A stretch of 64,000 nucleotides of DNA from Halalkalibacter oceani (GTDB lineage Bacteria; Bacillota; Bacilli; Bacillales; Bacillaceae_D), in the NCBI RefSeq assembly GCF_023715605.1, contig NZ_JAMBOL010000006.1, positions 1 through 64,000 of the forward strand. The letters run 5' to 3'. Below, one piece after another: positions 1 through 64,000 of the stretch. The translations under genes were made by a program, and so were the position numbers. The notes under the pieces are model-generated. The model was not told the origin of the DNA. It made no database searches and saw only the letters and a program-made list of their open reading frames with translations. The stretch's first letter is position 1. Each line of letters begins with the position of its first letter.

Positions 1-51
1 CAAGGGCTCAAGAGCGTACTGGAACGTTATGAAACCCTTCGTCAGACTTAA
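1..51 (+). CDS. C-terminal end of intron-encoded reverse transcriptase/maturase (partial)
   Basis: Frame 1 is open from the window edge and ends QGLKSVLERYETLRQT at a TAA codon (49-51), six bases before intron domain V. Bacterial group II intron maturases often end just upstream of domain V, and a basic/aromatic tail of this kind suits their C-terminus. Only 16 residues are present, so the assignment rests on position rather than on a domain. The protein would help splice and mobilise the intron. Confidence 0.6.
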   Translation, partial: QGLKSVLERYETLRQT

Positions 52-126
52 CTGAAACCGCCGTATACGGATCCGTACGTACGGTGGTGTGAGAGGTCGG
101 GGGTTAGTCGCCCCCTCCTACTCGAT
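1..126 (+). mobile_element. 3' end of a group II intron (domains V and VI)
   Basis: The catalytic domain V is recognisable at about 57-88: arms ACCGCCGTA and TACGGTGGT pair around an inner TACG/CGTA stem with a short GATC loop and a CG bulge, the typical bacterial group II form. Domain VI follows at about 91-124 as a GC-rich hairpin ending in CTCCTACTCGAT, which places the 3' splice site near 125-126. The 5' part of the intron lies outside the window, so its completeness cannot be judged. The predicted boundary falls immediately before the stop codon of rarD on the other strand. The structure is directly visible; the exact boundary is inferred. Confidence 0.85.
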
Positions 127-1095
127 TTAAAGGGCCTGCTTTCCCCGTTCGATCCCTTCTTTTTTCCGGTGCCCATGCCAAAAAGGAAGATAGCGCCCGA
201 GCTTTTGAAAGAACCCGAGACGGGAAGTTGTAAAAATAAACAATCCGATCCAGATGAAAAGAAAAGCGATAAGCTGCAAAAGATGGAACGGCTCCTTGTA
301 TAGAAAAATCCCAAGTATCAGCATCAATGTCGGCGCAATATATTGTAGGAAGCCCATAAGCGATAAAGGAATCCGCCTTGCTCCTGTCGCAAACAACAGC
401 AACGGGATCGCCGTGGCAGCTCCGGCGATAATTAACAGCCACGCTGTTGTAGAATCAACAAAGAAGCTTCTACTTTCGGCAAGCTGTTGATGATAAAAGA
501 AAAGAAATCCTAGCGCAAAAGGGGCAGTAATCAATGTTTCGATCGTTAAGCCAAAAAGCGCCCCAATCTGAACCGTTTTCTTTAATAACCCGTAAATTCC
601 AAATGAACAGGCAAGAATCAGTGAGACCCACGGCACCACCCCGTAAAACAGCGTCAGCATCATCACCCCGATAAAGGCCAGCACGAATGATACGACTTGC
701 CAGCGTGAAATACGCTCCTTCAAAAATAAAATCCCGAGCAGTACGCTTATAAGCGGATTGATATAATAACCGAGACTGGCTTCAATCACGCGGTCATTAG
801 CGACGGCCCAGATATATAAAAACCAGTTGATACTAATAAAAAAAGCAGCGAACGTGATCCCGAAAGCCGACTTTTTGTTCGAAAAAATCACCTTACACTC
901 TTTCCAAAAAGAGGGGAGCTGTTTTCGCGCAAATAAAAGAAGAAGCATTAAAACCAATGACCAAATGATCCGATGGGCCAACACTTCCATCGCCGGAATA
1001 TGCTCCAGCAGCTTCCAATAAAGTGGAAGAATTCCCCATATCAAATAAGCCGTAATTGTTGCAATGACGCCATTACGGTGAGCATTGTCTTGCAT
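127..1095 (-). CDS. rarD: RarD-family EamA/DMT permease
   Basis: A 322-residue integral membrane protein of the drug/metabolite transporter superfamily, RarD branch. It shows about ten hydrophobic segments and the RarD hallmark near the N-terminus (GILPLYWKLLEHIP followed by HRIIWS). The substrate of RarD proteins is not settled. The ATG at 1095 is preceded on the minus strand by AAAGGA at suitable spacing. It is slightly longer than the E. coli protein (296 residues) because of a basic C-terminal tail. The stop codon at 127-129 touches the predicted 3' boundary of the group II intron, so the last codons or the stop could have been altered by that insertion. Confidence 0.85.
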   Translation of the reverse strand: MQDNAHRNGVIATITAYLIWGILPLYWKLLEHIPAMEVLAHRIIWSLVLMLLLLFARKQLPSFWKECKVIFSNKKSAFGITFAAFFISINWFLYIWAVANDRVIEASLGYYINPLISVLLGILFLKERISRWQVVSFVLAFIGVMMLTLFYGVVPWVSLILACSFGIYGLLKKTVQIGALFGLTIETLITAPFALGFLFFYHQQLAESRSFFVDSTTAWLLIIAGAATAIPLLLFATGARRIPLSLMGFLQYIAPTLMLILGIFLYKEPFHLLQLIAFLFIWIGLFIFTTSRLGFFQKLGRYLPFWHGHRKKEGIERGKQAL

Positions 1096-1484
1096 TCTCT
1101 CAGATCCTTTCCAAGAATAAAAGGTTTTCGTGATAAATCAATTATCCTGAACATTTATTTCGTGTATAGAAACGTTTGAACATGAGTATACACTACTTAA
1201 CTTAAATTGGCAAAAGGCAGGCTGATATATGCAGGAGAGCGGGTAGAGGGAATAAAAGCTAAAATGAGAAAGCGGTGAACAAGCGACGGCATCCGGATTT
1301 GGAGCACGACGTCGGCCCGCCATCCGACCGGAGCGGAGCGTTCCACCCCGGACAGCGCAGCCACTGACAAACTTCCTTTTTCGTAACTCGAAGAAGAGTT
1401 AATGGCTCCGCGCGTTGCGCGCCTTGCTACAAGAAACCGACTCGTAGCAAGGCTTTCAAAGTCGGGCAACGGCTACGCTCATTA
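1096..1484. other. Intergenic region rarD-pdxK
   Basis: About 390 bases without a convincing gene. Short frames here lack ribosome binding sites and family features. A hairpin with arms GCCTTGCTAC and GTAGCAAGGC lies at about 1421-1453. The right part (1401-1485) resembles two other intergenic stretches of this window and is listed as a repeat. The promoter for rarD should lie near 1100-1200 on the minus strand but no clear -35/-10 pair was found. Confidence 0.5.
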
Positions 1485-1485
1485 C
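1401..1485. repeat. Intergenic composite repeat, copy A
   Basis: The stretch begins AATGGCTCCGCGCGTTGCG, contains a 10-bp hairpin and ends GCAACGGCTACGCTCATTAC. Similar left and right ends surround different hairpins at 23568-23651 and 24031-24115. The left ends share GGCTC(C/T)G and the right ends share CGGCT(A/C)C-GC followed by ATT or GTG. The function is unknown; it may be a small non-autonomous element or an RNA structure. Confidence 0.4.
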
Positions 1486-1528
1486 TAAAAAGCTGCTAAA
1501 AAGTGAAAATCGTACTTTTTAGCAGCTT
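1485..1528 (-). terminator. Rho-independent terminator of pdxK
   Basis: Perfect 15-bp arms (1490-1504 and 1514-1528, AAGCTGCTAAAAAGT and its complement) around a 9-base loop. On the minus strand the stem is followed by a run of T. It lies 15 bases after the pdxK stop codon. Confidence 0.85.
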
Positions 1529-1542
1529 CGGGGGAAGCGGGC

Positions 1543-2352
1543 TTATTTTTTTTGGCGGTAGGCGCCATGATCAGTAGGCCCGACGTATTGATTGAGGCGG
1601 AATGAATGCTTGATCGCCGCTGTAATAAATTGTTTTGCAGTTTGCAGAGCTTCCTCAACTGGACGGCCTTTAGCGAGCTCTGCTGCAATCGCGGCAGAGT
1701 AGGTGCAGCCGGCGCCGTGCGTATAGCTCGTGACGATTGTTTCAGATTCTAATAAGGTAAAATCTTTCCCGTCGTACAGGACATCAACTGCGCGGTCTAA
1801 TCCGATCTTGCTGCCGCCTTTTACAATGACATATTTTGCGCCAAGTTCATGGATTTTTGCTGCGGCAGTCTTCATGTCATCAAGCGATGTAATCGGTCCG
1901 TGGCCGCTTAATTGAGCCGCTTCAAACAAGTTTGGCGTAACAACAAAGGCCTTTGGCACAAGCACATCGCGCAGGCAGGCGTCGGTTTCAGGGTTAAGCG
2001 CCTCATCCGCGCCTTTGCACACCATAACAGGATCGACGACGAGCTGCTTTAGCTGATATTGCTCCACTTTTCGCGCGACGAGTTCAATGATCTCGATCGA
2101 ACCGAGCATCCCCGTTTTGACAGCATCTGTACCAATGCCTGCAAGAACGGTTTCAAGCTGTTTCTCCAAAGTGTGTACCGGCTGTGGGAAGACCTCGTGA
2201 AACCAGTCACGGTGAGGATCTTGGGCGACAATTGTGGTCAAAGCGCTCATCCCGTAAACGCCTAATTCCTGAAATGTTTTTAAGTCGGCCTGCAGTCCGG
2301 CACCGCCGCTCGTATCTGAACCAGCGATTGTTAATGCTTTCGGCATTGCCAT
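1543..2352 (-). CDS. pdxK: Pyridoxine/pyridoxal kinase (ThiD-like, CC-PLK type)
   Basis: A 269-residue ribokinase-fold kinase closely resembling B. subtilis PdxK (YwdB), which phosphorylates pyridoxal, pyridoxine and also hydroxymethylpyrimidine. Visible features are the N-terminal ALTIAGSDTSGGAG, the central VVDPVMVCKG with Cys112, and the anion-hole THGAGCT with Cys216. These are the two cysteines that define the dual-cysteine kinase class. ThiD proper is the alternative, but the paired cysteines and the ywd-region synteny favour PdxK. The start at 2352 was preferred to the upstream ATG at 2376 because AAGAGGGG lies nine bases before it and it matches the family N-terminus. A likely -10 (TATAAT on the minus strand) is at 2386-2391. 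Confidence 0.9.
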   Translation of the reverse strand: MAMPKALTIAGSDTSGGAGLQADLKTFQELGVYGMSALTTIVAQDPHRDWFHEVFPQPVHTLEKQLETVLAGIGTDAVKTGMLGSIEIIELVARKVEQYQLKQLVVDPVMVCKGADEALNPETDACLRDVLVPKAFVVTPNLFEAAQLSGHGPITSLDDMKTAAAKIHELGAKYVIVKGGSKIGLDRAVDVLYDGKDFTLLESETIVTSYTHGAGCTYSAAIAAELAKGRPVEEALQTAKQFITAAIKHSFRLNQYVGPTDHGAYRQKK

Positions 2353-2558
2353 GATGTTCATCCCCTCTTCTTTCATGATTTCTTTATTATACTAAAAGAA
2401 CCCGCCATATTAAAGTAAGCGGCGATCCGGCAATGGATGAAACAAATTTCCTAGATCTAAAAGTAGATTTTTATCATCTATATAGTGGAAAAATAGAGTA
2501 TAATGATCTAGAAATATATAACAAAATAGAAAATGATAAAAAGAGAGAAGGAGGAAAC

Positions 2559-4241
2559 ATGTTGCGGGGAATTCGTGGGAGAATTTTACTTGGGTTTTTA
2601 TTTGTTGTGATTTTAATGATCGGCTATGCCGGATACAGTATTTGGAACGTGCAGCAAACGAACCAGGAAATTGCACAGCTGCAGGAGGAAGAAGTACCGC
2701 TTCTTATGACAATGGAACGAATGGCATTTAATGTCGCCAATCGTCTGGCCTTGTCGAGAGGGTATTTGCTGATGGGGAATGCTCAATATGTAGAGGAGTT
2801 CCAACAGCTGACGGATGAAAGTCGCGAGCTGGAAGAATGGCTGCTGCAAAATACCGAGGATGAAGTTCTTCATCATCTCGTCAGTAAAACGAGGGAATGG
2901 CAAACGATTATGGTTGATGAGGTTTTTCCGGCTCAGCAAAATGGAGACGAGGACGAGGCGATGCTGATACTGTTGTCGAGAGGAACTTCCCCGGCGCAAC
3001 AGCTGATGCGTTCGTTTCAGGAACAGTCTGAATTAAATCGGGATGCCTTGGCGACGAAATTGAATGAAATCAATTCCAAAGGGTCACAGCTGCAAATGAC
3101 GACCATTTGGATTTCTATAGCTGTGACAGTGCTGAGCATTATGAGCGGGCTTCTTATCGCGAGCATGATTGTCCGGCCGATTAACGTTCTACTCGGTCGC
3201 GTCAACATTATTGCCAGCGGCGATTTAACAGGCGAGGAAATTCCGGTAAAGAAAAAGGATGAAATCGGTCAATTGACGATGGCGTTCAACAGTATGCGTG
3301 ACAATTTACGCGATCTTTTAAGTAAAACGACGAATATGTCCGAACAGGTTGCGGCCACGGCTGAACAATTGTCGGCCAGTTCTCAGGAGACATCGGCTGC
3401 GACAAATCAAATTGCCGTGACGATCCAGGAAGTCTCTTCTGCCTCTGAGCAAACGCTTCAGCGCTCGCAGGAAAGCACGCAATCAGCGCTGAAGGTAAAC
3501 GAAGGTGTTGAGATGATTACAGAAGCGACGACAGGAGTCAGTACATTGGCCGAAGAAGCTTCGCGGGAAGCAAAAGAGGGAGAGGCTTCCATCAGCCGGG
3601 CCGTCAGTCAGATTAGCACAATCCGGGAAACGGTCAGCCAGTCAGCTGACTTCATTCAACAACTGGGTGAGCGGTCACATGAGATAGGAAATATACTCGA
3701 ATTGATCACGTCGATCTCTGAACAGACGAATCTGCTCGCTTTAAATGCCGCAATTGAAGCTGCACGGGCAGGTGAACATGGAAAAGGGTTTGCTGTGGTG
3801 GCGGATGAGGTACGTAAATTAGCCGAGGAATCAAGAGCGTCAGCAGAAAAGATTTCGACGATGATTCTTCTCATTCAGGAGGATACGGAACGGGCTGTTG
3901 AAGAAATGAATCGCGGTACGGAAGAAGTCGAAGTCGGGACAAAAGTCGTTCATGAGGTAGGGGAATCCTTTACCCGGATTTCAGATGCCGTTGAACGAGT
4001 ATCGAAAGAAATGTCTCACGTCACGACAGCGACAGAGCAGATTTCGCTGCACACGAATCGTCTGAATGAAGCACTGTCAGAAATGGAAGCGGCATCAGAA
4101 CAAAATGCCGACGCCTCCCAGGGAGTTGCTGCCAGCACTGAGGAGCAATTGGCTTCAATGGAGGAAATCGCCAGCTCGGCAGAGGCGCTGAATCATTTAT
4201 CAACAGAGCTGCAGGAAGAGGTTAGCAAATTTAAAATATAA
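2559..4241 (+). CDS. Methyl-accepting chemotaxis protein
   Basis: A 560-residue transmembrane chemoreceptor. Order of parts: a membrane segment at about 8-28, an extracytoplasmic four-helix-bundle-type sensor of about 160 residues, a second membrane segment near 185-210, a HAMP linker beginning at MIVRPIN, and a long cytoplasmic coiled coil. The conserved signalling tip is [20 protein letters not shown] followed by [18 protein letters not shown]. It would control CheA through CheW. The ATG at 2559 follows GAAGGAGG; the open frame extends 42 codons further upstream but that part has no ribosome binding site. A TATAAT at 2499-2504 is a plausible -10. It precedes the TRAP operon but has its own terminator, so a shared ligand is only a hypothesis. 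Confidence 0.92.
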
Positions 4242-4258
4242 TAAAGAGAGAAAAGAAC

Positions 4259-4305
4259 AGGATGCGAAAAAGGAGAGCAGAATGCCCCTTTCGCATCCTA
4301 TTTTC
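4259..4305 (+). terminator. Terminator of the chemoreceptor gene
   Basis: Arms AGGATGCGAAA and TTTCGCATCCT form an 11-bp stem, followed by ATTTTC. It starts 18 bases after the stop codon. Confidence 0.8.
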
Positions 4306-4325
4306 AATAAATTAAAAAATTCCGA

Positions 4326-4418
4326 GTTTTCGAAATAAAAAATATTTTTTATTTTAACAGCTCTATTGACAAAAAATTCGAAAACAATGTTGACATTTGA
4401 AAGTGCTTTCAATAACAT
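4326..4418 (+). promoter_or_regulatory. dctQMP promoter with cre-like site and flanking inverted repeat
   Basis: A perfect -35 TTGACA (4390-4395) is separated by exactly 17 bases from TAACAT (4413-4418). Inside the spacer lies TGAAAGTGCTTTCA (4398-4411), one base away from a palindromic CcpA catabolite-responsive element. Bound CcpA would block RNA polymerase, so the TRAP operon is probably glucose-repressed. An inverted repeat GTTTTCGAA (4326-4334) / TTCGAAAAC (4377-4385) lies just upstream and may be a second operator. The positions are read directly; regulation is inferred. Confidence 0.65.
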
Positions 4419-4528
4419 AATAATTATAAAAGAATAATTAGAAACATTGAACCATATAAATGAAACTTTGTTTTGTAATATAAAACAAATCAGCTTTTTG
4501 AAAAAATGTAAAAAGTAAGGGGGATATT

Positions 4529-5041
4529 ATGCAAAAGTTACTGCGGATTTTAAATGGCATTTTGACAGCAACAATTACCATTTTTCTCACGTCAATGGTG
4601 TTTCTCGTGTTTATGAATGTAGTGCTCCGATATGTATTTGAATCAGGCATTACATGGTCTGAGGAAATGGCGCGGTATTTGTTTGTATGGATTGTGTTCT
4701 TAGGTGCGATTGCCGCATTTAAGGATCGCTCTCATTTGGGTGTTGATATAGTAATAGGTTCATTGCCTCCGAAAGCGCAAAAAGCCCTTTATATGTTTAA
4801 CCAAATCGTCATTATCGGTTTGATGGGTATTGTGATTAACGGTGGCGTGAAGATGATACAAGTAAACAGTAACAGCTACGGGCCGGCGACCGGAATTCCT
4901 CTATCTGTGCTCTTTGTCGCCGCCACGTTGGCAGCAGTGGTAATTATTTTAATGAGTCTCATCCAAACGTTCCAATATGTAGTAAAGAATAAAAATTTAC
5001 CTTCCTGGGCTAAAGCGAGAGAGGAGGAGAAACCGTTATGA
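4529..5041 (+). CDS. dctQ: TRAP transporter small permease, DctQ type
   Basis: A 170-residue membrane protein with four hydrophobic segments. It carries the DctQ-typical stretch TWSEEMARYLFVWIVFLGA followed by a charged loop (KDRSHLGVD). With DctM it forms the membrane part of a tripartite ATP-independent periplasmic transporter that takes up organic acids with sodium. AAGGGGGAT precedes the ATG. The gene overlaps dctM in an ATGA junction, which indicates translational coupling. Confidence 0.92.
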   Translation: MQKLLRILNGILTATITIFLTSMVFLVFMNVVLRYVFESGITWSEEMARYLFVWIVFLGAIAAFKDRSHLGVDIVIGSLPPKAQKALYMFNQIVIIGLMGIVINGGVKMIQVNSNSYGPATGIPLSVLFVAATLAAVVIILMSLIQTFQYVVKNKNLPSWAKAREEEKPL

Positions 5042-6318
5042 TTTGGGTGTTTTTAGGCGTATTATTTTTCTTCCTCTTCCTAGGGTTGCCTGTTGTTTTT
5101 TCAATGCTTATGAGTGCGGTTGCCATGATGCTTGTCATGGGGATTTTTGATTCTCAGGTCGTAGCGCAACAGCTCGTAAATGGAGCGAACAGCTTCCCGT
5201 TGATGGCGATTCCATTCTTTATTCTTGCTGGTGAAATTATGAACGCCGGTGGTATTTCAAAACGAGTCGTTCATTTCGCGACAACACTTGTCGGACATAT
5301 CCGCGGTGGTCTCGGGTATGTAACGATCCTGGCGGGTGTGATGTTTGCCGGGTTATCAGGTTCAGCGGTAGCTGATACAGCCGCGCTTGGGGCGATTTTG
5401 ATCCCGATGATGGTTGCCCGCGGTTACAATGTCAACCGGGCATCAGGACTTGTCGCATCCTCGGGGATTATCGCGCCGATCATCCCGCCGAGTATTCCTC
5501 TAATCATGTTTGGTGTTATTGGTGGCGTTTCCATTACCCAATTATTTATGGGCGGGATCGTACCGGGTATTTTATTTGCTGTAGGGCTGATGGTCGCCTG
5601 GTACTTTGTCGCCAAGCGTGGAAACTATGAAACGATGGAAAAAGCGACCGCTAAAGAAAGATTGAGAGCTTTTGGTCAGGCGATCTGGGCGCTATTCTTA
5701 CCTTTTATCATTATCGTCGGTTTAAGGGGCGGGATTTTCACGCCAACTGAGGCAGCTGTTATTGCCTGTGTGTATGCGCTTTTAATCAGCTTGACTGTAT
5801 ATCGCGGAGATCTGAAAATCAGACAGCTTCCTGAGGTTCTCGTTGCTTCGGCGAAAACAACTGGTGTTGTTATGTTCCTCGCCGCCGCCGCAATTGTGAC
5901 ATCATGGGTCATTACCGTCGCTCAAGTGCCGGCTGAGCTGGCGACGATGCTAAGCGGTATTACAGAAAGTCCACTTGTGCTGCTGCTTATCTTAATGGTG
6001 TTCTTGCTGTTAGTCGGAGTGGTCATGGATATGACACCAGCAATTCTTATCTTCACTCCGGTCTTGCTGCCTGTCGTTACGGCAGCGGGGATTGATCCGG
6101 TATACTTCGGGATTTTAATGATTATTAACCTTTGTATCGGCTTAATCACTCCGCCGGTCGGAACGGTGCTTTATGTCGCGTGTGGGATTAGCCGCATTAG
6201 TATTATTGACATTACGAAAGGAATCTGGCCTTTCCTGCTTGTCCAGATCCTGGTGTTATTCCTGCTAGTCCTGTTCCCGCAAATCATTCTCGTTCCGCTG
6301 GAATGGCTCACGAAGTAG
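5038..6318 (+). CDS. dctM: TRAP transporter large permease, DctM type
   Basis: A 426-residue multi-spanning membrane protein of usual family length. Family signatures include PFFILAGEIMNAGGIS, GLSGSAVADTAALGAILIPMM, GIIAPIIPPSIPLIMFGV and the C-terminal half motif NLCIGLITPPVGTVLYV. It is the sodium-coupled transport subunit working with DctQ and the binding protein DctP. The gene order here is Q-M-P, with the binding-protein gene last behind an intercistronic hairpin. Confidence 0.95.
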   Translation: MIWVFLGVLFFFLFLGLPVVFSMLMSAVAMMLVMGIFDSQVVAQQLVNGANSFPLMAIPFFILAGEIMNAGGISKRVVHFATTLVGHIRGGLGYVTILAGVMFAGLSGSAVADTAALGAILIPMMVARGYNVNRASGLVASSGIIAPIIPPSIPLIMFGVIGGVSITQLFMGGIVPGILFAVGLMVAWYFVAKRGNYETMEKATAKERLRAFGQAIWALFLPFIIIVGLRGGIFTPTEAAVIACVYALLISLTVYRGDLKIRQLPEVLVASAKTTGVVMFLAAAAIVTSWVITVAQVPAELATMLSGITESPLVLLLILMVFLLLVGVVMDMTPAILIFTPVLLPVVTAAGIDPVYFGILMIINLCIGLITPPVGTVLYVACGISRISIIDITKGIWPFLLVQILVLFLLVLFPQIILVPLEWLTK

Positions 6319-6332
6319 TGTAACGTTTCACC

Positions 6333-6376
6333 GAGTTGTCTCAAAAGGTCGGCTAAACAGCCTTTTGAGACAACTC
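6333..6376 (+). terminator. Intercistronic stem-loop between dctM and dctP
   Basis: GAGTTGTCTCAAAAGG pairs with CCTTTTGAGACAACTC as a perfect 16-bp stem around a 12-base loop. No T run follows, so it probably protects or processes the mRNA or partly attenuates it rather than ending transcription. Its core AAAAGG/CCTTTT resembles the terminator hairpin family found elsewhere in the window. Confidence 0.65.
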
Positions 6377-6457
6377 TCACGAGGAAAGTGACTTTTTGTT
6401 TAGAAGGTTAGTAAGCCAATGGCTGCTATAGATAATACATTTAAGGAGGAGACAAAG

Positions 6458-7525
6458 ATGAAAAAGAGTCAATTACTGAACCGTTTTTTAGGAATAACGA
6501 TGGCAAGTGTCCTTTTCCTCACTGCTTGTGGTGGTGGAGACGAGGCATCCACTGATGGTGGTGGAGAGGCAAATGGCGGAGGCGAAGGAGCTGCGACTGA
6601 AGAGTCACATACGATTAAAATTGCTCACTACTTCGCAGAAGACCACCCGCAAAATATCGCCTTACAAGAAGTATTTAAGCCAACGGTTGAAGAAAACTCA
6701 GGCGGCAGCCTAACAGTTGAAATTTATCCGAACAGTCAGCTTGGTGCAGAGCAGGAGTTCTATGATGGGGTTCGTAACGGGACAATCGAAATGGGGATTC
6801 CTGGTATGATCATGCAGTCCTCAGTCGAAAAGCTTGCAGTCGGAGAATGGCCATTCCTATTTGAAGATTACGAGCACGTGAAAAACGTATTAAACGGACC
6901 AATTGGTGATGAACTAATGGCTGATCTTGAAGAAATCCATGGGGTGAAGCCTTTAGCCTGGAGTGCAAACGGTTTCAGAATGGTGTCGAGCGATAAGCTG
7001 ATTGATAGCATGGATGACTTCAGCGGCTTCCGGATGCGTACACCAAACATTCCAAACTACATTGAAATGTGGGAATTGCTTGGAACAAATGTAACTCCGC
7101 TTGCTATTTCTGAGGTGTTCACCGGACTTGAGCAAGGCGTTATTAATGGCCAGGAAAACCCTGTCGCTACAGTGCGTGCATCAGGCTGGTATGAGGTACA
7201 GTCGAATGTCCTTGAATCAAACCATATGTTCAGCCCGAACCTTTATATCATCAACTCTAATTTCTGGAACTCTCTAAGCCCGGAACAACAGCAGGTGATC
7301 CAGGATGCATCGCTCGAGTCAGCGGCGTATGAATTTGAATTAATGGAAAACAGCTATGAAGAAGACCGTGCGTATTTAGAGGAGCACGGTGTCGAATTCA
7401 CGACTCCGTCTGATGAATTCAGACAGCAAATGATCGACGCTGTTCAGCCAATGTATGATTCATTCTTCGAACAGTATGACTGGGCAGAAGACATTGTCGA
7501 GAGAATTCAAGCAGAAGCCCAATAA
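6458..7525 (+). CDS. dctP: TRAP transporter solute-binding lipoprotein, DctP family
   Basis: A 355-residue extracytoplasmic binding protein. The signal peptide ends at lipobox LTAC with Cys24 as lipid anchor, followed by a Gly/Glu-rich linker. The DctP fold shows in IKIAHYFAEDHPQN, EIYPNSQLGAEQEF and the ligand-contact region FSGFRMRTPNIPNY, which carries the arginine that usually binds the substrate carboxylate, followed by GQENP. The ATG at 6458 was chosen because AAGGAGGAGA precedes it and the signal peptide starts there. The neighbouring enolase-superfamily enzyme suggests a sugar acid as substrate; this is inference. Confidence 0.92.
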   Translation: MKKSQLLNRFLGITMASVLFLTACGGGDEASTDGGGEANGGGEGAATEESHTIKIAHYFAEDHPQNIALQEVFKPTVEENSGGSLTVEIYPNSQLGAEQEFYDGVRNGTIEMGIPGMIMQSSVEKLAVGEWPFLFEDYEHVKNVLNGPIGDELMADLEEIHGVKPLAWSANGFRMVSSDKLIDSMDDFSGFRMRTPNIPNYIEMWELLGTNVTPLAISEVFTGLEQGVINGQENPVATVRASGWYEVQSNVLESNHMFSPNLYIINSNFWNSLSPEQQQVIQDASLESAAYEFELMENSYEEDRAYLEEHGVEFTTPSDEFRQQMIDAVQPMYDSFFEQYDWAEDIVERIQAEAQ

Positions 7526-7543
7526 TTAAATATGACAGAGTAG

Positions 7544-7581
7544 GAGATGCCTGATGAAACGACTGCAGGCATCTCTTTTTT
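7544..7581 (+). terminator. Terminator after dctP
   Basis: Arms GAGATGCCTG and CAGGCATCTC (7544-7553 and 7566-7575) are followed by six T. It separates the TRAP operon from the next gene, which may be reached only by read-through. Confidence 0.85.
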
Positions 7582-7617
7582 GGAATTATGCCAAATGAGG
7601 AAAAGAAGGTGGGAGTT

Positions 7618-8769
7618 ATGAAAGTAACCAATTTAACAGTTCACGTATTGCAGGTGCCCTTGGAAACGCCCTTTGCTTTCTCGCAAGGATGGGTCAGGCA
7701 GCGGAGCACTGTACTAGTTGAAATCGAAACCGATGAAGGAATAACCGGCTGGGGAGAATCATTATGTCACGGTTTGCAGCCGCCTGAGGTAGCGGCGGCG
7801 ATTATCGAGCACAGCCTGGCACCGCTTGTCATTGGACAGGATCCGTTTGATGTTGAAGTCATCTGGGATAAGCTTTTTACCTTTACTCGTCCTTATCACG
7901 GTGGAGCTGTAATTAACGCGATGAGTGCTGTCGACATTGCTCTATGGGATATTGTCGGAAAAGCGGTCAATAAGCCGGTGCATAAATTATTAGGAGGAGC
8001 TTACCGGACAGAAATAATGCCGTATGCTACCGGATTCTATCGTGAGGAAACGAAACAGTACCCTGAAGCGGCGATTGAGGAAGCGCAGCGTCATATTGAA
8101 AAAGGATTTAGGGCAATGAAGCTCAAAACGGGCTTCGGGATGAAAGTGGACGTTGACTATATTACAGCTGTTCGTCAAGCTGTCGGCGCCGAGATTCTTC
8201 TAATGGCGGATGCCAATTGTGCCTATAATGCGGCAACAGCGAGACGCATTTTGTTTGAGCTAGCTGAGGCGGACGCTGATCTTTACTGGTTCGAGGAACC
8301 GCTTGATCCCGAGGATATTGGCGGCTACAAAGAGCTGAAGGGACTGACTTCCACCTTTATTGCCTCCGGTGAAAATCAGTTTGGCCCAATCGGGTTTCGT
8401 GATTGGGTCGCAAACCGCGCCCTCGACGTCTTACAGCCGGATTTATGCTCCTCGGGAGGGTTTACCGCCTGTAAACGGATCGCCGTATTAGCGTCAACAT
8501 GGAATACGATGCTAAACCCCCACGTATGGGGTTCTGGAGTAGGACTGGCTGCTTCCCTGCAATATTTGGCAACAATTCCACCGGCCCGGCTGGCGCTGAA
8601 ACCGGTCGAACCGATGCTAGAGTACGATCAGTCCTCTCATCCTTTCCGCTCGGAGCTGATTTTTGATCAAATTTCAATGAATGAACAGGGAATGGTCAAG
8701 ATCCCGTCTCAACCAGGCATCGGGGTTGAGATTAACCGTCAAGTGATTAACAAGTATAAACAAAATTGA
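7618..8769 (+). CDS. Mandelate racemase/muconate lactonizing family enzyme (enolase superfamily)
   Basis: A 383-residue enolase-superfamily enzyme. The capping domain covers about residues 1-130 and the barrel follows. The KxK catalytic motif is Lys168-Leu-Lys170. Metal ligands are Asp198 (MADANCAYN), Glu226 (FEEPLDPED) and Glu252 (ASGEN). An Asp275/His302 pair (QPDLC and NPHVWGSG) marks the mandelate racemase subgroup, whose members mostly dehydrate or epimerise acid sugars such as glucarate, galactarate or gluconate. The exact substrate cannot be read from the sequence. The ATG at 7618 follows AAGGTGGGAG; an upstream ATG at 7588 has no such site. It probably acts on the acid imported by the adjacent TRAP system. 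Confidence 0.88.
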   Translation: MKVTNLTVHVLQVPLETPFAFSQGWVRQRSTVLVEIETDEGITGWGESLCHGLQPPEVAAAIIEHSLAPLVIGQDPFDVEVIWDKLFTFTRPYHGGAVINAMSAVDIALWDIVGKAVNKPVHKLLGGAYRTEIMPYATGFYREETKQYPEAAIEEAQRHIEKGFRAMKLKTGFGMKVDVDYITAVRQAVGAEILLMADANCAYNAATARRILFELAEADADLYWFEEPLDPEDIGGYKELKGLTSTFIASGENQFGPIGFRDWVANRALDVLQPDLCSSGGFTACKRIAVLASTWNTMLNPHVWGSGVGLAASLQYLATIPPARLALKPVEPMLEYDQSSHPFRSELIFDQISMNEQGMVKIPSQPGIGVEINRQVINKYKQN

Positions 8770-8894
8770 CCGAGGCAAGGTTGCCCCTATATTTTGATCT
8801 CAAACGTTGGCTTCTGTTCCGGCCTTTATTTTAGTAAAAACAAAGGAGTTTATTTTCTGGTAAACTAGGAGAAACGGCAGGAAAGGAGTCTAGT

Positions 8895-9578
8895 ATGAGC
8901 ATTTTAAAAAATGAATGGAATGAGATAATAGGTGATGAATTTTCCAAGGCTTATTATCAAAGATTACGGGATTTCTTAAAAGAGGAATATAAGACACGGG
9001 TGATTTATCCGTCGATGTATGACTTGTTCAATGCTTTGCACTATACCGATTATTCGGAAACGAAAGTGGTGATTCTTGGCCAGGATCCTTACCATGGCCC
9101 GAATCAGGCTCACGGGCTCAGCTTTTCGGTCAAGCCCGGTGTTAAGGTTCCGCCATCGCTGCAAAATATGTATAAAGAATTACATGCTGATCTTGGTTGC
9201 CGGATTCCGGATCACGGCTATTTAGTTCCTTGGGCCAAGCAGGGCGTCCTGCTTTTAAACACGGTGCTGACTGTCAGAAAGGGAGAGGCGGGATCGCATC
9301 GCGGCAAAGGATGGGAACAATTTACCGACGCTGTAATAAAGGCGCTTAATGAACGGGAACGACCGGTTATCTTTGTACTGTGGGGCCGTCACGCCCAGGA
9401 GAAGAAAGCACTGATTACGAATTCCCGCCATTATATTCTCGAAGCTCCTCACCCAAGTCCATTCTCCGCGAACAAAGGATTTTTCGGTAGCCGGCCGTTC
9501 TCAAAGATCAATCATTTGCTGGAGAAGATGGGTGAAGAAGGGATCGATTGGCAGCTGCCGCAAACCGTTTCAGAATAA
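8895..9578 (+). CDS. ung: Uracil-DNA glycosylase
   Basis: A 227-residue family 1 uracil-DNA glycosylase that removes uracil from DNA at the start of base excision repair. The water-activating motif GQDPYHG carries Asp64. The DNA-intercalating motif [14 protein letters not shown] carries His186. Length is normal. GAAAGGAG precedes the ATG. The position between pdxK and the ywdI/ywdK genes matches B. subtilis (ywdG). Confidence 0.97.
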
Positions 9579-9600
9579 GGGAAGGCGGAGTTAGCTGGAG

Positions 9601-10470
9601 TCATAAATGGCGCACATCTAACTCCGCAACGAATTCAACGAAAGCATTGACAATGTTAAGTTGTAAGGTGTCATCTTTAACGATCATCCAAGTTTTGCGA
9701 ATAACGGGTTTGCCATCTTTATCGAGCAGATCCATTTTATAAAGGTCCTGCCGGTCATCAAGGATCGCGCTTGGAAAAATTCCGTAGCCTAATCCGTGAA
9801 TGACCATCTCCTTGCATGTATCTACCTTATCGACCTCCATCCCGATAAGGGGAGGCTGAGAGTAATTTTCCCTCCACCAGTTATCAATTGTCGTTTTTAA
9901 TAATGGTTCGGTCTGATAATTGACTCTCGCCAACGACGGCAGATTTTCCATCGAGATATTCCTCTGTGAAGCGACGCAAATCGTTTCTTCAAATAATAAA
10001 TGCTTGCTTTCATGCCACGTATAATCCCCTCTGACAAAGCCGATGTGGACATCATTGTTACTCACTAGCTGAAAGACATCTTTGCTGCGGCCAGCAATCA
10101 CTTGAAACTCCACATCCGGATAAAGATTGTGAAACAGCTTTAACAGGCGCGGAAGTTTGTATCTAGTGAAAATGTGGGAAACAGCGATTCGTAATGTTCC
10201 GGTGACATCCTTGCCAATATTCTTTACATCCTCTTTAATCAGCCTGATTTTTAACAGCATTTCATCTGCCGTTTTGGCCAGATATTCTCCTTCTGATGTG
10301 AAATGAACCCCTCTTCTTCCACGATGAATTAATTGGACACCGAATTCCTTTTCTATTTGCTGAATCCGGTTTGTTAAAGCAGGCTGGGAGATAAATAACT
10401 GGTTAGCCGCTTTTGTAATGTTTTTCGTTTGAAAAAGTACCTTTATAATTTGCCAGTCCTGATCCCTCAC
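9601..10470 (-). CDS. LysR-family transcriptional regulator
   Basis: A 289-residue LysR-type regulator. The N-terminal winged helix-turn-helix covers about residues 5-60 (KNITKAANQLFISQPALTNR), and a periplasmic-binding-protein-like effector domain follows. It starts with GTG at 10470 behind a GGGGGAGAG ribosome binding site. It is divergent from the rraA-prpF-larA cluster with a 180-base shared upstream region, the usual arrangement for a LysR activator of the neighbouring operon. The inducer is unknown, probably the cluster substrate or an intermediate. Confidence 0.92.
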   Translation of the reverse strand: MRDQDWQIIKVLFQTKNITKAANQLFISQPALTNRIQQIEKEFGVQLIHRGRRGVHFTSEGEYLAKTADEMLLKIRLIKEDVKNIGKDVTGTLRIAVSHIFTRYKLPRLLKLFHNLYPDVEFQVIAGRSKDVFQLVSNNDVHIGFVRGDYTWHESKHLLFEETICVASQRNISMENLPSLARVNYQTEPLLKTTIDNWWRENYSQPPLIGMEVDKVDTCKEMVIHGLGYGIFPSAILDDRQDLYKMDLLDKDGKPVIRKTWMIVKDDTLQLNIVNAFVEFVAELDVRHL

Positions 10471-10650
10471 GAACTCTCCCCCCCATTGCTTCTATCTCTT
10501 TCTTCTATTATACCTGGACTTTACTAATCTGACATAACCAAAATCTATCAATATTTATAAGAATGTTATATTTTACTTATTTCTCAAGCTCGATAAAATG
10601 AACATAAGTCAAAGCAAATGTTTGAATTTTGGAAAAAGGGGTGGAAGTGA
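10471..10650. promoter_or_regulatory. Divergent regulatory region lysR/rraA
   Basis: An AT-rich 180-base region. An interrupted palindrome AATAT-N13-ATATT is present, and several T-N11-A matches could serve LysR. A candidate rraA promoter is TTTACT (10572-10577) with TAAAAT (10594-10599), spacer 16. The block ATATTTTACTTATTTCT (10568-10584) recurs upstream of prpF. Confidence 0.45.
10568..10588 (+). repeat. Upstream element, copy 1 (before rraA)
   Basis: ATATTTTACT-T-ATTTCT-C-AAG. Copy 2 is at 11295-11314 and differs by one substitution and one missing base. Both copies lie 60-85 bases before a start codon of the same cluster, so a shared operator or promoter element is likely. Confidence 0.5.
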
Positions 10651-11268
10651 ATGGAGACTGACGGATTTCAACGAATCCCGACAACGGCGGTGGCCGATGC
10701 TTTGCAAGGGCTGAATACAATGGATACGTCAATAAAGCCATTGAAGCCGGAAAGCTATGTGTATGGGAAAGCCTTAACTGTTAAACTAGCTGATGCTGAT
10801 AATTTTCTGCTTTTGCAAGCAATTAGCCAAGCGAAAGGAGGCGAAGTCCTGGTCGTCGATGGGAGAGGTGACCAGCATCATGCTGTGGCGGGAGATTTTG
10901 TCGTGGCGATGGCCAAAACAATGGGACTGCGTGGAGTGGTAGCTGATGGCGTAATTCGCGATATTCAAGCGATCAACCGTCTGGAGTTTCCCGTATTCTG
11001 CAAAGGCTCGACAATAGCAGCGAGTCAGAAACATGGACGAGGAGAGACCAATGTGCCTATCTCATGCGGAGGGGTTGCTGTACGACCGGGTGACATTGTC
11101 GTTGGTGATGCAGATGGGGTTATCATCATTCCACAGGAAGTGGAAGAGCAGACGGTAAACGCCGCGAAGCAAAAGATTGTAGCCGATGAAAAGCGCTACG
11201 AGAGCATTGTTGGAAATGTTGAAGCTGTTAAAAATTATATTAACAGTTTAACGAATAGCCATAAGTAA
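10651..11268 (+). CDS. RraA-family protein, probable 4-hydroxy-4-methyl-2-oxoglutarate-type aldolase
   Basis: A 205-residue member of the RraA/dimethylmenaquinone-methyltransferase-like fold. It shows GGEVLVVDGRGDQHHAVAGD and the divalent-metal and oxalate site signature LRGVVADGVIRDI, with the conserved Arg-Asp pair. Members with this signature are class II aldolases that cleave 4-hydroxy-2-oxo acids (for example 4-carboxy-4-hydroxy-2-oxoadipate) or decarboxylate oxaloacetate. A role as RNase E inhibitor is unlikely in a Bacillus. Neighbours (PrpF-like isomerase, tricarboxylate transporter) support a carboxylic-acid substrate. GGGGTGG precedes the ATG. Confidence 0.85.
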   Translation: METDGFQRIPTTAVADALQGLNTMDTSIKPLKPESYVYGKALTVKLADADNFLLLQAISQAKGGEVLVVDGRGDQHHAVAGDFVVAMAKTMGLRGVVADGVIRDIQAINRLEFPVFCKGSTIAASQKHGRGETNVPISCGGVAVRPGDIVVGDADGVIIIPQEVEEQTVNAAKQKIVADEKRYESIVGNVEAVKNYINSLTNSHK

Positions 11269-11294
11269 AGGTTATCGATTTAGATAGAATTAAT

Positions 11295-11314
11295 ATATTT
11301 TACTGATTTCTAAG
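11295..11314 (+). repeat. Upstream element, copy 2 (before prpF-like gene)
   Basis: ATATTTTACT-G-ATTTCT-AAG, nearly identical to 10568-10588. It is followed by an AT-rich stretch with TATAGT, so prpF may also have its own promoter. Confidence 0.5.
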
Positions 11315-11372
11315 CCTTTATTATAGTAATAATACAGAAAATTTAAGCGATTCCTAAGCAGGGGGTGAGCCT

Positions 11373-12527
11373 ATGACGCAATTTTCAATACCTTGCTCTG
11401 TGTACAGAGGGGGGACGAGTCGGGGGCTGTTTTTTCATAAGCGGGATTTGCCCGGCGACATGGAAAAAATGAACAGGATTTTCCTTTCGGGAATAGATGC
11501 ATATAATCTTTCACAAATTGATGGCCTTGGTAGCGGTACCTCCCATACGAGCAAGGTCGTCGTTATTGCACCTTCATCAGCAGCAGAGGTGGATATTGAT
11601 TATACTTTTTTTCAAATCGGGATCGGCCGGGAAGTCGTGGATGATAACGGAACGTGCGGAAACCTGATGGCAGCGGTAGGAGCCTTTGCTGTCAATGAAA
11701 AGCTTATATCAGTATCAGATCATCAGCAGCATGCCGATGTCGTCGTTTATAACACGAATATGAAAAAGAAAATCGGGATTCGTGTACCTGTACAAAATGG
11801 TGAGGCGAAAGTAAATGGCGATTTTCTGATGCCGGGGCTTGTCAATGAAGGAGCCGCTTATCAAGTGAATATTCTCACGCCAGGCGGCGGAAAGACAGGG
11901 CGGACATTGCCGTTGGGAGAAATCTTTACAATGGAGAAGCCGAACTGGGAAAAGTCATACGAGCTGACGTTTGTCGATGCAGTTAACCCATTTATTTATG
12001 TGCGCAGTGAGGATTTAGGGATAAGAGGAACGGAAAACAATCAAGAGCTATCAGCAGACACGAATGTAATGGAGCGTTTAGAAGCGATTAGAAGTGAAGC
12101 TGCTGTTCAAAGTGGAATGGTCGCCACAGTGGAGGAAGCAAGACAAAAAAGCCCGGCAGTGCCGAAAATCGCCTTCGTCGCCGAACCACATGATTATTTT
12201 ACAGCAGCAAAAAAGCGGATTAAGCGAGAAGACGTGGATATCGTTGCGCGAATGATCTCGATGGAACGAGTACACCGGACGTTTGCTGGAAGCGGCCTTC
12301 TTAATTTAGCAGCCGCCGTATTGCTCCCGGGCACGTTGCCAAATCGGCTTTCTCGCTTTTATCAGCGAGCGGAGAAAGGGGAGAAAATCATTCGTATCGG
12401 TCACGCAGAAGGCATCGTGGAGGTACGGGCCGCCCTGACAGAAGACTTAACGGATATCGCTTATGTTGGATTAACCCGCACAGCCAGGAAAATTATGAAA
12501 GGTGAGTTGTTTATTCCAGTAAAATGA
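11373..12527 (+). CDS. PrpF-family isomerase (aconitate / 4-oxalomesaconate type)
   Basis: A 384-residue protein of the PrpF family, which has the diaminopimelate-epimerase fold. Visible landmarks are the N-terminal VYRGGTSRGLFF, GLGSGTSHTSKV and DDNGTCGNLMAAVGAFA, which carries the conserved catalytic cysteine region. Known members isomerise unsaturated tricarboxylates: PrpF (2-methylaconitate) and GalD (4-oxalomesaconate tautomerase). The exact substrate here is open. It stands between an RraA-type aldolase and a LarA-type racemase, so a hydroxy- or unsaturated tricarboxylate is likely. The ATG at 11373 is behind GGGGGTGAG. Confidence 0.85.
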   Translation: MTQFSIPCSVYRGGTSRGLFFHKRDLPGDMEKMNRIFLSGIDAYNLSQIDGLGSGTSHTSKVVVIAPSSAAEVDIDYTFFQIGIGREVVDDNGTCGNLMAAVGAFAVNEKLISVSDHQQHADVVVYNTNMKKKIGIRVPVQNGEAKVNGDFLMPGLVNEGAAYQVNILTPGGGKTGRTLPLGEIFTMEKPNWEKSYELTFVDAVNPFIYVRSEDLGIRGTENNQELSADTNVMERLEAIRSEAAVQSGMVATVEEARQKSPAVPKIAFVAEPHDYFTAAKKRIKREDVDIVARMISMERVHRTFAGSGLLNLAAAVLLPGTLPNRLSRFYQRAEKGEKIIRIGHAEGIVEVRAALTEDLTDIAYVGLTRTARKIMKGELFIPVK

Positions 12528-12596
12528 AAACGTTGCCATTAATTGAGAAATAGAGCTGAAAGGTGCTGAAAGCACGTCGAGGAAAGGTGAACAAAT

Positions 12597-13862
12597 ATGG
12601 ATAAGATAGAGATTCCTTATGGAGAGAAACAGAAACAAATCGAAAAACCGGAGAATTCGAGGGTGTTATTACCAATTGATATGCCGCCGTTGCCGAACCC
12701 GCGCGCGGAAATGGCGAGGAAGTTAAAACATCCGACAGGAAGTCCCTCCTTGAGAGAAATATGTATGGGGAAAGAATCGATTGTAATTGTCATCAATGAT
12801 ATTACAAGGCCGAGTCCGACAGACTTATTCGTTGAAGAAATGCTGAAGGAGATTGAAAAAGCCGGGATTACAGATGATCAAGTGACGTTAGTTGTTGCTT
12901 TAGGAAATCATCGGCCGAATACTGAAGAAGAATTAAAAAGGATGGTTGGTGAAAAGGTCCACAGCCGGGTGAAAATCATTAATCATGATTGCTATGATGA
13001 AAAGAATCTGGTTCATCTCGGCTTTACGAAAAGAGGCTTGCCGATTATTGTCAATCGGTACGTGGCCGAGGCATCTGTCCGGATCTTAACGGGAATTATT
13101 ACTCCGCATCAATCGGCTGGTTACAGTGGAGGAAGAAAAAGCATAATGCCTGGAGTGGCCGGAATTGAGGCGCTGACAAAGCATCATTCCTTTCCGATAA
13201 GATCCTATCATCCGATTCTTGGACAAATGATCGATAATCCATTTCATGATGAAGCGCTTGAAGCGGCCAAGCGGGTCGGCGTCGATTTTATTTTGAATGT
13301 AGTGAAGAACAGTAAGAAAGAGATTGTCTCTGTGGTCGCAGGAGATTTGGAGCAGGCTCACGCTGAAGGGGTAAGCATTTGTGATAAAAGCTGGAAGGTG
13401 AAAGTGGATCGTTATTATGACATTGTCATTACCAGTCCGGGAGGCTACCCAAAGGATTTCGATCTTCATCAGGCGCAAAAAGCGCTGTCGGCGGCAGAGG
13501 TCGTCACAAAAAAAGGAGGCGTCATTATCCTCGTGGCAGAATGCCGTGACGGAGTGGGCAAGTATGCGAAATGGCTGGTGGAAGCCAGCGACCCTCAGGA
13601 AGTGATTGATACATTTGAAAGAGTTGGTTTTACTCCCGATCACTCTTCGAAGGCTTTTATGCTGGCAAGAGCGCTTAAGAATCATCATGTTATTCTTGTC
13701 GATCCGCAAATCGATCCTGCTTTAGTTGAAGATATGTTTTTTATTTATGCTTCAACACTAGAGGAAGCCTTGAATAAGGGCTATCATATAATGGGTGATG
13801 CAGCAGAGACTCTATTTATTCCCCATGCGATTGATTGCATTCCGGAGGTCAACCTCCAATAA
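12597..13862 (+). CDS. LarA-family nickel-pincer racemase/epimerase (DUF2088)
   Basis: A 421-residue protein of the lactate racemase LarA superfamily. Residues that in LarA bind the nickel-pincer nucleotide or act in catalysis are present: Asp68 and Arg71 (NDITRPSP), His105 (GNHRP), His170 and Lys180 (TPHQSAGYSGGRKS), His196, and GGYPKDFDLHQAQKALSAAE further on. The family includes racemases/epimerases of lactate, malate, phenyllactate, 2-hydroxyglutarate and gluconate, so the substrate is a 2-hydroxy acid. LarB, LarC and LarE, needed to make the cofactor, are not in the window. GGAAAGGTG precedes the ATG. Assignment to the family is firm; substrate is inference. Confidence 0.9.
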   Translation: MDKIEIPYGEKQKQIEKPENSRVLLPIDMPPLPNPRAEMARKLKHPTGSPSLREICMGKESIVIVINDITRPSPTDLFVEEMLKEIEKAGITDDQVTLVVALGNHRPNTEEELKRMVGEKVHSRVKIINHDCYDEKNLVHLGFTKRGLPIIVNRYVAEASVRILTGIITPHQSAGYSGGRKSIMPGVAGIEALTKHHSFPIRSYHPILGQMIDNPFHDEALEAAKRVGVDFILNVVKNSKKEIVSVVAGDLEQAHAEGVSICDKSWKVKVDRYYDIVITSPGGYPKDFDLHQAQKALSAAEVVTKKGGVIILVAECRDGVGKYAKWLVEASDPQEVIDTFERVGFTPDHSSKAFMLARALKNHHVILVDPQIDPALVEDMFFIYASTLEEALNKGYHIMGDAAETLFIPHAIDCIPEVNLQ

Positions 13863-13863
13863 A

Positions 13864-13877
13864 TGTAAGCGCATACG
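13864..13877 (+). promoter_or_regulatory. Possible cre site before tctC
   Basis: TGTAAGCGCATACG matches the catabolite-responsive consensus TGWNANCGNTNWCA at all but two fixed positions and begins two bases after the larA-like stop codon. No clear promoter is associated, so this is tentative. Confidence 0.3.
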
Positions 13878-13935
13878 ATTTGGATGGAGCGCGTTGTTTT
13901 ACAAAATAGGAAAGTTTTTAAGGAGGAATTATTGT

Positions 13936-15078
13936 ATGAAGTCTAAGAAAATGAAAAATTGGTTTGTTGTCATGATTGTAAGTTTATTGTTTTTAGCAGC
14001 CTGTAATTCGTCCTCTTCCTCAGAAAATGGAAGTGGAAGTGAGACAGGCAGTGGGGATGGAGCATTTTACGATGGGGAGACGTTAGAAGTTATTGTACCA
14101 TTTAGTGCGGGAGGCGGAACAGATACGCTGTTTAGATATTTGGCCCAGTATATGAAGGAGCACACGGAAGGGAATCCTGCCCTTCAAGTGGTGAATATTG
14201 AAGGAGGAGGAAGTATAAACGGCGCCAATGAATATGTCGATTTACGCGAGCCAGATGGATTAACCGCTTTAGCTACAAGCGCTTCGACGAAGATCCCGTT
14301 CTTAATTGGTCAGGAAGCGGTTCGTTACGATTTGAGAGAACTTAAGCCAATCATTGGCACGCCAAACGGGGTAGTTCTGTACACCTCCCCTGATACAGGA
14401 TTAACAGAAGGAAAGGATTTACTGGATACAGATCAGGAATTAATTCTCGGAGCAACCTCTCCTACAGGCATCGACGTCATGACCTTACTTGCCTTGGAAG
14501 TATTGGGAGTGAAGGATAACATTCAGATCATTTTCGGCTATGAAGGAGCAGGCGCGTCACGGATCGCCTTTGAACAAGGAGAAACAAATCTCGACTATCA
14601 AAGTGGAACGGCCTATCAAAGTGATGTTAAGCCAATGGTAGAAGCCGGGCAAGCGATCCCGCTCTTTACCTACGGTTTTACCGGAAGTGATGGTGATATT
14701 GTTAGTGATCCTGCTTTTCCGGAAATTCCGACAGTAAAAGATGTCTATATTGATATGTATGGGGAAGAGCCTTCCGGCGAAGCGTGGGAAGCCTATAAAG
14801 CATTTGTCGGTATCGTCAATAACTTGCATAAATCACTTTGGCTTCATGCTGATGCCCCGCCTGAAGCAGTCGCTGCTTTACAGGAAGGTGCAGCAGGTGC
14901 TGTAGCAGACGAGCAGTTTATAGAAGAGGGCGCTGAAATTCTTGGTGGGTATGATCCGTTGGTTGGAGAAGATCTGGAGTCAGCGATTAGTGCACTGACG
15001 AGTATTAATGAAGAAACATTAGCGTGGGTAAGAAATTACTTGCGTGAGGAATATGACGTAACCGGTTTAATTGATTAA
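13936..15078 (+). CDS. tctC: Tripartite tricarboxylate transporter binding lipoprotein TctC
   Basis: A 380-residue extracytoplasmic binding protein of the TctC/Bug family. The signal peptide ends at lipobox LAAC (Cys23) and is followed by a Ser/Gly-rich linker. The family opening LEVIVPFSAGGGTDTLFRYLA forms the carboxylate-binding loop. The ATG at 13936 has AGGAGG upstream; the open frame begins earlier but without a signal peptide or ribosome site. With TctA and TctB it takes up citrate-like carboxylates. Confidence 0.93.
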   Translation: MKSKKMKNWFVVMIVSLLFLAACNSSSSSENGSGSETGSGDGAFYDGETLEVIVPFSAGGGTDTLFRYLAQYMKEHTEGNPALQVVNIEGGGSINGANEYVDLREPDGLTALATSASTKIPFLIGQEAVRYDLRELKPIIGTPNGVVLYTSPDTGLTEGKDLLDTDQELILGATSPTGIDVMTLLALEVLGVKDNIQIIFGYEGAGASRIAFEQGETNLDYQSGTAYQSDVKPMVEAGQAIPLFTYGFTGSDGDIVSDPAFPEIPTVKDVYIDMYGEEPSGEAWEAYKAFVGIVNNLHKSLWLHADAPPEAVAALQEGAAGAVADEQFIEEGAEILGGYDPLVGEDLESAISALTSINEETLAWVRNYLREEYDVTGLID

Positions 15079-15084
15079 GAGATA

Positions 15085-15133
15085 GTGGGTGAATGCTGTA
15101 GTGAAAGTCTGACTACAGCATTCGCTATTCACC
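15085..15133 (+). terminator. Intercistronic stem-loop between tctC and tctA
   Basis: Arms GTGAATGCTGTAGT and ACTACAGCATTC, the latter extended by GCTATTCAC, form a strong hairpin without a T run. It probably stabilises the binding-protein mRNA and lowers expression of the permease genes relative to tctC. Confidence 0.6.
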
Positions 15134-15151
15134 AGGAATGGAGGTATCATC

Positions 15152-16642
15152 TTGTTTGAAGCAGCGTTTGAAGCACTGTTTATTGTGTTAGATCCCTCGA
15201 GGATTTTGTTTATTTTTCTAGGCATTTTAGTCGGGATCACAGTAGGGTTTTTGCCGGGGCTTGGAGGCCCTGTCGGGATGTCTCTGCTGCTACCTTTTAT
15301 TTTCGGAATGGATCCTTTTACGGGAATTGCCTTGTTAATTGGGATGGTAGCCGTTATCCATACAGCGGATACGTTTCCTTCTGTGTTAATCGGGGTCCCC
15401 GGTTCTTCCGGATCCCAGGCGACGATTATGGACGGCTATCCATTGGCTCAGCAAGGCCAGGCCGCCAGGGCTTTAGGAGCTGCATTTATTTCTTCTATTA
15501 TCGGTGGAGTTATCGGCGCCATTATTTTATTTTTAGCGATCCCGATTGGCCGGCCGCTCGTATTGGCCTTTAGTTCCCCGGAACTCTTTATGCTAGCGAT
15601 ACTCGGATTGAGTATGGTCGGAATTTTAGCGGGTAATTCCATTTTTAAAGGATTGTCTGCCGGGGCACTTGGTATGTTGCTCGGCTCCGTCGGCGGAGCG
15701 CCGGCTACCGCCGAATACCGGTTTACGTTCGACTGGATTTATTTATTCAATGGTATTCCCCTTACCGTGTTGGCTCTTGGTCTTTTTGCGCTGCCGGAAA
15801 TGATTGATTTGCTCGTTGAAAAAAGAAGTGTGTCCAAAGGGCAGACGGTGGGCGGCAACCGAATGCAAGGGTTGAAAGATGTTATAAAAAACAAATGGCT
15901 CGTCTTCCGCAGTGCGGTGATGGGAGCTTTTATCGGCTTTATTCCAGGACTTGGAGGAAGTGTGGTCGACTGGATCAGCTACGGCGTAGCCAAACAAACA
16001 TCAAAGAATGCTGAGAACTTTGGGAAGGGAGACATCCGGGGTGTCATTGCGCCTGAGAGTGCCAATAATGCCAAAGAAGGCGGGACGCTCATTCCGACTT
16101 TAATGTTCGGTATACCGGGCAGTGGCACGACAGCCATCCTGTTAGGTGGACTGATCGTTCTCGGAGTAGAGGCCGGGCCAAGCATGCTGACGACGGACCT
16201 GCCTATCACCTTGACGATTGTCTGGACTCTTGCGTTAGCGAATATATTCGGGGCAGGTATTTGTTTCTTACTGGCCCGTCCTATTTCAAAAATCAGCACA
16301 ATCCCCGCCGAGAAGCTTGTTCCTTTTCTCCTTATCATCATGATGATCGGGGCGTATCAAAGTACCAGGCATTGGGGAGATTTTATTATTTTCATAGTAA
16401 TTGGTCTCATTGGATGGTGCATGAAACATCTGGATTGGCCGCGTGCCCCGTTACTCGTCGGCTTCGTTCTTTCGACTTCAGCAGAACGTTATTTACATCT
16501 GTCCATGTCGAGATATGGTTTTATGTGGCTCACACATCCTAAAGTAATCATTATCGGCCTGATCACCATTTTGATCATTGTTGCCGGGTTTTATATGAAG
16601 AGAGTGAGCGACCGCCAGCATAAAGGAGGGATGACAACATGA
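15152..16642 (+). CDS. tctA: Tripartite tricarboxylate transporter large permease TctA
   Basis: A 496-residue membrane protein with about twelve hydrophobic segments. It carries the paired TctA glycine signatures GFLPGLGGPVGMSLLLPF and GFIPGLGGSVVDWISYG, and FGIPGSGTTAILLGGL. It starts with TTG at 15152 behind GGAGG at good spacing. It is the cation-coupled transport subunit. It overlaps tctB by four bases. Confidence 0.95.
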   Translation: MFEAAFEALFIVLDPSRILFIFLGILVGITVGFLPGLGGPVGMSLLLPFIFGMDPFTGIALLIGMVAVIHTADTFPSVLIGVPGSSGSQATIMDGYPLAQQGQAARALGAAFISSIIGGVIGAIILFLAIPIGRPLVLAFSSPELFMLAILGLSMVGILAGNSIFKGLSAGALGMLLGSVGGAPATAEYRFTFDWIYLFNGIPLTVLALGLFALPEMIDLLVEKRSVSKGQTVGGNRMQGLKDVIKNKWLVFRSAVMGAFIGFIPGLGGSVVDWISYGVAKQTSKNAENFGKGDIRGVIAPESANNAKEGGTLIPTLMFGIPGSGTTAILLGGLIVLGVEAGPSMLTTDLPITLTIVWTLALANIFGAGICFLLARPISKISTIPAEKLVPFLLIIMMIGAYQSTRHWGDFIIFIVIGLIGWCMKHLDWPRAPLLVGFVLSTSAERYLHLSMSRYGFMWLTHPKVIIIGLITILIIVAGFYMKRVSDRQHKGGMTT

Positions 16643-17073
16643 AGGTAAAAAAGCAGACGCTGTCTCTCGTTTTTTCTGCGCTCATGCTGCTTTTATTTGG
16701 ATACATGGCGATTGAAGCGACCAACTTTCAATCATTGGCGAAATATTTCCCATTAACCATCGCCATTTTTGCGATTCTCGTATGTTTGATCGATCTACTG
16801 TTGCAATTGAAGCGCCGAAGCAAAACAACGGATGTTTCGTCGACCACTAGTTTGAAAGTATTGATTTATATCGGTTGGATTGTTGGTTATCTTGTGCTCA
16901 TTTTCTTCCTTGGGTTTATCGTTGGCACAGCAGTGTTTTTATTCGCCTTTCTTTATATTGAGACAGGATTCAAAATAGTGAAAGCGGCAGTAACGATGGG
17001 AATTACGATCGCAGTTATTTTCCTTTTTGGACGTGTGATTGGCTTATATTGGCCGTCGGGAATGTTTTTTTGA
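16639..17073 (+). CDS. tctB: Tripartite tricarboxylate transporter small permease TctB
   Basis: A 144-residue membrane protein with four hydrophobic segments and the TctB layout of two pairs separated by a polar loop (LKRRSKTTD). The start codon overlaps the tctA stop in an ATGA arrangement. The sequence is poorly conserved in this family, so the call relies on size, topology and position. Confidence 0.88.
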   Translation: MKVKKQTLSLVFSALMLLLFGYMAIEATNFQSLAKYFPLTIAIFAILVCLIDLLLQLKRRSKTTDVSSTTSLKVLIYIGWIVGYLVLIFFLGFIVGTAVFLFAFLYIETGFKIVKAAVTMGITIAVIFLFGRVIGLYWPSGMFF

Positions 17074-17094
17074 GAATAAAGGAGGCGGAAGAAG

Positions 17095-18459
17095 ATGAAT
17101 GTCATTCGAATCGTAGCCGGAACAGGGATGCTAGGGACCGGGTATTCAATTGAAAGCTTTCGTAAAGCGCTTTCCTTAAAACCGGACGTGATAGGCTGTG
17201 ATGCAGGTTCCACTGATCCGGGTCCCTATTATTTAGGAGCGGATCAGCCGATGGTTTCACGAGAAGCAACGAAGCGGGATTTGACTTATATGATTGAAGG
17301 AGCGCTGGAGTACGAAATTCCTCTGCTGATCGGAACGGCGGGAACCGCCGGGACGAATAAACTCGTTGATTGGACTGTCGAGATCGTAGCGGAGATTCTT
17401 CAGGAAAAAAAGATGCACTGTAGAGTTGCGAAAATATATTCCGAGATTTCAACCGATCAGCTGTTGAATTATTATTCACAAGGAAAACTAAAGCCGTTGG
17501 AAAATGCGCCAGAGCTCGGTGAGGAAGAGATTAAACGCCTAAGCAAAGCGGTCGGACAAATGGGGGTAGAGCCATATATTGAAGCATTAAAAAATGACGC
17601 GCAAATCATCATTGCCGGGCGTTCAAGTGATACTTCCATTTATGCCGCCGTTCCGATTATGAAAGGGTTAGAAAATGGAGCTGTCTGGCATGCTGCGAAA
17701 ATATTGGAATGCGGTGCTGGCTGTGTAGTGAACCGGCTTCATCCGGATAGTATGTTTGCGACGATTGGGGAGGATCATTTTGTGATTGAGCCGCCGAATG
17801 AAAAGATGAGCTGTAGCCCGGCAAGCGTGCTCTCACACTTTTTATATGAAAATACAGATCCTTATTACTTAAAGGAGCCTTCAGGTACATTGGATACGAG
17901 TAAAGCAACGTATACAGAGCAGGGAGAGCGGGCTGTCAAAGTGGCAGGGAGTGAATTTCACCGGGCCGATCAGTATACGATTCGAGTGGAGGGCGTCGAA
18001 CTCGTCGGCCATCGCCGGATTTGCATCGGCGGAATCCGTGATCCTTTTGTTTTGAAGCAGCTGTCTGAGTTTCTTGAAGAGGCCTTTCGGGTTGTGAAAA
18101 GAAAAGTGAGCGATAGCTTGGCAATTGAAGAAAATGACTATCAGCTGGCCCATAGAGTCTATGGACAGGCCGGGGTGATGGGGCGGTTAGAGCCGGAGCG
18201 GGAATTTGGCCATGAGGTTGGTCTATTATTCGAAGTCATTGCAGAAACGCCTGAGCAAAGCGAAGCGATTATGGCGATTGCCTGGCATACGCTCCTCCAT
18301 CATCCAATAAAGGAATGGTCCGGTCTAGTCAGCCAGGTCGCTTTCCCTTTCTCCCCTCCGGATGTCAGTATGGGAGAAGTGTTCCGCTTTGCAGTTAATC
18401 ATGTTATCGAAGTGCAGGATCCTTTAGAACTTTTTACGATTGATTACGTTGAGCTGTAA
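17095..18459 (+). CDS. AtuA-family protein (DUF1446)
   Basis: A 454-residue soluble protein of the acyclic terpene utilisation AtuA family. Typical stretches are the N-terminal AGTGMLGTGYS, DVIGCDAGSTDPGPYYLG, LLIGTAGTAGTN, IIAGRSSDTSIYA and ECGAGCVVNRLHPDSMF. The biochemical reaction of this family has not, to my knowledge, been established. It is followed after 12 bases by DUF4387, its usual small partner, and preceded by the tricarboxylate transporter. In this cluster it probably acts on the transported acid or its CoA or hydroxy derivative. GGAGGCGGAAG precedes the ATG. Confidence 0.85.
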   Translation: MNVIRIVAGTGMLGTGYSIESFRKALSLKPDVIGCDAGSTDPGPYYLGADQPMVSREATKRDLTYMIEGALEYEIPLLIGTAGTAGTNKLVDWTVEIVAEILQEKKMHCRVAKIYSEISTDQLLNYYSQGKLKPLENAPELGEEEIKRLSKAVGQMGVEPYIEALKNDAQIIIAGRSSDTSIYAAVPIMKGLENGAVWHAAKILECGAGCVVNRLHPDSMFATIGEDHFVIEPPNEKMSCSPASVLSHFLYENTDPYYLKEPSGTLDTSKATYTEQGERAVKVAGSEFHRADQYTIRVEGVELVGHRRICIGGIRDPFVLKQLSEFLEEAFRVVKRKVSDSLAIEENDYQLAHRVYGQAGVMGRLEPEREFGHEVGLLFEVIAETPEQSEAIMAIAWHTLLHHPIKEWSGLVSQVAFPFSPPDVSMGEVFRFAVNHVIEVQDPLELFTIDYVEL

Positions 18460-18471
18460 AGGGGGAAGAAA

Positions 18472-18780
18472 ATGATGACTTTAGGAAGTGTAGCAAAGCT
18501 GATTCGCTCAAAAAACGCCGGTCCTTTTATGCTGACGATTGATATTATTATGGACAGTGAAGAAAACTATCTGTTAGTGAAACATTCCACCAAGCTGTCT
18601 AAAGCGTTCATTGCTTCTTTATATGATTTAACAGCGGAAGAGATAAGCCTCATATATTGCGATGAGGTGAAAGCTCTCAAAATTTCTTTCCCGAGACCTG
18701 TCAGTTCAGGGGATATTGGCGATGGTGATGTTTTTGGCGGTCAGCAGCACGGACCGCTTGTCGAGCTTGACTTCTCATAA
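18472..18780 (+). CDS. DUF4387 family protein, AtuA partner
   Basis: A 102-residue protein with the DUF4387 pattern: LIRSKNAGPFMLTIDIIM near the start, an internal stretch of conserved hydrophobics, and GDIGDGDVFGGQQHGPL at the C-terminus. In other AtuA-type proteins a comparable small domain accompanies the large one, so the two probably form one enzyme. No signal peptide or membrane segment. GGGGGAAG precedes the ATG. Confidence 0.85.
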   Translation: MMTLGSVAKLIRSKNAGPFMLTIDIIMDSEENYLLVKHSTKLSKAFIASLYDLTAEEISLIYCDEVKALKISFPRPVSSGDIGDGDVFGGQQHGPLVELDFS

Positions 18781-18865
18781 AAACTGCCTGCCGAAAGAAA
18801 AAGTGGTAAAATAAAGGAGCAAAGAGGCAACAGTGAAGTTGTCGAACAAGCGGGAGGCGCTTCTT

Positions 18866-19912
18866 ATGCAAAAAATCCTTTATCTGATCATTGCGATAAC
18901 CGTTGGCGGGTTATGCGCGTTAGGGCAAGTTCCCGCAGGCTGGTTGCTGGGTTCTCTTGTCACGGGCCTTATCTGTGCCTTTTTTATAAAAAAATTATAT
19001 TTTCCTGATAGTTTGTTTAAAGTGGCGCTTGCGATCATTGGCGCAACAATTGGTTTTAGAGTGATTCCCGAGCAGTTTATCACCTACCGCTCATTGTTGC
19101 TGCCTTTTGTTTTTGTGTTCCTGTTAACGATCACAGGGGGATTGCTGCTCGGTAAGTTCATGCAACGTTTTTCAAGCCTGCATCCAAACACGGCTTTTTT
19201 TTGCTGTATGCCGGGTGGCGCTTCGGAAGTCATCGCGCTGAGCAAGGAGTATGGGGCTGACCAGCAGGTTGTGGCTGCGTTCCACACGACGAGAATTACG
19301 GTGTTCGTTCTCTTTATACCACTCATTATCGGATTAAACGTACCGATTCCGGCGCAAAATGGTTCAGCTGGCGGGGTGATGATTGGTGACGCGCTTCTTT
19401 CTTTCGTCTGTATCGGCGGAATCGGTCTTGTCACCCTGTTGCTCGGGAAGCGGATTCCGCTCCCGGGTTCGTCGCTGTTTCTGGCGATTGCGCTCGGGTT
19501 TGTCTTTCATCAATGGGTCGTGCCGACGCTTGAGATTCCCAGCTTTGTTTCCGGCATTGCCCAAGGGCTGATGGGGGCGATTATCGGAATCCGGTTTGAT
19601 AAGGAAACGCTTTTGGAGTTGAAAGAAATTGGCGGTGTCAGTTTAATGACGCTGGCGCTTTATTTTGTAATGAGCTTTGGGCTGGCGGGGCTGTTTTACT
19701 TACTGACGCCGCTTGAGTTCTTCACCAGCCTTTTGAGTGTCGTGCCGGCCGGTGCTGCTGAAATGGCTTCGACCGCGACGGCGCTCCATGTTGAGCCGAT
19801 GATGGTTGCCACCTTGCAAATGATGAGGGTATTAACGCTGTTTGCGGCGTTGCCGTTTTTAATTAAATGGTTTTCAAAGCCGGTCAACGAAAAAAAGAAA
19901 GTGCGGGTTTAA
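18866..19912 (+). CDS. AbrB-family membrane protein (PF05145)
   Basis: A 348-residue integral membrane protein with about ten hydrophobic segments in two repeats. It has the family pattern GQVPAGWLLGSLVTG with CCMPGGASEVIALSKEYGAD in the first half, and a similar VPAGAAEMASTATAL in the second half. Databases label the family AbrB or putative ammonia monooxygenase, but it looks like a transporter; it is unrelated to the AbrB transcription factor. The ATG at 18866 follows GGGAGG; an upstream GTG at 18833 is possible. As last gene before a terminator it probably belongs to the same carboxylate cluster. Confidence 0.85.
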   Translation: MQKILYLIIAITVGGLCALGQVPAGWLLGSLVTGLICAFFIKKLYFPDSLFKVALAIIGATIGFRVIPEQFITYRSLLLPFVFVFLLTITGGLLLGKFMQRFSSLHPNTAFFCCMPGGASEVIALSKEYGADQQVVAAFHTTRITVFVLFIPLIIGLNVPIPAQNGSAGGVMIGDALLSFVCIGGIGLVTLLLGKRIPLPGSSLFLAIALGFVFHQWVVPTLEIPSFVSGIAQGLMGAIIGIRFDKETLLELKEIGGVSLMTLALYFVMSFGLAGLFYLLTPLEFFTSLLSVVPAGAAEMASTATALHVEPMMVATLQMMRVLTLFAALPFLIKWFSKPVNEKKKVRV

Positions 19913-19933
19913 ACGGAATAAGCGGGAAAACAG

Positions 19934-19980
19934 ATCGCCTTAAAGGTTGAACATTCAGCCTTTAAGGCGATTATTTTTTT
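19934..19980 (+). terminator. Terminator of the rraA-abrB cluster
   Basis: ATCGCCTTAAAGG pairs with CCTTTAAGGCGAT over 13 bp, followed by TATTTTTTT. Confidence 0.9.
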
Positions 19981-20030
19981 GGACTCAGTGATCGGAAGTC
20001 ATTCCATCTTACAATGGAAATCAAAAAGCA

Positions 20031-20081
20031 TGTCAGCAAACCTGACAAGGGTGTGGAATCAAAAAAGGAAGAACGTATAAT
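20031..20081 (+). promoter_or_regulatory. TnrA/GlnR box and amt promoter
   Basis: TGTCAGCAAACCTGACA (20031-20047) is an exact match to the Bacillus nitrogen box TGTNA-N7-TNACA. A TATAAT -10 lies at 20076-20081 with no good -35. If transcription starts near 20088, the box is centred at about -49, the position from which TnrA activates promoters such as nrgAB. Activation during nitrogen limitation is therefore expected. Confidence 0.8.
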
Positions 20082-20097
20082 AAGAACTAACAAGAGA

Positions 20098-20120
20098 TGT
20101 CAGCTTCCCTGACGCTGACA
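20098..20120 (+). promoter_or_regulatory. Leader inverted repeat, second nitrogen-box-like site
   Basis: TGTCAGC-N9-GCTGACA is a perfect 7-bp inverted repeat in the expected amt leader. Its first part, TGTCAGCTTCCCTGACG, matches the nitrogen box except for the last base. It could be a downstream repressor site or an RNA hairpin. Confidence 0.5.
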
Positions 20121-20151
20121 TGTTCTATTAATGAGAGGAGAGAGATGAGAA

Positions 20152-21420
20152 ATGGATGCATTAGTACTTATGGATAATCTTTGGGTCATGGTTGCTGCAA
20201 TTTTAGTTTTATTTATGCAAGGTGGATTTATTCTTTTGGAAGCAGGCTCAACAAGAATGAAAAATGCGGGTCATATCGCTGGTAAGACCATTTTCACAGT
20301 CGGTATTGCTTCGCTCGTGTACTGGGCTGTCGGATGGGGCTTCGCCTATGGGGAAGGAAACTCGTTTATCGGGTTGTCTGATTTCTTCTTCGGCGATACT
20401 TCGACGGCAGAAGAAGGATTAGTCGGTTCGGTTGACTTTTTCTTCCAGGTAATGTTTGCGGCGATCGCGTTAACGATTGCTTTCGGCGGTTTCGCAGAGC
20501 GGGCGAAGCTATCAGCTTATCTCGTTTTCGCTGTCTTATTCACTGCTTTTGTTTATCCGATTGTCGCTCACTGGATTTGGGGCGGAGGTTGGTTATCTGA
20601 GCTAGGAAAGCAAGACTTTGCCGGCTCAACGGTTGTTCACTTAACAGGTGCAATGGGGGCATTGGCGGCTACGATTCTATTAAAGCCGCGTTTAGGGAAA
20701 TACAACAAAGATGGTTCAGTCAACGAGATTGCTGGGCACAACCAGGTGTACACGGCATTGGGTGTTTTGATTCTGTGGGTCGGTTGGTTCGGTTTTAACG
20801 CAGGTAGTACATTAGGAGTAGCAGATGCGTTCTTCGGATATGTAGCTCTAAATACGCAATTGGCCGCGGCGGCGGGTGCGGTTGCAGCGCTGTTCATTGC
20901 TTGGGCGATGACAGGAAAATCAGATGTCCCAACAATGTTAAATGGGGCTTTAGCAGGTCTTGTTGCGATCACAGCAAGTTGTGCGTTCGTTGCTCCGTGG
21001 GCAGCTGTTATCATCGGTATTATTGGCGGTCTCATCGTATTCTTCAGTATGAAATTCTTTGATAAAGCCCGGATTGATGATCCGATTTTCGCTTTATCGG
21101 TTCATGGTGTAGCCGGGGTCTGGGGAACGATTTCAACTGGTTTCTTTGCGACACCTGAGCTTGCCGAAATGAATGGTGGTAGTGCCGGCCTCTTCTATGG
21201 CGGAGGACTTGGCCAGTTAGGCGTTCAAACGTTAAGTGTTGTCGCTTGTGGAGCGTTCGCGTTTATCGCGTCTTACATCCTGTTGCTTGTAACGAAAGCC
21301 CTAATTGGCGGCTTGCGTGTAACAGAAGAAGAGGAAATTGTCGGTCTTGACTTAAGTGAGCATGGCAGCTACGGTTATCCTGAAAGCATGCAAGGTCAAA
21401 ATAAAAGCACAGGAGCGTAA
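20152..21420 (+). CDS. amt: Ammonium transporter
   Basis: A 422-residue Amt/Rh-family channel with eleven hydrophobic segments. It shows MQGGFILLEAGSTRMKNAGH, FGGFAERAKLSAY, the pore-lining DFAGSTVVHLTGAMGALAA and SVHGVAGVWGT with the conserved pore histidines. It admits ammonium when nitrogen is scarce. In B. subtilis the next gene is glnK (PII); here it is a nucleotidyltransferase instead. GAGAGGAGAGAGATG lies upstream of the ATG. Regulation by TnrA/GlnR is expected from the promoter. Confidence 0.96.
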   Translation: MDALVLMDNLWVMVAAILVLFMQGGFILLEAGSTRMKNAGHIAGKTIFTVGIASLVYWAVGWGFAYGEGNSFIGLSDFFFGDTSTAEEGLVGSVDFFFQVMFAAIALTIAFGGFAERAKLSAYLVFAVLFTAFVYPIVAHWIWGGGWLSELGKQDFAGSTVVHLTGAMGALAATILLKPRLGKYNKDGSVNEIAGHNQVYTALGVLILWVGWFGFNAGSTLGVADAFFGYVALNTQLAAAAGAVAALFIAWAMTGKSDVPTMLNGALAGLVAITASCAFVAPWAAVIIGIIGGLIVFFSMKFFDKARIDDPIFALSVHGVAGVWGTISTGFFATPELAEMNGGSAGLFYGGGLGQLGVQTLSVVACGAFAFIASYILLLVTKALIGGLRVTEEEEIVGLDLSEHGSYGYPESMQGQNKSTGA

Positions 21421-21422
21421 GC

Positions 21423-22442
21423 ATGTCAGAGGCCAAGGTTTATCCGATGAAGCAAAATGAAGAATGGGATGAATGTAAACAGCAGTTGTATCAGGAACGT
21501 CTTCGTAAGATTCATCAGCAGGAGCATACCTCGACCTCACTTCAACAGAGTCACGAAGAGATAATTGGCAAAGCGGTCAGTCTCGCTTTAAATAGGACTG
21601 AAAGTGAGTGGGGCAGGCCTCCTGCTCACTTTGCTTTCTTTTTAATGGGAAGTGGAGGCAGACTGGAGCAATCTTTTTGGAGCGATCAGGATCATGGTAT
21701 TGTGTTTGAAAGCGAAAATGAAGAGGACCAGAAGTATTTCCTCCATTTAGGAAACGAAATTGTCGATGTGTTGGCCGCGGTTGGCTATGAGCGATGTGAT
21801 GGTAAAGTGATGGCGTCGCATCCGCGCTGGTGCCGCTCGTATTCAAGCTGGGAAGCCCAGCTCAAGCATTGGCTGAGCGAGGATAAATGGGAAACGCTGC
21901 GGCATACACTGACATTTGTTGATGCTCGTCCGATGCAGGGGGAAGACAGGCTGGTCAAGGATTTAAAGTCATTTCTTTTTCAGGAAGTGAAGAAGCATCC
22001 CGGCTATTTGCCGCGGCTGACCGAAAATACAGGGAAGCTGCGGAAAGGGGTCGGGCTGTTCAATCAATTGCTCGTTGAGACAAAAGGGGAGCATATCGGT
22101 AAATTTGATTTGAAGCAGATTGTCCTGTTCCCTTATGTCAATGCGCTTAGACTTCTGGCGATTGAAGAGGAAATCTTCGCTGCTTCGACGCTTGGGCGAT
22201 TTGAAGAGCTTTCTCCGGCATTTGCTTCCGTTAAGGAGCTGAAGCCTTCTTTTGAGAAATTATTGGAAAAAAGACTACAATGGCAAAAGACGACAGAGCG
22301 GTATGGGGACATCCATCACCTTTCCCTCCATGAGCTTAACGATGAAGATAAACAACTGTTGAAAAGCTGGGTAAAGGAAGGTCATCAGCTGTACCGGGAA
22401 ATTGAAAAACGCTATAAAAAGGGTGGATCAACATGGTCATGA
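21423..22442 (+). CDS. DUF294-type nucleotidyltransferase, GlnD-like
   Basis: A 339-residue soluble protein. The DNA polymerase beta-type nucleotidyltransferase site is visible as MGSGGRLEQSFWSDQDHGIV: Gly76-Ser77 and metal ligands Asp88 and Asp90, so the catalytic core is intact. The C-terminal half is helical and matches the DUF294 C-terminal region. The N-terminal domain of GlnD, which uridylylates PII, is the closest well-known relative. No CBS or cyclic-nucleotide domain is present, unlike many relatives. It begins two bases after amt and overlaps the exonuclease gene, so it belongs to the ammonium operon. Target and nucleotide are unknown. Confidence 0.82.
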   Translation: MSEAKVYPMKQNEEWDECKQQLYQERLRKIHQQEHTSTSLQQSHEEIIGKAVSLALNRTESEWGRPPAHFAFFLMGSGGRLEQSFWSDQDHGIVFESENEEDQKYFLHLGNEIVDVLAAVGYERCDGKVMASHPRWCRSYSSWEAQLKHWLSEDKWETLRHTLTFVDARPMQGEDRLVKDLKSFLFQEVKKHPGYLPRLTENTGKLRKGVGLFNQLLVETKGEHIGKFDLKQIVLFPYVNALRLLAIEEEIFAASTLGRFEELSPAFASVKELKPSFEKLLEKRLQWQKTTERYGDIHHLSLHELNDEDKQLLKSWVKEGHQLYREIEKRYKKGGSTWS

Positions 22443-23185
22443 ATTCCATGGTACAACTGGTGAAGCAGCTATCAGGAAAGCTGAGTCCTTCCATTTATAC
22501 GTCGATGCAGCAGCAGTCGGCAGCGGCGCGCCTTTCCCATTTGCGTCAAATACAGCGGGAGCTGAAGCAGGAAGATGTATTGGATAAGAGTTTGGCAGAG
22601 CTGCCTTTTGTCGTTTTTGATTTGGAAACGAGCGGTTTCTACCCTGACAAAGGTGACTGTATTCTATCCATTGGCGCTGTGAAAATGAAGGGGAGCGACA
22701 TTTTAACGGAGGAAACGTTTTACTCAACGATCCAGTGTAAAAAGGAGCCGTCGGATGAGGTGCTTGAGCTGACGGGCCTTACACGGGATGAACTGGCCGC
22801 TTCTCCACCCTTGGCTGAAGTACTGACAGATTTTTATCAATTTACGGGGCACGCGACCTTAGTCGCTCATCATGCAAGTCATGAAAAAAGTTTTATGTCT
22901 CATGCAACATGGCAAACATTACGAACAACCTTTCAGCACCGTATCATCGATACGTCCTTTTTAACCAAAGTGGTAGTACCGACAAAAAAGCTTGTTACGT
23001 TAGATGAATGTTGTGAGTATTTCAATATTCCAGTTCAGAAGAGGCACCATGCTAAGGAAGACGCTCTGATGACAGCAAGACTTTGGCAGGAAAATATACA
23101 CTTAGCGAGGGAAGCTGGCTTTGACACGTTGCGGGACGTCTACACTTTTTTAGCAAAAGGTCGTACAGGAGAAACGTCTAGATAA
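22433..23185 (+). CDS. DnaQ-like 3'-5' exonuclease domain protein
   Basis: A 250-residue protein with an N-terminal helical part and a DEDDh exonuclease domain from about residue 58. Motif I is FDLETSG (Asp63, Glu65). Motif III is HHAKEDALM (His206, Asp210). Motif II reads HHASHEKSF, with Glu151 where the family has Asp, so activity may be altered. It overlaps the nucleotidyltransferase by ten bases. DUF294 proteins are known elsewhere beside such exonucleases and a membrane transporter, so the pair may form a functional unit rather than serve DNA replication. Confidence 0.82.
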   Translation: MVMNSMVQLVKQLSGKLSPSIYTSMQQQSAAARLSHLRQIQRELKQEDVLDKSLAELPFVVFDLETSGFYPDKGDCILSIGAVKMKGSDILTEETFYSTIQCKKEPSDEVLELTGLTRDELAASPPLAEVLTDFYQFTGHATLVAHHASHEKSFMSHATWQTLRTTFQHRIIDTSFLTKVVVPTKKLVTLDECCEYFNIPVQKRHHAKEDALMTARLWQENIHLAREAGFDTLRDVYTFLAKGRTGETSR

Positions 23186-23216
23186 AGAATAGGTGAATGA
23201 AGGAGGAGGGGAGGGA

Positions 23217-23477
23217 GTGAAACCCGATATTCCACGTGAGCAGGCTTGCTTTCCAATTCGAGTTGTAATGGAAATGACAAATCTGTCTGCACGACAAATT
23301 CGTTATTATGAGGAACAAGGTTTAGTGAAGCCCTCACGCAATGAAGGAAACCAGCGAATGTTTTCGATTGAAGATATCGAGCAGTTTCGCGAAATTAAAC
23401 GATTTATTGAACAAGGGGTGAATATCGCGGGAATTAAAGCGATTTTCGCTGCAAAGGAACAGGACAAACGAGACTGA
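23217..23477 (+). CDS. Short GlnR-like MerR-family regulator
   Basis: An 86-residue winged-helix regulator. FPIRVVMEMTNLSARQIRYY, GLVKPSRNEGNQRMFS and IEQGVNIAGIK align closely with the DNA-binding half of B. subtilis GlnR. It stops right after this region, so it lacks the roughly 50-residue C-terminal tail through which GlnR and TnrA sense feedback-inhibited glutamine synthetase. The GTG start at 23217 is preferred because of the strong GGAGGAGGGGAGG upstream; an ATG at 23193 is possible. As last gene of the amt operon behind a nitrogen box it may feed back on its own operon. Confidence 0.82.
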   Translation: MKPDIPREQACFPIRVVMEMTNLSARQIRYYEEQGLVKPSRNEGNQRMFSIEDIEQFREIKRFIEQGVNIAGIKAIFAAKEQDKRD

Positions 23478-23508
23478 TCACTTGAAAAAGGTGGTTGGTC
23501 TCTTTTTT
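23470..23508 (+). terminator. Terminator of the amt operon
   Basis: GAGACTGATCAC pairs with GTGGTTGGTCTC over 12 bp with three G-T pairs, followed by six T. The left arm overlaps the stop codon of the GlnR-like gene. Confidence 0.85.
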
Positions 23509-23567
23509 AAGGTTAGAAAGTTATAAACATTCTCAGAGGTAAGTGTGGGAAAAAATCGAGGAAGACA

Positions 23568-23651
23568 CTGGCTCCGTACGTTACGTTCTCCCTGAAAAAA
23601 CACCACTTTCATGGAAAACAAAGACCGTTGTAACGGCTCCCGCAGTGCTTC
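23568..23651. repeat. Intergenic composite repeat, copy B
   Basis: It begins CTGGCTCCGTACGTTACG and ends TGTAACGGCTCCCGCAGTGC, the same layout as copies at 1401-1485 and 24031-24115 but with a different middle. No gene is seen between 23509 and 23735. Confidence 0.4.
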
Positions 23652-23658
23652 AAAGAAA

Positions 23659-23680
23659 GGCCGCCTATGGCGGTTTTTTT
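23659..23680 (+). terminator. Short GC-rich terminator-like hairpin
   Basis: CCGCC-TAT-GGCGG followed by seven T. It lies downstream of the amt operon terminator and upstream of ywdI. It may be a back-up terminator or end an unseen small transcript. Confidence 0.65.
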
Positions 23681-23735
23681 ATAGGCTTCTCTTTCTGCCT
23701 ATGCTAAGATGATATCAAGAAAGCGAGGGAGTTGA

Positions 23736-24005
23736 ATGAACATACCTGCACAGAAAATTATTCACCATATAGACGTACAAGTTGCGGCGCTGAAAAAGGC
23801 GGCGGCTGCCGGCGAGGCGGTCCGGGTAAGCGAATGTGCCACGGCGATCGAGGCGTATTGCCAGTTGTTGAAAGGGGCAGAGAAGCAAGAGCAAGCTGCC
23901 TCTGTCAACCAGCCGACCGTCACCCCTAAGCCGTTAAGCTTTGTCCAGCCGACACTCCATGAAAAAGAGGAAGATAAGGACAAGGGGAGCTTGTTGGATT
24001 TTTAG
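23736..24005 (+). CDS. ywdI: YwdI family protein (DUF5327)
   Basis: An 89-residue protein of unknown function. The start MNIPAQKIIHHID and the acidic end SLLDF match B. subtilis YwdI, with a helical first half and a Pro/Glu-rich linker. No signal peptide or membrane segment. GCGAGGGAG precedes the ATG. Synteny with ung and ywdK supports the call. Confidence 0.75.
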   Translation: MNIPAQKIIHHIDVQVAALKKAAAAGEAVRVSECATAIEAYCQLLKGAEKQEQAASVNQPTVTPKPLSFVQPTLHEKEEDKDKGSLLDF

Positions 24006-24030
24006 CGTTTAGAAAGTTTAAGGCAGCCGC

Positions 24031-24115
24031 AATGGCTCTGCACGCTGCCCATCTGACAGGAGAAGCCCATTCCTGTCAGATTCCAAAACCTTGCAGCGGC
24101 TCCGCACATTGCTAC
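24031..24115. repeat. Intergenic composite repeat, copy C, with internal hairpin
   Basis: It begins AATGGCTCTGCACGCTGCC, contains a perfect 11-bp hairpin (24051-24081, ATCTGACAGGA and complement) and ends TTGCAGCGGCTCCGCACATT. It lies between the convergent genes ywdI and the acetyltransferase and may also end their transcripts. Confidence 0.45.
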
Positions 24116-24129
24116 TAACAACGGCGACA

Positions 24130-24750
24130 TTAGTCGCTGTTATTAGTCCATTCGACGAGGACGGCGTTGTGGAGTGATTCGTCGTCGTCGACGTAGTTTG
24201 GCAGCACTTGAAGCGGCGTCAACCCTTGCTTGAGCATGAACGTGAGGACGAGATCCTTGATTTCCTGTCGTTCGACCGCCTTTACATATTCGTCCGGCGA
24301 GAGCGTGCCGGCATATTTATGATAATCGGGAATGCGGCAGCCGGCGAGAAAACGGGCGAGGCCGCGCTCACGTACAAGCTGTTTGCGGGCTTCATAGAGC
24401 GCTTTGGCGACACCTTTGCCGCGAAAGCTCGGGCGGACGCACACATCGATTCCGTATAAGCTGTCCCCGTCAGGCTCGTGACTCGCCCGAATGTAGCCAT
24501 TATCGGCGATCTCGGCCCACGTGTGGGGCTTTCCGTTATACGTTGTCAGAAGCGAGGTTGCTGAGCCAACGACAGTACCATCTATTTCCGCTAATAGGGC
24601 GCCGGCGGGGAAAGTGTCGACGTGGGCCTGAATCTGTTCAGGAGACCACCAAAGCTCCGGCGGGAAGGGCGGCGGAAAAGCTTCCTTCTGCAAATCCAAT
24701 AACTGCGGGTAATCCTCGATTGTGTAACGTCTGATTGTAATAGAAGACAA
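24130..24750 (-). CDS. GNAT-family N-acetyltransferase
   Basis: A 206-residue acetyltransferase. The acetyl-CoA binding motif A is visible as GIDVCVRPSFRGKGVAKALY with the RGKGVA pyrophosphate loop, and the N-terminus TIRRYTIEDYPQLLDL is typical of the fold. The substrate is unknown. It starts with TTG at 24750, nine bases after AGGAG. It is oriented against ywdI and ywdK. Confidence 0.85.
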   Translation of the reverse strand: MSSITIRRYTIEDYPQLLDLQKEAFPPPFPPELWWSPEQIQAHVDTFPAGALLAEIDGTVVGSATSLLTTYNGKPHTWAEIADNGYIRASHEPDGDSLYGIDVCVRPSFRGKGVAKALYEARKQLVRERGLARFLAGCRIPDYHKYAGTLSPDEYVKAVERQEIKDLVLTFMLKQGLTPLQVLPNYVDDDESLHNAVLVEWTNNSD

Positions 24751-24893
24751 GATCAGTCACTCCTTTGTGTCGACGGCTATTGTCCTTATTTTAGCGTAAC
24801 GTCGCAAAGGAGTCTATTGGCGATCCTTTGACGTCTGTAGCAATATTCGCTATTGTATTCATAGAAGAAACGACAGGAATAGGAGTTGTCAGT

Positions 24894-25268
24894 ATGGCGA
24901 AAATCTTTCTTTTACTAGGTAGTCTTTTGATGGCATTGGCGGTAGTGATCGGGGCATTTGGCGCTCATGGTCTCGAAGGCCGTTTGTCAGAGCGGATGAT
25001 GAAAAATTACCAAACAGGAGTCCAGTATCATATGATCCACGGGATCGGTCTCCTGCTCGTCGGTTTGGTGGCAATCAAGCTGGCGTCTTCTTCTTTACTC
25101 ACCGGAGCCGGCTGGAGCTTTGTCGTCGGGATTGTCCTCTTTTCAGGAAGCTTGTATGCGATGGCATTAACCGGTGTAACAAAGCTGGGCGCCATCACGC
25201 CAATCGGTGGACTTGCTTTTATCATCGGCTGGATTTTGCTGGGGATCGCAGTCGTTCGCGGCTTGTAG
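24894..25268 (+). CDS. ywdK: YwdK family membrane protein (DUF423)
   Basis: A 124-residue protein with four membrane segments. The DUF423 signature AVVIGAFGAHGLEGRLSERM, followed by YQTGVQYHMIHGIGLLLVG, is clear. Function is unknown. The ATG at 24894 follows AGGAG; earlier in-frame codons lack a ribosome site and the family N-terminus. It ends before a bidirectional terminator shared with gerQ. Confidence 0.88.
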   Translation: MAKIFLLLGSLLMALAVVIGAFGAHGLEGRLSERMMKNYQTGVQYHMIHGIGLLLVGLVAIKLASSSLLTGAGWSFVVGIVLFSGSLYAMALTGVTKLGAITPIGGLAFIIGWILLGIAVVRGL

Positions 25269-25308
25269 AGGATTGTGGGAAAGGCGAAGCATTGAAGGAG
25301 CTGTTACA

Positions 25309-25359
25309 AAACGGCTGGGCGAAAGGTTGTTTGTCCCTTTCGCCCAGCCTTTAGTTTTG
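25309..25359. terminator. Bidirectional terminator ywdK/gerQ
   Basis: GGCTGGGCGAAAGG pairs with CCTTTCGCCCAGCC over 14 bp. On the plus strand TTTAGTTTT follows; on the minus strand GTTTTGT follows. It belongs to the recurrent GGCTGG-AAAGG hairpin family of this window. Confidence 0.85.
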
Positions 25360-25397
25360 TCCCGCCCCCGGTTAGCAAACGAAGCGATTGCCAATCC

Positions 25398-25895
25398 TTA
25401 TGGCCGCGGTGAATACTGTGTAAGCGGCGTTTGCCCGCCGTAAGGGTATTCATAGTCAATTGGGTCTTCAAATGTCACATAGTCCAACGTGACCATCAAC
25501 AGCAAATAATGCATCCCTGTCTCCGGATCGCCGACGATAATATGGTCGCGGCCGGCTTCCTCGATTCTTCCTCTGAAAATTTTCGCATTCCATTGGTCAT
25601 TGTTTTCATAGGTCATATAAAAAGTCGCCATTTTCCCCCGGTTGAGCCGGAGAATATTTTCAATAAAGGATTGTTCCAGTGGCAGCAACCCTCCCTGATT
25701 CTGGGCAGCCTGCTGCTGCTGGACAAAGCCTGGAACCTGATAATTTTGCGCAGAAAAATAAGGCATCTGGCCTTGAGCCTGGGTCTGTGGCTGAGGCTGC
25801 ATCGGCTGTGCATATCCTTGCTGCTGCTGCGCATAGCCGTAGTTTTCGAAGCCTTGTGTCGCCTGATTCCATTGCTGGTTAGGTTGTTGACTCAT
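25398..25895 (-). CDS. gerQ: Spore coat protein GerQ
   Basis: A 165-residue spore coat protein required for CwlJ function in germination and cross-linked by transglutaminase. The first half is Gln/Pro/Tyr-rich. The conserved second half includes LLPLEQSFIENILRLNRGK and TGMHYLLLMVTLDYVTFED. The start at 25895 (MSQQPN) follows GAGGGGGCG; nine extra upstream codons are less likely. It lies directly downstream of cwlJ with a 30-base gap, as in B. subtilis. Confidence 0.92.
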   Translation of the reverse strand: MSQQPNQQWNQATQGFENYGYAQQQQGYAQPMQPQPQTQAQGQMPYFSAQNYQVPGFVQQQQAAQNQGGLLPLEQSFIENILRLNRGKMATFYMTYENNDQWNAKIFRGRIEEAGRDHIIVGDPETGMHYLLLMVTLDYVTFEDPIDYEYPYGGQTPLTQYSPRP

Positions 25896-25925
25896 ATTTC
25901 TCGCCCCCTCTTTTTTTATCAAGAT

Positions 25926-26357
25926 TTAATAAGTGCTATACACTTCCGGACATTCTGATGCAAGCGGAGTATAAAAACAATGAGATTTGTACCTTCCTGA
26001 GTTCCATTGCCCCCACCATTGGGGCGGGCAAGCCCCTTCAGGCCTGAAAAACCATAACGCAAATTCTCCGGGGTTGAACCGTTCTCCATTTACTACCCGT
26101 TGAGCCAGTCTTTTGTCGCGCTCTCTCGCCCGTTGATAAAAGTATCCTTTCTGTGTCGCTTCAAAGCCGCCGGGCGATTGAAAGGTCATCTGTGGGATCG
26201 TGGCAATATTGGCAAAATCGAGACAGCGGACTCTAATGCGATTCACCATCACGTTTCCGGCATTGAGCATTCCAAGTTCCCCATCCCCTTCAGCCTCTGC
26301 TCGCATCAGGCGTGCAAGCATATCAATGTCGCTGGATGAAGCCTTTATAACAGCCAT
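25926..26357 (-). CDS. cwlJ: Spore cortex-lytic hydrolase CwlJ
   Basis: A 143-residue SleB/CwlJ-family cell-wall hydrolase that degrades spore cortex during germination. The catalytic region LMRAEAEG, then GMLNAGNVMVNR, GYFYQRARERD and CPPQWWGQWNSGRYKSHCFY, matches CwlJ. There is no signal peptide, as expected for a protein placed from the mother cell. The ATG at 26357 follows GGGAGGTGA and gives the family N-terminus; the longer frame to 26429 is not used. A sigma-E-like promoter lies about 100 bases upstream. Confidence 0.94.
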   Translation of the reverse strand: MAVIKASSSDIDMLARLMRAEAEGDGELGMLNAGNVMVNRIRVRCLDFANIATIPQMTFQSPGGFEATQKGYFYQRARERDKRLAQRVVNGERFNPGEFALWFFRPEGACPPQWWGQWNSGRYKSHCFYTPLASECPEVYSTY

Positions 26358-26458
26358 CCATTCACCTCCCATAAAGTTGGCAATCTCAGATGTCGTGAAG
26401 CGCATTGCCTTTATATGTAACGAGGACATCGGCTGACGCAGACAGTTACAGTTACTTC

Positions 26459-26487
26459 ACTATATGAGGAAAAAGAAAGGCATATAC
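26459..26487 (-). promoter_or_regulatory. Putative sigma-E promoter of cwlJ-gerQ
   Basis: On the minus strand GTATATG (-35) is separated by 14 bases from CATATAGT (-10), close to the sigma-E consensus KMATATT-N14-CATACAHT. Mother-cell expression of cwlJ is known in B. subtilis. The match is imperfect. Confidence 0.45.
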
Positions 26488-26506
26488 CACTTTTTAAGAG
26501 CCTGCT

Positions 26507-26514
26507 TAAAAAAA
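26507..26514. repeat. Target site duplication, left copy
   Basis: TAAAAAAA directly before the left end of the insertion sequence; an identical copy is at 27892-27899. Confidence 0.85.
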
Positions 26515-27891
26515 GGCTCTAAAATAAATGTTGGGGTATTCGCACAATGAGGACAAAAAAAGACACGCAAGCTCCTTTGATCCTGTTATCCTTGAATTGA
26601 TGAGAAACAAAGAAAGGATGGAGCCGCGTGCAACAAAAGTCTATCATGAAAATCCCAGGATTAAAAGAGGTCAACGTGACAAAGGTAGAAGAACGCGAGG
26701 ACATGGTAGCGATTCATGTGGAGGTACCAAGAAAACCCCATGAATGTCCGGCCTGTCAAACGATGACGACACGTGTGCATGATTATCGAATCCAAAAGAT
26801 CCAGCACCTTAAATGGTTTGAGCGGAAGGTCGCTTTGTTTTATCGAAAGCGCCGGTATGCTTGTCCATGCGGAAAAAAGTTCGCGGAAACGGTATCGTTT
26901 GTGAAAAAGTATCAACGCCAGACCATCGAGTGGAACCAGGCGTTGGGTATGAGGGTGATCGAAGGGAAGAACTTTACGGATACAGCCAAGCAGTTCCATA
27001 CCTCTCCGACGACGGTGATGCGGAGGTTCGATCACCTGTCAGCTTCGCTGGTAAAGGAAGTGGATCAGCTTCCGCCGGTGATCGCGATTGATGAATACAA
27101 GGCAGACACGCAGGAAGGGACCTACCAGCTCATTCTAGCAGATGCTCAAACACGCCGCCCTCTCGACATCCTTCCCGACCGCTCTGCCAAGACGTTACAA
27201 TGGTATTTGGAGAAGAAGGGGGAACATGTGCAAATGGTCGTGATGGACTTGAGCTACTCCTTCAAATCAGCCGTACAAAAGGCACTTGGCAGCCCGGTCA
27301 TTATTGGGGATCGGTTCCATTTTTCCCGCTACATGATTTGGGCCTTAGAGGCGGTTCGACGAACCGAACAGAAAGCCTTCCACCCCTATGACCGGAAGAA
27401 GTGCAAGCGACTCCGAAGCATTTTCTACAAGCGAAGAGAAGAGCTGACCGAAAGGCAGCTATGGTACGTAGAACGGTACTTGTCCCTTTCTGACGCTCTA
27501 CGAGAGGCCTATGAGCTGAAAGAAGCGTATATGGCATGGTTTGATCGGGCGAAAGAGTGGGGCAAGGAAGGCAAAATGGTGGAAGTCAAAGAGGGACTTT
27601 ATGCGTTCTATGAAAAAGTGGAACAGAGTAACCTTGACGCCTTTCGGAAAGCCATTCGAACATTCCGGAACTGGGAAACTGAAATCTTAAATAGCTTTGC
27701 GTTTGGGTACACCAATGGATTTGTCGAAGGACTCAACAATCAAACGAAGGTCATCAAGCGGAATGCGTTTGGCTTTCGAAGATATGATCGGTTGCGCAAC
27801 CGGATCTTACTTCACCATCAATACAAAGACATCACATTCGGGGTAGGATAAGGAGTGATCCTCTCGCTACCCCAACATTTGACGTAGAACC
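26515..27891 (+). mobile_element. Complete ISL3-family insertion sequence
   Basis: A 1377-bp element. The ends are imperfect inverted repeats: the left begins GGCTCTAAAATAAATGTTGG and the complement of the right begins GGTTCTACGTCAAATGTTGG, with GGGGTA following in both. Both sides carry the same 8-bp duplication TAAAAAAA, the length typical of ISL3. The transposase frame is uninterrupted, so the element may be active. It sits in the T tract of the hemQ terminator. Confidence 0.92.
26628..27851 (+). CDS. ISL3-family transposase
   Basis: A 407-residue DDE transposase. The N-terminal zinc-binding region shows CPACQTMTTRVHDYR followed by CPCGKKF. A helix-turn-helix (FTDTAKQFHTSPTTVMRRF) precedes the catalytic domain. 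Acidic catalytic candidates are in VIAIDEYK, VVMDLSYSF and NGFVEGLNNQTKVIKR. It starts with GTG at 26628 behind AGGATGGAG. Length is normal and no frameshift is seen. Confidence 0.93.
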   Translation: MQQKSIMKIPGLKEVNVTKVEEREDMVAIHVEVPRKPHECPACQTMTTRVHDYRIQKIQHLKWFERKVALFYRKRRYACPCGKKFAETVSFVKKYQRQTIEWNQALGMRVIEGKNFTDTAKQFHTSPTTVMRRFDHLSASLVKEVDQLPPVIAIDEYKADTQEGTYQLILADAQTRRPLDILPDRSAKTLQWYLEKKGEHVQMVVMDLSYSFKSAVQKALGSPVIIGDRFHFSRYMIWALEAVRRTEQKAFHPYDRKKCKRLRSIFYKRREELTERQLWYVERYLSLSDALREAYELKEAYMAWFDRAKEWGKEGKMVEVKEGLYAFYEKVEQSNLDAFRKAIRTFRNWETEILNSFAFGYTNGFVEGLNNQTKVIKRNAFGFRRYDRLRNRILLHHQYKDITFGVG

Positions 27892-27943
27892 TAAAAAAAC
27901 GAGGGTATGTCAAAAGGGGTGATTTCCCTTTTGACATACCCTC
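27892..27943 (-). terminator. Terminator of hemQ, with right target duplication as T tract
   Basis: GAGGGTATGTCAAAAGGG pairs perfectly with CCCTTTTGACATACCCTC (27901-27918 and 27926-27943). On the minus strand it is followed by CG and then seven T, which is the duplicated insertion target of the neighbouring element. The terminator thus remains complete despite the insertion. Confidence 0.85.
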
Positions 27944-27966
27944 TGCTGGTAAGAAAACTGCTTTAA

Positions 27967-28011
27967 TGCAGGCTGGACAAAAGGTCAAAGAAACAACCTT
28001 TTCTCCCAACC
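27967..28011 (-). terminator. Degenerate second hairpin downstream of hemQ
   Basis: AGGCTGGACAAAAGGT and ACCTTTTCTCCCAACCT form an imperfect stem of the recurrent terminator family, without a T tract. It appears to be a decayed copy. Confidence 0.5.
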
Positions 28012-28014
28012 TTG

Positions 28015-28764
28015 TTAAGCGTGGAAATAACGGGACAGCCCGGTCGGATCGAGAATATTTCCGACATAGAAAGAGCCGAACTCGCCGTAACGCGCTGACA
28101 CTTCATCAAAACGCATTTCATAGACAAGCTTCTTAAATTGAAGAACATCATCGGCGAATAACGTTACGCCCCATTCCCAATCATCGAAGCCGACTGAACC
28201 TGTAATAATTTGTTTCACCTTTCCGGCGTAGCTCCGTCCAATCATGCCGTGGCTTCTCATAAGAGAACGGCGGTCATCCATCGAAAGCATGTACCAGTTA
28301 TCCTCGCCTTGTCGACGCTTGTCCATTGGATAAAAGCAGACATGTGCCGCCTTCGGAAGAGTCGGATACAAGCGGGAACGCACATGAGGATTTTCGTAAG
28401 GGTCGCCGTCGCTTTCCCCGGCCATATAATTGCTGAGCTCCACAACAGACACATAGGAATAGGTCGGAATTGTAAATTCAGCGAGACGTGTTTTGTTAAA
28501 GGCATTCTCAATCTCATTCAGCTCCTGCATCGTCGGACGAAGAAGCATGAACATGATGTCGGCCTTTTGCCCGACAATCGAGTAAATCACATGACTTCCT
28601 TGTTCTTTTGCCTCGGTCTGCTCCCACTTTTCAATCATTGCGTGGAATTCAGCTAAAATCTGTTCCCGCTCTTCTGTAGAAATCGACTTCCAGGCCGGCC
28701 AGTTGATTGTACGGAAATCATGAAGACAATACCAGCCATCTAATGTTATCGCAGCTTCACTCAT
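28015..28764 (-). CDS. hemQ: Coproheme decarboxylase HemQ
   Basis: A 249-residue chlorite-dismutase-fold enzyme that decarboxylates coproheme III to haem b in the last step of the coproporphyrin pathway. The catalytic tyrosine (Tyr145, in CFYPMDKRR) and proximal haem ligand (His172, in RSHGMIGR) are at the positions known from characterised HemQ. ATG at 28764 with AAAAGGAGCTG upstream. It is divergent from pta, as ywfI is in B. subtilis. A possible -10 (TATAGT) is at 28824-28829 on the minus strand. Confidence 0.95.
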
Positions 28765-29122
28765 TGAAAACAGCTCCTTTTTATGACCATCTGCCGGACG
28801 CTTTTGCGCACCGTATCACTAGCACTATACCATATTTAGCAAGCGGGAAAAAAGCAAATGATCGGGGGGAGGCTAAGGAAACGGGACTTGTTCACAAAAT
28901 AGTCATCTGCCCGCTATACATAACAAATCGATTAGTGGCCAAGCTATAAAAACGTTTGAATAGGCGGAAAACAGGCAAATAAAGAGTATGGAAGCGTAAT
29001 CAATGAGATTTTTTGAAAAATTGATATTATAATGAACTTGACAAAATTGGTTTCATTTTTAACGGGAGGAAGGTATCCTTGAAAGAGATCATTTCGTGAA
29101 AGAAAAAGAGGAGGATGCTGTA
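28765..29122. other. Divergent region hemQ/pta
   Basis: About 360 bases with promoters for both genes and no convincing coding region. For pta a TATAAT lies at 29028-29033 without a good -35. TAAAAACGTTTGAA (28947-28960) resembles a catabolite-responsive site with three mismatches; CcpA activates pta in B. subtilis, but this site is too weak to call. Confidence 0.45.
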
Positions 29123-30118
29123 GTGGGTAATCTCTTTACAGATATAAAGGAAAAGGTGGAAAAACACCGGCCGACGATTGTTTTGCCTGAAGGAACAGAT
29201 GAACGAATTCTTGAGGCGGCCGCCAATTTGGCCAACGACCAGGTGATAAAGCCGCTTTTAATTGGAAATGAAGCAGACATTAAGGGGAAGGCAACGGAAA
29301 TCAATGTCAATCTTAGCGGAGTACCGATCATTGATCCAGCGTCCTATAGCGGGATCGACGAGATGGTGGCGGCCTTTGTGGAACGCCGCAAAGGAAAAGA
29401 AACGGAACAATCAGCGCGGGAAAAGCTGCAGGATGTGAATTATTTCGGTACAATGCTTGTCTATATGGAAAAAGCCGACGGCCTCGTCAGCGGGGCGGCC
29501 CATTCAACCGGGGATACGGTTCGCCCGGCTTTACAAATCATTAAAACATTGCCAGGTATTCAACGAACGTCAGGCGTCTTTGTGATGGTAAAGGATGAAA
29601 AGAAATTCGTTTTCGGCGATTGCGCGATCAATATCGCGCCGACGAGTGAGGAATTAGCGGAGATTGCGATTGCAACCGCTGAAACGGCGAAAGTGTTTGG
29701 CTTAGACCCCAAAGTCGCGATGCTCAGCTTCTCCACGAAAGGCTCCGCTTCCTCGATCGAAACGAAAAAGGTCGCGGAGGCGACGAAAATCGCCCAGCAA
29801 GCCCGGCCCGACCTCGTGATTGATGGCGAATTTCAATTCGATGCCGCGTTTGTTCCGGCGGTCGCTCAGAAGAAGGCTCCTGATTCGCCGCTTCAAGGGC
29901 AGGCCAATGTCTTTATTTTTCCGAGTCTGGAGTCCGGCAATCTTGGCTACAAAATTGCCCAGCGGCTTGGTGGATATGATGCCATTGGTCCGATATTGCA
30001 AGGCTTGAATAAGCCGGTCAATGATTTATCCCGCGGCTGTAACGCAGCCGATGTTTATAAATTGTCGTTAATCACCGCGCTCCAGGCGATTAACCAGAGA
30101 GAGTCTGTCGTGATGTAA
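29123..30118 (+). CDS. pta: Phosphate acetyltransferase
   Basis: A 331-residue phosphotransacetylase converting acetyl-CoA and phosphate to acetyl phosphate for overflow metabolism. Visible signatures are VLPEGTDERILEAA, GLVSGAAHSTGDTVRPALQI, FGDCAINIAPTSEELAEIA and FPSLESGNLGYKIAQRLGG with GPILQGLNKPVNDLSRGC. The GTG at 29123 is preferred because GAGGAGG precedes it and the N-terminus then matches B. subtilis Pta; an upstream GTG at 29096 would add nine residues. Confidence 0.95.
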   Translation: MGNLFTDIKEKVEKHRPTIVLPEGTDERILEAAANLANDQVIKPLLIGNEADIKGKATEINVNLSGVPIIDPASYSGIDEMVAAFVERRKGKETEQSAREKLQDVNYFGTMLVYMEKADGLVSGAAHSTGDTVRPALQIIKTLPGIQRTSGVFVMVKDEKKFVFGDCAINIAPTSEELAEIAIATAETAKVFGLDPKVAMLSFSTKGSASSIETKKVAEATKIAQQARPDLVIDGEFQFDAAFVPAVAQKKAPDSPLQGQANVFIFPSLESGNLGYKIAQRLGGYDAIGPILQGLNKPVNDLSRGCNAADVYKLSLITALQAINQRESVVM

Positions 30119-30124
30119 GCAGAC

Positions 30125-30173
30125 AAGGCTGACGAAAAAGGTCAATTCATTCCTTTTTGTGTCAGCCTTTTTT
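30125..30173 (+). terminator. Terminator of pta inside the lipL 3' end
   Basis: AAGGCTGAC...AAAAAGG pairs with CCTTTTT..GTCAGCCTT and is followed by a T run to 30173. The right half encodes the last residues of convergent lipL, so the structure serves pta while being part of lipL coding sequence. Confidence 0.85.
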
Positions 30174-30984
30174 CATTGCGGCTGGCAATTCGTTCATAGT
30201 TCGTACTAAATAATGCCGTCTCCTCGGTCGAGGAAAGATGAGGATGGACATCGACCTTCTGCTGCAAAAGATGCAACAGCCGTTCATTTAAGCCGGCAAC
30301 TGTTAAACCTGAATCGAGCAGTTCTGCTAACGAAGCCATGGTGGCGGGCTGAATCAGCGGATAGTCGACGGAAGGATTCGTTTCAGGGACGGCAAGATGA
30401 TAAAAATCCCGCAGCAAGGCGGCCCTGCCTGAGCCTGAGCCTTCCACGCACAGGTAAATTTGGACAGCGATCCCGCCGCGTATCCGGCGCTGGGAGATGC
30501 CGGCAAACTTTTTGCCGTCAATGCTTAAATCATAGCTTCCCGGGCAATAGGAGCCGACGATTTCATATGCCTGGATCGGCCTTTCGTAATCAGCGAGCAG
30601 CTCCTTTATCGTGCTGTACATTTGTTCATAAGCTGCATCAATTGTCATGCCTTTTATCTCAGGTAATAAAAGCGAGATGTTTAAAATTCCGCTATCCAGC
30701 AGGACGGCGAGACCGCCAGAGTTTCGGACGATCACGCGGTATCCCTGCTCTTCTAAATAAGAGCAGCCAGCCTCAACAGCCGGCAGACGTGTATCCTGAA
30801 TACCGAGAACGACGGTGTCGTGATGAACCCATGTCCGTACAAGCGGGACCGCCTGTTTTTGACCGATTAATGTGCAAAATGTGTCATCATAGGCAAAGGA
30901 TTGCAGCGCATCAAAAGCCGGACCGAAGCGCGTTTGATCAAGCCAGCGCCATTGGGGGGAAATCGTCTGTAAATCATAGTTCAT
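30142..30984 (-). CDS. lipL: Octanoyl-[GcvH]:protein N-octanoyltransferase LipL
   Basis: A 280-residue protein of the biotin/lipoate ligase fold that transfers octanoyl from GcvH to E2 subunits by a thioester on cysteine. The catalytic Cys147 lies in GSYCPGSYDLS and the conserved lysine in DGKKFAGISQRR. The N-terminal RNSGGLAVLLDSGILNISL is typical. Convergent with pta, as ywfL in B. subtilis. AGGAG precedes the ATG. Confidence 0.92.
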   Translation of the reverse strand: MNYDLQTISPQWRWLDQTRFGPAFDALQSFAYDDTFCTLIGQKQAVPLVRTWVHHDTVVLGIQDTRLPAVEAGCSYLEEQGYRVIVRNSGGLAVLLDSGILNISLLLPEIKGMTIDAAYEQMYSTIKELLADYERPIQAYEIVGSYCPGSYDLSIDGKKFAGISQRRIRGGIAVQIYLCVEGSGSGRAALLRDFYHLAVPETNPSVDYPLIQPATMASLAELLDSGLTVAGLNERLLHLLQQKVDVHPHLSSTEETALFSTNYERIASRNEKRLTQKGMN

Positions 30985-31150
30985 GGGAGGCAGCTCCTAT
31001 AGATAAATTCTCAAACAAGCTCATTATAGCATGCCGCTGAAAGGATTGCTTCCTTCAAAATATGTGCTATACTGAAGGGTAGCGTTACAAACAATTTTAT
31101 CGATTTGATATAGATGAGAAGAAAAATGAATAAGGAAAGGAACATCAGAA

Positions 31151-31375
31151 ATGGCTAATGAATTTCGCATTTGTGATGAATGTCAAGCGACCAATGTGAA
31201 GACGCTCCTTCCACGGCTAAAAAAGGTTGACGGGGAGGCGAAGATCGATATTCGCTGCCAGTCTTACTGTGGACCGGGGAGAAAAAAGTCGTTTGCATTT
31301 GTGAATAATCGGCCTGTAGCTGCACCAGACGAGGATCAATTAATCGAAAAAGTGATTAGTAAACTTTCTAAATAA
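31151..31375 (+). CDS. DUF1450-family small cysteine protein
   Basis: A 74-residue protein with two cysteine pairs, CDECQ near residue 8 and [17 protein letters not shown] near 36-52, as in the DUF1450 (YuzB-like) family. The fold is probably thioredoxin-like; a redox or iron-sulfur role is possible but unproven. AAGGAAAGG precedes the ATG. It is a single gene ending in its own terminator. Confidence 0.75.
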
Positions 31376-31424
31376 GAGGCGGGGTCATAAGGTAGTTTTT
31401 TTTACCTTTTGCCCGGCCTCTTTT
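31376..31424 (+). terminator. Terminator of the DUF1450 gene
   Basis: GAGGCGGGGTCATAAGGTA and TACCTTTTGCCCGGCCTC form a stem followed by TTTTG. It starts at the base after the stop codon and belongs to the recurrent family. Confidence 0.8.
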
Positions 31425-31684
31425 GTATCAAGCTCATTAAAGTTGTTATCCTAAAAAAACCGGGCTGCGCTATAGTCCCTAGGTCCTGATGGAATCAGAT
31501 GGAAAACATTTCAATTAAGTCCTTAAACCTACATAATTAGTTCATGGTTGTCTAAAAGACATTTTACTGATAAAATTTTGAAACGTAAGTGAGTTTCGAG
31601 ATTGGCCGTCTCGGGAAATAATAAATGCCAGAATATTTTTGACTTTAGATGGTAGGAATGAAGAAACGGATTGGAGGCTAGGCT
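31425..31684. other. Region upstream of the glutamate/dicarboxylate symporter
   Basis: 260 bases without a gene. Two inverted repeats are seen: TGTCTAAAAGACA (31549-31561) and CGAGATTGGCCGTCTCG (31598-31614). Either may be an operator for the symporter gene. No clear -35/-10 pair was found. Confidence 0.4.
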
Positions 31685-32929
31685 ATGAGTTTAACGAAAA
31701 AAATAGTAATCGCCCTCATTTTGGGTATTATTGTAGGCTTAGGTTTCAATCTTTTTGCACCTAACGCTTTTACTCCGCTTGACACGTATGCGTTAACCCC
31801 GCTCGGTCAGCTTTTCCTGAAAGTGATCACGATGCTCGTTGTGCCGCTTGTATTCTTTTCTATTGTGCTCGGAACAGCCGGAATTGGTGATCCGAAGCAG
31901 CTTGGACGCATTGGTTCGAAAACGATCGCTTATTATTTGGTGACAACCGCAATCGCTCTCGTTATCGGGATCGCCGTTGCCTACATATTGCAGCCGGGAC
32001 AGCCGGGATTAATGGGAGAAGGCGAAGCGGAATATTCGGCAGAAGAGGCTCCGCCGATCATGGAAACATTGTTAAATATTATTCCAGAAAATCCGATCGA
32101 AGCGATGGCGACAGGAGAGATGCTGCAAATTATCGCTTTTGCCGTCTTTATCGGTTTTGCGTTAGCGAAGCTCGGAGACAAGACACGCGGGATTCTCCGG
32201 CTAATGGAACAGGGAAATGAAATTATGATGTATCTCGTAACCGTGGCGATGAAGCTGGCACCGATTGGGGCGTTTGCTTTAATCGCTTCGGCGCTCGGGA
32301 AGCTCGGCCTTGATGCGCTAGGTTCGATGATGATGTATGTCATCGCGGTTGTGCTAGCTTTAGTTATTCATGCCATCTTAACCTACGGTGGTTTGATCGC
32401 TTTGCTGGCGAGGCAAAATCCAATTGATTTCTTTAAAGGATTTTTCCCGGCGATGACCGTCGCCTTTGGTACGTCGAGCAGTAACGCAACGTTGCCGCTG
32501 TCGATGAAAACGGCACAGGAGAACCTCGGGGTTTCCAAGCCGGTGTCAAGCTTTGTTCAACCGCTGGGGGCGACGATTAATATGGACGGGACCGGGATTA
32601 TGCAGGCGGTCGCAACGGTCTTTATCGCCCAGGTTTATGCGGCGCAGCTCTCATTCGGTGATTTGGTAACCGTCATCTTAACGGCGACGCTGGCCAGTAT
32701 CGGCACGGCCGGGGTGCCGGGTGTCGGAATGATCATGCTGGCGATGGTCCTTAATTCAGTCGGGTTGCCGGTTGAAGGAATCGCTCTCGTGCTGGCTGTT
32801 GACCGCATGCTGGATATGCTTCGTACGGCGGTCAACATTACCGGCGATGCTTCTGCGGCGGTCATCATCGACCGGACTGAGGCAAAGCATATCGAGAAAG
32901 AGGCTGCCGCGAGCGCGCGGAGAGCCTAG
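31685..32929 (+). CDS. Dicarboxylate/amino acid:cation symporter (GltT/DctA family)
   Basis: A 414-residue member of the glutamate transporter family. Signatures are FGTSSSNATLPLS in the first re-entrant hairpin, GATINMDGTGIMQA in the ion-binding segment, GTAGVPGVGMIMLAM in the second hairpin, and DRMLDMLRTAVNITGDASAA, where Asp and Asn bind substrate and sodium. Arginine in the MLRTAVN motif suits acidic substrates such as glutamate or aspartate. TTGGAGGC precedes the ATG. It is monocistronic. Confidence 0.93.
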   Translation: MSLTKKIVIALILGIIVGLGFNLFAPNAFTPLDTYALTPLGQLFLKVITMLVVPLVFFSIVLGTAGIGDPKQLGRIGSKTIAYYLVTTAIALVIGIAVAYILQPGQPGLMGEGEAEYSAEEAPPIMETLLNIIPENPIEAMATGEMLQIIAFAVFIGFALAKLGDKTRGILRLMEQGNEIMMYLVTVAMKLAPIGAFALIASALGKLGLDALGSMMMYVIAVVLALVIHAILTYGGLIALLARQNPIDFFKGFFPAMTVAFGTSSSNATLPLSMKTAQENLGVSKPVSSFVQPLGATINMDGTGIMQAVATVFIAQVYAAQLSFGDLVTVILTATLASIGTAGVPGVGMIMLAMVLNSVGLPVEGIALVLAVDRMLDMLRTAVNITGDASAAVIIDRTEAKHIEKEAAASARRA

Positions 32930-32936
32930 GAAGAAG

Positions 32937-32983
32937 AACCTTATCAGCCTTCTGGATTCCCGGAGCGCTGGTAAGGTTTTTTT
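32937..32983 (+). terminator. Terminator of the symporter gene
   Basis: AACCTTATCAGC pairs with GCTGGTAAGGTT (one G-T pair) and is followed by a run of T. Confidence 0.85.
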
Positions 32984-33047
32984 CAAAAGATAAGAAAGAA
33001 TAAAATTTTCGGGTTGATTCGAGGAAGGGTGGCGGCTTCGCACGCCG

Positions 33048-33083
33048 CTTCTAAGAAAAGCCGCTACGCGGTTTTCTTAGAAG
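33048..33083. repeat. 36-base near-perfect palindrome upstream of ywfO
   Basis: CTTCTAAGAAAA pairs with TTTTCTTAGAAG, with an inner CCGC-TAC-GCGG stem. A second small hairpin (GCGGC/GCCGC) precedes it. There is no T run beyond the stem. It may be a cruciform, an mRNA structure or a remnant of a repeat. Confidence 0.55.
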
Positions 33084-33163
33084 AGAAATGAGAAACGCGC
33101 TAACAAAATGTGTTCCTGTTCGTATATAATAAAGGTACGACTCTATGGAAACGAGAGGGAACT

Positions 33164-34462
33164 ATGGCTAAACCTTACTATCGTCAATTAGAAGAAGAAA
33201 AAGTGTTTAAGGACCCGGTGCACCGCTATATTCATGTGAGAGATGAACTGATATGGGAATTGATCGGCACGAAGGAATTTCAGCGTCTGCGGCGGATCAG
33301 GCAGCTCGGCACGACGTATGTGACGTTTCACGGGGCTGAGCATACGCGCTTTAATCATTCACTTGGCGTTTATGAAATTACCCGCCGCATTCTTGAAGTG
33401 TTTGAAGGGCGGCCAAATTGGGAAGAGGATGAGCGATTGCTGGCACTTGCTGCGGCGCTCCTCCACGATGTAGGACACGGGCCATTTTCTCATTCCTTTG
33501 AAAAAGTATTTGATACCGACCACGAGGAATGGACGCGCGAGATTATCATGGGGGACACCGAAATTCATCAAGTGTTGGCGCGGGTGAGCCCGGAGTTTCC
33601 GAAGGCGGTCGCTGATGTCATCGAAAAAACCTATTCCAATAAGCTGGTGACAAGCATCATTTCAAGTCAGATTGATGCTGACCGGATGGATTATTTGCAG
33701 CGCGATGCCTACTATACCGGTGTGAGCTACGGTCACTTTGATATGGAACGAATTTTGCGGGTGATGAGGCCGATGGAAGATCAGGTTGTGATCAAGCAGA
33801 GCGGCATGCACGCGGTGGAGGATTATATTATGAGCCGCTATCAAATGTACTGGCAAGTTTACTTTCATCCGGTGACACGCAGCGCGGAAGTGATTTTGAG
33901 CCAAATTTTCAAGCGGGTGAAAGCCTTGTATCACGCGGGCTATTCCTTTACTCATCAGCCGGTTCACTTTCTTTCCTTTTTTCATGGAAAAGGGAGCTTG
34001 CGCGACTATTTAAGGCTCGATGAAGCGATAACCCTGTATTATTTCCAAGTTTGGCAGGAGGAAGAGGATCGCATTTTGCGTGATCTTTGTGTAAGATTCC
34101 TTAATAGGCGTCTTTTCAAGTATGTCGAATTTGACCCGAATCAGCGGATGAATGACTGGCCTAAGCTGCAGGAGCTGTTTCGTGAAGCGGAGCTTGATCC
34201 TGACTATTACCTGGTGATCGATTCTTCGTCTGATCTGCCTTATGATTTCTACAGGCCTGGCGAAGAGGAAGAACGGGTGCCGATTCATCTTATTTTACCG
34301 AATGGAAAGATCCGCGAGCTTTCGCGTGAGTCGGAGGTCGTTGAAGCGATATCAGGAAAGAAGCGCACGGATCATAAATTGTATTTTCCGCATGATTGCC
34401 TGAGCGACGAAGGGGAGCATCGGCGGAGTAAGCAGCAGATTCGTGAATTATTAAATCCATAA
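33164..34462 (+). CDS. ywfO: HD-domain phosphohydrolase YwfO
   Basis: A 432-residue HD-superfamily protein. The metal-binding residues are seen at His65 (RFNHSLGVYE), His101-Asp102 (HDVGHGPFSH) and Asp in SQIDADRMDYLQRD. Relatives are dNTP triphosphohydrolases. The ATG at 33164 follows GAGAGGGA and gives the B. subtilis N-terminus; the frame opens 18 codons earlier without support. It is followed closely by ywgA, so the two form an operon. Confidence 0.88.
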   Translation: MAKPYYRQLEEEKVFKDPVHRYIHVRDELIWELIGTKEFQRLRRIRQLGTTYVTFHGAEHTRFNHSLGVYEITRRILEVFEGRPNWEEDERLLALAAALLHDVGHGPFSHSFEKVFDTDHEEWTREIIMGDTEIHQVLARVSPEFPKAVADVIEKTYSNKLVTSIISSQIDADRMDYLQRDAYYTGVSYGHFDMERILRVMRPMEDQVVIKQSGMHAVEDYIMSRYQMYWQVYFHPVTRSAEVILSQIFKRVKALYHAGYSFTHQPVHFLSFFHGKGSLRDYLRLDEAITLYYFQVWQEEEDRILRDLCVRFLNRRLFKYVEFDPNQRMNDWPKLQELFREAELDPDYYLVIDSSSDLPYDFYRPGEEEERVPIHLILPNGKIRELSRESEVVEAISGKKRTDHKLYFPHDCLSDEGEHRRSKQQIRELLNP

Positions 34463-34480
34463 CGGGAGGAGGGGTTGGCA

Positions 34481-34987
34481 TTGCTGAAGGACCATGCCAA
34501 TGTCATGAGCCTTTTCTTGCAGGTCGGCGAGGTCGTCGGGAGAAAAAAACTGCAAAAAATGATCTACATCGCGAAAAAGCTGGACATGCCTTTTTCTGAG
34601 CGTTACACCTTTCATATGTTCGGCCCTTATTCAGAAGAGCTGTCATTGCGAATGGAGGAACTGTGCAACCTCGGATTTATGACGGAAACGAGAGAAGATA
34701 AAGGCAACTATTATCAGTACCGATATCAGCTATCTGAATCAGGCAGACGCTTTTTGGAATTATATCAATTTGAGCAGCCGGATGTGAGAGAGCTGGCCGC
34801 CCGGTTAAACGAGCAGAGCTCCCGCTTTCTCGAGCTTGTCTCGACGTTACTATATTTTGAGGAGCTGCCGCGTGAGGAAGTCGAGGAAAAGGTATTTACT
34901 TTAAAGCGCAAGCAAAATTACCGCGAAGAAGAAATTGACCAGGCTTATGATTTTATTGGTGTTTTGAAAGAGTCAGTGTCAAAGTAA
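34481..34987 (+). CDS. ywgA: YwgA family protein
   Basis: A 168-residue protein of unknown function, similar to B. subtilis YwgA. KKLQKMIYIAKKLDMPF and HMFGPYSEELSLRMEELCNLGF match the family; the first part looks like a winged helix, the rest a helical bundle. The start is most likely TTG at 34481, ten bases after GGGAGG; a TTG at 34475 touches the ribosome site. It shares the operon with ywfO. Confidence 0.8.
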   Translation: MLKDHANVMSLFLQVGEVVGRKKLQKMIYIAKKLDMPFSERYTFHMFGPYSEELSLRMEELCNLGFMTETREDKGNYYQYRYQLSESGRRFLELYQFEQPDVRELAARLNEQSSRFLELVSTLLYFEELPREEVEEKVFTLKRKQNYREEEIDQAYDFIGVLKESVSK

Positions 34988-35032
34988 CTACATAAGGGAC
35001 GCATCAAGATTAGCGAAGCCTTGTTTTGGGGC

Positions 35033-35100
35033 TTGAAACAAAACTAGCTTAGAGGCTTGGCAAAAGGTTGTTTGATTACCTTTGCCAAGCCTCTATTTTT
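35033..35100 (+). terminator. Terminator of ywfO-ywgA with conserved leader element
   Basis: AGAGGCTTGG-CAAAAGGT pairs with ACCTTTGCCAAGCCTCT and is followed by ATTTTT (35051-35100). The preceding TTGAAACAAAACTAGCTT (35033-35050) recurs at 51519 and 60433, so the repeated unit is larger than the hairpin. Confidence 0.85.
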
Positions 35101-35172
35101 ATGCAAATATAATGATTGTCAATAAACGGGCAATCGACTAGGATTAAAAAAGAAGGGAGGTCTCTGGAAAGC

Positions 35173-37161
35173 GTGGGAAAAACTAGTATACTTATCACGG
35201 CCCTGCTTCTTTTGCTTATGAGCGGGAGGGTGGGAGCGGCTGAGGAAAGGCGCTTAGTCGTCGGCTATGACCCGGAATTCCCTCCTGTACATTTCGCGGT
35301 TGATGGGCAACCTCAAGGCTTTGCTGTTGACCTGATGAATGAAATCGCTTCCAGGATGAGTGAGGACATTTTGTATGTGCCTGTTCCACAGTCTGAGGGA
35401 GTCCGGCAGCTGAAAGATAATGAGCTTGATATTTTGCTGAGCGCCTATTTTAACGAGGAGCATGCCGGGATGATGGAGTTCTCGGATTCGATTTTAACGA
35501 CGTCGATCGGTCTGATCGTCCACCGCGATAACGAAACGATTGAAGGACTTGCCGAGTTGACCGATGCGGTGACAGCCTTGCAAAAGGACACATTGGAATA
35601 TGATTTTCTCCGTAATATTCGCAGCATTCAGTATCATGTCGCCAGCAACCAGGTCACGGCCCTTGAGCTGTTGCTGAAAGGAAGAGCGAACGCCTTTGTC
35701 GGAAACGTGCTGACAGCGGAATATGTGCTGGCAGCCAGAGGGCTGGAGGATGACTATAAAATCGTCGGAAATTATTTACTGCCTGTTGATTATACGATGG
35801 CTGTTCAGCAGGAAAATTATCAGCTGCTGAGCAGGATCAACGAAGCGATTCGCGAGATGAAAGCCGATGGTACGTACAGTCTCATCTATGAAGCCTGGTT
35901 TGAAAGGGAAAGCGAACTTGAGGGCCGTCTGTGGCTGGCCCTGCAAATTATCGGCGGACTGCTGCTCGTGGCGACGGCCTTATTCTTATTGGGGATGCGC
36001 TGGAACAAGCAGCTGCAGCGGGAGGTGGCGAAGAAAACGAATGTGCTGCAAAAGATGAATGTCCAGCTTGAACAGAAAATGGCTGAAATCAAAAACAGCG
36101 ACGAGTTTCAAAAGCAAATTTTAAACAGCAGCCCAAGAGGGATCGCGACGATTAATGCTGCCGGGCTCGTCACGTCGTTTAATCAAAAAGCGCACACGAT
36201 TTCCGGTGAGCGGCAATCTGTCGCCGGCAGACATTATGCTCAGATTCCATTGCTGAACCTGCTGCTGGAAGGCCGGTTTGCCGACGTGCTGCGCCCGGAC
36301 AATTTAATACTGGGCGAGGAAGCCGTCTGGCAAAAAAATGAGACGAATACGTATTATTTACGCTATTATATTTATCCGTTAAAAAACTTTGAAAAACAAG
36401 TGATCGGGCTGATTGTGACATTTGAGGATATTACCGAGGAACATAAGCTGAGGCTTCAGCTGTTTGAGCGGGAAAAAAATGAAGAGCTTAGTAGGATCGT
36501 TGCCGGGATTGCACATGAAATCCGCAATCCGTTAACCTCGATTAAAACGTTTGTGGAGCTGATTCCCCATAAATACAATAACGCGCGCTTTCAAAATGAA
36601 ATTTCGGCCTATGTCCCTCAGGAAATTGAGCGGATGAATCAGCTAATTCAAGGGTTGATCGATTATACGAAGCCGGCCCGGCTGAATAAAGAACGAATCG
36701 ATGCCGCTGCGGTTGTTCGGGAATGTTTGATTCTATTTGAGCGAACGGCGCTTCATAAAGGAATTACGATGCAATGCACAACGGAGGGCAACCTCTGGAT
36801 CGAGGCCGATGCCAATCAGCTGAAGCAAGTGCTGATCAACTTAATTATTAATGGTCTGGACGCGATAAACAGTGGAGATGAGCAGGAGAAGGCTCTCTTG
36901 CAGCTCGCGGCATTTGAAAAAGGCCCAAGCGTCTGCATTCAAGTGACCGACACCGGGGAAGGAATGGATGACTATGAGCGTCGACAGGCGTTGAAGCTCT
37001 TTTATACGACGAAAGCGAAAGGGACCGGACTCGGACTGGCGATCGCCAGCCAATATATAAAGGAAAACAACGGCGAGCTGGAGATCAATAGTGAAAAAGG
37101 AGCAGGGACGACGATTACGCTAACATTTTTAAAAGCGATGGAAAAGGAGGCGGCGCGATGA
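35173..37161 (+). CDS. Sensor histidine kinase with extracytoplasmic SBP_bac_3 domain and PAS domain
   Basis: A 662-residue membrane kinase. The order is signal peptide (to about 22), a family 3 solute-binding domain (about 28-255, LVVGYDPEFPPVHFAVDG and GFAVDLMNEIA), one membrane segment near 257-280, coiled coil, a PAS-like domain (about 305-420), HisKA with His448 in GIAHEIRNPLTS, and an ATPase domain (NLIINGLDAI, DTGEGM, GTGLGLAIASQY). It should sense an external ligand directly and phosphorylate the next gene product. The start is probably GTG at 35173 after GGGAGG; the TTG at 35116 lacks a ribosome site. ATGA overlap with the regulator gene. Confidence 0.92.
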   Translation: MGKTSILITALLLLLMSGRVGAAEERRLVVGYDPEFPPVHFAVDGQPQGFAVDLMNEIASRMSEDILYVPVPQSEGVRQLKDNELDILLSAYFNEEHAGMMEFSDSILTTSIGLIVHRDNETIEGLAELTDAVTALQKDTLEYDFLRNIRSIQYHVASNQVTALELLLKGRANAFVGNVLTAEYVLAARGLEDDYKIVGNYLLPVDYTMAVQQENYQLLSRINEAIREMKADGTYSLIYEAWFERESELEGRLWLALQIIGGLLLVATALFLLGMRWNKQLQREVAKKTNVLQKMNVQLEQKMAEIKNSDEFQKQILNSSPRGIATINAAGLVTSFNQKAHTISGERQSVAGRHYAQIPLLNLLLEGRFADVLRPDNLILGEEAVWQKNETNTYYLRYYIYPLKNFEKQVIGLIVTFEDITEEHKLRLQLFEREKNEELSRIVAGIAHEIRNPLTSIKTFVELIPHKYNNARFQNEISAYVPQEIERMNQLIQGLIDYTKPARLNKERIDAAAVVRECLILFERTALHKGITMQCTTEGNLWIEADANQLKQVLINLIINGLDAINSGDEQEKALLQLAAFEKGPSVCIQVTDTGEGMDDYERRQALKLFYTTKAKGTGLGLAIASQYIKENNGELEINSEKGAGTTITLTFLKAMEKEAAR

Positions 37162-38513
37162 AACGAATTTTAATCATTGATGACGAAGCGGCCATTTGCT
37201 CCTCGCTTGCGTTTGCGCTGGAGGACAAGTATGAGGTCATGACGACGACAGACCCGTCAGTCGGAGTAACGTGGCTTGAACATGACCATTACGACCTCTG
37301 CCTGCTCGATTTAAAAATCGGGCAGATTGACGGGATTGACGTGCTGAGGCAAATAAAGGAGGTCAGCCCGAAAACGATCGTTTTAATGATCACCGCTTAC
37401 GGGACGATCGCGACCTCTGTCCGGGCGGTCAGGGAGGGAGCGTACTCCTATTTGACGAAACCGATCAATATCGAAGAGCTTCATTCCGTGATTGAGCAGG
37501 CTTTCCGCTACCAGCATCTGAACGAGCAGGTCGATTTTTTAAGTCAGGAGCTGGAGAAAAAGTACAGCTATGAAGGGATCATCGGCAAAAGCAAAGCGAT
37601 GAAGGCGGTTTTTCACCTGATTGGAAAAGTGAGAGAGGTCGACTCCAACGTCTTACTAACCGGGGAAAGCGGGACGGGCAAAGAGCTTGTCGCTAAAGCG
37701 CTTCACTTCTCGGGCAAAAGAAAAAAGGCCCACTTTGAGGTGGTAAATTGCGCGGCGATACCGGACCAGTTGCTGGAGAGTGAGTTATTTGGTTACGAGA
37801 AGGGGGCGTTCACCGGGGCGATTTCAAGCAAAAAAGGAAAGTTCGAGCAGGCAAATGGAGGAACAATCTTTCTCGATGAAATCGGGGATATGCCGCTTGC
37901 CCTGCAAGTGAAGCTGCTCCGCGTCCTGCAGGAGAAGGTTGTCACAAGGCTTGGGTCGAACAGGGAAATTCAACTTAATGTCCGGGTGATAGCCGCTACC
38001 AATAAAAATCTTGACGAAGCAGTGAGAAAAGGCGAATTCCGTGAGGATCTTTATTTTCGGTTGAATGTAATTAAGGTGCCGTTGCCGGCCTTAAGAGAAA
38101 GAAAGGAAGATATCCCGTATTTAATTAAGCATTTCATCGGGCAGTTTAACGAGGAGATGGGCTTGAATGTAAAGGGACTGACGAAGCAGGCCCAGCGAAT
38201 TTTGCTTGATTATGAGTATCCAGGCAATATTCGTGAGCTGTCCAATATTATTGAATCATCGATGGTGTTGGCCGATGACGAGTATATCGAGGCGACGGAT
38301 TTGCCGAATCAGGTTAGGAAAATCAATCACGCTTCAAACGGGGAGAACGGGCTGTATAAAAGCTTTATCGGGCTGCCGTTAAAGGAGATCGAAAAGCATT
38401 TCATTCTGGCGACGCTGGAAGCGAACAAAGGGCATCGCAAGAAAACGGCGCATATGCTAGGAATCAGCGAACGCAGCCTGCGCGATAAATTAAAGCAGTA
38501 TGAGCATCGCTAA
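37158..38513 (+). CDS. NtrC-family sigma-54-dependent response regulator
   Basis: A 451-residue regulator. The receiver domain has the acidic pair Asp8-Asp9 and phosphoacceptor Asp51 (LLDLKIG). The AAA+ domain carries Walker A GESGTGKE, the sigma-54 contact motif GAFTGA, and Walker [14 protein letters not shown] Fis-type helix-turn-helix ends the protein ([20 protein letters not shown]). It is cotranscribed with the kinase. A sigma-54 promoter 95 bases downstream of its stop identifies the TAXI transporter operon as its likely target. Confidence 0.96.
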
Positions 38514-38516
38514 ATG

Positions 38517-38561
38517 AAAAAGCGGAAAAAAATGCAGACCGGAATTTTTTTCCGCTTTTTT
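38517..38561 (+). terminator. Terminator of the two-component operon
   Basis: AAAAAGCGGAAAAAAAT and ATTTTTTTCCGCTTTTT form a 17-bp stem with a T-rich right arm, directly after the stop codon. Confidence 0.85.
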
Positions 38562-38566
38562 AGCGG

Positions 38567-38586
38567 TGGAAATGTATGCGTTTCCA
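38567..38586 (+). promoter_or_regulatory. Probable activator binding site (UAS) for the sigma-54 promoter
   Basis: TGGAAATGTATGCGTTTCCA is a 20-bp palindrome with one mismatch per arm. It lies 22 bases upstream of the -24 element, centred roughly 60 bases before the expected start. Fis-type activators bind such dyads, usually 80-150 bases upstream, so the position is closer than usual. Confidence 0.55.
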
Positions 38587-38608
38587 AATGGGGGCGCTGT
38601 TTTTTGAC

Positions 38609-38625
38609 TTGGCATGATTATTGCA
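38609..38625 (+). promoter_or_regulatory. Sigma-54 promoter of the TAXI TRAP operon
   Basis: TTGGCATGATTATTGCA fits the -24/-12 consensus TTGGCAC-N5-TTGCA with one mismatch; the GG and GC pairs have the required 10-base spacing. It is 47 bases before the start of the binding-protein gene. Confidence 0.85.
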
Positions 38626-38671
38626 AAAAAGAGGGTGTCCAATACTTTTATAAAACGAAAGGGGAAACGAG

Positions 38672-39679
38672 ATGAAGAAGTTTTTAAGTTTATTGGTAAT
38701 GTCATCTTTGCTGCTTGCGGCCTGTGGGGGAAGTGAAGAGCCTGCAGGGACGGAGGGAGGAGAGCCGACAGCTGAGCAGAGCGAGGCCGGCGGTCTGGAG
38801 GACTTGTTTGTCACGGTCGCAACCGGTGGAACGTCGGGCGTCTATTATCCAATTGGCGGGGCGATTGCGAACATTCTCGAAACGGAGTTAGGCGTTGATT
38901 CATCCGTACAGGCGACGGGCGCTTCTGTCGAAAATATTAATTTGCTTAATACAGAGCGGGCCGAATTGGCAATTACGATGGCCGATGCGGTGCTGCAGGC
39001 GTATGAAGGCAATGGCGCGTTTGAAGGAGAGGAGCCGATTGAATCGCTGAGAGGACTGATGGCGATGTACCCGAATTTTGTTCAAGTTGTCACGACAGAG
39101 GACTCCGGGATTGAGAGCATTGCCGACCTAGCCGGTAAAAGCGTTGGCGTCGGGGCGGCGAATTCAGGGGTTGAGTTAAACGCGCGGATGGTGCTGGAAG
39201 CGTATGGATTAAGCTATGACGATATCGAGGAGGATTATCTTTCTTATAGCGAGGCGATTGATCAGATTAAAAATGGGATGATTGATGCTGCTTTTGTGAC
39301 GAGCGGTGTTCCGAATGCGACCGTCATTGATCTTGATACGACTCATTCCGCGAAGGTACTGCCGATTGAAGGGGAAGCGCTCGATTATTTGATCGATACG
39401 TATCCATTCTTTACATCGGAAGTGATCCCGGCTGATGTGTACGGCAATGAAGAAGAGATCCAGACAGCGGCGATTACAAATTTATTGTTGATCTCCAATG
39501 ATCTTTCCGAGGATGCCGCCTATGAAATTACGAAAACATTATTTGAAAACCTTGAAGCCATTCAAGGCTCTCACAATGCCGCTCAGGACATTTCACTGGA
39601 GACAGTCGATGTCGGGATGCCTGTGCCGTTTCACCCTGGTGCTGAGCGCTACTTGAAGGAAGTCGGGGCTTTGGAGTAG
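38672..39679 (+). CDS. TAXI-family TRAP solute-binding lipoprotein
   Basis: A 335-residue extracytoplasmic binding protein. The signal peptide ends at lipobox LAAC (Cys18), followed by a Glu/Gly-rich linker. The family opening FVTVATGGTSGVYYPIGGAI and the later VGVGAANSGVELNARM are clear. TAXI proteins bind amino acids or organic acids; the ligand here is unknown but probably similar to that of the upstream sensor kinase. AAAGGGGAAACG precedes the ATG. Confidence 0.93.
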   Translation: MKKFLSLLVMSSLLLAACGGSEEPAGTEGGEPTAEQSEAGGLEDLFVTVATGGTSGVYYPIGGAIANILETELGVDSSVQATGASVENINLLNTERAELAITMADAVLQAYEGNGAFEGEEPIESLRGLMAMYPNFVQVVTTEDSGIESIADLAGKSVGVGAANSGVELNARMVLEAYGLSYDDIEEDYLSYSEAIDQIKNGMIDAAFVTSGVPNATVIDLDTTHSAKVLPIEGEALDYLIDTYPFFTSEVIPADVYGNEEEIQTAAITNLLLISNDLSEDAAYEITKTLFENLEAIQGSHNAAQDISLETVDVGMPVPFHPGAERYLKEVGALE

Positions 39680-39717
39680 GGCGGCGGATTTGCCTGAAGC
39701 CAAAAATGAGGCGCGCC

Positions 39718-39750
39718 GGTTCTACCCTGCCCAAAGTGGGCAGGAGAACC
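39718..39750 (+). terminator. Stem-loop between TAXI gene and DUF1850 gene
   Basis: GGTTCT and AGAACC surround an inner CCTGCCCA/TGGGCAGG stem. No T run follows. Probably an mRNA stabiliser or processing site separating the abundant binding protein from the permease message. Confidence 0.6.
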
Positions 39751-39821
39751 ACGCTTTCACTGTTCACTTTGCAGCTTCCCCTTGAAATTGTTCCACATTA
39801 TCTTTGGAAGGAGCTTCCTCA

Positions 39822-40271
39822 ATGAAAGGCAGGCTTTTCATCGTCTTACTTTGCTTAACAGCGTGCGCGGACAGCGGAGAGATGACCCTCGTCGTGCAGC
39901 ATCAGGAAAATTACGAAATATATAAAGAAGTGCAGCACCTGAAAGCGGGCGACACATTTTCGCTAATGTGGGTTCACTCTGTCGAGCATACTCCGTGGAG
40001 GGAAACCTATCAGCTGACAGACGATGGGGAGCTGGAGCTGATCGAAACGGCTTTTCAGTCATTTGGTGCCGGTGTTCCTCATCAAAAAGGGGAAATGACT
40101 GTTGAACATGGTGAGGTGATCGTTCGCAATCTTGATGAACGAATCGATGCCTTGCGCTGGATCCATTCACATCATGTCGGATTTGAACTGATGGTGGACG
40201 GGGAGCCGGTTTTTCAGGCAGAAGATTTGCCGCATTTTGAAAAAATAGAAATCAGGGCTCTCCCGAATTAA
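39822..40271 (+). CDS. DUF1850 protein, predicted lipoprotein
   Basis: A 149-residue protein. The DUF1850 pattern appears as FSLMWVHSVEHTPWRETYQL and FGAGVPHQKG. The N-terminus has a short signal peptide with lipobox LTAC (Cys15), so it should be anchored outside the membrane. The family is commonly encoded between TAXI binding proteins and fused TRAP permeases, suggesting an accessory role in transport. The ATG at 39822 follows GGAAGGAG. Confidence 0.85.
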   Translation: MKGRLFIVLLCLTACADSGEMTLVVQHQENYEIYKEVQHLKAGDTFSLMWVHSVEHTPWRETYQLTDDGELELIETAFQSFGAGVPHQKGEMTVEHGEVIVRNLDERIDALRWIHSHHVGFELMVDGEPVFQAEDLPHFEKIEIRALPN

Positions 40272-40300
40272 AAAAGCGTGATAGAGAAGAGGTGACCAGC

Positions 40301-42262
40301 ATGGAGCAGACGAATCGAAAAGAAGCTGAGCTGTCCGATGACCAGCAGGAGCTTTTAGAAAAATACGACAGCGAATCAAGGGTTCGCACTCATTCCAGTA
40401 AAATCGCCACTTTGCTTGTATCGATTTTGGCGATCTCGCTTTCGCTTTATCATATGTACACATCCTATTTCGGAACGCCAGTCACGCTCCAGCATCGTTC
40501 CCTGCACGTGGCCGCGATTTTAACGCTTGTCTTTCTGCTGTATCCGCCTTTTAAAAAGGCAAGCCGGACGAAGCTGCCGTTTTACGATATCATTTTTGCG
40601 CTTTGTGCAATCTCGACGTCGGTTTATATTTTCGTCGATTACTTAGGCATCGTAAATCGCGGTGGCCTGCCTAATGGGCTTGATCTTCTGTTTGGAGCGC
40701 TGCTCGTTCTGCTCGTATTGGAAGCGGCTCGCCGAGTCACGGGCTGGGGCTTGCCGCTGCTCGCCGTACTTTTCTTCTTATACGGTTTGTTTGGCCGAGA
40801 GATGGCGGGAATCTTTCGCCATCGCGGCTATTCATGGGATGAATTGGTCAATTTCATGTATGTGACGACAGAAGGGATTTACGGTACGGCGATCGGCGTC
40901 TCGGCGACGTATATTTTTCTTTTTATTTTATTTGGTGCCTTTTTGTCGAAATCAGGTATGGGGCAGTTTTTTAATGATCTCGCCTTGGCGGTTGCCGGTC
41001 AGACGAAAGGCGGTCCGGCGAAAGTGGCGGTCATTGCCAGTGGCTTTCTCGGAAGTATTAATGGCGCGGCAATTGCCAATGTCGTCACAACCGGCTCATT
41101 TACGATCCCGTTAATGAAAAAAATCGGCTACAGCCGCAATTTCGCCGGAGCAGTGGAAGCATCAGCTTCGGTCGGCGGACAGATTTTGCCGCCGATCATG
41201 GGTGCGGCGGCGTTTATTATGGCCGAAACGCTTGGGATTCCATACAGCCAGATCGCCCTTGCCGCGCTGCTGCCTGCCTTGCTTTACTACACAGGAATTA
41301 TCGTCCAGATTCATTTGCGGGCGACAAAGCAAGGGCTGCGCGGGATATCAAAGGAAAATCTGCCGCGTGTGCTGGAAGTGCTAAAGGAGCGAGGGCATCT
41401 GCTGATTCCGCTGATGTTCTTAATGTATATGCTATTTTTCAGCGGGCGGACGATCATTTATTCAGCGCTGCTGACGATTCTCGTTACGATTCTCGTGGCG
41501 ATGCTGCGAAAAACGACGAGAATGTCACTGAAGGATATTATTGAAGCGCTGGAGCAAGGGGCGAGAACCTCGATTGGGGTGGCAATTGCCTGCGCCTGCG
41601 TCGGGATTGTTGTCGGTGTGGCGACGATGACGGGATTCGGCCTGAAGCTGGCCAATGGCATCGTCACTCTCGGCGGCGAGAGTTTGTTGCTGACGCTCGT
41701 CTTTACGATGATCGCCTGTATCGTTCTCGGTATGGGACTGCCAAGTATTCCAACCTATATTATTACAGCGACGATGGCCGCTCCGGCGCTTATTTCGATG
41801 GGCATTGAGCCGCTTGTAGCGCATCTGTTTGTCTTCTATTTCGGCTTGTTTGCCAACATTACTCCGCCTGTCGCGCTGGCCGCTTTTGCCGCAGCCGGGA
41901 TCTCGGGTGGCGAGCAGATGAAGACAGGGTTCGTTTCGATGAAATTGGCGATCGCCGGATTTATCGTCCCGTATATGTTCGTTTACAATGATGCGCTTTT
42001 ACTGTTGAACACAACTTTTGTCGAAGGGCTTGTCGTCGTGATAACATCGGTGACAGGAGTGATCATGCTTGGAACGGCAGCGGAGGGCTATTTATTTACC
42101 GAGATGCCGTGGCCGTTACGGATCGTGCTTTTTGCGGGGTCTCTGTTATTCATGAATCCAAACTTTATTCAGGATATCATCGGCTTTACGATCATTATTG
42201 TCGTCAGTTTGCTGCAATGGCAACGGAGTAAAAAGACGACATTGAAACAAATCAGCATGTAA
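40301..42262 (+). CDS. TRAP transporter fused permease (DctQ-DctM fusion)
   Basis: A 653-residue membrane protein. The first four or five hydrophobic segments correspond to the small subunit. The DctM-like part follows from about residue 110, with GSINGAAIANVVTTGSFTIP, ASVGGQILPPIMGAAAFIMAE and GMGLPSIPTYIITATMAAPAL. It completes the TAXI TRAP system with the upstream binding protein. The ATG at 40301 follows AGAGGTG; a GTG at 40292 is possible. It ends at a terminator shared with the convergent ywhB. Confidence 0.93.
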   Translation: MEQTNRKEAELSDDQQELLEKYDSESRVRTHSSKIATLLVSILAISLSLYHMYTSYFGTPVTLQHRSLHVAAILTLVFLLYPPFKKASRTKLPFYDIIFALCAISTSVYIFVDYLGIVNRGGLPNGLDLLFGALLVLLVLEAARRVTGWGLPLLAVLFFLYGLFGREMAGIFRHRGYSWDELVNFMYVTTEGIYGTAIGVSATYIFLFILFGAFLSKSGMGQFFNDLALAVAGQTKGGPAKVAVIASGFLGSINGAAIANVVTTGSFTIPLMKKIGYSRNFAGAVEASASVGGQILPPIMGAAAFIMAETLGIPYSQIALAALLPALLYYTGIIVQIHLRATKQGLRGISKENLPRVLEVLKERGHLLIPLMFLMYMLFFSGRTIIYSALLTILVTILVAMLRKTTRMSLKDIIEALEQGARTSIGVAIACACVGIVVGVATMTGFGLKLANGIVTLGGESLLLTLVFTMIACIVLGMGLPSIPTYIITATMAAPALISMGIEPLVAHLFVFYFGLFANITPPVALAAFAAAGISGGEQMKTGFVSMKLAIAGFIVPYMFVYNDALLLLNTTFVEGLVVVITSVTGVIMLGTAAEGYLFTEMPWPLRIVLFAGSLLFMNPNFIQDIIGFTIIIVVSLLQWQRSKKTTLKQISM

Positions 42263-42267
42263 GGCAA

Positions 42268-42320
42268 GAAGAGGCTGGACTAAAAGGTTGTATTCTTTAC
42301 CTTTTGGCCCAGCCTCTCTT
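42268..42320. terminator. Bidirectional terminator TRAP/ywhB
   Basis: AGAGGCTGGACTAAAAGGT and ACCTTTTGGCCCAGCCTCT form the family hairpin between the two convergent stop codons. Only short T stretches follow. Confidence 0.75.
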
Positions 42321-42506
42321 CTATTCGTCCGACTTTCTTACGCCGGCGACGCCGAAGTTGGTTTTCTTCATTTCTTCAATTACGACTGAGACGCGCTCAG
42401 CTGGAGCGTCGATTGAGCTGGTGACCGCTTCAGTCACTTTTTCAACGAGTGCCCGCTTTTGATCATCAGAACGGCCTTCAAGAATTTTTACAGTTACGAT
42501 TGGCAT
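42321..42506 (-). CDS. ywhB: 4-oxalocrotonate tautomerase family protein YwhB
   Basis: A 61-residue tautomerase with catalytic Pro1 after Met removal (MPIVTVKILEGRS), and arginines in the usual places. B. subtilis YwhB tautomerises 2-hydroxymuconate-type compounds in vitro; its physiological role is unknown. AAAGGAGG precedes the ATG. Its place next to ywhD is conserved, so it belongs to the backbone rather than to a catabolic operon. Confidence 0.92.
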   Translation of the reverse strand: MPIVTVKILEGRSDDQKRALVEKVTEAVTSSIDAPAERVSVVIEEMKKTNFGVAGVRKSDE

Positions 42507-42684
42507 GAAAACAGCCTCCTTTCCTATTGGGAAAATATGTATTCCATCCGTTTTTCTTGCCGCTGCGCTTACGTCTTATCAGGCATAAAAGCAGGGAAGT
42601 AGAAAACGCTATCTTAAGACTAGCATATGGGAGGTCATTTTGTGTAGAATTTAATTAAGGCAGGAATAGGAAAGGGTGACATAG

Positions 42685-43224
42685 ATGGATTTACTGAATG
42701 ACGATAATCTGAAGAAAAAGAAAAGCAGCGGCTTTAATATTTTAAGTGGGGATTCGACCTCCGGCCATGGTGGGTATGGGGCCGGTGTGCTGAATCTTGA
42801 TAATGTATCGCCGGTTTTCGTCGACCCGGCAGAAGGGGAAGCGTTCGTCGATATGGGGGCGCTGCATGCTCGCTCAGCCGTTGAAAAGCGGATCAAATTC
42901 CTTCCGAACAAGGAAGAGGTGCCAAACGGCAAGCTCTACTGGCTCGTATGGGTAGCCATCCAGTATAAAGAAGGCAAGCCGTATTACGCCGGCGTGACAG
43001 GATGCGAGATGACGGTTGATAAAGAAATCCGCCGCGGCTATAAAAGCTTGCCCGAGCATGTCAATAAAATGGATAAGGCGCTGAAAGGGAAAATTATGGT
43101 GGAGCATATGGATCAAAAGTCAAAAGCGATTCTCGCTGACTTCTTAAAAAAACATAGCGAGCAAATGTGGCTTCATTCTGAAAAAGAGCTGCACGAAGCG
43201 CTCATGGGAGAAGAATCAGCTTAG
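42685..43224 (+). CDS. ywhD: YwhD family protein
   Basis: A 179-residue soluble protein matching B. subtilis YwhD: FNILSGDSTSGHGGYGAGVL, VFVDPAEGEAFVDMGALHARS and GKLYWLVWVAIQY. Its function is not known. GAAAGGGTGAC precedes the ATG. It is followed by a strong terminator before convergent pbpG. Confidence 0.9.
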   Translation: MDLLNDDNLKKKKSSGFNILSGDSTSGHGGYGAGVLNLDNVSPVFVDPAEGEAFVDMGALHARSAVEKRIKFLPNKEEVPNGKLYWLVWVAIQYKEGKPYYAGVTGCEMTVDKEIRRGYKSLPEHVNKMDKALKGKIMVEHMDQKSKAILADFLKKHSEQMWLHSEKELHEALMGEESA

Positions 43225-43354
43225 AAGAGGATTGTAAACCCCTAAAATAGCCTAACTTTGAACGATTTTTGAACACTGGTGCGCCCTCTTGAGCTTTTTG
43301 GCTAGAGCGAGTAAACTTAAAGGCAGTATAAAAGCACATTTATACTAGGACACG

Positions 43355-43397
43355 AGAGTGCCCCAAAAGCTTTAGCTTTTGGGGCACTCTTTTTTTA
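43355..43397 (+). terminator. Terminator downstream of ywhD
   Basis: AGAGTGCCCCAAAAGC pairs perfectly with GCTTTTGGGGCACTCT and is followed by seven T. Confidence 0.9.
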
Positions 43398-43415
43398 CAA
43401 GGAAAGGCATCGGCC

Positions 43416-45488
43416 TCAGTCATGCTGAAACCATTTAAAGAAACGGTTAATGATATGTTCCTTTTCATGAGTCGCCTCATCGATCGCTTCCACTTCTTCC
43501 CCGTCGGGCGCGGGTGGCGGGCACGGCTTTGTCGGCTCGGTCCCTTCCACAAAATAAGTGACGCGGTGAGTCGGGCAGTCAGCTGTTGCGAGTAAGCCGT
43601 TTTGCGGGTTCATCTCGACAGCGACGACTCCTTCCGGCTGCTGGAACGGAATCTTTAATTGCTTTTCCAGTGCATGCTCAGTAAAATTGGCCCAAATTTT
43701 CTTGGCGATCTGCCCTTCCGTGGCATGCTCGAGTGTTTGTCCTTGATCGTAGCCGACCCAGACGCCGGTAACGAGCTGAGGCGCATAGCCGATCATCCAG
43801 CTGTCGGTCGAGGTCGAACCCGACTTTCCGGCGACTGGCCGATTGACTAAATGGGCAACCGAACCGCCTGTGACAGAGGTGTGAGCATTCAAATAAGGAT
43901 CAAACATTCCGGTCATCAGGTCGGTTAAAATGAAAGCCAGCTTCGGATCGAGAACTTGGGCGAGGTGCGGCTCAGCTTCAAACAGGATATTCCCCTCCGC
44001 ATCGACCACCTTGCGGATGAAGCGCGGTTCGACCCTTTTTCCGCCATTGGCAAAGGCGCTATACGCCCGAACCATCTCGACGACATCAACCGGTAACGTG
44101 CCGAGCGCCAAAGAAGGAATTTCCCGCAATGGCGATGTAACCCCAAGCCTTTCCGCGACTTCGATGACTTTGTCGGTTCCAAGCAGCAGATGGGTTTTCA
44201 CCGCATAAATATTATCGGAGAAAGCAATTGCCTGCAAGAGTGTAATAAAATCATCAGCGTACACACTTTGAAAGTTTTTCGGTGAGTACGTCGCCCGTCC
44301 GTCATCATATGTGAACGTTGTTTCCTCACTTAATAAGGTTGACGCGGGAGTGAAGCCGTTTTCGAGCGCCGCATAGTACAGAAAAGGCTTAAAGGCGGAG
44401 CCGGGGGCCCGCTTCGCCTGCGTGGCGCGATTGTACGGACTGTCGGCATAATTTTTTCCGCCGATCAATGCTTTCACATCTCCTGTGCGCGGGTCCATCG
44501 CCACGAGCGCGGTTTGCAGCTCGGAATCGGGCATTTCCTTCTCGACCCAGCTCTCCGCTTCTTTCTGCATGTCAGGGTCAAGCGTTGTGTAAATGCTAAG
44601 TCCGCCCGCTTCGAACAAGGCGGGATCAAGCCCGGCCTCTTCTATGAGCAACTCTTCGACAACGTCCTGAAAATACGGGCCGATGACAGCCTCGCGTTCG
44701 AGCTGTTCATGGGTGAAAGTCAACGGTTCAAGATGGGCTTCATCGGCCTCCACCTGTGTCAGGTTGCCGTTTTCGACCATCGATTGCAGAACAATGCCCT
44801 GCCGTGTTTTGGCCCGTTCATAATGAAAGAGGGGAGAATAATAGCTTGGTCCTTTTGGAATACCGGCAAGCATGCTCGCCTCGGCCAACGTGAGCTGATT
44901 GGCCGATTTGCCGTAATAATGGCGGGCTGCCGCTTCGATGCCGTAAGCCCCGTGACCGTAGTAAACCGTATTTAAATAGCCTTCAAGAATATCATCCTTC
45001 TCGTAATTCATTTCCAGCCGTAGGGAATATAACAGCTCATTCCATTTGCGTTTCCATGTTTTGTCATGGCTTAAATAAAGATTGCGCGCGTACTGCTGTG
45101 TAATCGTGCTCGCTCCCTGTGATTTCGAACCGGAGCGGATGTTGGCAATGATGGCCCCGCCGATCCGGAGCGGATCAAAGCCAAAATGCTGATAGAAGCG
45201 GCGGTCCTCGACGGCAATCGTGGCGTCGATCACATCAGGCGAAATCTCTGATAAGTCGACCCAATAACGGTGCTCGCCGTGATGCCTTTCGCCGATTGGC
45301 GTATTATCAGCTCCGTAATAGACAGTCGTTTGCGACACATTTAAGGGGGGAGGCCCTTGCATTTTCGTATAAGAAAGCAGCGCGACCGCACTTGCTGCCA
45401 GGAAAACAAGCCCCAGTAAACAGAGGCGAAAAAACAGCCGTACGAGTCGCCGTCTGCGTCTAATTCGGCGGTTTATGATGACTTCCAT
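43416..45488 (-). CDS. pbpG: Class A penicillin-binding protein (PbpG-like)
   Basis: A 690-residue bifunctional peptidoglycan synthase. It has a basic cytoplasmic start, one membrane anchor at about 18-40, and a glycosyltransferase 51 domain with EDRRFYQHFGFD and QGASTITQQYARNL. The transpeptidase domain shows active-site serine in GSAFKPF, FSDN and KSGST. Position beside ywhD and length fit B. subtilis PbpG (YwhE), a forespore enzyme for spore wall synthesis. AGGTGACGAA precedes the ATG. Confidence 0.92.
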   Translation of the reverse strand: MEVIINRRIRRRRRLVRLFFRLCLLGLVFLAASAVALLSYTKMQGPPPLNVSQTTVYYGADNTPIGERHHGEHRYWVDLSEISPDVIDATIAVEDRRFYQHFGFDPLRIGGAIIANIRSGSKSQGASTITQQYARNLYLSHDKTWKRKWNELLYSLRLEMNYEKDDILEGYLNTVYYGHGAYGIEAAARHYYGKSANQLTLAEASMLAGIPKGPSYYSPLFHYERAKTRQGIVLQSMVENGNLTQVEADEAHLEPLTFTHEQLEREAVIGPYFQDVVEELLIEEAGLDPALFEAGGLSIYTTLDPDMQKEAESWVEKEMPDSELQTALVAMDPRTGDVKALIGGKNYADSPYNRATQAKRAPGSAFKPFLYYAALENGFTPASTLLSEETTFTYDDGRATYSPKNFQSVYADDFITLLQAIAFSDNIYAVKTHLLLGTDKVIEVAERLGVTSPLREIPSLALGTLPVDVVEMVRAYSAFANGGKRVEPRFIRKVVDAEGNILFEAEPHLAQVLDPKLAFILTDLMTGMFDPYLNAHTSVTGGSVAHLVNRPVAGKSGSTSTDSWMIGYAPQLVTGVWVGYDQGQTLEHATEGQIAKKIWANFTEHALEKQLKIPFQQPEGVVAVEMNPQNGLLATADCPTHRVTYFVEGTEPTKPCPPPAPDGEEVEAIDEATHEKEHIINRFFKWFQHD

Positions 45489-45773
45489 TTCGTCACCTCA
45501 TTCTTAGTTTCGTCACTAATCTAGTGGACACGTTTCTAGTTTTGGTAGAAACAGTAGGTTTTAAACATCAGAAGCAACAGAAGACATAGAAATTTTGCTT
45601 GCTTTTTTACCTTATTGCTTTATACTTTCATTTGTTGAAGACAGCAGGTCAGGGGAAGCTGCTGAAAAACTTTCTTTTTCGTAACAAAAAACGGCTTTCG
45701 ACTTGTTTCACATAAGTAACATAATTAAGTAAACGCTATAATAGAGGATCAGTATTTGAACGAGGTGATTGTC
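45489..45773. other. Divergent region pbpG/speE
   Basis: 285 bases without a gene. A TATAAT at 45737-45742 is a likely -10 for speE without a clear -35. No sigma-F or sigma-G promoter could be assigned for pbpG with confidence. Confidence 0.45.
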
Positions 45774-46601
45774 ATGGAATTATGGTTTATAGAAAAGCAG
45801 ACAGAGCGTTTTGGGATTACAGCAAAAATCAAGCGAACGCTTCATACAGAAAAAACGGACTTTCAGCAGCTGGATGTTATCGAAACCGAGGAATTTGGCA
45901 ATATGCTTGTCCTTGATGGAATGGTGATGACAACGGAAAAGGATGAATTTGTTTATCATGAAATGGTCGCTCATGTTCCGTTGTTTACCCATCCTGAGCC
46001 GAAGCATGTTCTCGTTGTCGGCGGCGGGGACGGAGGAGTGATCCGTGAGGTGCTGAAGCATCCGTCCGTCGAAAAAGCGACTCTAGTTGAAATTGACGGA
46101 AAAGTGATTGAGTATTCGAAGAAATATTTGCCGTCGATTGCCGGGGCATTGGATGATCCGCGCGTCGATGTTCAAGTCGATGACGGCTTTATGCATATTG
46201 CCAAGGCGGAGGATGCCTATGATGTCATTATGGTTGATTCTACGGAGCCTGTCGGACCGGCAGTGAAGCTGTTTGAAAAAGGATTTTATGAAGGAATTTC
46301 AAAAGCGTTGAAAGAGGACGGTATTTTTGTCGCGCAGACGGACAACCCGTGGTTTCATCAGGAATTGATCAAAAATGTGTATCGCGACGTCCAGGATATT
46401 TTTCCGATTACCCGTCTGTATACGGCGAATATCCCGACATATCCAAGCGGGCTGTGGACATTTACGATCGGTTCAAAGCGTCACGATCCGCTTGCTGTGG
46501 AAGAGAGCCGCTTTCACGACATAGAAACGAAGTATTATACGAAAGAGCTTCATAAGGCGGCATTTGTTTTGCCGAAGTTTGTAGCTGATCTCGTGAAGTA
46601 A
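45774..46601 (+). CDS. speE: Spermidine synthase
   Basis: A 275-residue aminopropyltransferase making spermidine from putrescine and decarboxylated S-adenosylmethionine. The nucleotide site [19 protein letters not shown], the acidic [16 protein letters not shown] and the catalytic region [13 protein letters not shown] are present. The ATG at 45774 follows CGAGGTGAT and gives the normal N-terminus; the frame opens six codons earlier. It is 12 bases upstream of speB. Confidence 0.96.
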
Positions 46602-46613
46602 GGGGAGATAAGG

Positions 46614-47486
46614 ATGCGCTTTGACGAAGCCTATTCAGGTAAAGTGTTTATTATGAGCAAGCCAAGCTATGAAGAAAGCCGGGCTGTTCTTTACGGCATG
46701 CCGATGGATTGGACGGTCTCCTTCCGTCCCGGCTCCCGCTTTGGTCCCGCACGGATTCGCGAGGCTTCTCTCGGACTGGAAGAATACAGCCCGTATTTGG
46801 ACAGGCATTTAGAGGACGTCAACTATTTCGATGCCGGCGATATTCCGCTGCCGTTCGGTAACGCGGCCCGCAGCCTTGATATGGTTGAGGAGTACGTTGA
46901 CCGGCTGCTTGCGGATGGAAAGTTTCCTCTTGGTCTTGGCGGAGAGCATTTGCTGTCGTGGCCTATTTTCAAAGCAATGGCGAAAAAGTACCCGGAGATG
47001 GCGATTATCCATATCGATGCCCATGCCGACTTGCGAGAAGAATACGAAGGGGAACCTCTTTCCCATTCCACACCGATTCGTAAGGCGTGCGAGCTGATCG
47101 GCCCGCAAAATGTTTATTCGTTTGGCATCCGCTCCGGCATGCGCGAAGAATTTCAATATGCGAAGGACGCCGGGATGTACATGGCGAAGTTTGAAGTCGC
47201 CGAGCCATTAAAAGAAATTTTGCCGACATTGGCGAACCGTCCGGTTTACGTGACGATTGATATTGACGTTCTTGATCCGGCTCATGCGCCGGGCACCGGC
47301 ACGGCCGAAGCCGGCGGGATTACGTCAAAGGAGCTGCTTGAAGCGATAACGGCGATTGCCAACTCGGATATAACGGTGATTGGAGCGGATCTGGTTGAGG
47401 TCGCGCCTGCCTATGACCCGACAGAACAAACGCAAATCGCAGCCAGCAAATTTGTCCGCGAAATGCTGCTTGGCTGGGTGAAATAA
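46614..47486 (+). CDS. speB: Agmatinase
   Basis: A 290-residue ureohydrolase converting agmatine to putrescine and urea. The binuclear manganese site is visible in LGGEHLLSWP, IDAHADLREEYEG and TIDIDVLDPAHAPGTGT. It is very close to B. subtilis SpeB. Putrescine made here is used by the SpeE product of the preceding gene, so the pair forms the polyamine operon. AAGGGGAGATAAGG precedes the ATG. Confidence 0.97.
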   Translation: MRFDEAYSGKVFIMSKPSYEESRAVLYGMPMDWTVSFRPGSRFGPARIREASLGLEEYSPYLDRHLEDVNYFDAGDIPLPFGNAARSLDMVEEYVDRLLADGKFPLGLGGEHLLSWPIFKAMAKKYPEMAIIHIDAHADLREEYEGEPLSHSTPIRKACELIGPQNVYSFGIRSGMREEFQYAKDAGMYMAKFEVAEPLKEILPTLANRPVYVTIDIDVLDPAHAPGTGTAEAGGITSKELLEAITAIANSDITVIGADLVEVAPAYDPTEQTQIAASKFVREMLLGWVK

Positions 47487-47525
47487 GAGGGCGTGTTTTC
47501 GATCGCCCGCTTCAAACATTGCTTA

Positions 47526-47578
47526 GGGGCTGGGTAAAAGGTAAGAACAACCTTTTGTCCCAGCCCCCTCTCTTTTTC
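47526..47578 (+). terminator. Terminator of speE-speB
   Basis: GGGGCTGGGTAAAAGG pairs with CCTTTTGTCCCAGCCCC, followed by CTCTCTTTTT. It is a member of the recurrent family. Confidence 0.88.
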
Positions 47579-47657
47579 CTTTTCAGAAAAGATCACAGCA
47601 CTGCTTGCAACTGCCTTGTAAACTCGCTAAACTTGAACAGAGAAAGGTGTGCGGGGC

Positions 47658-48098
47658 ATGAAAAAAGCGATTCAGCGATCAATTAAAATGCGATTTCAAA
47701 CAAGGATTGACCATCAAGATCACACAGATGCCTATGAATTTACAACAAGAGGAGAACTCTTTCATAAAGGGAAACATGATTATTTGCGGTTTGAAGAAGT
47801 ATTGAATAATGAAACGATCCAAACGACGATGAAATGGAATGGCCGCGAGCTTATTTTGATTCGTCAAGGGGTCATTTTAATGCGCCAAACGTTTATTGCC
47901 GGAGAAACAACAGTTGGCCGTTATGTAACCCCGGAGGCTTCATGGGAGACGACGGCGGCGACTGAGAAAGTGTTTGTCCAGTGGCCGGCGGGGAAGGTCA
48001 AAGGAAGAATCGACCTGACGTATCAATTTGAGCTGCAAGGTCAGGCGACTGGAAAGCATACGGTACGATTGACACTAGAGGAGGACACGAGTAGATGA
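47658..48098 (+). CDS. ywiB: YwiB family protein (DUF1934)
   Basis: A 146-residue protein with a predicted beta-barrel (calycin-like) pattern of alternating strands: [40 protein letters not shown] and [13 protein letters not shown]. Function is unknown. The ATG at 47658 follows AAAGGTGTGCGG. It overlaps argS by four bases (ATGA), as in B. subtilis, so the two are translationally coupled. Confidence 0.9.
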
Positions 48099-49765
48099 AC
48101 AGTGTAGAACAAATCAAACAACGGTTGAAAGAGGAAATCATCAAGGCCGTCGTCGAAGCCGGTCTTGCGCCGGAAGAGCAAATTCCGGAAGTGATTCTTG
48201 AATCACCGAAAGAGAAAGCGCACGGTGATTATGCGAGCAATATGGCAATGCAGCTGACCCGGATCGCTAAAAAAGCCCCTAGGGTCATCGCCGAAGAGCT
48301 TGTCGGAAAGCTGAACTATCAGGCCGCAGCGATAGAGAAGGTCGAAATTGCCGGCCCTGGCTTTATTAATTTCTTTATGGACAACCGTTATTTGCGCGAA
48401 GTCGTTCCGGCCGTGCTGAAGGCAGGCGATACATACGGGCAGACGAACGTCGGAGGTGGCAGCCGGATTCAGGTTGAGTTTGTCTCGGCGAACCCGACGG
48501 GCACCCTCCATTTAGGTCATGCGCGCGGTGCGGCCGTCGGCGATGCACTTTGCAATATTTTGGCGAAGGCCGGCTATGACGTGGAACGGGAATATTATAT
48601 TAATGATGCCGGAAATCAGATTGACAATTTAACACTCTCGCTTGAAGCGCGCTATTATCAGGCGTTAGGATTGGAGAAAGACATGCCGGAGGACGGCTAC
48701 CGCGGGCAGGACATTATTGACTTCGGCAAACAGCTTGCTGAGGAATACGGCGATAAATTCGTCCATGTATCGGAAGAAGAGCGCCACGCCTTCCTTCGTC
48801 AATACGGTCTTGAAAAGGAGCTTGATAAAATTAAGCAGGACTTGCGTGAATACCGGGTTGAGTTTGACAATTGGTTCTCGGAAACATCCTTATACGAGAG
48901 CGGCAAAGTCGAGGAAGCGCTCGAGGTGTTAAAGCATAAAGGAAAAACATATGAACAGGACGGCGCGACTTGGTTTAGAACAACGGAGTACGGCGATGAT
49001 AAAGACCGTGTTCTGATCAAAAATGACGGCTCGTACACCTATTTGACTCCGGATATTGCCTATCATCAGGATAAAATGAAGCGCGGCTTTGATAAGCTGA
49101 TCAACATTTGGGGCGCCGATCATCACGGCTATATCGCGCGCATGAAGGCGGCGATCCAGGCGCTCGGCTATGAGGCGGAGCAGCTTGAAGTCCAGATTAT
49201 TCAAATGGTCAGCCTCTATCAGGGCGGAGAAAAAGTGAAAATGAGCAAACGGACGGGGAAAGCGGTAACGTTGCGTGACCTGATGGAGGAAGTCGGCATT
49301 GATGCGACCCGTTATTTCTTTGCGATGCGCAGCGCTGATACTCAGCTTGATTTCGATATGGATCTGGCGGTATCGACATCGAATGAAAACCCGGTTTATT
49401 ACGTGCAGTATGCTCATGCCCGCGTATGCAGCATGCTTCGTCAAGGGGCAGAAGCCGGCTTTACTTTCGATGAGGCGACCGATCTGTCTGTGCTCAATTC
49501 CGAGAAGGCGTATGACCTGTTAAAAGCGATTGGCGACTTCCCGCTTGTCGTGGCGGAAGCGGCCGAAAAGCAAATCCCGCACCGGATTACGAATTATGTG
49601 CATGAACTAGCCTCGACGCTGCACAGCTTTTACAATGCCGAACGCGTCATCGATGCCGACAATGCAGAAGCGACGAGCGCCCGGCTTGCGTTAATGAAAG
49701 CGACGCAAATTACGATTAAAAACGCCCTAACACTCGTTGGCGTCTCTGCACCGGAAAAAATGTAA
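48095..49765 (+). CDS. argS: Arginyl-tRNA synthetase
   Basis: A 556-residue class I aminoacyl-tRNA synthetase. The HIGH motif is HLGH in [17 protein letters not shown], and the KMSKR loop is [12 protein letters not shown]. An N-terminal additional domain and the C-terminal anticodon-binding helical domain ([15 protein letters not shown]) are in place. Start is set by the ATGA overlap with ywiB and by AGAGGAGG upstream. Confidence 0.97.
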
Positions 49766-49798
49766 GGCTGCATGAGCGGGAAGAAAGGAAGATAAAGA

Positions 49799-50281
49799 AT
49801 GACAACGCTTATCTGGATTTTGATTATCGTTTTATTTCTATTGAGCTTCATTGGACTGATTTTCCCGCTCGTGCCGTCTGTCCTTGTTTTATGGGGAGGG
49901 TTCCTGCTGTATGCGTTCGCGCTTGACGGGGAGCCCCTTTCGCTCTGGTTTTGGATAGGGGCAGCGCTGTTAACGATCGTGATGCTGGTGGCAGATTTGA
50001 TTGCCGGTCAATATTTTGTGAAAAAATACGGAGGATCAAAATGGGGAGAACGAATGGCGGCTGTCGGCGTGATCGTCGGCTCCTTCGTCTATCCACCATT
50101 CGGCATCATTCTTGTTCCGTTTGCGCTAGTCTTCGTCACTGAGCTTCTCTCCTCAAAAGACGCCAAGCACGCCGGCCTGGTGGCGGTTGCCTCCTTCCTC
50201 GCCTTCCTCAGCAGCACCCTTGCCAAATTCATCATCCAACTCCTCCTCATCATCTGGTTTACGCTGGAAGTGATGTTCTAA
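49799..50281 (+). CDS. DUF456 membrane protein
   Basis: A 160-residue membrane protein with four or five hydrophobic segments and small-residue-rich helices. The opening FIGLIFPLVPSVLVLWGGF and the central LIAGQYFVKKYGGSKWG fit DUF456. Function is unknown. GAAAGGAAG precedes the ATG. It follows argS by 33 bases and is probably cotranscribed. Confidence 0.85.
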   Translation: MTTLIWILIIVLFLLSFIGLIFPLVPSVLVLWGGFLLYAFALDGEPLSLWFWIGAALLTIVMLVADLIAGQYFVKKYGGSKWGERMAAVGVIVGSFVYPPFGIILVPFALVFVTELLSSKDAKHAGLVAVASFLAFLSSTLAKFIIQLLLIIWFTLEVMF

Positions 50282-50421
50282 AAAGGAGTGACCTTCTCCT
50301 TTTTAGAACATCACGAAGGCCGAGCGGAGCCGCTGAAGAAGTGGAAGGGCCATGAGCGTTTTTCTCATGGACCGCCAGCGAGCGCAGCCGGCCAAAAGGA
50401 GTGACCTTCTCCTTTTTAGAA
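50281..50421. repeat. Duplicated hairpin flanking a GC-rich spacer
   Basis: Two identical 28-base hairpins (50281-50308 and 50394-50421), each AAAAGGAG-TGACCTT-CTCCTTTT followed by TAGAA. The spacer holds a third hairpin CCATGAG/CTCATGG (50350-50370) and GC-rich GGCCGAGCGGAGCC-like pieces. Copy 1 overlaps the stop codon of the DUF456 gene and may end its transcript. Confidence 0.75.
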
Positions 50422-50495
50422 TAGCACGGCAGGTGGTTGGTTTTGTATAAAGACGGAATTTGAACACACACTATAGCAAGAAAGAAGGGATAAAC

Positions 50496-50666
50496 ATGCA
50501 AGAGGTTTTCTTAGCACTGCTTGCCGGACTGGTAGTCGGTTTTCTTTTTGCGTTAATTAAGCTGCCGATCCCTGCGCCTCCTGCGTTATCAGGAGTCATG
50601 GGCATTGTTGGCATTTTTATCGGTTATAAATTGTACCAATGGATTATTCCGTTTTTTCAGTCCTAA
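50496..50666 (+). CDS. XapX domain small membrane protein (DUF1427)
   Basis: A 56-residue protein with two hydrophobic segments separated by the conserved LPIPAPPALSGVMGIVG signature. Function unknown. The ATG at 50496 follows AGAAGGGAT. It is close upstream of a hydrolase gene and may be cotranscribed. Confidence 0.82.
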   Translation: MQEVFLALLAGLVVGFLFALIKLPIPAPPALSGVMGIVGIFIGYKLYQWIIPFFQS

Positions 50667-50718
50667 GAACACTGTATGTCTGCATGAGTGCTCCCGCGAA
50701 TGAAAGGGGTACAGCAAG

Positions 50719-51498
50719 TTGCCATATTTTCAGGAAAATGATGTGAAGCTTTACTATGAGACAGACGGTGAAGGGACCCCGATCGTATTGCTTCACCCCC
50801 CGGTGATGGGGCATCTGACGTTTCGTTTTCAGCGTCCGCTGGCGAAGCATTTCAAGCTTATCTTCGTTGACCTGCTCGACAGCGGGCGCAGCACGAAGCA
50901 TTCGTCAGCTGCTAATGTGACGGAGCTTGCCAGGCTGACCCATTCCTTACTTAAGAAGCTGAATGTAAAAAAAGTGATTGTGCTGGGCTATTCCAATGGC
51001 GGTTCCATTGCCCAGGAATTCGCTCTGCGCTATCCGGAGAGCACGGCAGGGATGATATTAATTGGCGGCTTCCCCGAGGTATCAAGCTTTTTGCTGAAAA
51101 AGGAATTCGAACTTGGGATCTGGGCTGCGGGAAAAGAGCTTATTTCTTTATTTTCTTTCGTGCTTTCCAGGGCTCATTTTACTTCACATAAAGAACAGCA
51201 GGAAATGGCCGGCTTTATTAAAAAGGCCGACGGTGAAACATTGAAGCGCATCTACGAAGACGGGATGAACTATGTCTCGACCGACCGCTTAGCGCAAATA
51301 AAAGTACCAGTCCTTCTGCTGTACGGCAAGCGGGATCGATATATGCGCACATATTTGCTGCCCTTTTGCCGCCATCTTGCTGACTTGGAGATCGTCATCG
51401 TCAGTGAGGTCGCCCATCAAGTGCCGACAAAGCGTCCAGAGGAGTGCAATCAAATCATTAAGAGCTGGTTGCTGCGAAAAAAATTGGTTACCATGTAA
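50719..51498 (+). CDS. Alpha/beta-fold hydrolase
   Basis: A 259-residue alpha/beta hydrolase. The oxyanion region is VLLHPPVMG, the nucleophile elbow GYSNGG with the catalytic serine, and VPVLLLYGKRDRYM and EVAHQVPTKRP near the end carry the likely Asp and His. Substrate unknown. It starts with TTG at 50719 about ten bases after AAAGGGG; the family N-terminus (MPYFQENDVKLYYE) supports this. Confidence 0.85.
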   Translation: MPYFQENDVKLYYETDGEGTPIVLLHPPVMGHLTFRFQRPLAKHFKLIFVDLLDSGRSTKHSSAANVTELARLTHSLLKKLNVKKVIVLGYSNGGSIAQEFALRYPESTAGMILIGGFPEVSSFLLKKEFELGIWAAGKELISLFSFVLSRAHFTSHKEQQEMAGFIKKADGETLKRIYEDGMNYVSTDRLAQIKVPVLLLYGKRDRYMRTYLLPFCRHLADLEIVIVSEVAHQVPTKRPEECNQIIKSWLLRKKLVTM

Positions 51499-51518
51499 CG
51501 CGCTAATAGGAGAAGAGC

Positions 51519-51604
51519 TTGAGATAAAACTAGTTTTGGACCTACTGGCAATGGCTTCACACGCCACAAGCCCGTTGTGAGAAACCCACTCACAACGGGC
51601 TTTA
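51519..51604 (+). terminator. Terminator of the hydrolase gene with conserved leader element
   Basis: AAGCCCGTTGTGAG pairs perfectly with CTCACAACGGGCTT (51568-51604). Upstream, TTGAGATAAAACTAGTTTT (51519-51537) is the element also found at 35033 and 60433, here without its usual hairpin. Confidence 0.75.
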
Positions 51605-51646
51605 AAAGATCGTGGAGAGGCTGGACTGTAACGGGTTAGCCTACAG

Positions 51647-51692
51647 GAGAGGCTTGGATAAAAGGGAATAAAACGCCTTTATCCAAGCCTCT
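51647..51692. terminator. Family hairpin at the clsB 3' end
   Basis: AGAGGCTTGGATAAA...GG pairs with CC...TTTATCCAAGCCTCT, ending at the clsB stop codon. A left-arm-only fragment GAGAGGCTGGAC at 51615-51626 looks like a decayed second copy. T tracts are weak on both strands. Confidence 0.65.
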
Positions 51693-52887
51693 ACAAAAGC
51701 TCGGAAACGAGCGTCGCTACTTTTTCTTTTCCTTTATGGAGCAAGGAGCGCTGCTCATAAGCTGCGAGCGTCATTCGCTCGGAAATTGAGATGTCATATT
51801 CCAATTCGCTAAGGACAATTTGGACAAACGCTTTGTCATACACAAGGCAGTTGATTTCATGGTTAATATGAAAGCTTCGTTTATCGAAATTGGCCGTGCC
51901 GACATCGCACATTTGCTCATCGATCACAAGCGCCTTGGCATGGAAGAAGCCGCGGTAATACTGATAAATGTCAATGCCGGCTTCAAGCAGTGACCGAAAA
52001 TACGGAAAGGCCGCTTCCTTCACGAGAGGGTGATCCGCTTTTTTCGGCAGAATGATGCGAATGTCAACCCCTCTTTCGGCGGCGGAAATCAATTCCTGCT
52101 GAAGCCGGCGGCCCGGGATGTAATAGGGCGTGCCGATAATAATCGAGCTTTTCGCCTGACGGATTAAAGCAATAAACGTTTCCTCCAAGTAGGAGCCGTC
52201 CGTTGGCAAAATCCGCAGCGGATGACGGCCCTGATCAAGTACAGGATACAAAGCCGGCTCCGTGATGTACAGTTGCTTTGCCGTCGTCCAATCCTGTAAA
52301 AACTGCTCCTGCAAATCCTGGACGCCATCTCCTTTTAACCTCAGGTGAAAATCCCTCCACAATCCAAACTTCGCACTTCTCCCTAAATATTCATCACCGA
52401 CGTTAAAGCCGCCAATATAGCCCGTCTCTCCATCAATAATGACGATTTTTCGATGGTTGCGGCGATTTAACGTAAAAAAAAGAAACGGAAGCTGGGGAGG
52501 ATGGGAATAAGCGAAATGGATCCCGGCTTTTTTCATTTTCTTTTTTTGCGAGCGCGATAATTTACAGCCGAAGCGGTCGACTAAAATCCGGACAGTCACG
52601 CCTTCCTTTGCTTTGTCCTCCAATAAATCAAGCAGCTGAGCGCCAATATGATCGCCGCGGAAAATATAAAAGAGCAGGTGGATATGGTGTTTCGCCTGCT
52701 TTACATCTTGAAACAGCTTTAAAAAAAACGTCTCTCCGTCCCCGAGCAGTCCGACTTCCCCGTAACGGGTTTTTTGGGTGTGACGGGTTGCCTCTCGGCG
52801 CTGCTTCCGCATCCCGGCGCGGAAATCATAGCGTAGCCAGACGATGATGATAACAAGCAAGAGGACAAACAGTAGGCTGCCATTCAT
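51691..52887 (-). CDS. clsB: Cardiolipin synthase-type phospholipase D protein (YwjE/ClsB)
   Basis: A 399-residue membrane-anchored phospholipase D-superfamily enzyme. One N-terminal hydrophobic segment precedes two HKD motifs: NHRKIVIIDGETGYIGGFN and FFHAKALVIDEQMCDVGTAN. It should condense phosphatidylglycerol to cardiolipin. The start at 52887 gives the anchor as the N-terminus, with GGAGGGAC upstream; 13 extra codons are possible. Position next to fadF and size match YwjE. Confidence 0.9.
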   Translation of the reverse strand: MNGSLLFVLLLVIIIVWLRYDFRAGMRKQRREATRHTQKTRYGEVGLLGDGETFFLKLFQDVKQAKHHIHLLFYIFRGDHIGAQLLDLLEDKAKEGVTVRILVDRFGCKLSRSQKKKMKKAGIHFAYSHPPQLPFLFFTLNRRNHRKIVIIDGETGYIGGFNVGDEYLGRSAKFGLWRDFHLRLKGDGVQDLQEQFLQDWTTAKQLYITEPALYPVLDQGRHPLRILPTDGSYLEETFIALIRQAKSSIIIGTPYYIPGRRLQQELISAAERGVDIRIILPKKADHPLVKEAAFPYFRSLLEAGIDIYQYYRGFFHAKALVIDEQMCDVGTANFDKRSFHINHEINCLVYDKAFVQIVLSELEYDISISERMTLAAYEQRSLLHKGKEKVATLVSELL

Positions 52888-53009
52888 TTGGAAAATGTCC
52901 CTCCTTACACAAAGTCCAGCGGTCAATCCTGTTGGTAACAGGAGAAGTTCTGGCGTTAATTTGTTAATAGTTTGCCCCGACGTTCAAGAAAAAATGAAAA
53001 GTTTTGTCG

Positions 53010-53044
53010 ACTGAATGCTCATTCAGTTAAAAATATGCTATACT
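53010..53044 (+). promoter_or_regulatory. fadF promoter with palindromic operator
   Basis: ACTGAATGCTCATTCAGT (53010-53027) is a perfect palindrome with 8-base arms. A -10 TATACT follows at 53039-53044, so the palindrome covers the -35 region. The half sites TGAATG/CATTCA are those of Bacillus FadR operators but with shorter spacing. A TetR-type repressor, perhaps the one at 59783, is the likely ligand. Confidence 0.6.
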
Positions 53045-53165
53045 GAAAGAAACAATTTGCTATTTAATTGGGAAAATACAAAAAATTGGGGTGGTTCGGA
53101 GTAAGGCCGCTACGCTATACGCATGTCCTGTTCGTTTAGATGGTCAGGTGAAAGGAGAGAGTTTT

Positions 53166-55250
53166 ATGGAAGCGCTAACATTGATTCACCGTCTTGCATT
53201 TCTATTGCTGACAGCTTATGCCGTCTATTTGTTTGTCTCCCTCGTTCTTACTAGATACCACTACATCAAGCTCGGGAAAAAAGCCGAATTCTCCCACTCC
53301 ATCGAAGAGCGGTTCCGCGCGATTTGGGTGAACGTGTTTGGCCAGAAGAAGCTGTTAAAGGATAAAAAAAGCGGGATGATTCACCTGATGTTTTTTTACG
53401 GGTTTTTGCTCGTACAATTTGGAGCGATTGATCTGATTTGGAAAGGGCTTGCTGTCGGCAGCCATCTGCCGCTCGGCTCGTTTTATCCTGTCTTTACCCT
53501 CTTTCAGGAGGTCGTTGTTTTCATCATTCTCGTGGCGGTCGTCTGGGCATTTCACCGCCGCTATATTGAAAAGCTCGTCCGCCTGAAGCGAGGCTGGAAA
53601 GCCGGCCTTGTGCTGCTATTTATCGGCGGGCTGATGGTCTCTAAGCTAGTAGCGAAGGCGATGGAAATAATCTGGCTCGGCAAACCGCTCAGCGGATTTG
53701 AACCGATTGCCTCCGGACTGGCGGCCGTATTTTCCTTCGTTCCACCGGCAGCCGCAAGCGGGCTTTTCTTTCTGTTCTGGTGGGTTCACCTGCTCATTTT
53801 GCTCTCGTTTTTGGTCTATGTGCCGCAGTCGAAGCACGCTCATCTGCTGGCCGCACCGGTCAACGTCTTTCTCGGCCGGACGCATCCGGTCGGGCAGCTC
53901 GCCTCGATCAATTTCGAGGATGAAAGTCAGGAAGTGTTTGGCGTTCAAAAGATTGAAGACTTCAACCAAAAACAGCTCGTTGATCTCTATGCCTGTGTCG
54001 AGTGCGGGCGCTGTACGAATATGTGTCCGGCGACCGGAACGGGAAAGCTGCTTTCACCGATGGACCTGATTGTGAAAATGCGCGATCATCTGACCGAGAA
54101 AGGGGCGGCGATTACGTCGCGCTCCCCGTGGCTGCCGGCCTTTGCCTTCAGCGGCACACGGGCCAATCAGCTTGCCGGGGCCGGGGAAGCGGCTGCCGGC
54201 TATGATGTAAGCCTGATTGGCGATGTGATCACAGAGGAAGAGATCTGGGCCTGTACGACGTGCCGCAATTGTGAGGATCAATGTCCGGTGATGAATGAGC
54301 ATGTTGATAAAATTATCGATCTGCGCCGGTATTTAGTGCTGACGGAAGGGAAGCTTGACGCCGATGCACAGCGGGCGATGACGAATATCGAGCGGCAGGG
54401 AAACCCGTGGGGCATCAGCCGCAAGGATCGTGAAAAATGGCGTGAAGGACGCGAGGATATTAGTGTTCCGACCGTCAAGGAGGTTGAAAAGGCGGGAGAG
54501 GAATTTGAGTATCTGCTCTTTGCCGGCTCGATGGGTTCATTTGATAAACGGAGCCAAAAAATTGCCCAATCGCTCGCAAAGGTGCTCAATGAGGCGGGGG
54601 TCCGTTTTGCGATTATCGGCAACAAGGAAAAGAATTCGGGTGACACGCCGCGCCGTCTCGGCAATGAGTTTCTCTTTCAGGAGCTGGCAACGGCGAATAT
54701 TGCCCTGTTTCAAAAGCACGGTGTCCGTAAAATTGTGACGATTGATCCGCATGCCTATAACAGCTTTAAACATGAATACCCGGAATTCGGTCTTGACGAT
54801 GTCGAAGTGTACCACCATACGGAATTGCTGGCAAAGCTGATTCAGGAAGGACGCCTTCAGCCAAAGTATGAGGTGAAGGAAACCGTCGTCTATCATGACT
54901 CCTGTTATTTAGGGCGCTATAACGAGGTTTACGAGCCGCCGCGCGAGATTTTAAAGGCGATCCCGGGGATTACGCTGACGGAGATGAGGCGGAATCGGGA
55001 AAATGGGATGTGCTGCGGCGCCGGTGGCGGCATGATGTGGATGGAAGAGGATGTCGGCCAGCGGATTAATGTCGCGCGAACCGAGCAGGCGCTTGAAGTG
55101 GAGCCGACGGTGATTGGCAGCGGCTGTCCGTATTGCTTGACAATGCTCAGCGATGGCACGAAAGCCAAAGAGGTCGAGGAGCACGTTCAGACGCTGGACA
55201 TTGTGGAAATTTTGGAGAAATCGCTTTTTGAAGAAAAGAATGCAGGCTAA
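53166..55250 (+). CDS. fadF: FadF-type iron-sulfur membrane oxidoreductase (YwjF)
   Basis: A 694-residue heterodisulfide-reductase-like protein. The N-terminal third has about six membrane segments and probably binds haem and quinone. Two 4Fe-4S motifs follow, CVECGRCTNMCP and CTTCRNCEDQCP. Two cysteine-rich CCG-type domains end the protein (HDSCYLGRYN and MCCGAGGGMMWME). In B. subtilis FadF serves fatty-acid beta-oxidation, presumably passing electrons from acyl-CoA dehydrogenase and ETF to quinone. The ATG at 53166 follows AAAGGAGAGAG. Confidence 0.92.
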   Translation: MEALTLIHRLAFLLLTAYAVYLFVSLVLTRYHYIKLGKKAEFSHSIEERFRAIWVNVFGQKKLLKDKKSGMIHLMFFYGFLLVQFGAIDLIWKGLAVGSHLPLGSFYPVFTLFQEVVVFIILVAVVWAFHRRYIEKLVRLKRGWKAGLVLLFIGGLMVSKLVAKAMEIIWLGKPLSGFEPIASGLAAVFSFVPPAAASGLFFLFWWVHLLILLSFLVYVPQSKHAHLLAAPVNVFLGRTHPVGQLASINFEDESQEVFGVQKIEDFNQKQLVDLYACVECGRCTNMCPATGTGKLLSPMDLIVKMRDHLTEKGAAITSRSPWLPAFAFSGTRANQLAGAGEAAAGYDVSLIGDVITEEEIWACTTCRNCEDQCPVMNEHVDKIIDLRRYLVLTEGKLDADAQRAMTNIERQGNPWGISRKDREKWREGREDISVPTVKEVEKAGEEFEYLLFAGSMGSFDKRSQKIAQSLAKVLNEAGVRFAIIGNKEKNSGDTPRRLGNEFLFQELATANIALFQKHGVRKIVTIDPHAYNSFKHEYPEFGLDDVEVYHHTELLAKLIQEGRLQPKYEVKETVVYHDSCYLGRYNEVYEPPREILKAIPGITLTEMRRNRENGMCCGAGGGMMWMEEDVGQRINVARTEQALEVEPTVIGSGCPYCLTMLSDGTKAKEVEEHVQTLDIVEILEKSLFEEKNAG

Positions 55251-55304
55251 AACAAGGCTCATTTGCTTCGGCTAATAGGTGAAGCAGAGGCCAGGTGGAC
55301 AAAA

Positions 55305-55322
55305 TGAGTGAGCGTTCGCTCG
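55305..55322 (+). promoter_or_regulatory. FadR-like operator before the thiolase gene
   Basis: TGAGTGAGCGTTCGCTCG fits the layout of the Bacillus FadR box TGAATGA-N4-TCATTCA with A/G and T/C variations in both arms. It lies between fadF and the thiolase start. It could also be just a small hairpin. Confidence 0.4.
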
Positions 55323-55346
55323 ACAAAGATGGAAGGGGAGATTTCG

Positions 55347-56525
55347 ATGAGAACGGTAATTGTCAGCGGGGCAAGAACGCCCTTTGCGAAATTCGGCGGG
55401 GCGTTGCGGAACTTCAGTGCAGGAGAGCTGGGAGGTGTGGCGCTGCGAGCCGCTTTGGAGCGGGGCGGCTGGTCGGCCGAAGAGGTCGATGAAGTGATGA
55501 TCGGCAATGTGCTTCAGGCTGGACAGGGGCAGCTGCCATCAAGACAGGCGGCACATCAGGCGGGACTGCCGTGGAATGTACAAACGGAAACGATTAATAA
55601 AGTCTGTGCTTCGGGGATGCGCAGCGTAATGACGGCCGATCAGCGGATTCGTTTAGGAGAAGCAGGGGTCATTCTTGCCGGCGGGATGGAATCAATGAGC
55701 AACGCGCCGTATTATGTGGAAAAAGCGCGCTGGGGCGTCCGGATGGGCAACAGTGAGCTTGTCGACGGTATGGTATATGACGGGCTGACCTGCTCATTCA
55801 CAAATGTTCATATGGGAACGTACGGGAATAAAGTCGCCGCGGAGTTAAAGCTGTCGCGTCAGGAGCAGGATAAATGGGCGCTGCGAAGCCAGGAGCGGGC
55901 CGCGGAGGCGATTAAGGCCGGCCGGCTCGGGGAAGAAATAACGCCGGTTGCAGTACCGCAGCGTAAAGGTGAGCCGCTGTTGTTTGCGCAGGATGAAGCT
56001 CCGCGGCAAAGCTCACTTGAGCAGCTCGCGGCGCTCCGCCCGGTTTTCGGCAGCGAAGGAACGATTACGGCCGGCAATGCGCCGGGCGTCAATGACGGAG
56101 CGGTGGCGCTTTTGCTAATGTCGGAGGAACGCGCGAAGCTGGAAGGGATAGTCCCGCTCGCGACGATCGAAGCGCATACGGCATTGGCTGTGGCTCCGAA
56201 GGATTTTCCGAAGACGCCGGGCCTCGTCATTAATAAGCTGCTGGAGAAAACGAACTATCAGGCGGATGATATTGATTTGTTTGAAATTAATGAAGCATTT
56301 GCCGCCGTGGCGCTGGCGAGTATGCAGATCGCTCAGCTCGATGAAGACAAAATCAATGTCAATGGCGGGGCTGTAGCGCTTGGGCATCCGATCGGGGCAA
56401 GCGGAGCCCGGATTATTTTGACATTGGCCTATGAGCTGAAGCGGCGGGGCGGCGGATTAGGAATCGCGGCAATTTGCAGTGGCGGCGGGCAGGGCGACGC
56501 GCTGTTGCTGAGCGTTGAAGGATGA
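55347..56525 (+). CDS. Acetyl-CoA acyltransferase (thiolase)
   Basis: A 392-residue thiolase. The acyl-binding cysteine is in NKVCASGMRS; the second-site motifs NEAFAAVALA, GHPIGASGARI and CSGGGQGDA are complete. It cleaves 3-ketoacyl-CoA or forms acetoacetyl-CoA; the operon context favours degradation. The ATG at 55347 follows GGAAGGGGAG. It corresponds to MmgA/FadA-type enzymes of Bacillus. Confidence 0.93.
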   Translation: MRTVIVSGARTPFAKFGGALRNFSAGELGGVALRAALERGGWSAEEVDEVMIGNVLQAGQGQLPSRQAAHQAGLPWNVQTETINKVCASGMRSVMTADQRIRLGEAGVILAGGMESMSNAPYYVEKARWGVRMGNSELVDGMVYDGLTCSFTNVHMGTYGNKVAAELKLSRQEQDKWALRSQERAAEAIKAGRLGEEITPVAVPQRKGEPLLFAQDEAPRQSSLEQLAALRPVFGSEGTITAGNAPGVNDGAVALLLMSEERAKLEGIVPLATIEAHTALAVAPKDFPKTPGLVINKLLEKTNYQADDIDLFEINEAFAAVALASMQIAQLDEDKINVNGGAVALGHPIGASGARIILTLAYELKRRGGGLGIAAICSGGGQGDALLLSVEG

Positions 56526-56543
56526 ATTGAAGGAGGAATGGAA

Positions 56544-57398
56544 ATGAAGATCAAAAGCGTAATGGTCGTTGGAGCTGGACAGATGGGAGCGGGGATTGCC
56601 CAGGTTCATGCACAGGCAGGCTTTGACGTCGTCTTGCACGATTTGGACGATGACAGCCTGAACCGCGGCATGGCAGGCATTCGAAAAAATGTCTCACGTC
56701 AGGTTGAAAAAGGGCGGTTGACAGCCGAAGAGATGGAAGCGGTAATCGCCAGGATCACGCCGTCAACCGCTTTGGAGCAAGCGGCCGGTGCGGATATCAT
56801 AATCGAAGCAATCGTGGAAAATATGACAAGCAAAACGGCGCTGTTTGCCGAGCTTGACCATCTCGCTCCGCCGCATACGATTTTAGCCTCAAATACATCC
56901 TCCTTGCCGATTACAGAAATCGCGGCGGCAACGAAACGGCCGGAAAAGGTAGTCGGAATGCATTTTATGAATCCGGTGCCGGTAATGAAGCTCGTCGAAA
57001 TTATTCGCGGACTGGCCACCGATGATGACGTGTATGAAACGGTGGCCGAGCTTGCCGGCCGGCTGCAGAAAACAGCGGTGGAAGTCAATGACTTTCCGGG
57101 ATTTGTCTCTAACCGGGTGTTGATGCCGATGATTAATGAAGCGATCTATACCGTTTACGAAGGGGTAGCCTCACCGGAAGCGGTCGATGAAGTAATGAAG
57201 CTCGGGATGAATCATCCGATGGGCCCGCTTACGTTAGCTGATTTTATCGGCCTCGATACTTGTCTGTTTATTATGGAAACGCTGCATGAAGGCTTCGGCG
57301 ACGATAAATACCGTCCGTGCCCGTTATTGCGCAAATATGTGAAGGCCGGCTGGCTCGGTAAGAAAGCAGGCCGGGGCTTCTACATCTACGAAAGCTGA
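56544..57398 (+). CDS. 3-hydroxyacyl-CoA (3-hydroxybutyryl-CoA) dehydrogenase
   Basis: A 284-residue NAD-dependent dehydrogenase of typical Hbd/MmgB length. The Rossmann motif is [13 protein letters not shown]. Catalytic-region signatures are [25 protein letters not shown] and [18 protein letters not shown]. The start at 56544 leaves seven bases after AGGAGG; the ATG at 56538 is too close. It lies 18 bases after the thiolase gene, in the same operon. Confidence 0.94.
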
Positions 57399-57410
57399 GG
57401 AGGGGAAGAG

Positions 57411-58553
57411 ATGAATTTACGGTTTAGCGAAGAGCAGGACATGATGCGGAAAATGGTTCGCGACTTTGCGGAAGAGCAAATTACCCCTTTTATTGAAGAG
57501 ATGGAAGCCAATCAAACATTTCCGCGCCACATCGTCGGGAAGATGGGTGAACTTGGGCTAATGGGTATTCCGATTCCGGAGGAGCTGGGTGGAGCGGGAA
57601 TGGATTTCACCTCTTATATCATCGCCATTCATGAATTATCAAAGGTAAGCGCGGCGGTCGGTGTCATTCTTTCGGTCCACACTTCCGTCGGGACGAATCC
57701 GATTCTTTTCTTCGGAACAGAGGAGCAAAAGCAGCGCTACGTGCCGAAGCTGGCAAGCGGACAATATTTGGGAGCCTTTGCGCTAACCGAACCGAGTGCC
57801 GGCTCCGATGCGGCGGCGCTGAAAACGACGGCGGTGAAGGACGGGAGCGTATACCGGCTGAACGGCTCGAAGTCATTTATTACGAATGGCGGGGAAGCCG
57901 ATTCCTATATCGTCTTTGCGTCAACGGCACCGGAGAAAGGAGCGAGAGGAATTTCCGCTTTTATTGTGGAGAAACATACACCTGGCTTTATGATCGGAAA
58001 AAAAGAGCAAAAAATGGGTCTGAACGGCTCCCATACGACAGAACTCATTTTCGAAGACGCCCGTATCCCGCAGGAAAACTTGCTCGGAGCCGAGGGGGAA
58101 GGCTTTAAAATCGCCCTCGCCAACCTTAATCATGGCCGGATCGGGATCGCCGCCCAGGCATTGGGAATCGCTGAAGCCGCTTTTGCGGCAGCAAGTCGCT
58201 ATGCGAAGGAGCGGAAACAGTTTGGCAAGGCGATCGGTCAGCAGCAGGCCGTCGGCTTCAAGCTCGCTGAAATGGCGACGAAGATCGAAGCGGCGAGACT
58301 GTTGACCTACCGGGCAGCCGTGCTAACCGATCAAGGACGGCCCTGTGGGCAGGAGGCTTCGATGGCGAAGCTCTTTGCCTCGCGCACGGCAGTTGAGGTG
58401 GCAATTGAAGCGGTGCAAGTGTTTGGCGGCTATGGGTATACAAAGGATTATCCGGTTGAACGTTACTTTCGCGACGCAAAAGTGTGCGAAATCTATGAGG
58501 GCACGAGCGAGATTCAAAGAGTCGTCATTAGCAAACAGCTGTTAGCAGACTAG
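57411..58553 (+). CDS. Acyl-CoA dehydrogenase, first copy
   Basis: A 380-residue FAD-dependent acyl-CoA dehydrogenase. Conserved regions are [16 protein letters not shown], the FAD-binding [11 protein letters not shown], the [21 protein letters not shown] helix, and [19 protein letters not shown] followed by [12 protein letters not shown], which includes the catalytic glutamate. Likely substrate is a short- or branched-chain acyl-CoA. GAGGAGGGGAAGAG precedes the ATG. It is 12 bases after the hydroxyacyl-CoA dehydrogenase gene. Confidence 0.93.
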
Positions 58554-58564
58554 GGGGGAGAAGG

Positions 58565-59707
58565 ATGAATTTTTTACTGACGGATGAGCAGGAGATGATT
58601 CGGAAGATGGTGCGTGATTTCGCTGAAAAGGAAATTGCACCAACAGCGGCTGAACGCGACGAAGAGGAACGGTTTGACCGGTCTCATTTTGAAAAGATGG
58701 CGGCTCTCGGTCTCACCGGAATACCGTGGCCTGAGGAATATGGCGGGATCGGGGCAGATTATGTCAGCTATGTGATCGCCGTTGAAGAGCTGTCGCGTGT
58801 CTGTGCGTCGACAGGAGTGACATTGTCAGCCCATCTTTCGCTTGCGAGCTGGCCGATTTACAAATTCGGCACGGAAGAACAGAAGCAGACCTATTTGCGC
58901 GCCTTGGCGGAAGGAACGAAAATCGGCGCCTACGGCTTAACGGAACCTAGCTCCGGCTCGGATGCCGCCGCGATGAAAACAACTGCCGTCGAAGAAGAGG
59001 ACGGATATGTGCTGAACGGGTCGAAGATTTTTATTACAAATGGCGGTGTCGCCGATCTGTATATTATCTTCGCCCTGACCGACCCGGAGCTGCGTCATAA
59101 AGGTGTGAGCGCCTTTATCGTCGAAGCGGATACACCGGGCTTCTCCGTCGGCAAAAAGGAGAAAAAGCTCGGCATCCGCTCATCGCCGACAACGGAAATC
59201 ATTTTTGAAAATTGTCGTGTTCCGAAGAAAAATATGCTTGGTGCGCGGGGAGAAGGCTTTAAAATCGCGATGATGACGCTGGATGGAGGAAGGAACGGAA
59301 TTGCCGCCCAGGCGGTTGGCATTGCACAGGGGGCGCTTGATGCCGCCATCGATTATGCGAAGACGCGCAAGCAGTTTGGCAAGGCGATCGGTCAGCAGCA
59401 GGGTGTGGCCTTTAAGCTCGCCGATATGGCGACAAAGGTCGAAGCGAGCCGGCTTTTAACGTACCAGGCTGCTTGGCGCGAAAGTGAACAGCTCCCGTAC
59501 GGCCTGGAGTCGGCGATGTCAAAGCTGTTTGCCGGCGATACGGCGATGGAAGTGACGACCGAGGCGGTGCAGGTGTTCGGCGGCTATGGCTATACGAAGG
59601 ACTATCCGGTCGAGCGTTTTATGCGTGATGCGAAAATTACGCAAATTTATGAAGGAACAAATGAAATTCAGCGGCTCGTCATTTCAAAAATGCTGTTAAC
59701 GGAATAA
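58565..59707 (+). CDS. acdA: Acyl-CoA dehydrogenase, second copy
   Basis: A 380-residue paralogue of the preceding protein, of equal length and with the same motifs ([57 protein letters not shown]). It resembles B. subtilis AcdA, which lies beside ywjF there. The tandem pair probably divides chain length or branching between the copies. GGGGGGAGAAGG precedes the ATG. Confidence 0.93.
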
Positions 59708-59782
59708 TTGTGGATGGAACGTTGCTGTAAAGTCTAGTATGCTTGAAGCAACAACGATTTTGAAAAGGTAGGTTAGCCAATC

Positions 59783-60397
59783 ATGAAAAAGTCTGTTCCA
59801 TCTATGGTCAAAGATCCACAGCTTGTTAAAAAGCGTCGCGAACAAATGGTGAAAGGAGCGGTTCGCTTATTCATCGAAAAAGGCTTTCACCGGACAACGA
59901 CAAGAGAGATTGCCAAGGAATCCGGCTTCAGCATCGGCACGCTCTATGAATATATTGGATCAAAGGAAGATGTGCTTTATCTCGTCTGTGATGCGATTTA
60001 TGAGGAGGTCAGCCGTAAGCTGACAAAGCAGCTTGACTCAAGTCTGACGGGGATCGAACGTCTGCAAAAAGCGATTGCTTCCTTTTTCCAGGTCGTCGAT
60101 GAAATGCAGGACGAGGTGCTCGTCATGTATCAAGAGGCAAAATCTTTACCGAAGGAAGCATTGCCTTATGTGCTACAAAAGGAGCATGAAATGACGGCAA
60201 TGATTGAAGCGATCATCCGCGACTGTGTAACGGAAGGCGTTCTCTCACTATCAGATGACCAGATCAAGCTGCGCGCCCACAATATTCTCGTTCAGGGGCA
60301 TATGTGGACGTTCCGCCGCTGGTCGATCCAAAAGCTGTTTACGCTTGAACAATATACAGCCTTGCAAATGGAGCAGCTGCTCGCATCAAGCCGTTAA
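59783..60397 (+). CDS. TetR/AcrR-family regulator
   Basis: A 204-residue repressor. The helix-turn-helix lies at about residues 22-68 (FIEKGFHRTTTREIAKESGF, SIGTLYEYIGSKEDVLYL), and the rest is the helical ligand domain. The ligand is probably an acyl-CoA, by analogy with FadR-type regulators located among beta-oxidation genes. Likely targets are the palindromes before fadF and the thiolase gene. AAAGGTAGG precedes the ATG. Confidence 0.9.
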   Translation: MKKSVPSMVKDPQLVKKRREQMVKGAVRLFIEKGFHRTTTREIAKESGFSIGTLYEYIGSKEDVLYLVCDAIYEEVSRKLTKQLDSSLTGIERLQKAIASFFQVVDEMQDEVLVMYQEAKSLPKEALPYVLQKEHEMTAMIEAIIRDCVTEGVLSLSDDQIKLRAHNILVQGHMWTFRRWSIQKLFTLEQYTALQMEQLLASSR

Positions 60398-60432
60398 AAG
60401 CCTGCTATAGACTTTGCACACTACTTCGAAGG

Positions 60433-60475
60433 TTGAGACAAAACTAGCTTTAAGGGGGTAAAGAACAACCTTTTT
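60433..60475 (+). repeat. Remnant of the terminator-associated repeat
   Basis: TTGAGACAAAACTAGCTTTA followed by AAGGGGGTAAAG and AACAACCTTTTTT. The left element is as at 35033 and 51519, while the hairpin arms have decayed. It lies 36 bases downstream of the TetR gene. Confidence 0.6.
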
Positions 60476-60544
60476 TATACGAAAACTAGAGTCTGGCCGA
60501 AGTTCAAGGATGGCTCTGCTCCGCCTTTAGAGGCACAGCGTGTT

Positions 60545-60721
60545 GGAACAAGATTCCGTTAATCTTCTATTTTGACGCTCATCTGTGCAACAATAGGAAC
60601 GAAATTCCGTTACTAGGCAAAAACAAGCGGTTCAACCATCTTGTAACCGACAATAGCGGAATGAGGTTCCTTGTACCCCAACGAGAAGGGCCCTGAAAGC
60701 GAGATAACGGAATGACGTTCC
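60545..60721. repeat. Array of four 17-bp GGAAC-NNN-ATTCCGTTA motifs
   Basis: Two copies on the plus strand (60545-60561 GGAACAAGATTCCGTTA; 60596-60612 GGAACGAAATTCCGTTA) and two on the minus strand (60654-60670, complement GGAACCTCATTCCGCTA; 60705-60721, complement GGAACGTCATTCCGTTA). Start spacings are 51, 58 and 51 bases, so the array is symmetric. Each motif holds an internal GGAA/TTCC dyad. Function is unknown. Confidence 0.75.
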
Positions 60722-60792
60722 CCTCTGTCCCTCTCCAGCAAAGGCGGCCTTCCCCCTCGCCTTGCACTAGTTTTCATTCATCTGGTGTATTT

Positions 60793-60804
60793 CAACCATG
60801 GTTG
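60793..60804. promoter_or_regulatory. 12-bp palindrome before icmF
   Basis: CAACCATGGTTG is a perfect palindrome 36 bases before the icmF start codon. An operator is possible; no further copy was noticed in the window. Confidence 0.3.
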
Positions 60805-60840
60805 TTTGTCGCAGCCCTTATCCAAAAAGGAGGATGAAAA

Positions 60841-63800
60841 ATGAGTGAAATAACGAGTTATCGTCCGAAGCATCATGTGCGCTTTGTCACAGCTTCAAGC
60901 TTGTTTGATGGTCACGATGCCTCCATTAATATTATGAGAAGAATTTTGCAGGCGAGTGGGGCTGAGGTGATTCATCTCGGTCATAACCGCTCTGCCGACG
61001 AAATTGTAAGCGCTGCAATTCAGGAGGACGTTCAAGGTATTGCGATTTCCTCCTATCAAGGAGGGCATTTGGAATTCTTTAAATATTGCTACGACCTGCT
61101 GCAACAAAAAGGTGCCGGCCATATCCGGATATACGGCGGCGGAGGCGGGGTAATCACTCCTCCGGAAATAAAAGAGCTGCATGAGTACGGGATCGCGCGG
61201 ATCTTTTCACCGGACGACGGGCGAAAAGAGGGATTACAGGGCATGATTGATCATATGCTCCGTGAATGTGACTTTTTAACGGTCAAGGAGCTGCATGATG
61301 AGCTGACGGCGTTACAGGCGAGAGATGACAAAGCGATCGCCCGCTGTATTACCTATGTCGAGCAAATGACGCTCGAAAACAGCGAGGCGGCGGCCACTGT
61401 CGAACAGGCGCTGAACGAGCAAATAAAGAACCGTCCTGAAACGTCGCCTGTTTTAGGTATTACCGGTACAGGAGGAGCGGGAAAGAGTTCTCTGACTGAT
61501 GAACTGGTCCGCCGGTTTTTGTATGCTTACCCTGAAAAGACGGTGGCGATTTTGTCGATTGACCCGACGAAGCAGAAGACAGGCGGAGCATTGCTCGGTG
61601 ATCGGATCCGGATGAACGCGATTCATCATGAACGCGTCTACATGCGAAGCCTGGCGACGCGGAGCTCGCGTTCTGAAATTTCGGCAAGCTTGCGGGAAGC
61701 GGTTGCCGTAACCGAGGCGGCCGGTTTTGATTTAATTATCATTGAAACGAGCGGGATCGGACAGGGGGATGCTGAAATTGTCGATATCGCCGATGTTTCG
61801 CTCTATGTGATGACGAGCGAATTTGGCGCGCCGTCCCAGCTTGAAAAAATTGATATGATTGATTTCGCCGATCTGATCGCAATAAATAAATTTGACCGTA
61901 AAGGATCGGAGGATGCCTTGCAGCAGGTGAGGAAGCAGTATCAGCGCAGCCGCAACCGGTTTGCCGAGCCGCTCTCCGCGATGCCTGTTTACGGGACGAT
62001 CGCCAGCCAATTTAATGATCAGGGGACGACGAATTTGTTCGCCGCTTTAGTAAAGACGATTGTCGAGAAATGCGAAAAAGACTGGGAGGTACCTGAGGAA
62101 GCGGACGCGGAGGCCGTCACAAAGCAAAATGTGATCATCCCTCCGGAACAGGTTCATTATTTACATGAGATCGTCGCGACGATCCGCTCCTATAAGCAGC
62201 AGACGGAGGAACAGGTCGCAACGGCGCGCCGCCTCTTTCAAATTGAAGGCACAGTGAAGGCTCTCGCTGAACATGAGTTCTCTTCCGCCGATGCGCAGCA
62301 ACCGCTTCAACAGCTCAAGCAGCTGTATGAGCAGAAGCTGACGCCGGAGACGAAGCGCATTTTGGAGCAATGGCCGGCGCTTCAAAACGCCTATAAGCAG
62401 GACGTCTATGTCACAAAAGTGCGCGGACGGGAAATCGTAACCGAGCTGACGACGGAAAGCCTGTCCGGCTTAAAGATTCGCAAGGTCGCTCTGCCGTCCT
62501 TTGCTGACTGGGGCGAAATTGTCCGCTGGGCACGCGAAGAAAATGTTCCAGGCTCATTCCCCTACACCGCCGGCGTTTTTCCGTTTAAACGACGGGAGGA
62601 AGATCCGAAACGGCAGTTTGCCGGAGAAGGAACACCAGAGCGGACGAACCGGCGTTTTCATTATCTCTCGCAGGAAGACGAGGCGAAGCGTTTAAGCACG
62701 GCGTTTGATTCGGTGACGCTGTACGGGGAGGACCCTGATTATCGGCCGGATATTTACGGGAAAATCGGCGAGAGCGGCGTCAGTGTTTGCACGCTTGATG
62801 ACATGAAAAAGCTGTATGCCGGCTTTGATTTATGCGCGCCGTCGACATCGGTTTCGATGACGATCAACGGACCGGCGCCGATTATTCTGGCGATGTTCAT
62901 GAATACGGCAATTGCTCAGCAGCTGGAGGCTTTTGCCGCTGAAAAGGGCCGGAAGCCGACCAATGAAGAAGCGGAAGAAATTAAAGCCCGGACGCTGGCG
63001 ACGGTCAGGGGAACGGTGCAGGCTGATATTTTAAAAGAGGATCAGGGGCAGAATACATGTATTTTTTCAACGGAGTTTGCTCTCCGGATGATGGGCGATA
63101 TTCAGCAATATTTTATTGATCACAATGTCCGTAACTATTATTCTGTTTCGATCTCAGGCTATCATATCGCCGAGGCAGGCGCCAATCCGATTTCGCAGCT
63201 CGCCTTTACCCTCGCAAACGGATTCACTTATGTGGAGTATTATTTAAGCCGCGGAATGGATATCGATCACTTTGCCCCGAATTTGTCGTTCTTTTTCAGC
63301 AATGGTCTTGATCCTGAGTATACGGTAATCGGCCGTGTCGCGCGCCGGATTTGGGCGACGGTCATGAGGGAGAAATATAAGGCGAACGAACGCAGTCAAA
63401 AGCTGAAGTACCACATTCAGACGTCAGGCCGTTCTCTGCATGCCCAGGAAATCGACTTTAACGACATTCGCACGACGCTGCAGGCATTGATGGCGATCTA
63501 TGATAACTGTAACTCCCTGCACACGAATGCTTACGATGAGGCAATCACGACGCCAACTGAGCAGTCAGTCAGACGGGCGATGGCGATTCAGATGATTATC
63601 ACAAAAGAACTTGGCCTCGCCAAAAATGAGAATTCGCTGCAAGGCTCCTATATTATCAAGGAGCTGACCGATCTAGTGGAAGAAGCGGTGCTTCAGGAAT
63701 TAGAGCGCCTCAACGAGCGCGGCGGCGTGCTCGGGGCGATGGAAACACAGTATCAGCGCGGCAAAATCCAGGAAGAGTCGATGTATTATGAAATGAAAAA

Positions 63801-64000
63801 GCATACAGGCGAGCTGCCGATTATCGGCGTCAACACGTATCTGAATCCGAAGGAAGCGCCGGAAGATGATTTCAAAATGGAGCTCGCCCGGGCGACGCAG
63901 GCCGAAAAGGAGCAGCAGATCGCAAATCTTAAGGCATTTCACAAAAAGCATGCGCAACAAGCTCCGGCAGCGTTACAGGCTCTTCAGCACACGGCTGTTA
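60841..64000 (+). CDS. icmF: Fused isobutyryl-CoA mutase IcmF (3' end beyond window)
   Basis: 1053 codons are present without a stop; full-length IcmF has about 1085. Order of domains: N-terminal B12-binding domain with the lower-axial histidine in [17 protein letters not shown] (about residue 25), a G-protein chaperone domain with Walker [13 protein letters not shown] (206-217), a helical linker, and the mutase barrel ([33 protein letters not shown]). It interconverts isobutyryl-CoA and n-butyryl-CoA, with the GTPase part maintaining the cofactor. The TINGPAP and QTSGRSL context differs from methylmalonyl-CoA mutase. ATG at 60841 follows AAAGGAGG. The adjacent beta-oxidation operon can degrade the butyryl-CoA formed. 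Confidence 0.95.

Follow-up and report, generated by a model that had tools for sequence, protein, structure and literature searches.

The window, a 64,000-nucleotide stretch of the Halalkalibacter oceani genome, contains a nine-gene operon that we tentatively predict, at somewhat less than even confidence, to import and degrade six-carbon tricarboxylates (trans- and cis-aconitate, citrate and the isocitrate stereoisomers). The family identities of its genes and their synteny are established, as is the presence in the genome of genes for the NPN cofactor and for AcnA (1507 bits). The nine plus-strand genes, the divergent LysR gene and the terminator of the original prediction are borne out by the ORF calls, the Pfam matches and the terminator itself (Table 1); the LysR gene falls just outside the interval that had been named, 10471-19912. 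By their ORF coordinates, neighbors in the nine-gene set overlap by 4 bases at the closest and are 104 bases apart at the widest.

Table 1. Features of the operon and its flanks, with positions in the window
Feature	Position	Strand	Basis or detail
LysR-type regulator, divergent	9601-10470	-	Pfam, NCBIfam
Intergenic region common to LysR and operon	10471-10650		promoter-like sites
RraA	10651-11268	+	ORF call, Pfam
PrpF	11373-12527	+	ORF call, Pfam
LarA	12597-13862	+	ORF call, Pfam
TctC-like lipoprotein	13936-15078	+	ORF call, LAAC lipobox, profile match
TctA, large membrane subunit	15152-16642	+	PF01970 1.1e-129
TctB, small membrane subunit	16639-17073	+	PF07331 9e-10
AtuA family, CmlA homolog	17095-18459	+	Pfam, PDB match
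DUF4387, CmlB homolog	18472-18780	+	Pfam, PDB match
AbrB-duplication membrane protein	18833-19912	+	PF05145/TIGR03082
Intrinsic terminator	19933-19972	+	18-pair stem, then T run

In the proposed pathway, for which we infer every substrate and the order of the steps, a tricarboxylate would be sensed by the divergent LysR and brought in by TctCAB, perhaps with the assistance of AbrB. PrpF would shift the double bond, interconverting trans- and cis-aconitate, and the housekeeping aconitase would convert cis-aconitate to citrate and isocitrate. The AtuA/DUF4387 pair, a relative of CmlAB, could split a 2-hydroxy-2-substituted succinate into acetate and a 2-oxo acid; citrate, the six-carbon analog of citramalate, is a candidate substrate. 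RraA would then decarboxylate the resulting beta-keto acid (oxaloacetate to pyruvate) or aldol-cleave a related keto acid, while LarA may invert a secondary hydroxy acid at C2, (allo)isocitrate for example, for use by the housekeeping isocitrate dehydrogenase. This scheme keeps the gene families of the original prediction and its notion of a pathway for hydroxy- or unsaturated tricarboxylates, but not its linear order of racemization, isomerization and aldol cleavage. As had been claimed, the literature searched yielded no account of a pathway with precisely these components. The part of the tar report used here, on trans-aconitate assimilation in Bacillus velezensis by a LysR regulator and a PrpF-family aconitate isomerase, offers a precedent (PMC11495376).

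Gene neighborhoods in other genomes argue for six-carbon substrates. Orthologs of PrpF (58-60% identity) occur in five other genomes among 299 from the order; PrpB directly adjoins the ortholog in four of the five and AcnA in two, and in the fifth genome (G221) TcuA is directly adjacent. Both of these AcnA proteins (1295 and 1326 bits) exceed the cut-off of 945, and the three PrpB proteins scored near PrpF orthologs (409-433 bits) all exceed theirs, 354. In other genomes, close relatives of the window genes lie repeatedly beside AcnA (an aconitase), PrpB (methylisocitrate lyase), TcuA (tricarballylate dehydrogenase) and isocitrate-type dehydrogenases. TcuA scores above its cut-off of 369 in all eight AtuA-bearing loci or islands that were scored (482-593 bits; four more TcuA-like matches, in L051, L098, L119 and L124, were left out). 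A Shouchella locus (L047) has the order LysR-IsoDH-TcuA-TctCAB-AtuA-DUF4387-Ldh2-RraA, with identities to the window proteins of 71% (TctA), 60% (AtuA) and 52% (RraA). LarA adjoins DUF4387 in one genome (G015), and in Fredinandcohnia only IsoDH and one short ORF lie between them; G015 has both LarA and a Ldh2 dehydrogenase, which argues against the idea that one simply takes the place of the other. Counting against the six-carbon reading, the window operon includes no aconitase, TcuA, PrpB or dehydrogenase, and none of 16 comparison clusters (where an identity of 100 denotes the locus that supplied the query) combines all the components, or even the trio of PrpF, LarA and AtuA.

Co-occurrence of the families, put forward in the original prediction as a check, holds in part: close relatives of several components recur together in a few genomes, but the components are mostly apart in the wider AtuA survey. 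This survey drew on 120 regions other than the window (31 from genomes of the order, nine plasmid regions and 80 named loci, the best 80 of 159 relatives); removal of L013, a contig end with DUF4387 only, left 119 loci. Within 10 kb of AtuA (tblastn, 1e-6) we find LarA in at least two of these, and RraA and PrpF in at least three each; these counts are lower bounds because several regions do not extend that far and the second island halves of G054 and G221 (L039 and L038) were left out.

The regulator gives a similarly mixed picture. Fourteen of 20 regions that encode LysR relatives (51-59% identical) hold at least one of AbrB, TctA, PrpF, AcnA, IsoDH, RraA and TcuA, which favors the six-carbon reading; against it, six regions are without module genes and seven of the 14 positive ones come from one genus. 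The window's own match aside, these regions, from 19 genomes, cover 21 of the 22 best matches; the one in G917:C4 was left out. AbrB adjoins the LysR relative in nine of the 20, and seven of those nine are from one genus. The best NCBIfam model for the window LysR is CcpC, at 251 bits (below the cut-off of 400). The intergenic region contains promoter-like sites at 10535-10507 on the minus strand and 10572-10599 on the plus strand, together with a single TTATAA at 10555, evidence that is weak because neither count exceeds that in shuffled sequences. Searched over the window, neither the TarR box TTATAA nor the CcpC-type box ATAA-N7-TTAT occurs above chance.

AtuA and DUF4387 match PDB entries 9erq/9evf, deposited as subunits A and B of citramalate lyase (E values 6e-97 and 1e-23). 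A reaction for this family has been assigned only recently, and the earlier statement that the pair has no settled reaction is outdated by the deposit name. In the literature searched we found no mention of DUF4387, and the codes 9ERQ and 9EVF returned matches only on HIV drugs. Of the 125 AtuA matches in the 119 loci, 123 are followed on the same strand by DUF4387 at a distance of no more than 300 bases. Across 110 AtuA homologs, 29 columns reach at least 95% conservation, and the window AtuA and CmlA retain every one of them, consistent with the six-carbon reading; the three strongly conserved columns of DUF4387 (74 homologs) are intact. However, identity between the window AtuA and CmlA is no more than 37% (rank 74 of 111), and the window protein falls into a separate clade, outside the CmlA/Prevotella group, in a tree built by a quick method with SH-aLRT support only, a midpoint root and some long branches; its substrate may therefore differ, a point that also weighs against the six-carbon reading. 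The window contains adjacent homologs of both subunits but falls outside the CmlA clade, so we claim membership of the CmlAB family and not the name citramalate lyase.

LarA, by family a nickel-pincer racemase/epimerase, has both domains of its superfamily and the catalytic residues, and the genome encodes LarB, LarC1, LarC2 and LarE; a congener (G002) has no LarA match and no LarC or LarE above cut-off. Both observations are in line with the six-carbon reading. The arrangement of larC1 and larC2, convergent on opposite strands, is odd and counts against it; because of this, synthesis of the cofactor is not assured. The best NCBIfam model for LarA is the LarAH6 malate racemase (456.1 bits), below the equivalog cut-off of 500, and the best PDB match is Mar2 (6d6z). 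After the catalytic histidine, the window protein and L028 have Gln-Ser and L049 and L045 have Gln-Thr, whereas Mar2 has Tyr-Lys (PMC7583248); judged by these residues and the score, the window LarA belongs to a distinct His-Gln-Ser/Thr subgroup. The lysine assigned to the second carboxylate in Mar2 is retained; this fits malate too and thus tells against the six-carbon reading. LarA chemistry requires a hydrogen on the carbinol carbon, and the mechanism would therefore exclude citramalate and citrate as substrates. An isocitrate/alloisocitrate epimerase would be the boldest reading of this enzyme; the word isocitrate is absent from the top LarA/NPN papers among the matches listed in the literature search.

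RraA (PF03737, 1.4e-46) carries the R-D signature claimed for it, as VIRDI. Its best PDB match, 3noj, is a CHA aldolase/oxaloacetate decarboxylase, and it scores below the cut-offs of the NCBIfam CHA aldolase models (123 bits against 179, and 106 against 304.5). The best reading is an aldolase/decarboxylase-like protein that would decarboxylate or aldol-cleave a keto acid. In the alignment PrpF retains the Lys and Cys that match K73 and C107 of Shewanella PrpF. Two observations on PrpF run against the six-carbon reading: it falls far below the 2-methylaconitate isomerase equivalog cut-off (255 against 440.55), and its closest solved relative in the PDB search is 3-methylitaconate isomerase. 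It also scores below the cut-off of the OMA tautomerase model (241 against 440).

TctC has no Pfam match at 1e-3; a profile built from five relatives matches Bug/TctC structures (2dvz, 5e-11; BugD, 8e-9). By sequence, then, the operon encodes the TctA, TctB and Bug-type binding protein of a tripartite tricarboxylate transporter. The AbrB protein, an AbrB-duplication membrane protein distinct from the DNA-binding AbrB, is perhaps an accessory transporter.

The deposit names CmlA and CmlB, the PDB match of PrpF and a Prevotella nigrescens plasmid record that groups AtuA/DUF4387 with glutamate mutase, methylaspartate ammonia-lyase and a two-subunit fumarase all favor a pathway for five-carbon branched dicarboxylates, a possibility that we regard as doubtful. 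Citramalate, itaconate, mesaconate or 3-methylmalate would be taken up, PrpF would shift the double bond, AtuA/DUF4387 would be a true citramalate lyase yielding pyruvate and acetate, LarA would epimerize 3-methylmalate and RraA would decarboxylate methyl-oxaloacetate. However, the window operon lacks fumarase, mesaconase and LeuCD, and the PrpF orthologs and several AtuA genes neighbor AcnA, PrpB and TcuA, named for tricarboxylates; a true citramalate lyase is rejected for the window pair by its clade membership. The PrpB genes beside PrpF orthologs could instead indicate a seven-carbon route through 2-methylcitrate and 2-methylisocitrate, with AtuA/DUF4387 substituting for PrpB in cleaving 2-methylisocitrate to pyruvate and succinate; this compound is a carboxymethyl-substituted citramalate, and on chemical grounds it would be cleaved at the same bond. 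We consider this very unlikely, as the accompanying aconitase is AcnA and not AcnD (782 and 776 bits against an AcnD cut-off of 1420), on which ground the methylcitrate cycle is rejected, a citrate-synthase-type match is absent from the 11 loci checked with two queries, tertiary alcohols would be closed to LarA, and G054 and G221 have both PrpB and AtuA/DUF4387.

An operon centered on malate or tartrate, with LarA as malate racemase, RraA as oxaloacetate decarboxylase and the remaining genes serving related acids, would account for the LarAH6 and Mar2 matches. It seems quite unlikely, given the different residues after the catalytic histidine and an equivalog cut-off by which the malate racemase identity is rejected; in addition, for the IsoDH proteins scored in LarA/AtuA clusters the tartrate dehydrogenase model is a poorer fit than those for isocitrate, homoisocitrate or isopropylmalate, with every score under its cut-off. 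Finally, the 3noj match and two PF04909 amidohydrolases in the G054 island (the family of LigI/LigJ) recall the lower protocatechuate 4,5-cleavage or gallate-type pathway, with PrpF as oxalomesaconate isomerase and RraA as 4-carboxy-4-hydroxy-2-oxoadipate aldolase. This is extremely improbable: the CHA/OMA pathway is rejected by the cut-offs for both enzymes, the window operon has no hydratase or ring-cleavage gene, and neither amidohydrolase has an NCBIfam match.

The six-carbon reading connects tricarboxylate metabolism, with testable substrates, to one branch of AtuA/DUF4387, a family that usually bears the misleading product name of acyclic terpene utilization. It also singles out a subgroup of LarA proteins whose substrate loop differs and which are repeatedly linked to AtuA/DUF4387, so that a new NPN-dependent reaction can be sought directly. 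In a more specific form that we think rather unlikely, the HQ(S/T) LarA subgroup would be a nickel-pincer enzyme that epimerizes a hydroxy-tricarboxylate (isocitrate/alloisocitrate) at C2, and AtuA/DUF4387 a two-subunit lyase of citrate or another 2-hydroxytricarboxylate that does without the carrier-protein machinery found in classical citrate lyase, the two jointly leading mixed pools of aconitate and isocitrate to pyruvate, acetate and 2-oxoglutarate by a route not yet described.

Several known systems resemble parts of the operon. The window LarA retains the second catalytic histidine and the alpha-14 lysine of Mar2, as well as the NPN-binding lysine. It is homologous over its full length to the LarAH6/Mar2 malate racemase (PDB 6d6z; PMC7583248) but differs in the loop, HYK in Mar2. 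The AtuA/DUF4387 pair is homologous to CmlAB (9erq, 9evf; deposit names only) over nearly its full length and likewise encoded by adjacent genes, in an operon without methylaspartate-pathway genes. As in other tripartite tricarboxylate transporters, TctC, TctA and TctB are encoded in order, although TctC is divergent. The resemblance to tricarballylate utilization lies in the TcuA genes of the islands in Shouchella, G054 and G221, whose TctA is 67-71% identical to that of the window; the window operon itself is without TcuA. The tar locus (tarR, tarAB), as far as the part of its report used here describes it, shares with the window a LysR with a common promoter region, a PrpF-family isomerase and a transporter; in the window RraA sits between the divergent LysR and PrpF, one TTATAA box replaces three, TctCAB stands in place of the TarB-type MFS transporter, and, comparing descriptions rather than sequences, RraA, LarA, AtuA/DUF4387 and AbrB are added (PMC11495376).

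Nine plus-strand genes, encoding RraA, PrpF, LarA, TctC, TctA, TctB, AtuA, DUF4387 and an AbrB-type membrane protein, lie between a divergent LysR gene and an intrinsic terminator in the window (contig C91 of a 4.47-Mb assembly). Gene calls, Pfam matches and the stem with its T run bear out the original prediction of this layout with a single end terminator. TctA and TctB overlap by 4 bases, and the widest gap, RraA/PrpF, is 104 bases; the nine genes are likely one operon. Its downstream neighbor is an ammonium transporter gene. TctC had no match in a Pfam search at 1e-3; a profile built from five of its relatives matched solved Bug/TctC proteins. Upstream lies a gene for an enolase-superfamily, galactonate-dehydratase-like protein (196 bits versus a cut-off of 311), which no evidence ties to the operon.

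Coordinates of features in the window and elsewhere in its genome
Feature	Location	Coordinates	Strand	Remark
Enolase-superfamily dehydratase	window	7588-8769		upstream
LysR gene	window	9601-10470	-	divergent
Intrinsic terminator	window	19933-19972		18 pairs, then T run
Second LarA	L045, contig C54	9907-10932		followed by GntR gene
larC2	L135, contig C113	5650-6132	+	
larC1	L135, contig C113	6120-6854	-	

We compared 16 clusters, each picked because it contains a gene closely related to one in the window (percent identity in brackets); none holds the full window set, or PrpF, LarA and AtuA together. The Shouchella shacheensis cluster (L047) encodes LysR (40%), an isocitrate-type dehydrogenase (IsoDH), tricarballylate dehydrogenase (TcuA), TctC (57%), TctA (71%), TctB, AtuA (60%), DUF4387 (62%), Ldh2 and RraA (52%). 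Genome G054 has LysR (47%), RraA (49%), PrpF (59%), TctC (50%), TctA (67%), AtuA (44%), DUF4387 (49%) and AbrB pieces, with methylisocitrate lyase (PrpB), a PrpD-type protein, Ldh2, TcuA, IsoDH, two amidohydrolases and more PrpF copies in the same island, where about 15 kb separates TcuA from AtuA. This carboxylate island (L029/L039) exceeds 20 kb and has two transporter types. G221 carries TctA (68%), AtuA (45%), PrpF (58%), TcuA, IsoDH, and PrpB-like and PrpD-like genes; G331 carries LysR (53%), LarA (47%), TctC (47%), TctA (65%), PrpF (48%) and an aconitase-family hydratase, with no AtuA match in the cluster. LarA and AtuA do meet in G015 (LarA 56%, DUF4387 56%, AtuA 57%, IsoDH, an RraA-family protein, Ldh2) and in Fredinandcohnia onubensis (AtuA 58%, DUF4387, IsoDH, LarA 65%, GntR). 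Of 119 AtuA loci other than the window, at least 56 have a TctC-like gene near AtuA, 17 TctA, 11 a TcuA-like gene, 8 PrpB and 6 IsoDH. Of the families expected to co-occur, DUF4387 does so with AtuA, lying within 300 bases downstream of 123 of 125 AtuA matches; RraA, PrpF and LarA seldom do, with at least 3, 3 and 2 cases, respectively, in the 119 loci. The AtuA/DUF4387 pair thus serves many contexts, and the window combination is rare.

This pair had been described as lacking a settled reaction, a view superseded by its match to one solved complex, PDB 9erq/9evf, named citramalate lyase: AtuA matches the chain "Acyclic terpene utilization AtuA family protein | Citramalate lyase, subunit A (cmlA)" (E 6.2e-97) and DUF4387 the chain "DUF4387 domain-containing protein | Citramalate lyase, subunit B (cmlB)" (E 1.1e-23). 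A search of the papers available found none on this complex, whose reaction is taken here from the deposit names. Across 110 AtuA proteins, 29 alignment columns reach at least 95% conservation, and both the window protein and CmlA keep every one; all 3 conserved DUF4387 columns are likewise kept (74 homologs). The window AtuA is nevertheless only 37% identical to CmlA (rank 74 of 111 by closeness), compared with 53% for a Prevotella and 56% for a Klebsiella plasmid protein. A quick maximum-likelihood tree built from 112 proteins, which contains long branches, places CmlA with the latter two in a 23-row group and the window AtuA outside it; the group of the window AtuA has 7 rows, the others being from Shouchella, Fredinandcohnia, Paenibacillus koleovorans, G015, Jiangella and a Christensenellaceae MAG. 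The window pair may share its reaction type with CmlAB, and its substrate need not be the same.

Other settings of the pair are diverse. On a Prevotella nigrescens plasmid record (L033) it lies amid methylaspartate-pathway genes and upstream of genes for a 314-aa protein that has no Pfam match and for a two-subunit fumarase. AtuA matches occur in 12 Klebsiella plasmid records; the one viewed, K. pneumoniae NZ_CP138692.1 (L035, typed conjugative), has the pair together with several aldehyde dehydrogenase genes and a gene for a class I fumarase. In three MAG loci (L068, L077, L079; one titled Nitrospinota), genes for aconitase/isopropylmalate-dehydratase-like large and small subunits lie ~4 kb downstream of the pair, separated from it by opposite-strand ORFs.

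Because citramalate cleavage is the sole named reaction that we found for the AtuA/DUF4387 family, a C5 (citramalate) pathway is the main rival to a C6 one. Four lines (PrpF, TcuA, LysR and the tar operon) point to C6 tricarboxylates. Among 299 genomes of the order, PrpF has five other orthologs (58-60% identity), directly adjoining PrpB in G054, G197, G204 and G251, and AcnA in G204 and G251; in G221 the neighbor is TcuA. Both AcnA and all three PrpB scored pass their NCBIfam cut-offs; for the aconitases, the AcnD cut-off rules out AcnD. TcuA exceeds its cut-off in all eight AtuA-bearing loci or islands scored (G054, G221, Shouchella and five MAG loci, where it lies inside the fetched 10 kb, not in every case in the same operon as AtuA). 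LysR matches at E 1e-65 occur in 44 of 299 genomes of the class, its own included; 20 regions from 19 genomes contain AbrB (9), TctA (6), PrpF (4), AcnA (2), RraA (2), IsoDH (2) or TcuA (1), and six contain none of these. Seven of the nine AbrB regions come from a single genus (g395), so independent support is below the raw counts. In those nine regions (L136-L144; three genera, four with TctA) an AbrB-duplication membrane protein adjoins LysR, a hint that it may take part in carboxylate transport. The top NCBIfam model for the window LysR, under its cut-off, is CcpC, which responds to citrate. In the Bacillus velezensis tar operon, according to PMC11495376, LysR binds trans-aconitate, not citrate, and a PrpF-family aconitate isomerase is encoded; the window likewise has LysR and a PrpF-family protein.

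LarA belongs to a distinct subgroup. A scan of 299 genomes of the order gave matches at ≥50% identity only in the window's genome (twice) and in G015, with the Fredinandcohnia protein found additionally via its AtuA neighbor; matches at E 1e-95 occur in 6 of 398 genomes of the phylum, its own included. Of the five other such loci, four (L127, L128, L130, L131) have an aconitase-family gene no more than about 10 kb away and L129 has none; L130 and L131 are from one genus, and in both the LarA loop is His-Tyr and the aconitase gene lies on the opposite strand. The second catalytic His is followed by Phe-Phe in LarA1 and Tyr-Lys in the malate racemase Mar2 (LarAH6), as given in PMC7583248, by Gln-Ser in the window and G015, and by Gln-Thr in Fredinandcohnia and the second LarA of the window's genome. 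The latter (55% identical) looks truncated, with no match in it for the first 74 residues. The window LarA keeps the alpha-14 lysine and scores 456 against a malate-racemase cut-off of 500 (NCBIfam). LarA enzymes transfer a hydride from the carbinol carbon (PMC11770544 and PMC7583248), which rules out citramalate and citrate as substrates and leaves isocitrate, malate or 3-methylmalate as candidates.

The genes for the nickel-pincer cofactor of LarA, LarC and LarE, are present in the window's genome, G015, G331 and Fredinandcohnia; in the congener G002, which lacks a LarA match, LarC is absent and the LarE matches all fall under the cut-off. Beside larB and larE, larC2 and larC1 are convergent in the window's genome and overlap on the same strand in G015; an inversion, an assembly error or a real arrangement could each account for this. 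G054 and G221, with no LarA nearby, encode Ldh2-family and D-isomer-family 2-hydroxyacid dehydrogenases that could do LarA's job by oxidation, only a suggestion because G015 has both LarA and Ldh2. For the four cluster IsoDHs scored (L028, L038, L047, L049), the top models are isopropylmalate, homoisocitrate or isocitrate, with tartrate dehydrogenase lower and all under cut-offs. An N-[PA]-SG motif is common to all four; a second G015 IsoDH has SLWGLL, which we take to be a mark of D-malate/tartrate enzymes.

We infer every substrate in the route that we propose for a C6 acid. TctCAB would take up the acid and PrpF would isomerize aconitate, the product passing to housekeeping aconitase and isocitrate-dehydrogenase-family enzymes (the genome has AcnA at 1507 bits and seven matches to that family). 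The CmlAB-like pair would cleave a tertiary hydroxy acid, RraA would remove CO2 from a keto acid or cleave it by aldol reaction, and LarA would set the right C2 stereochemistry. LarA and the lyase pair may act on undescribed substrates, a possibility that makes the cluster worth an assay; as a whole, it is a variation on known organic-acid operons.
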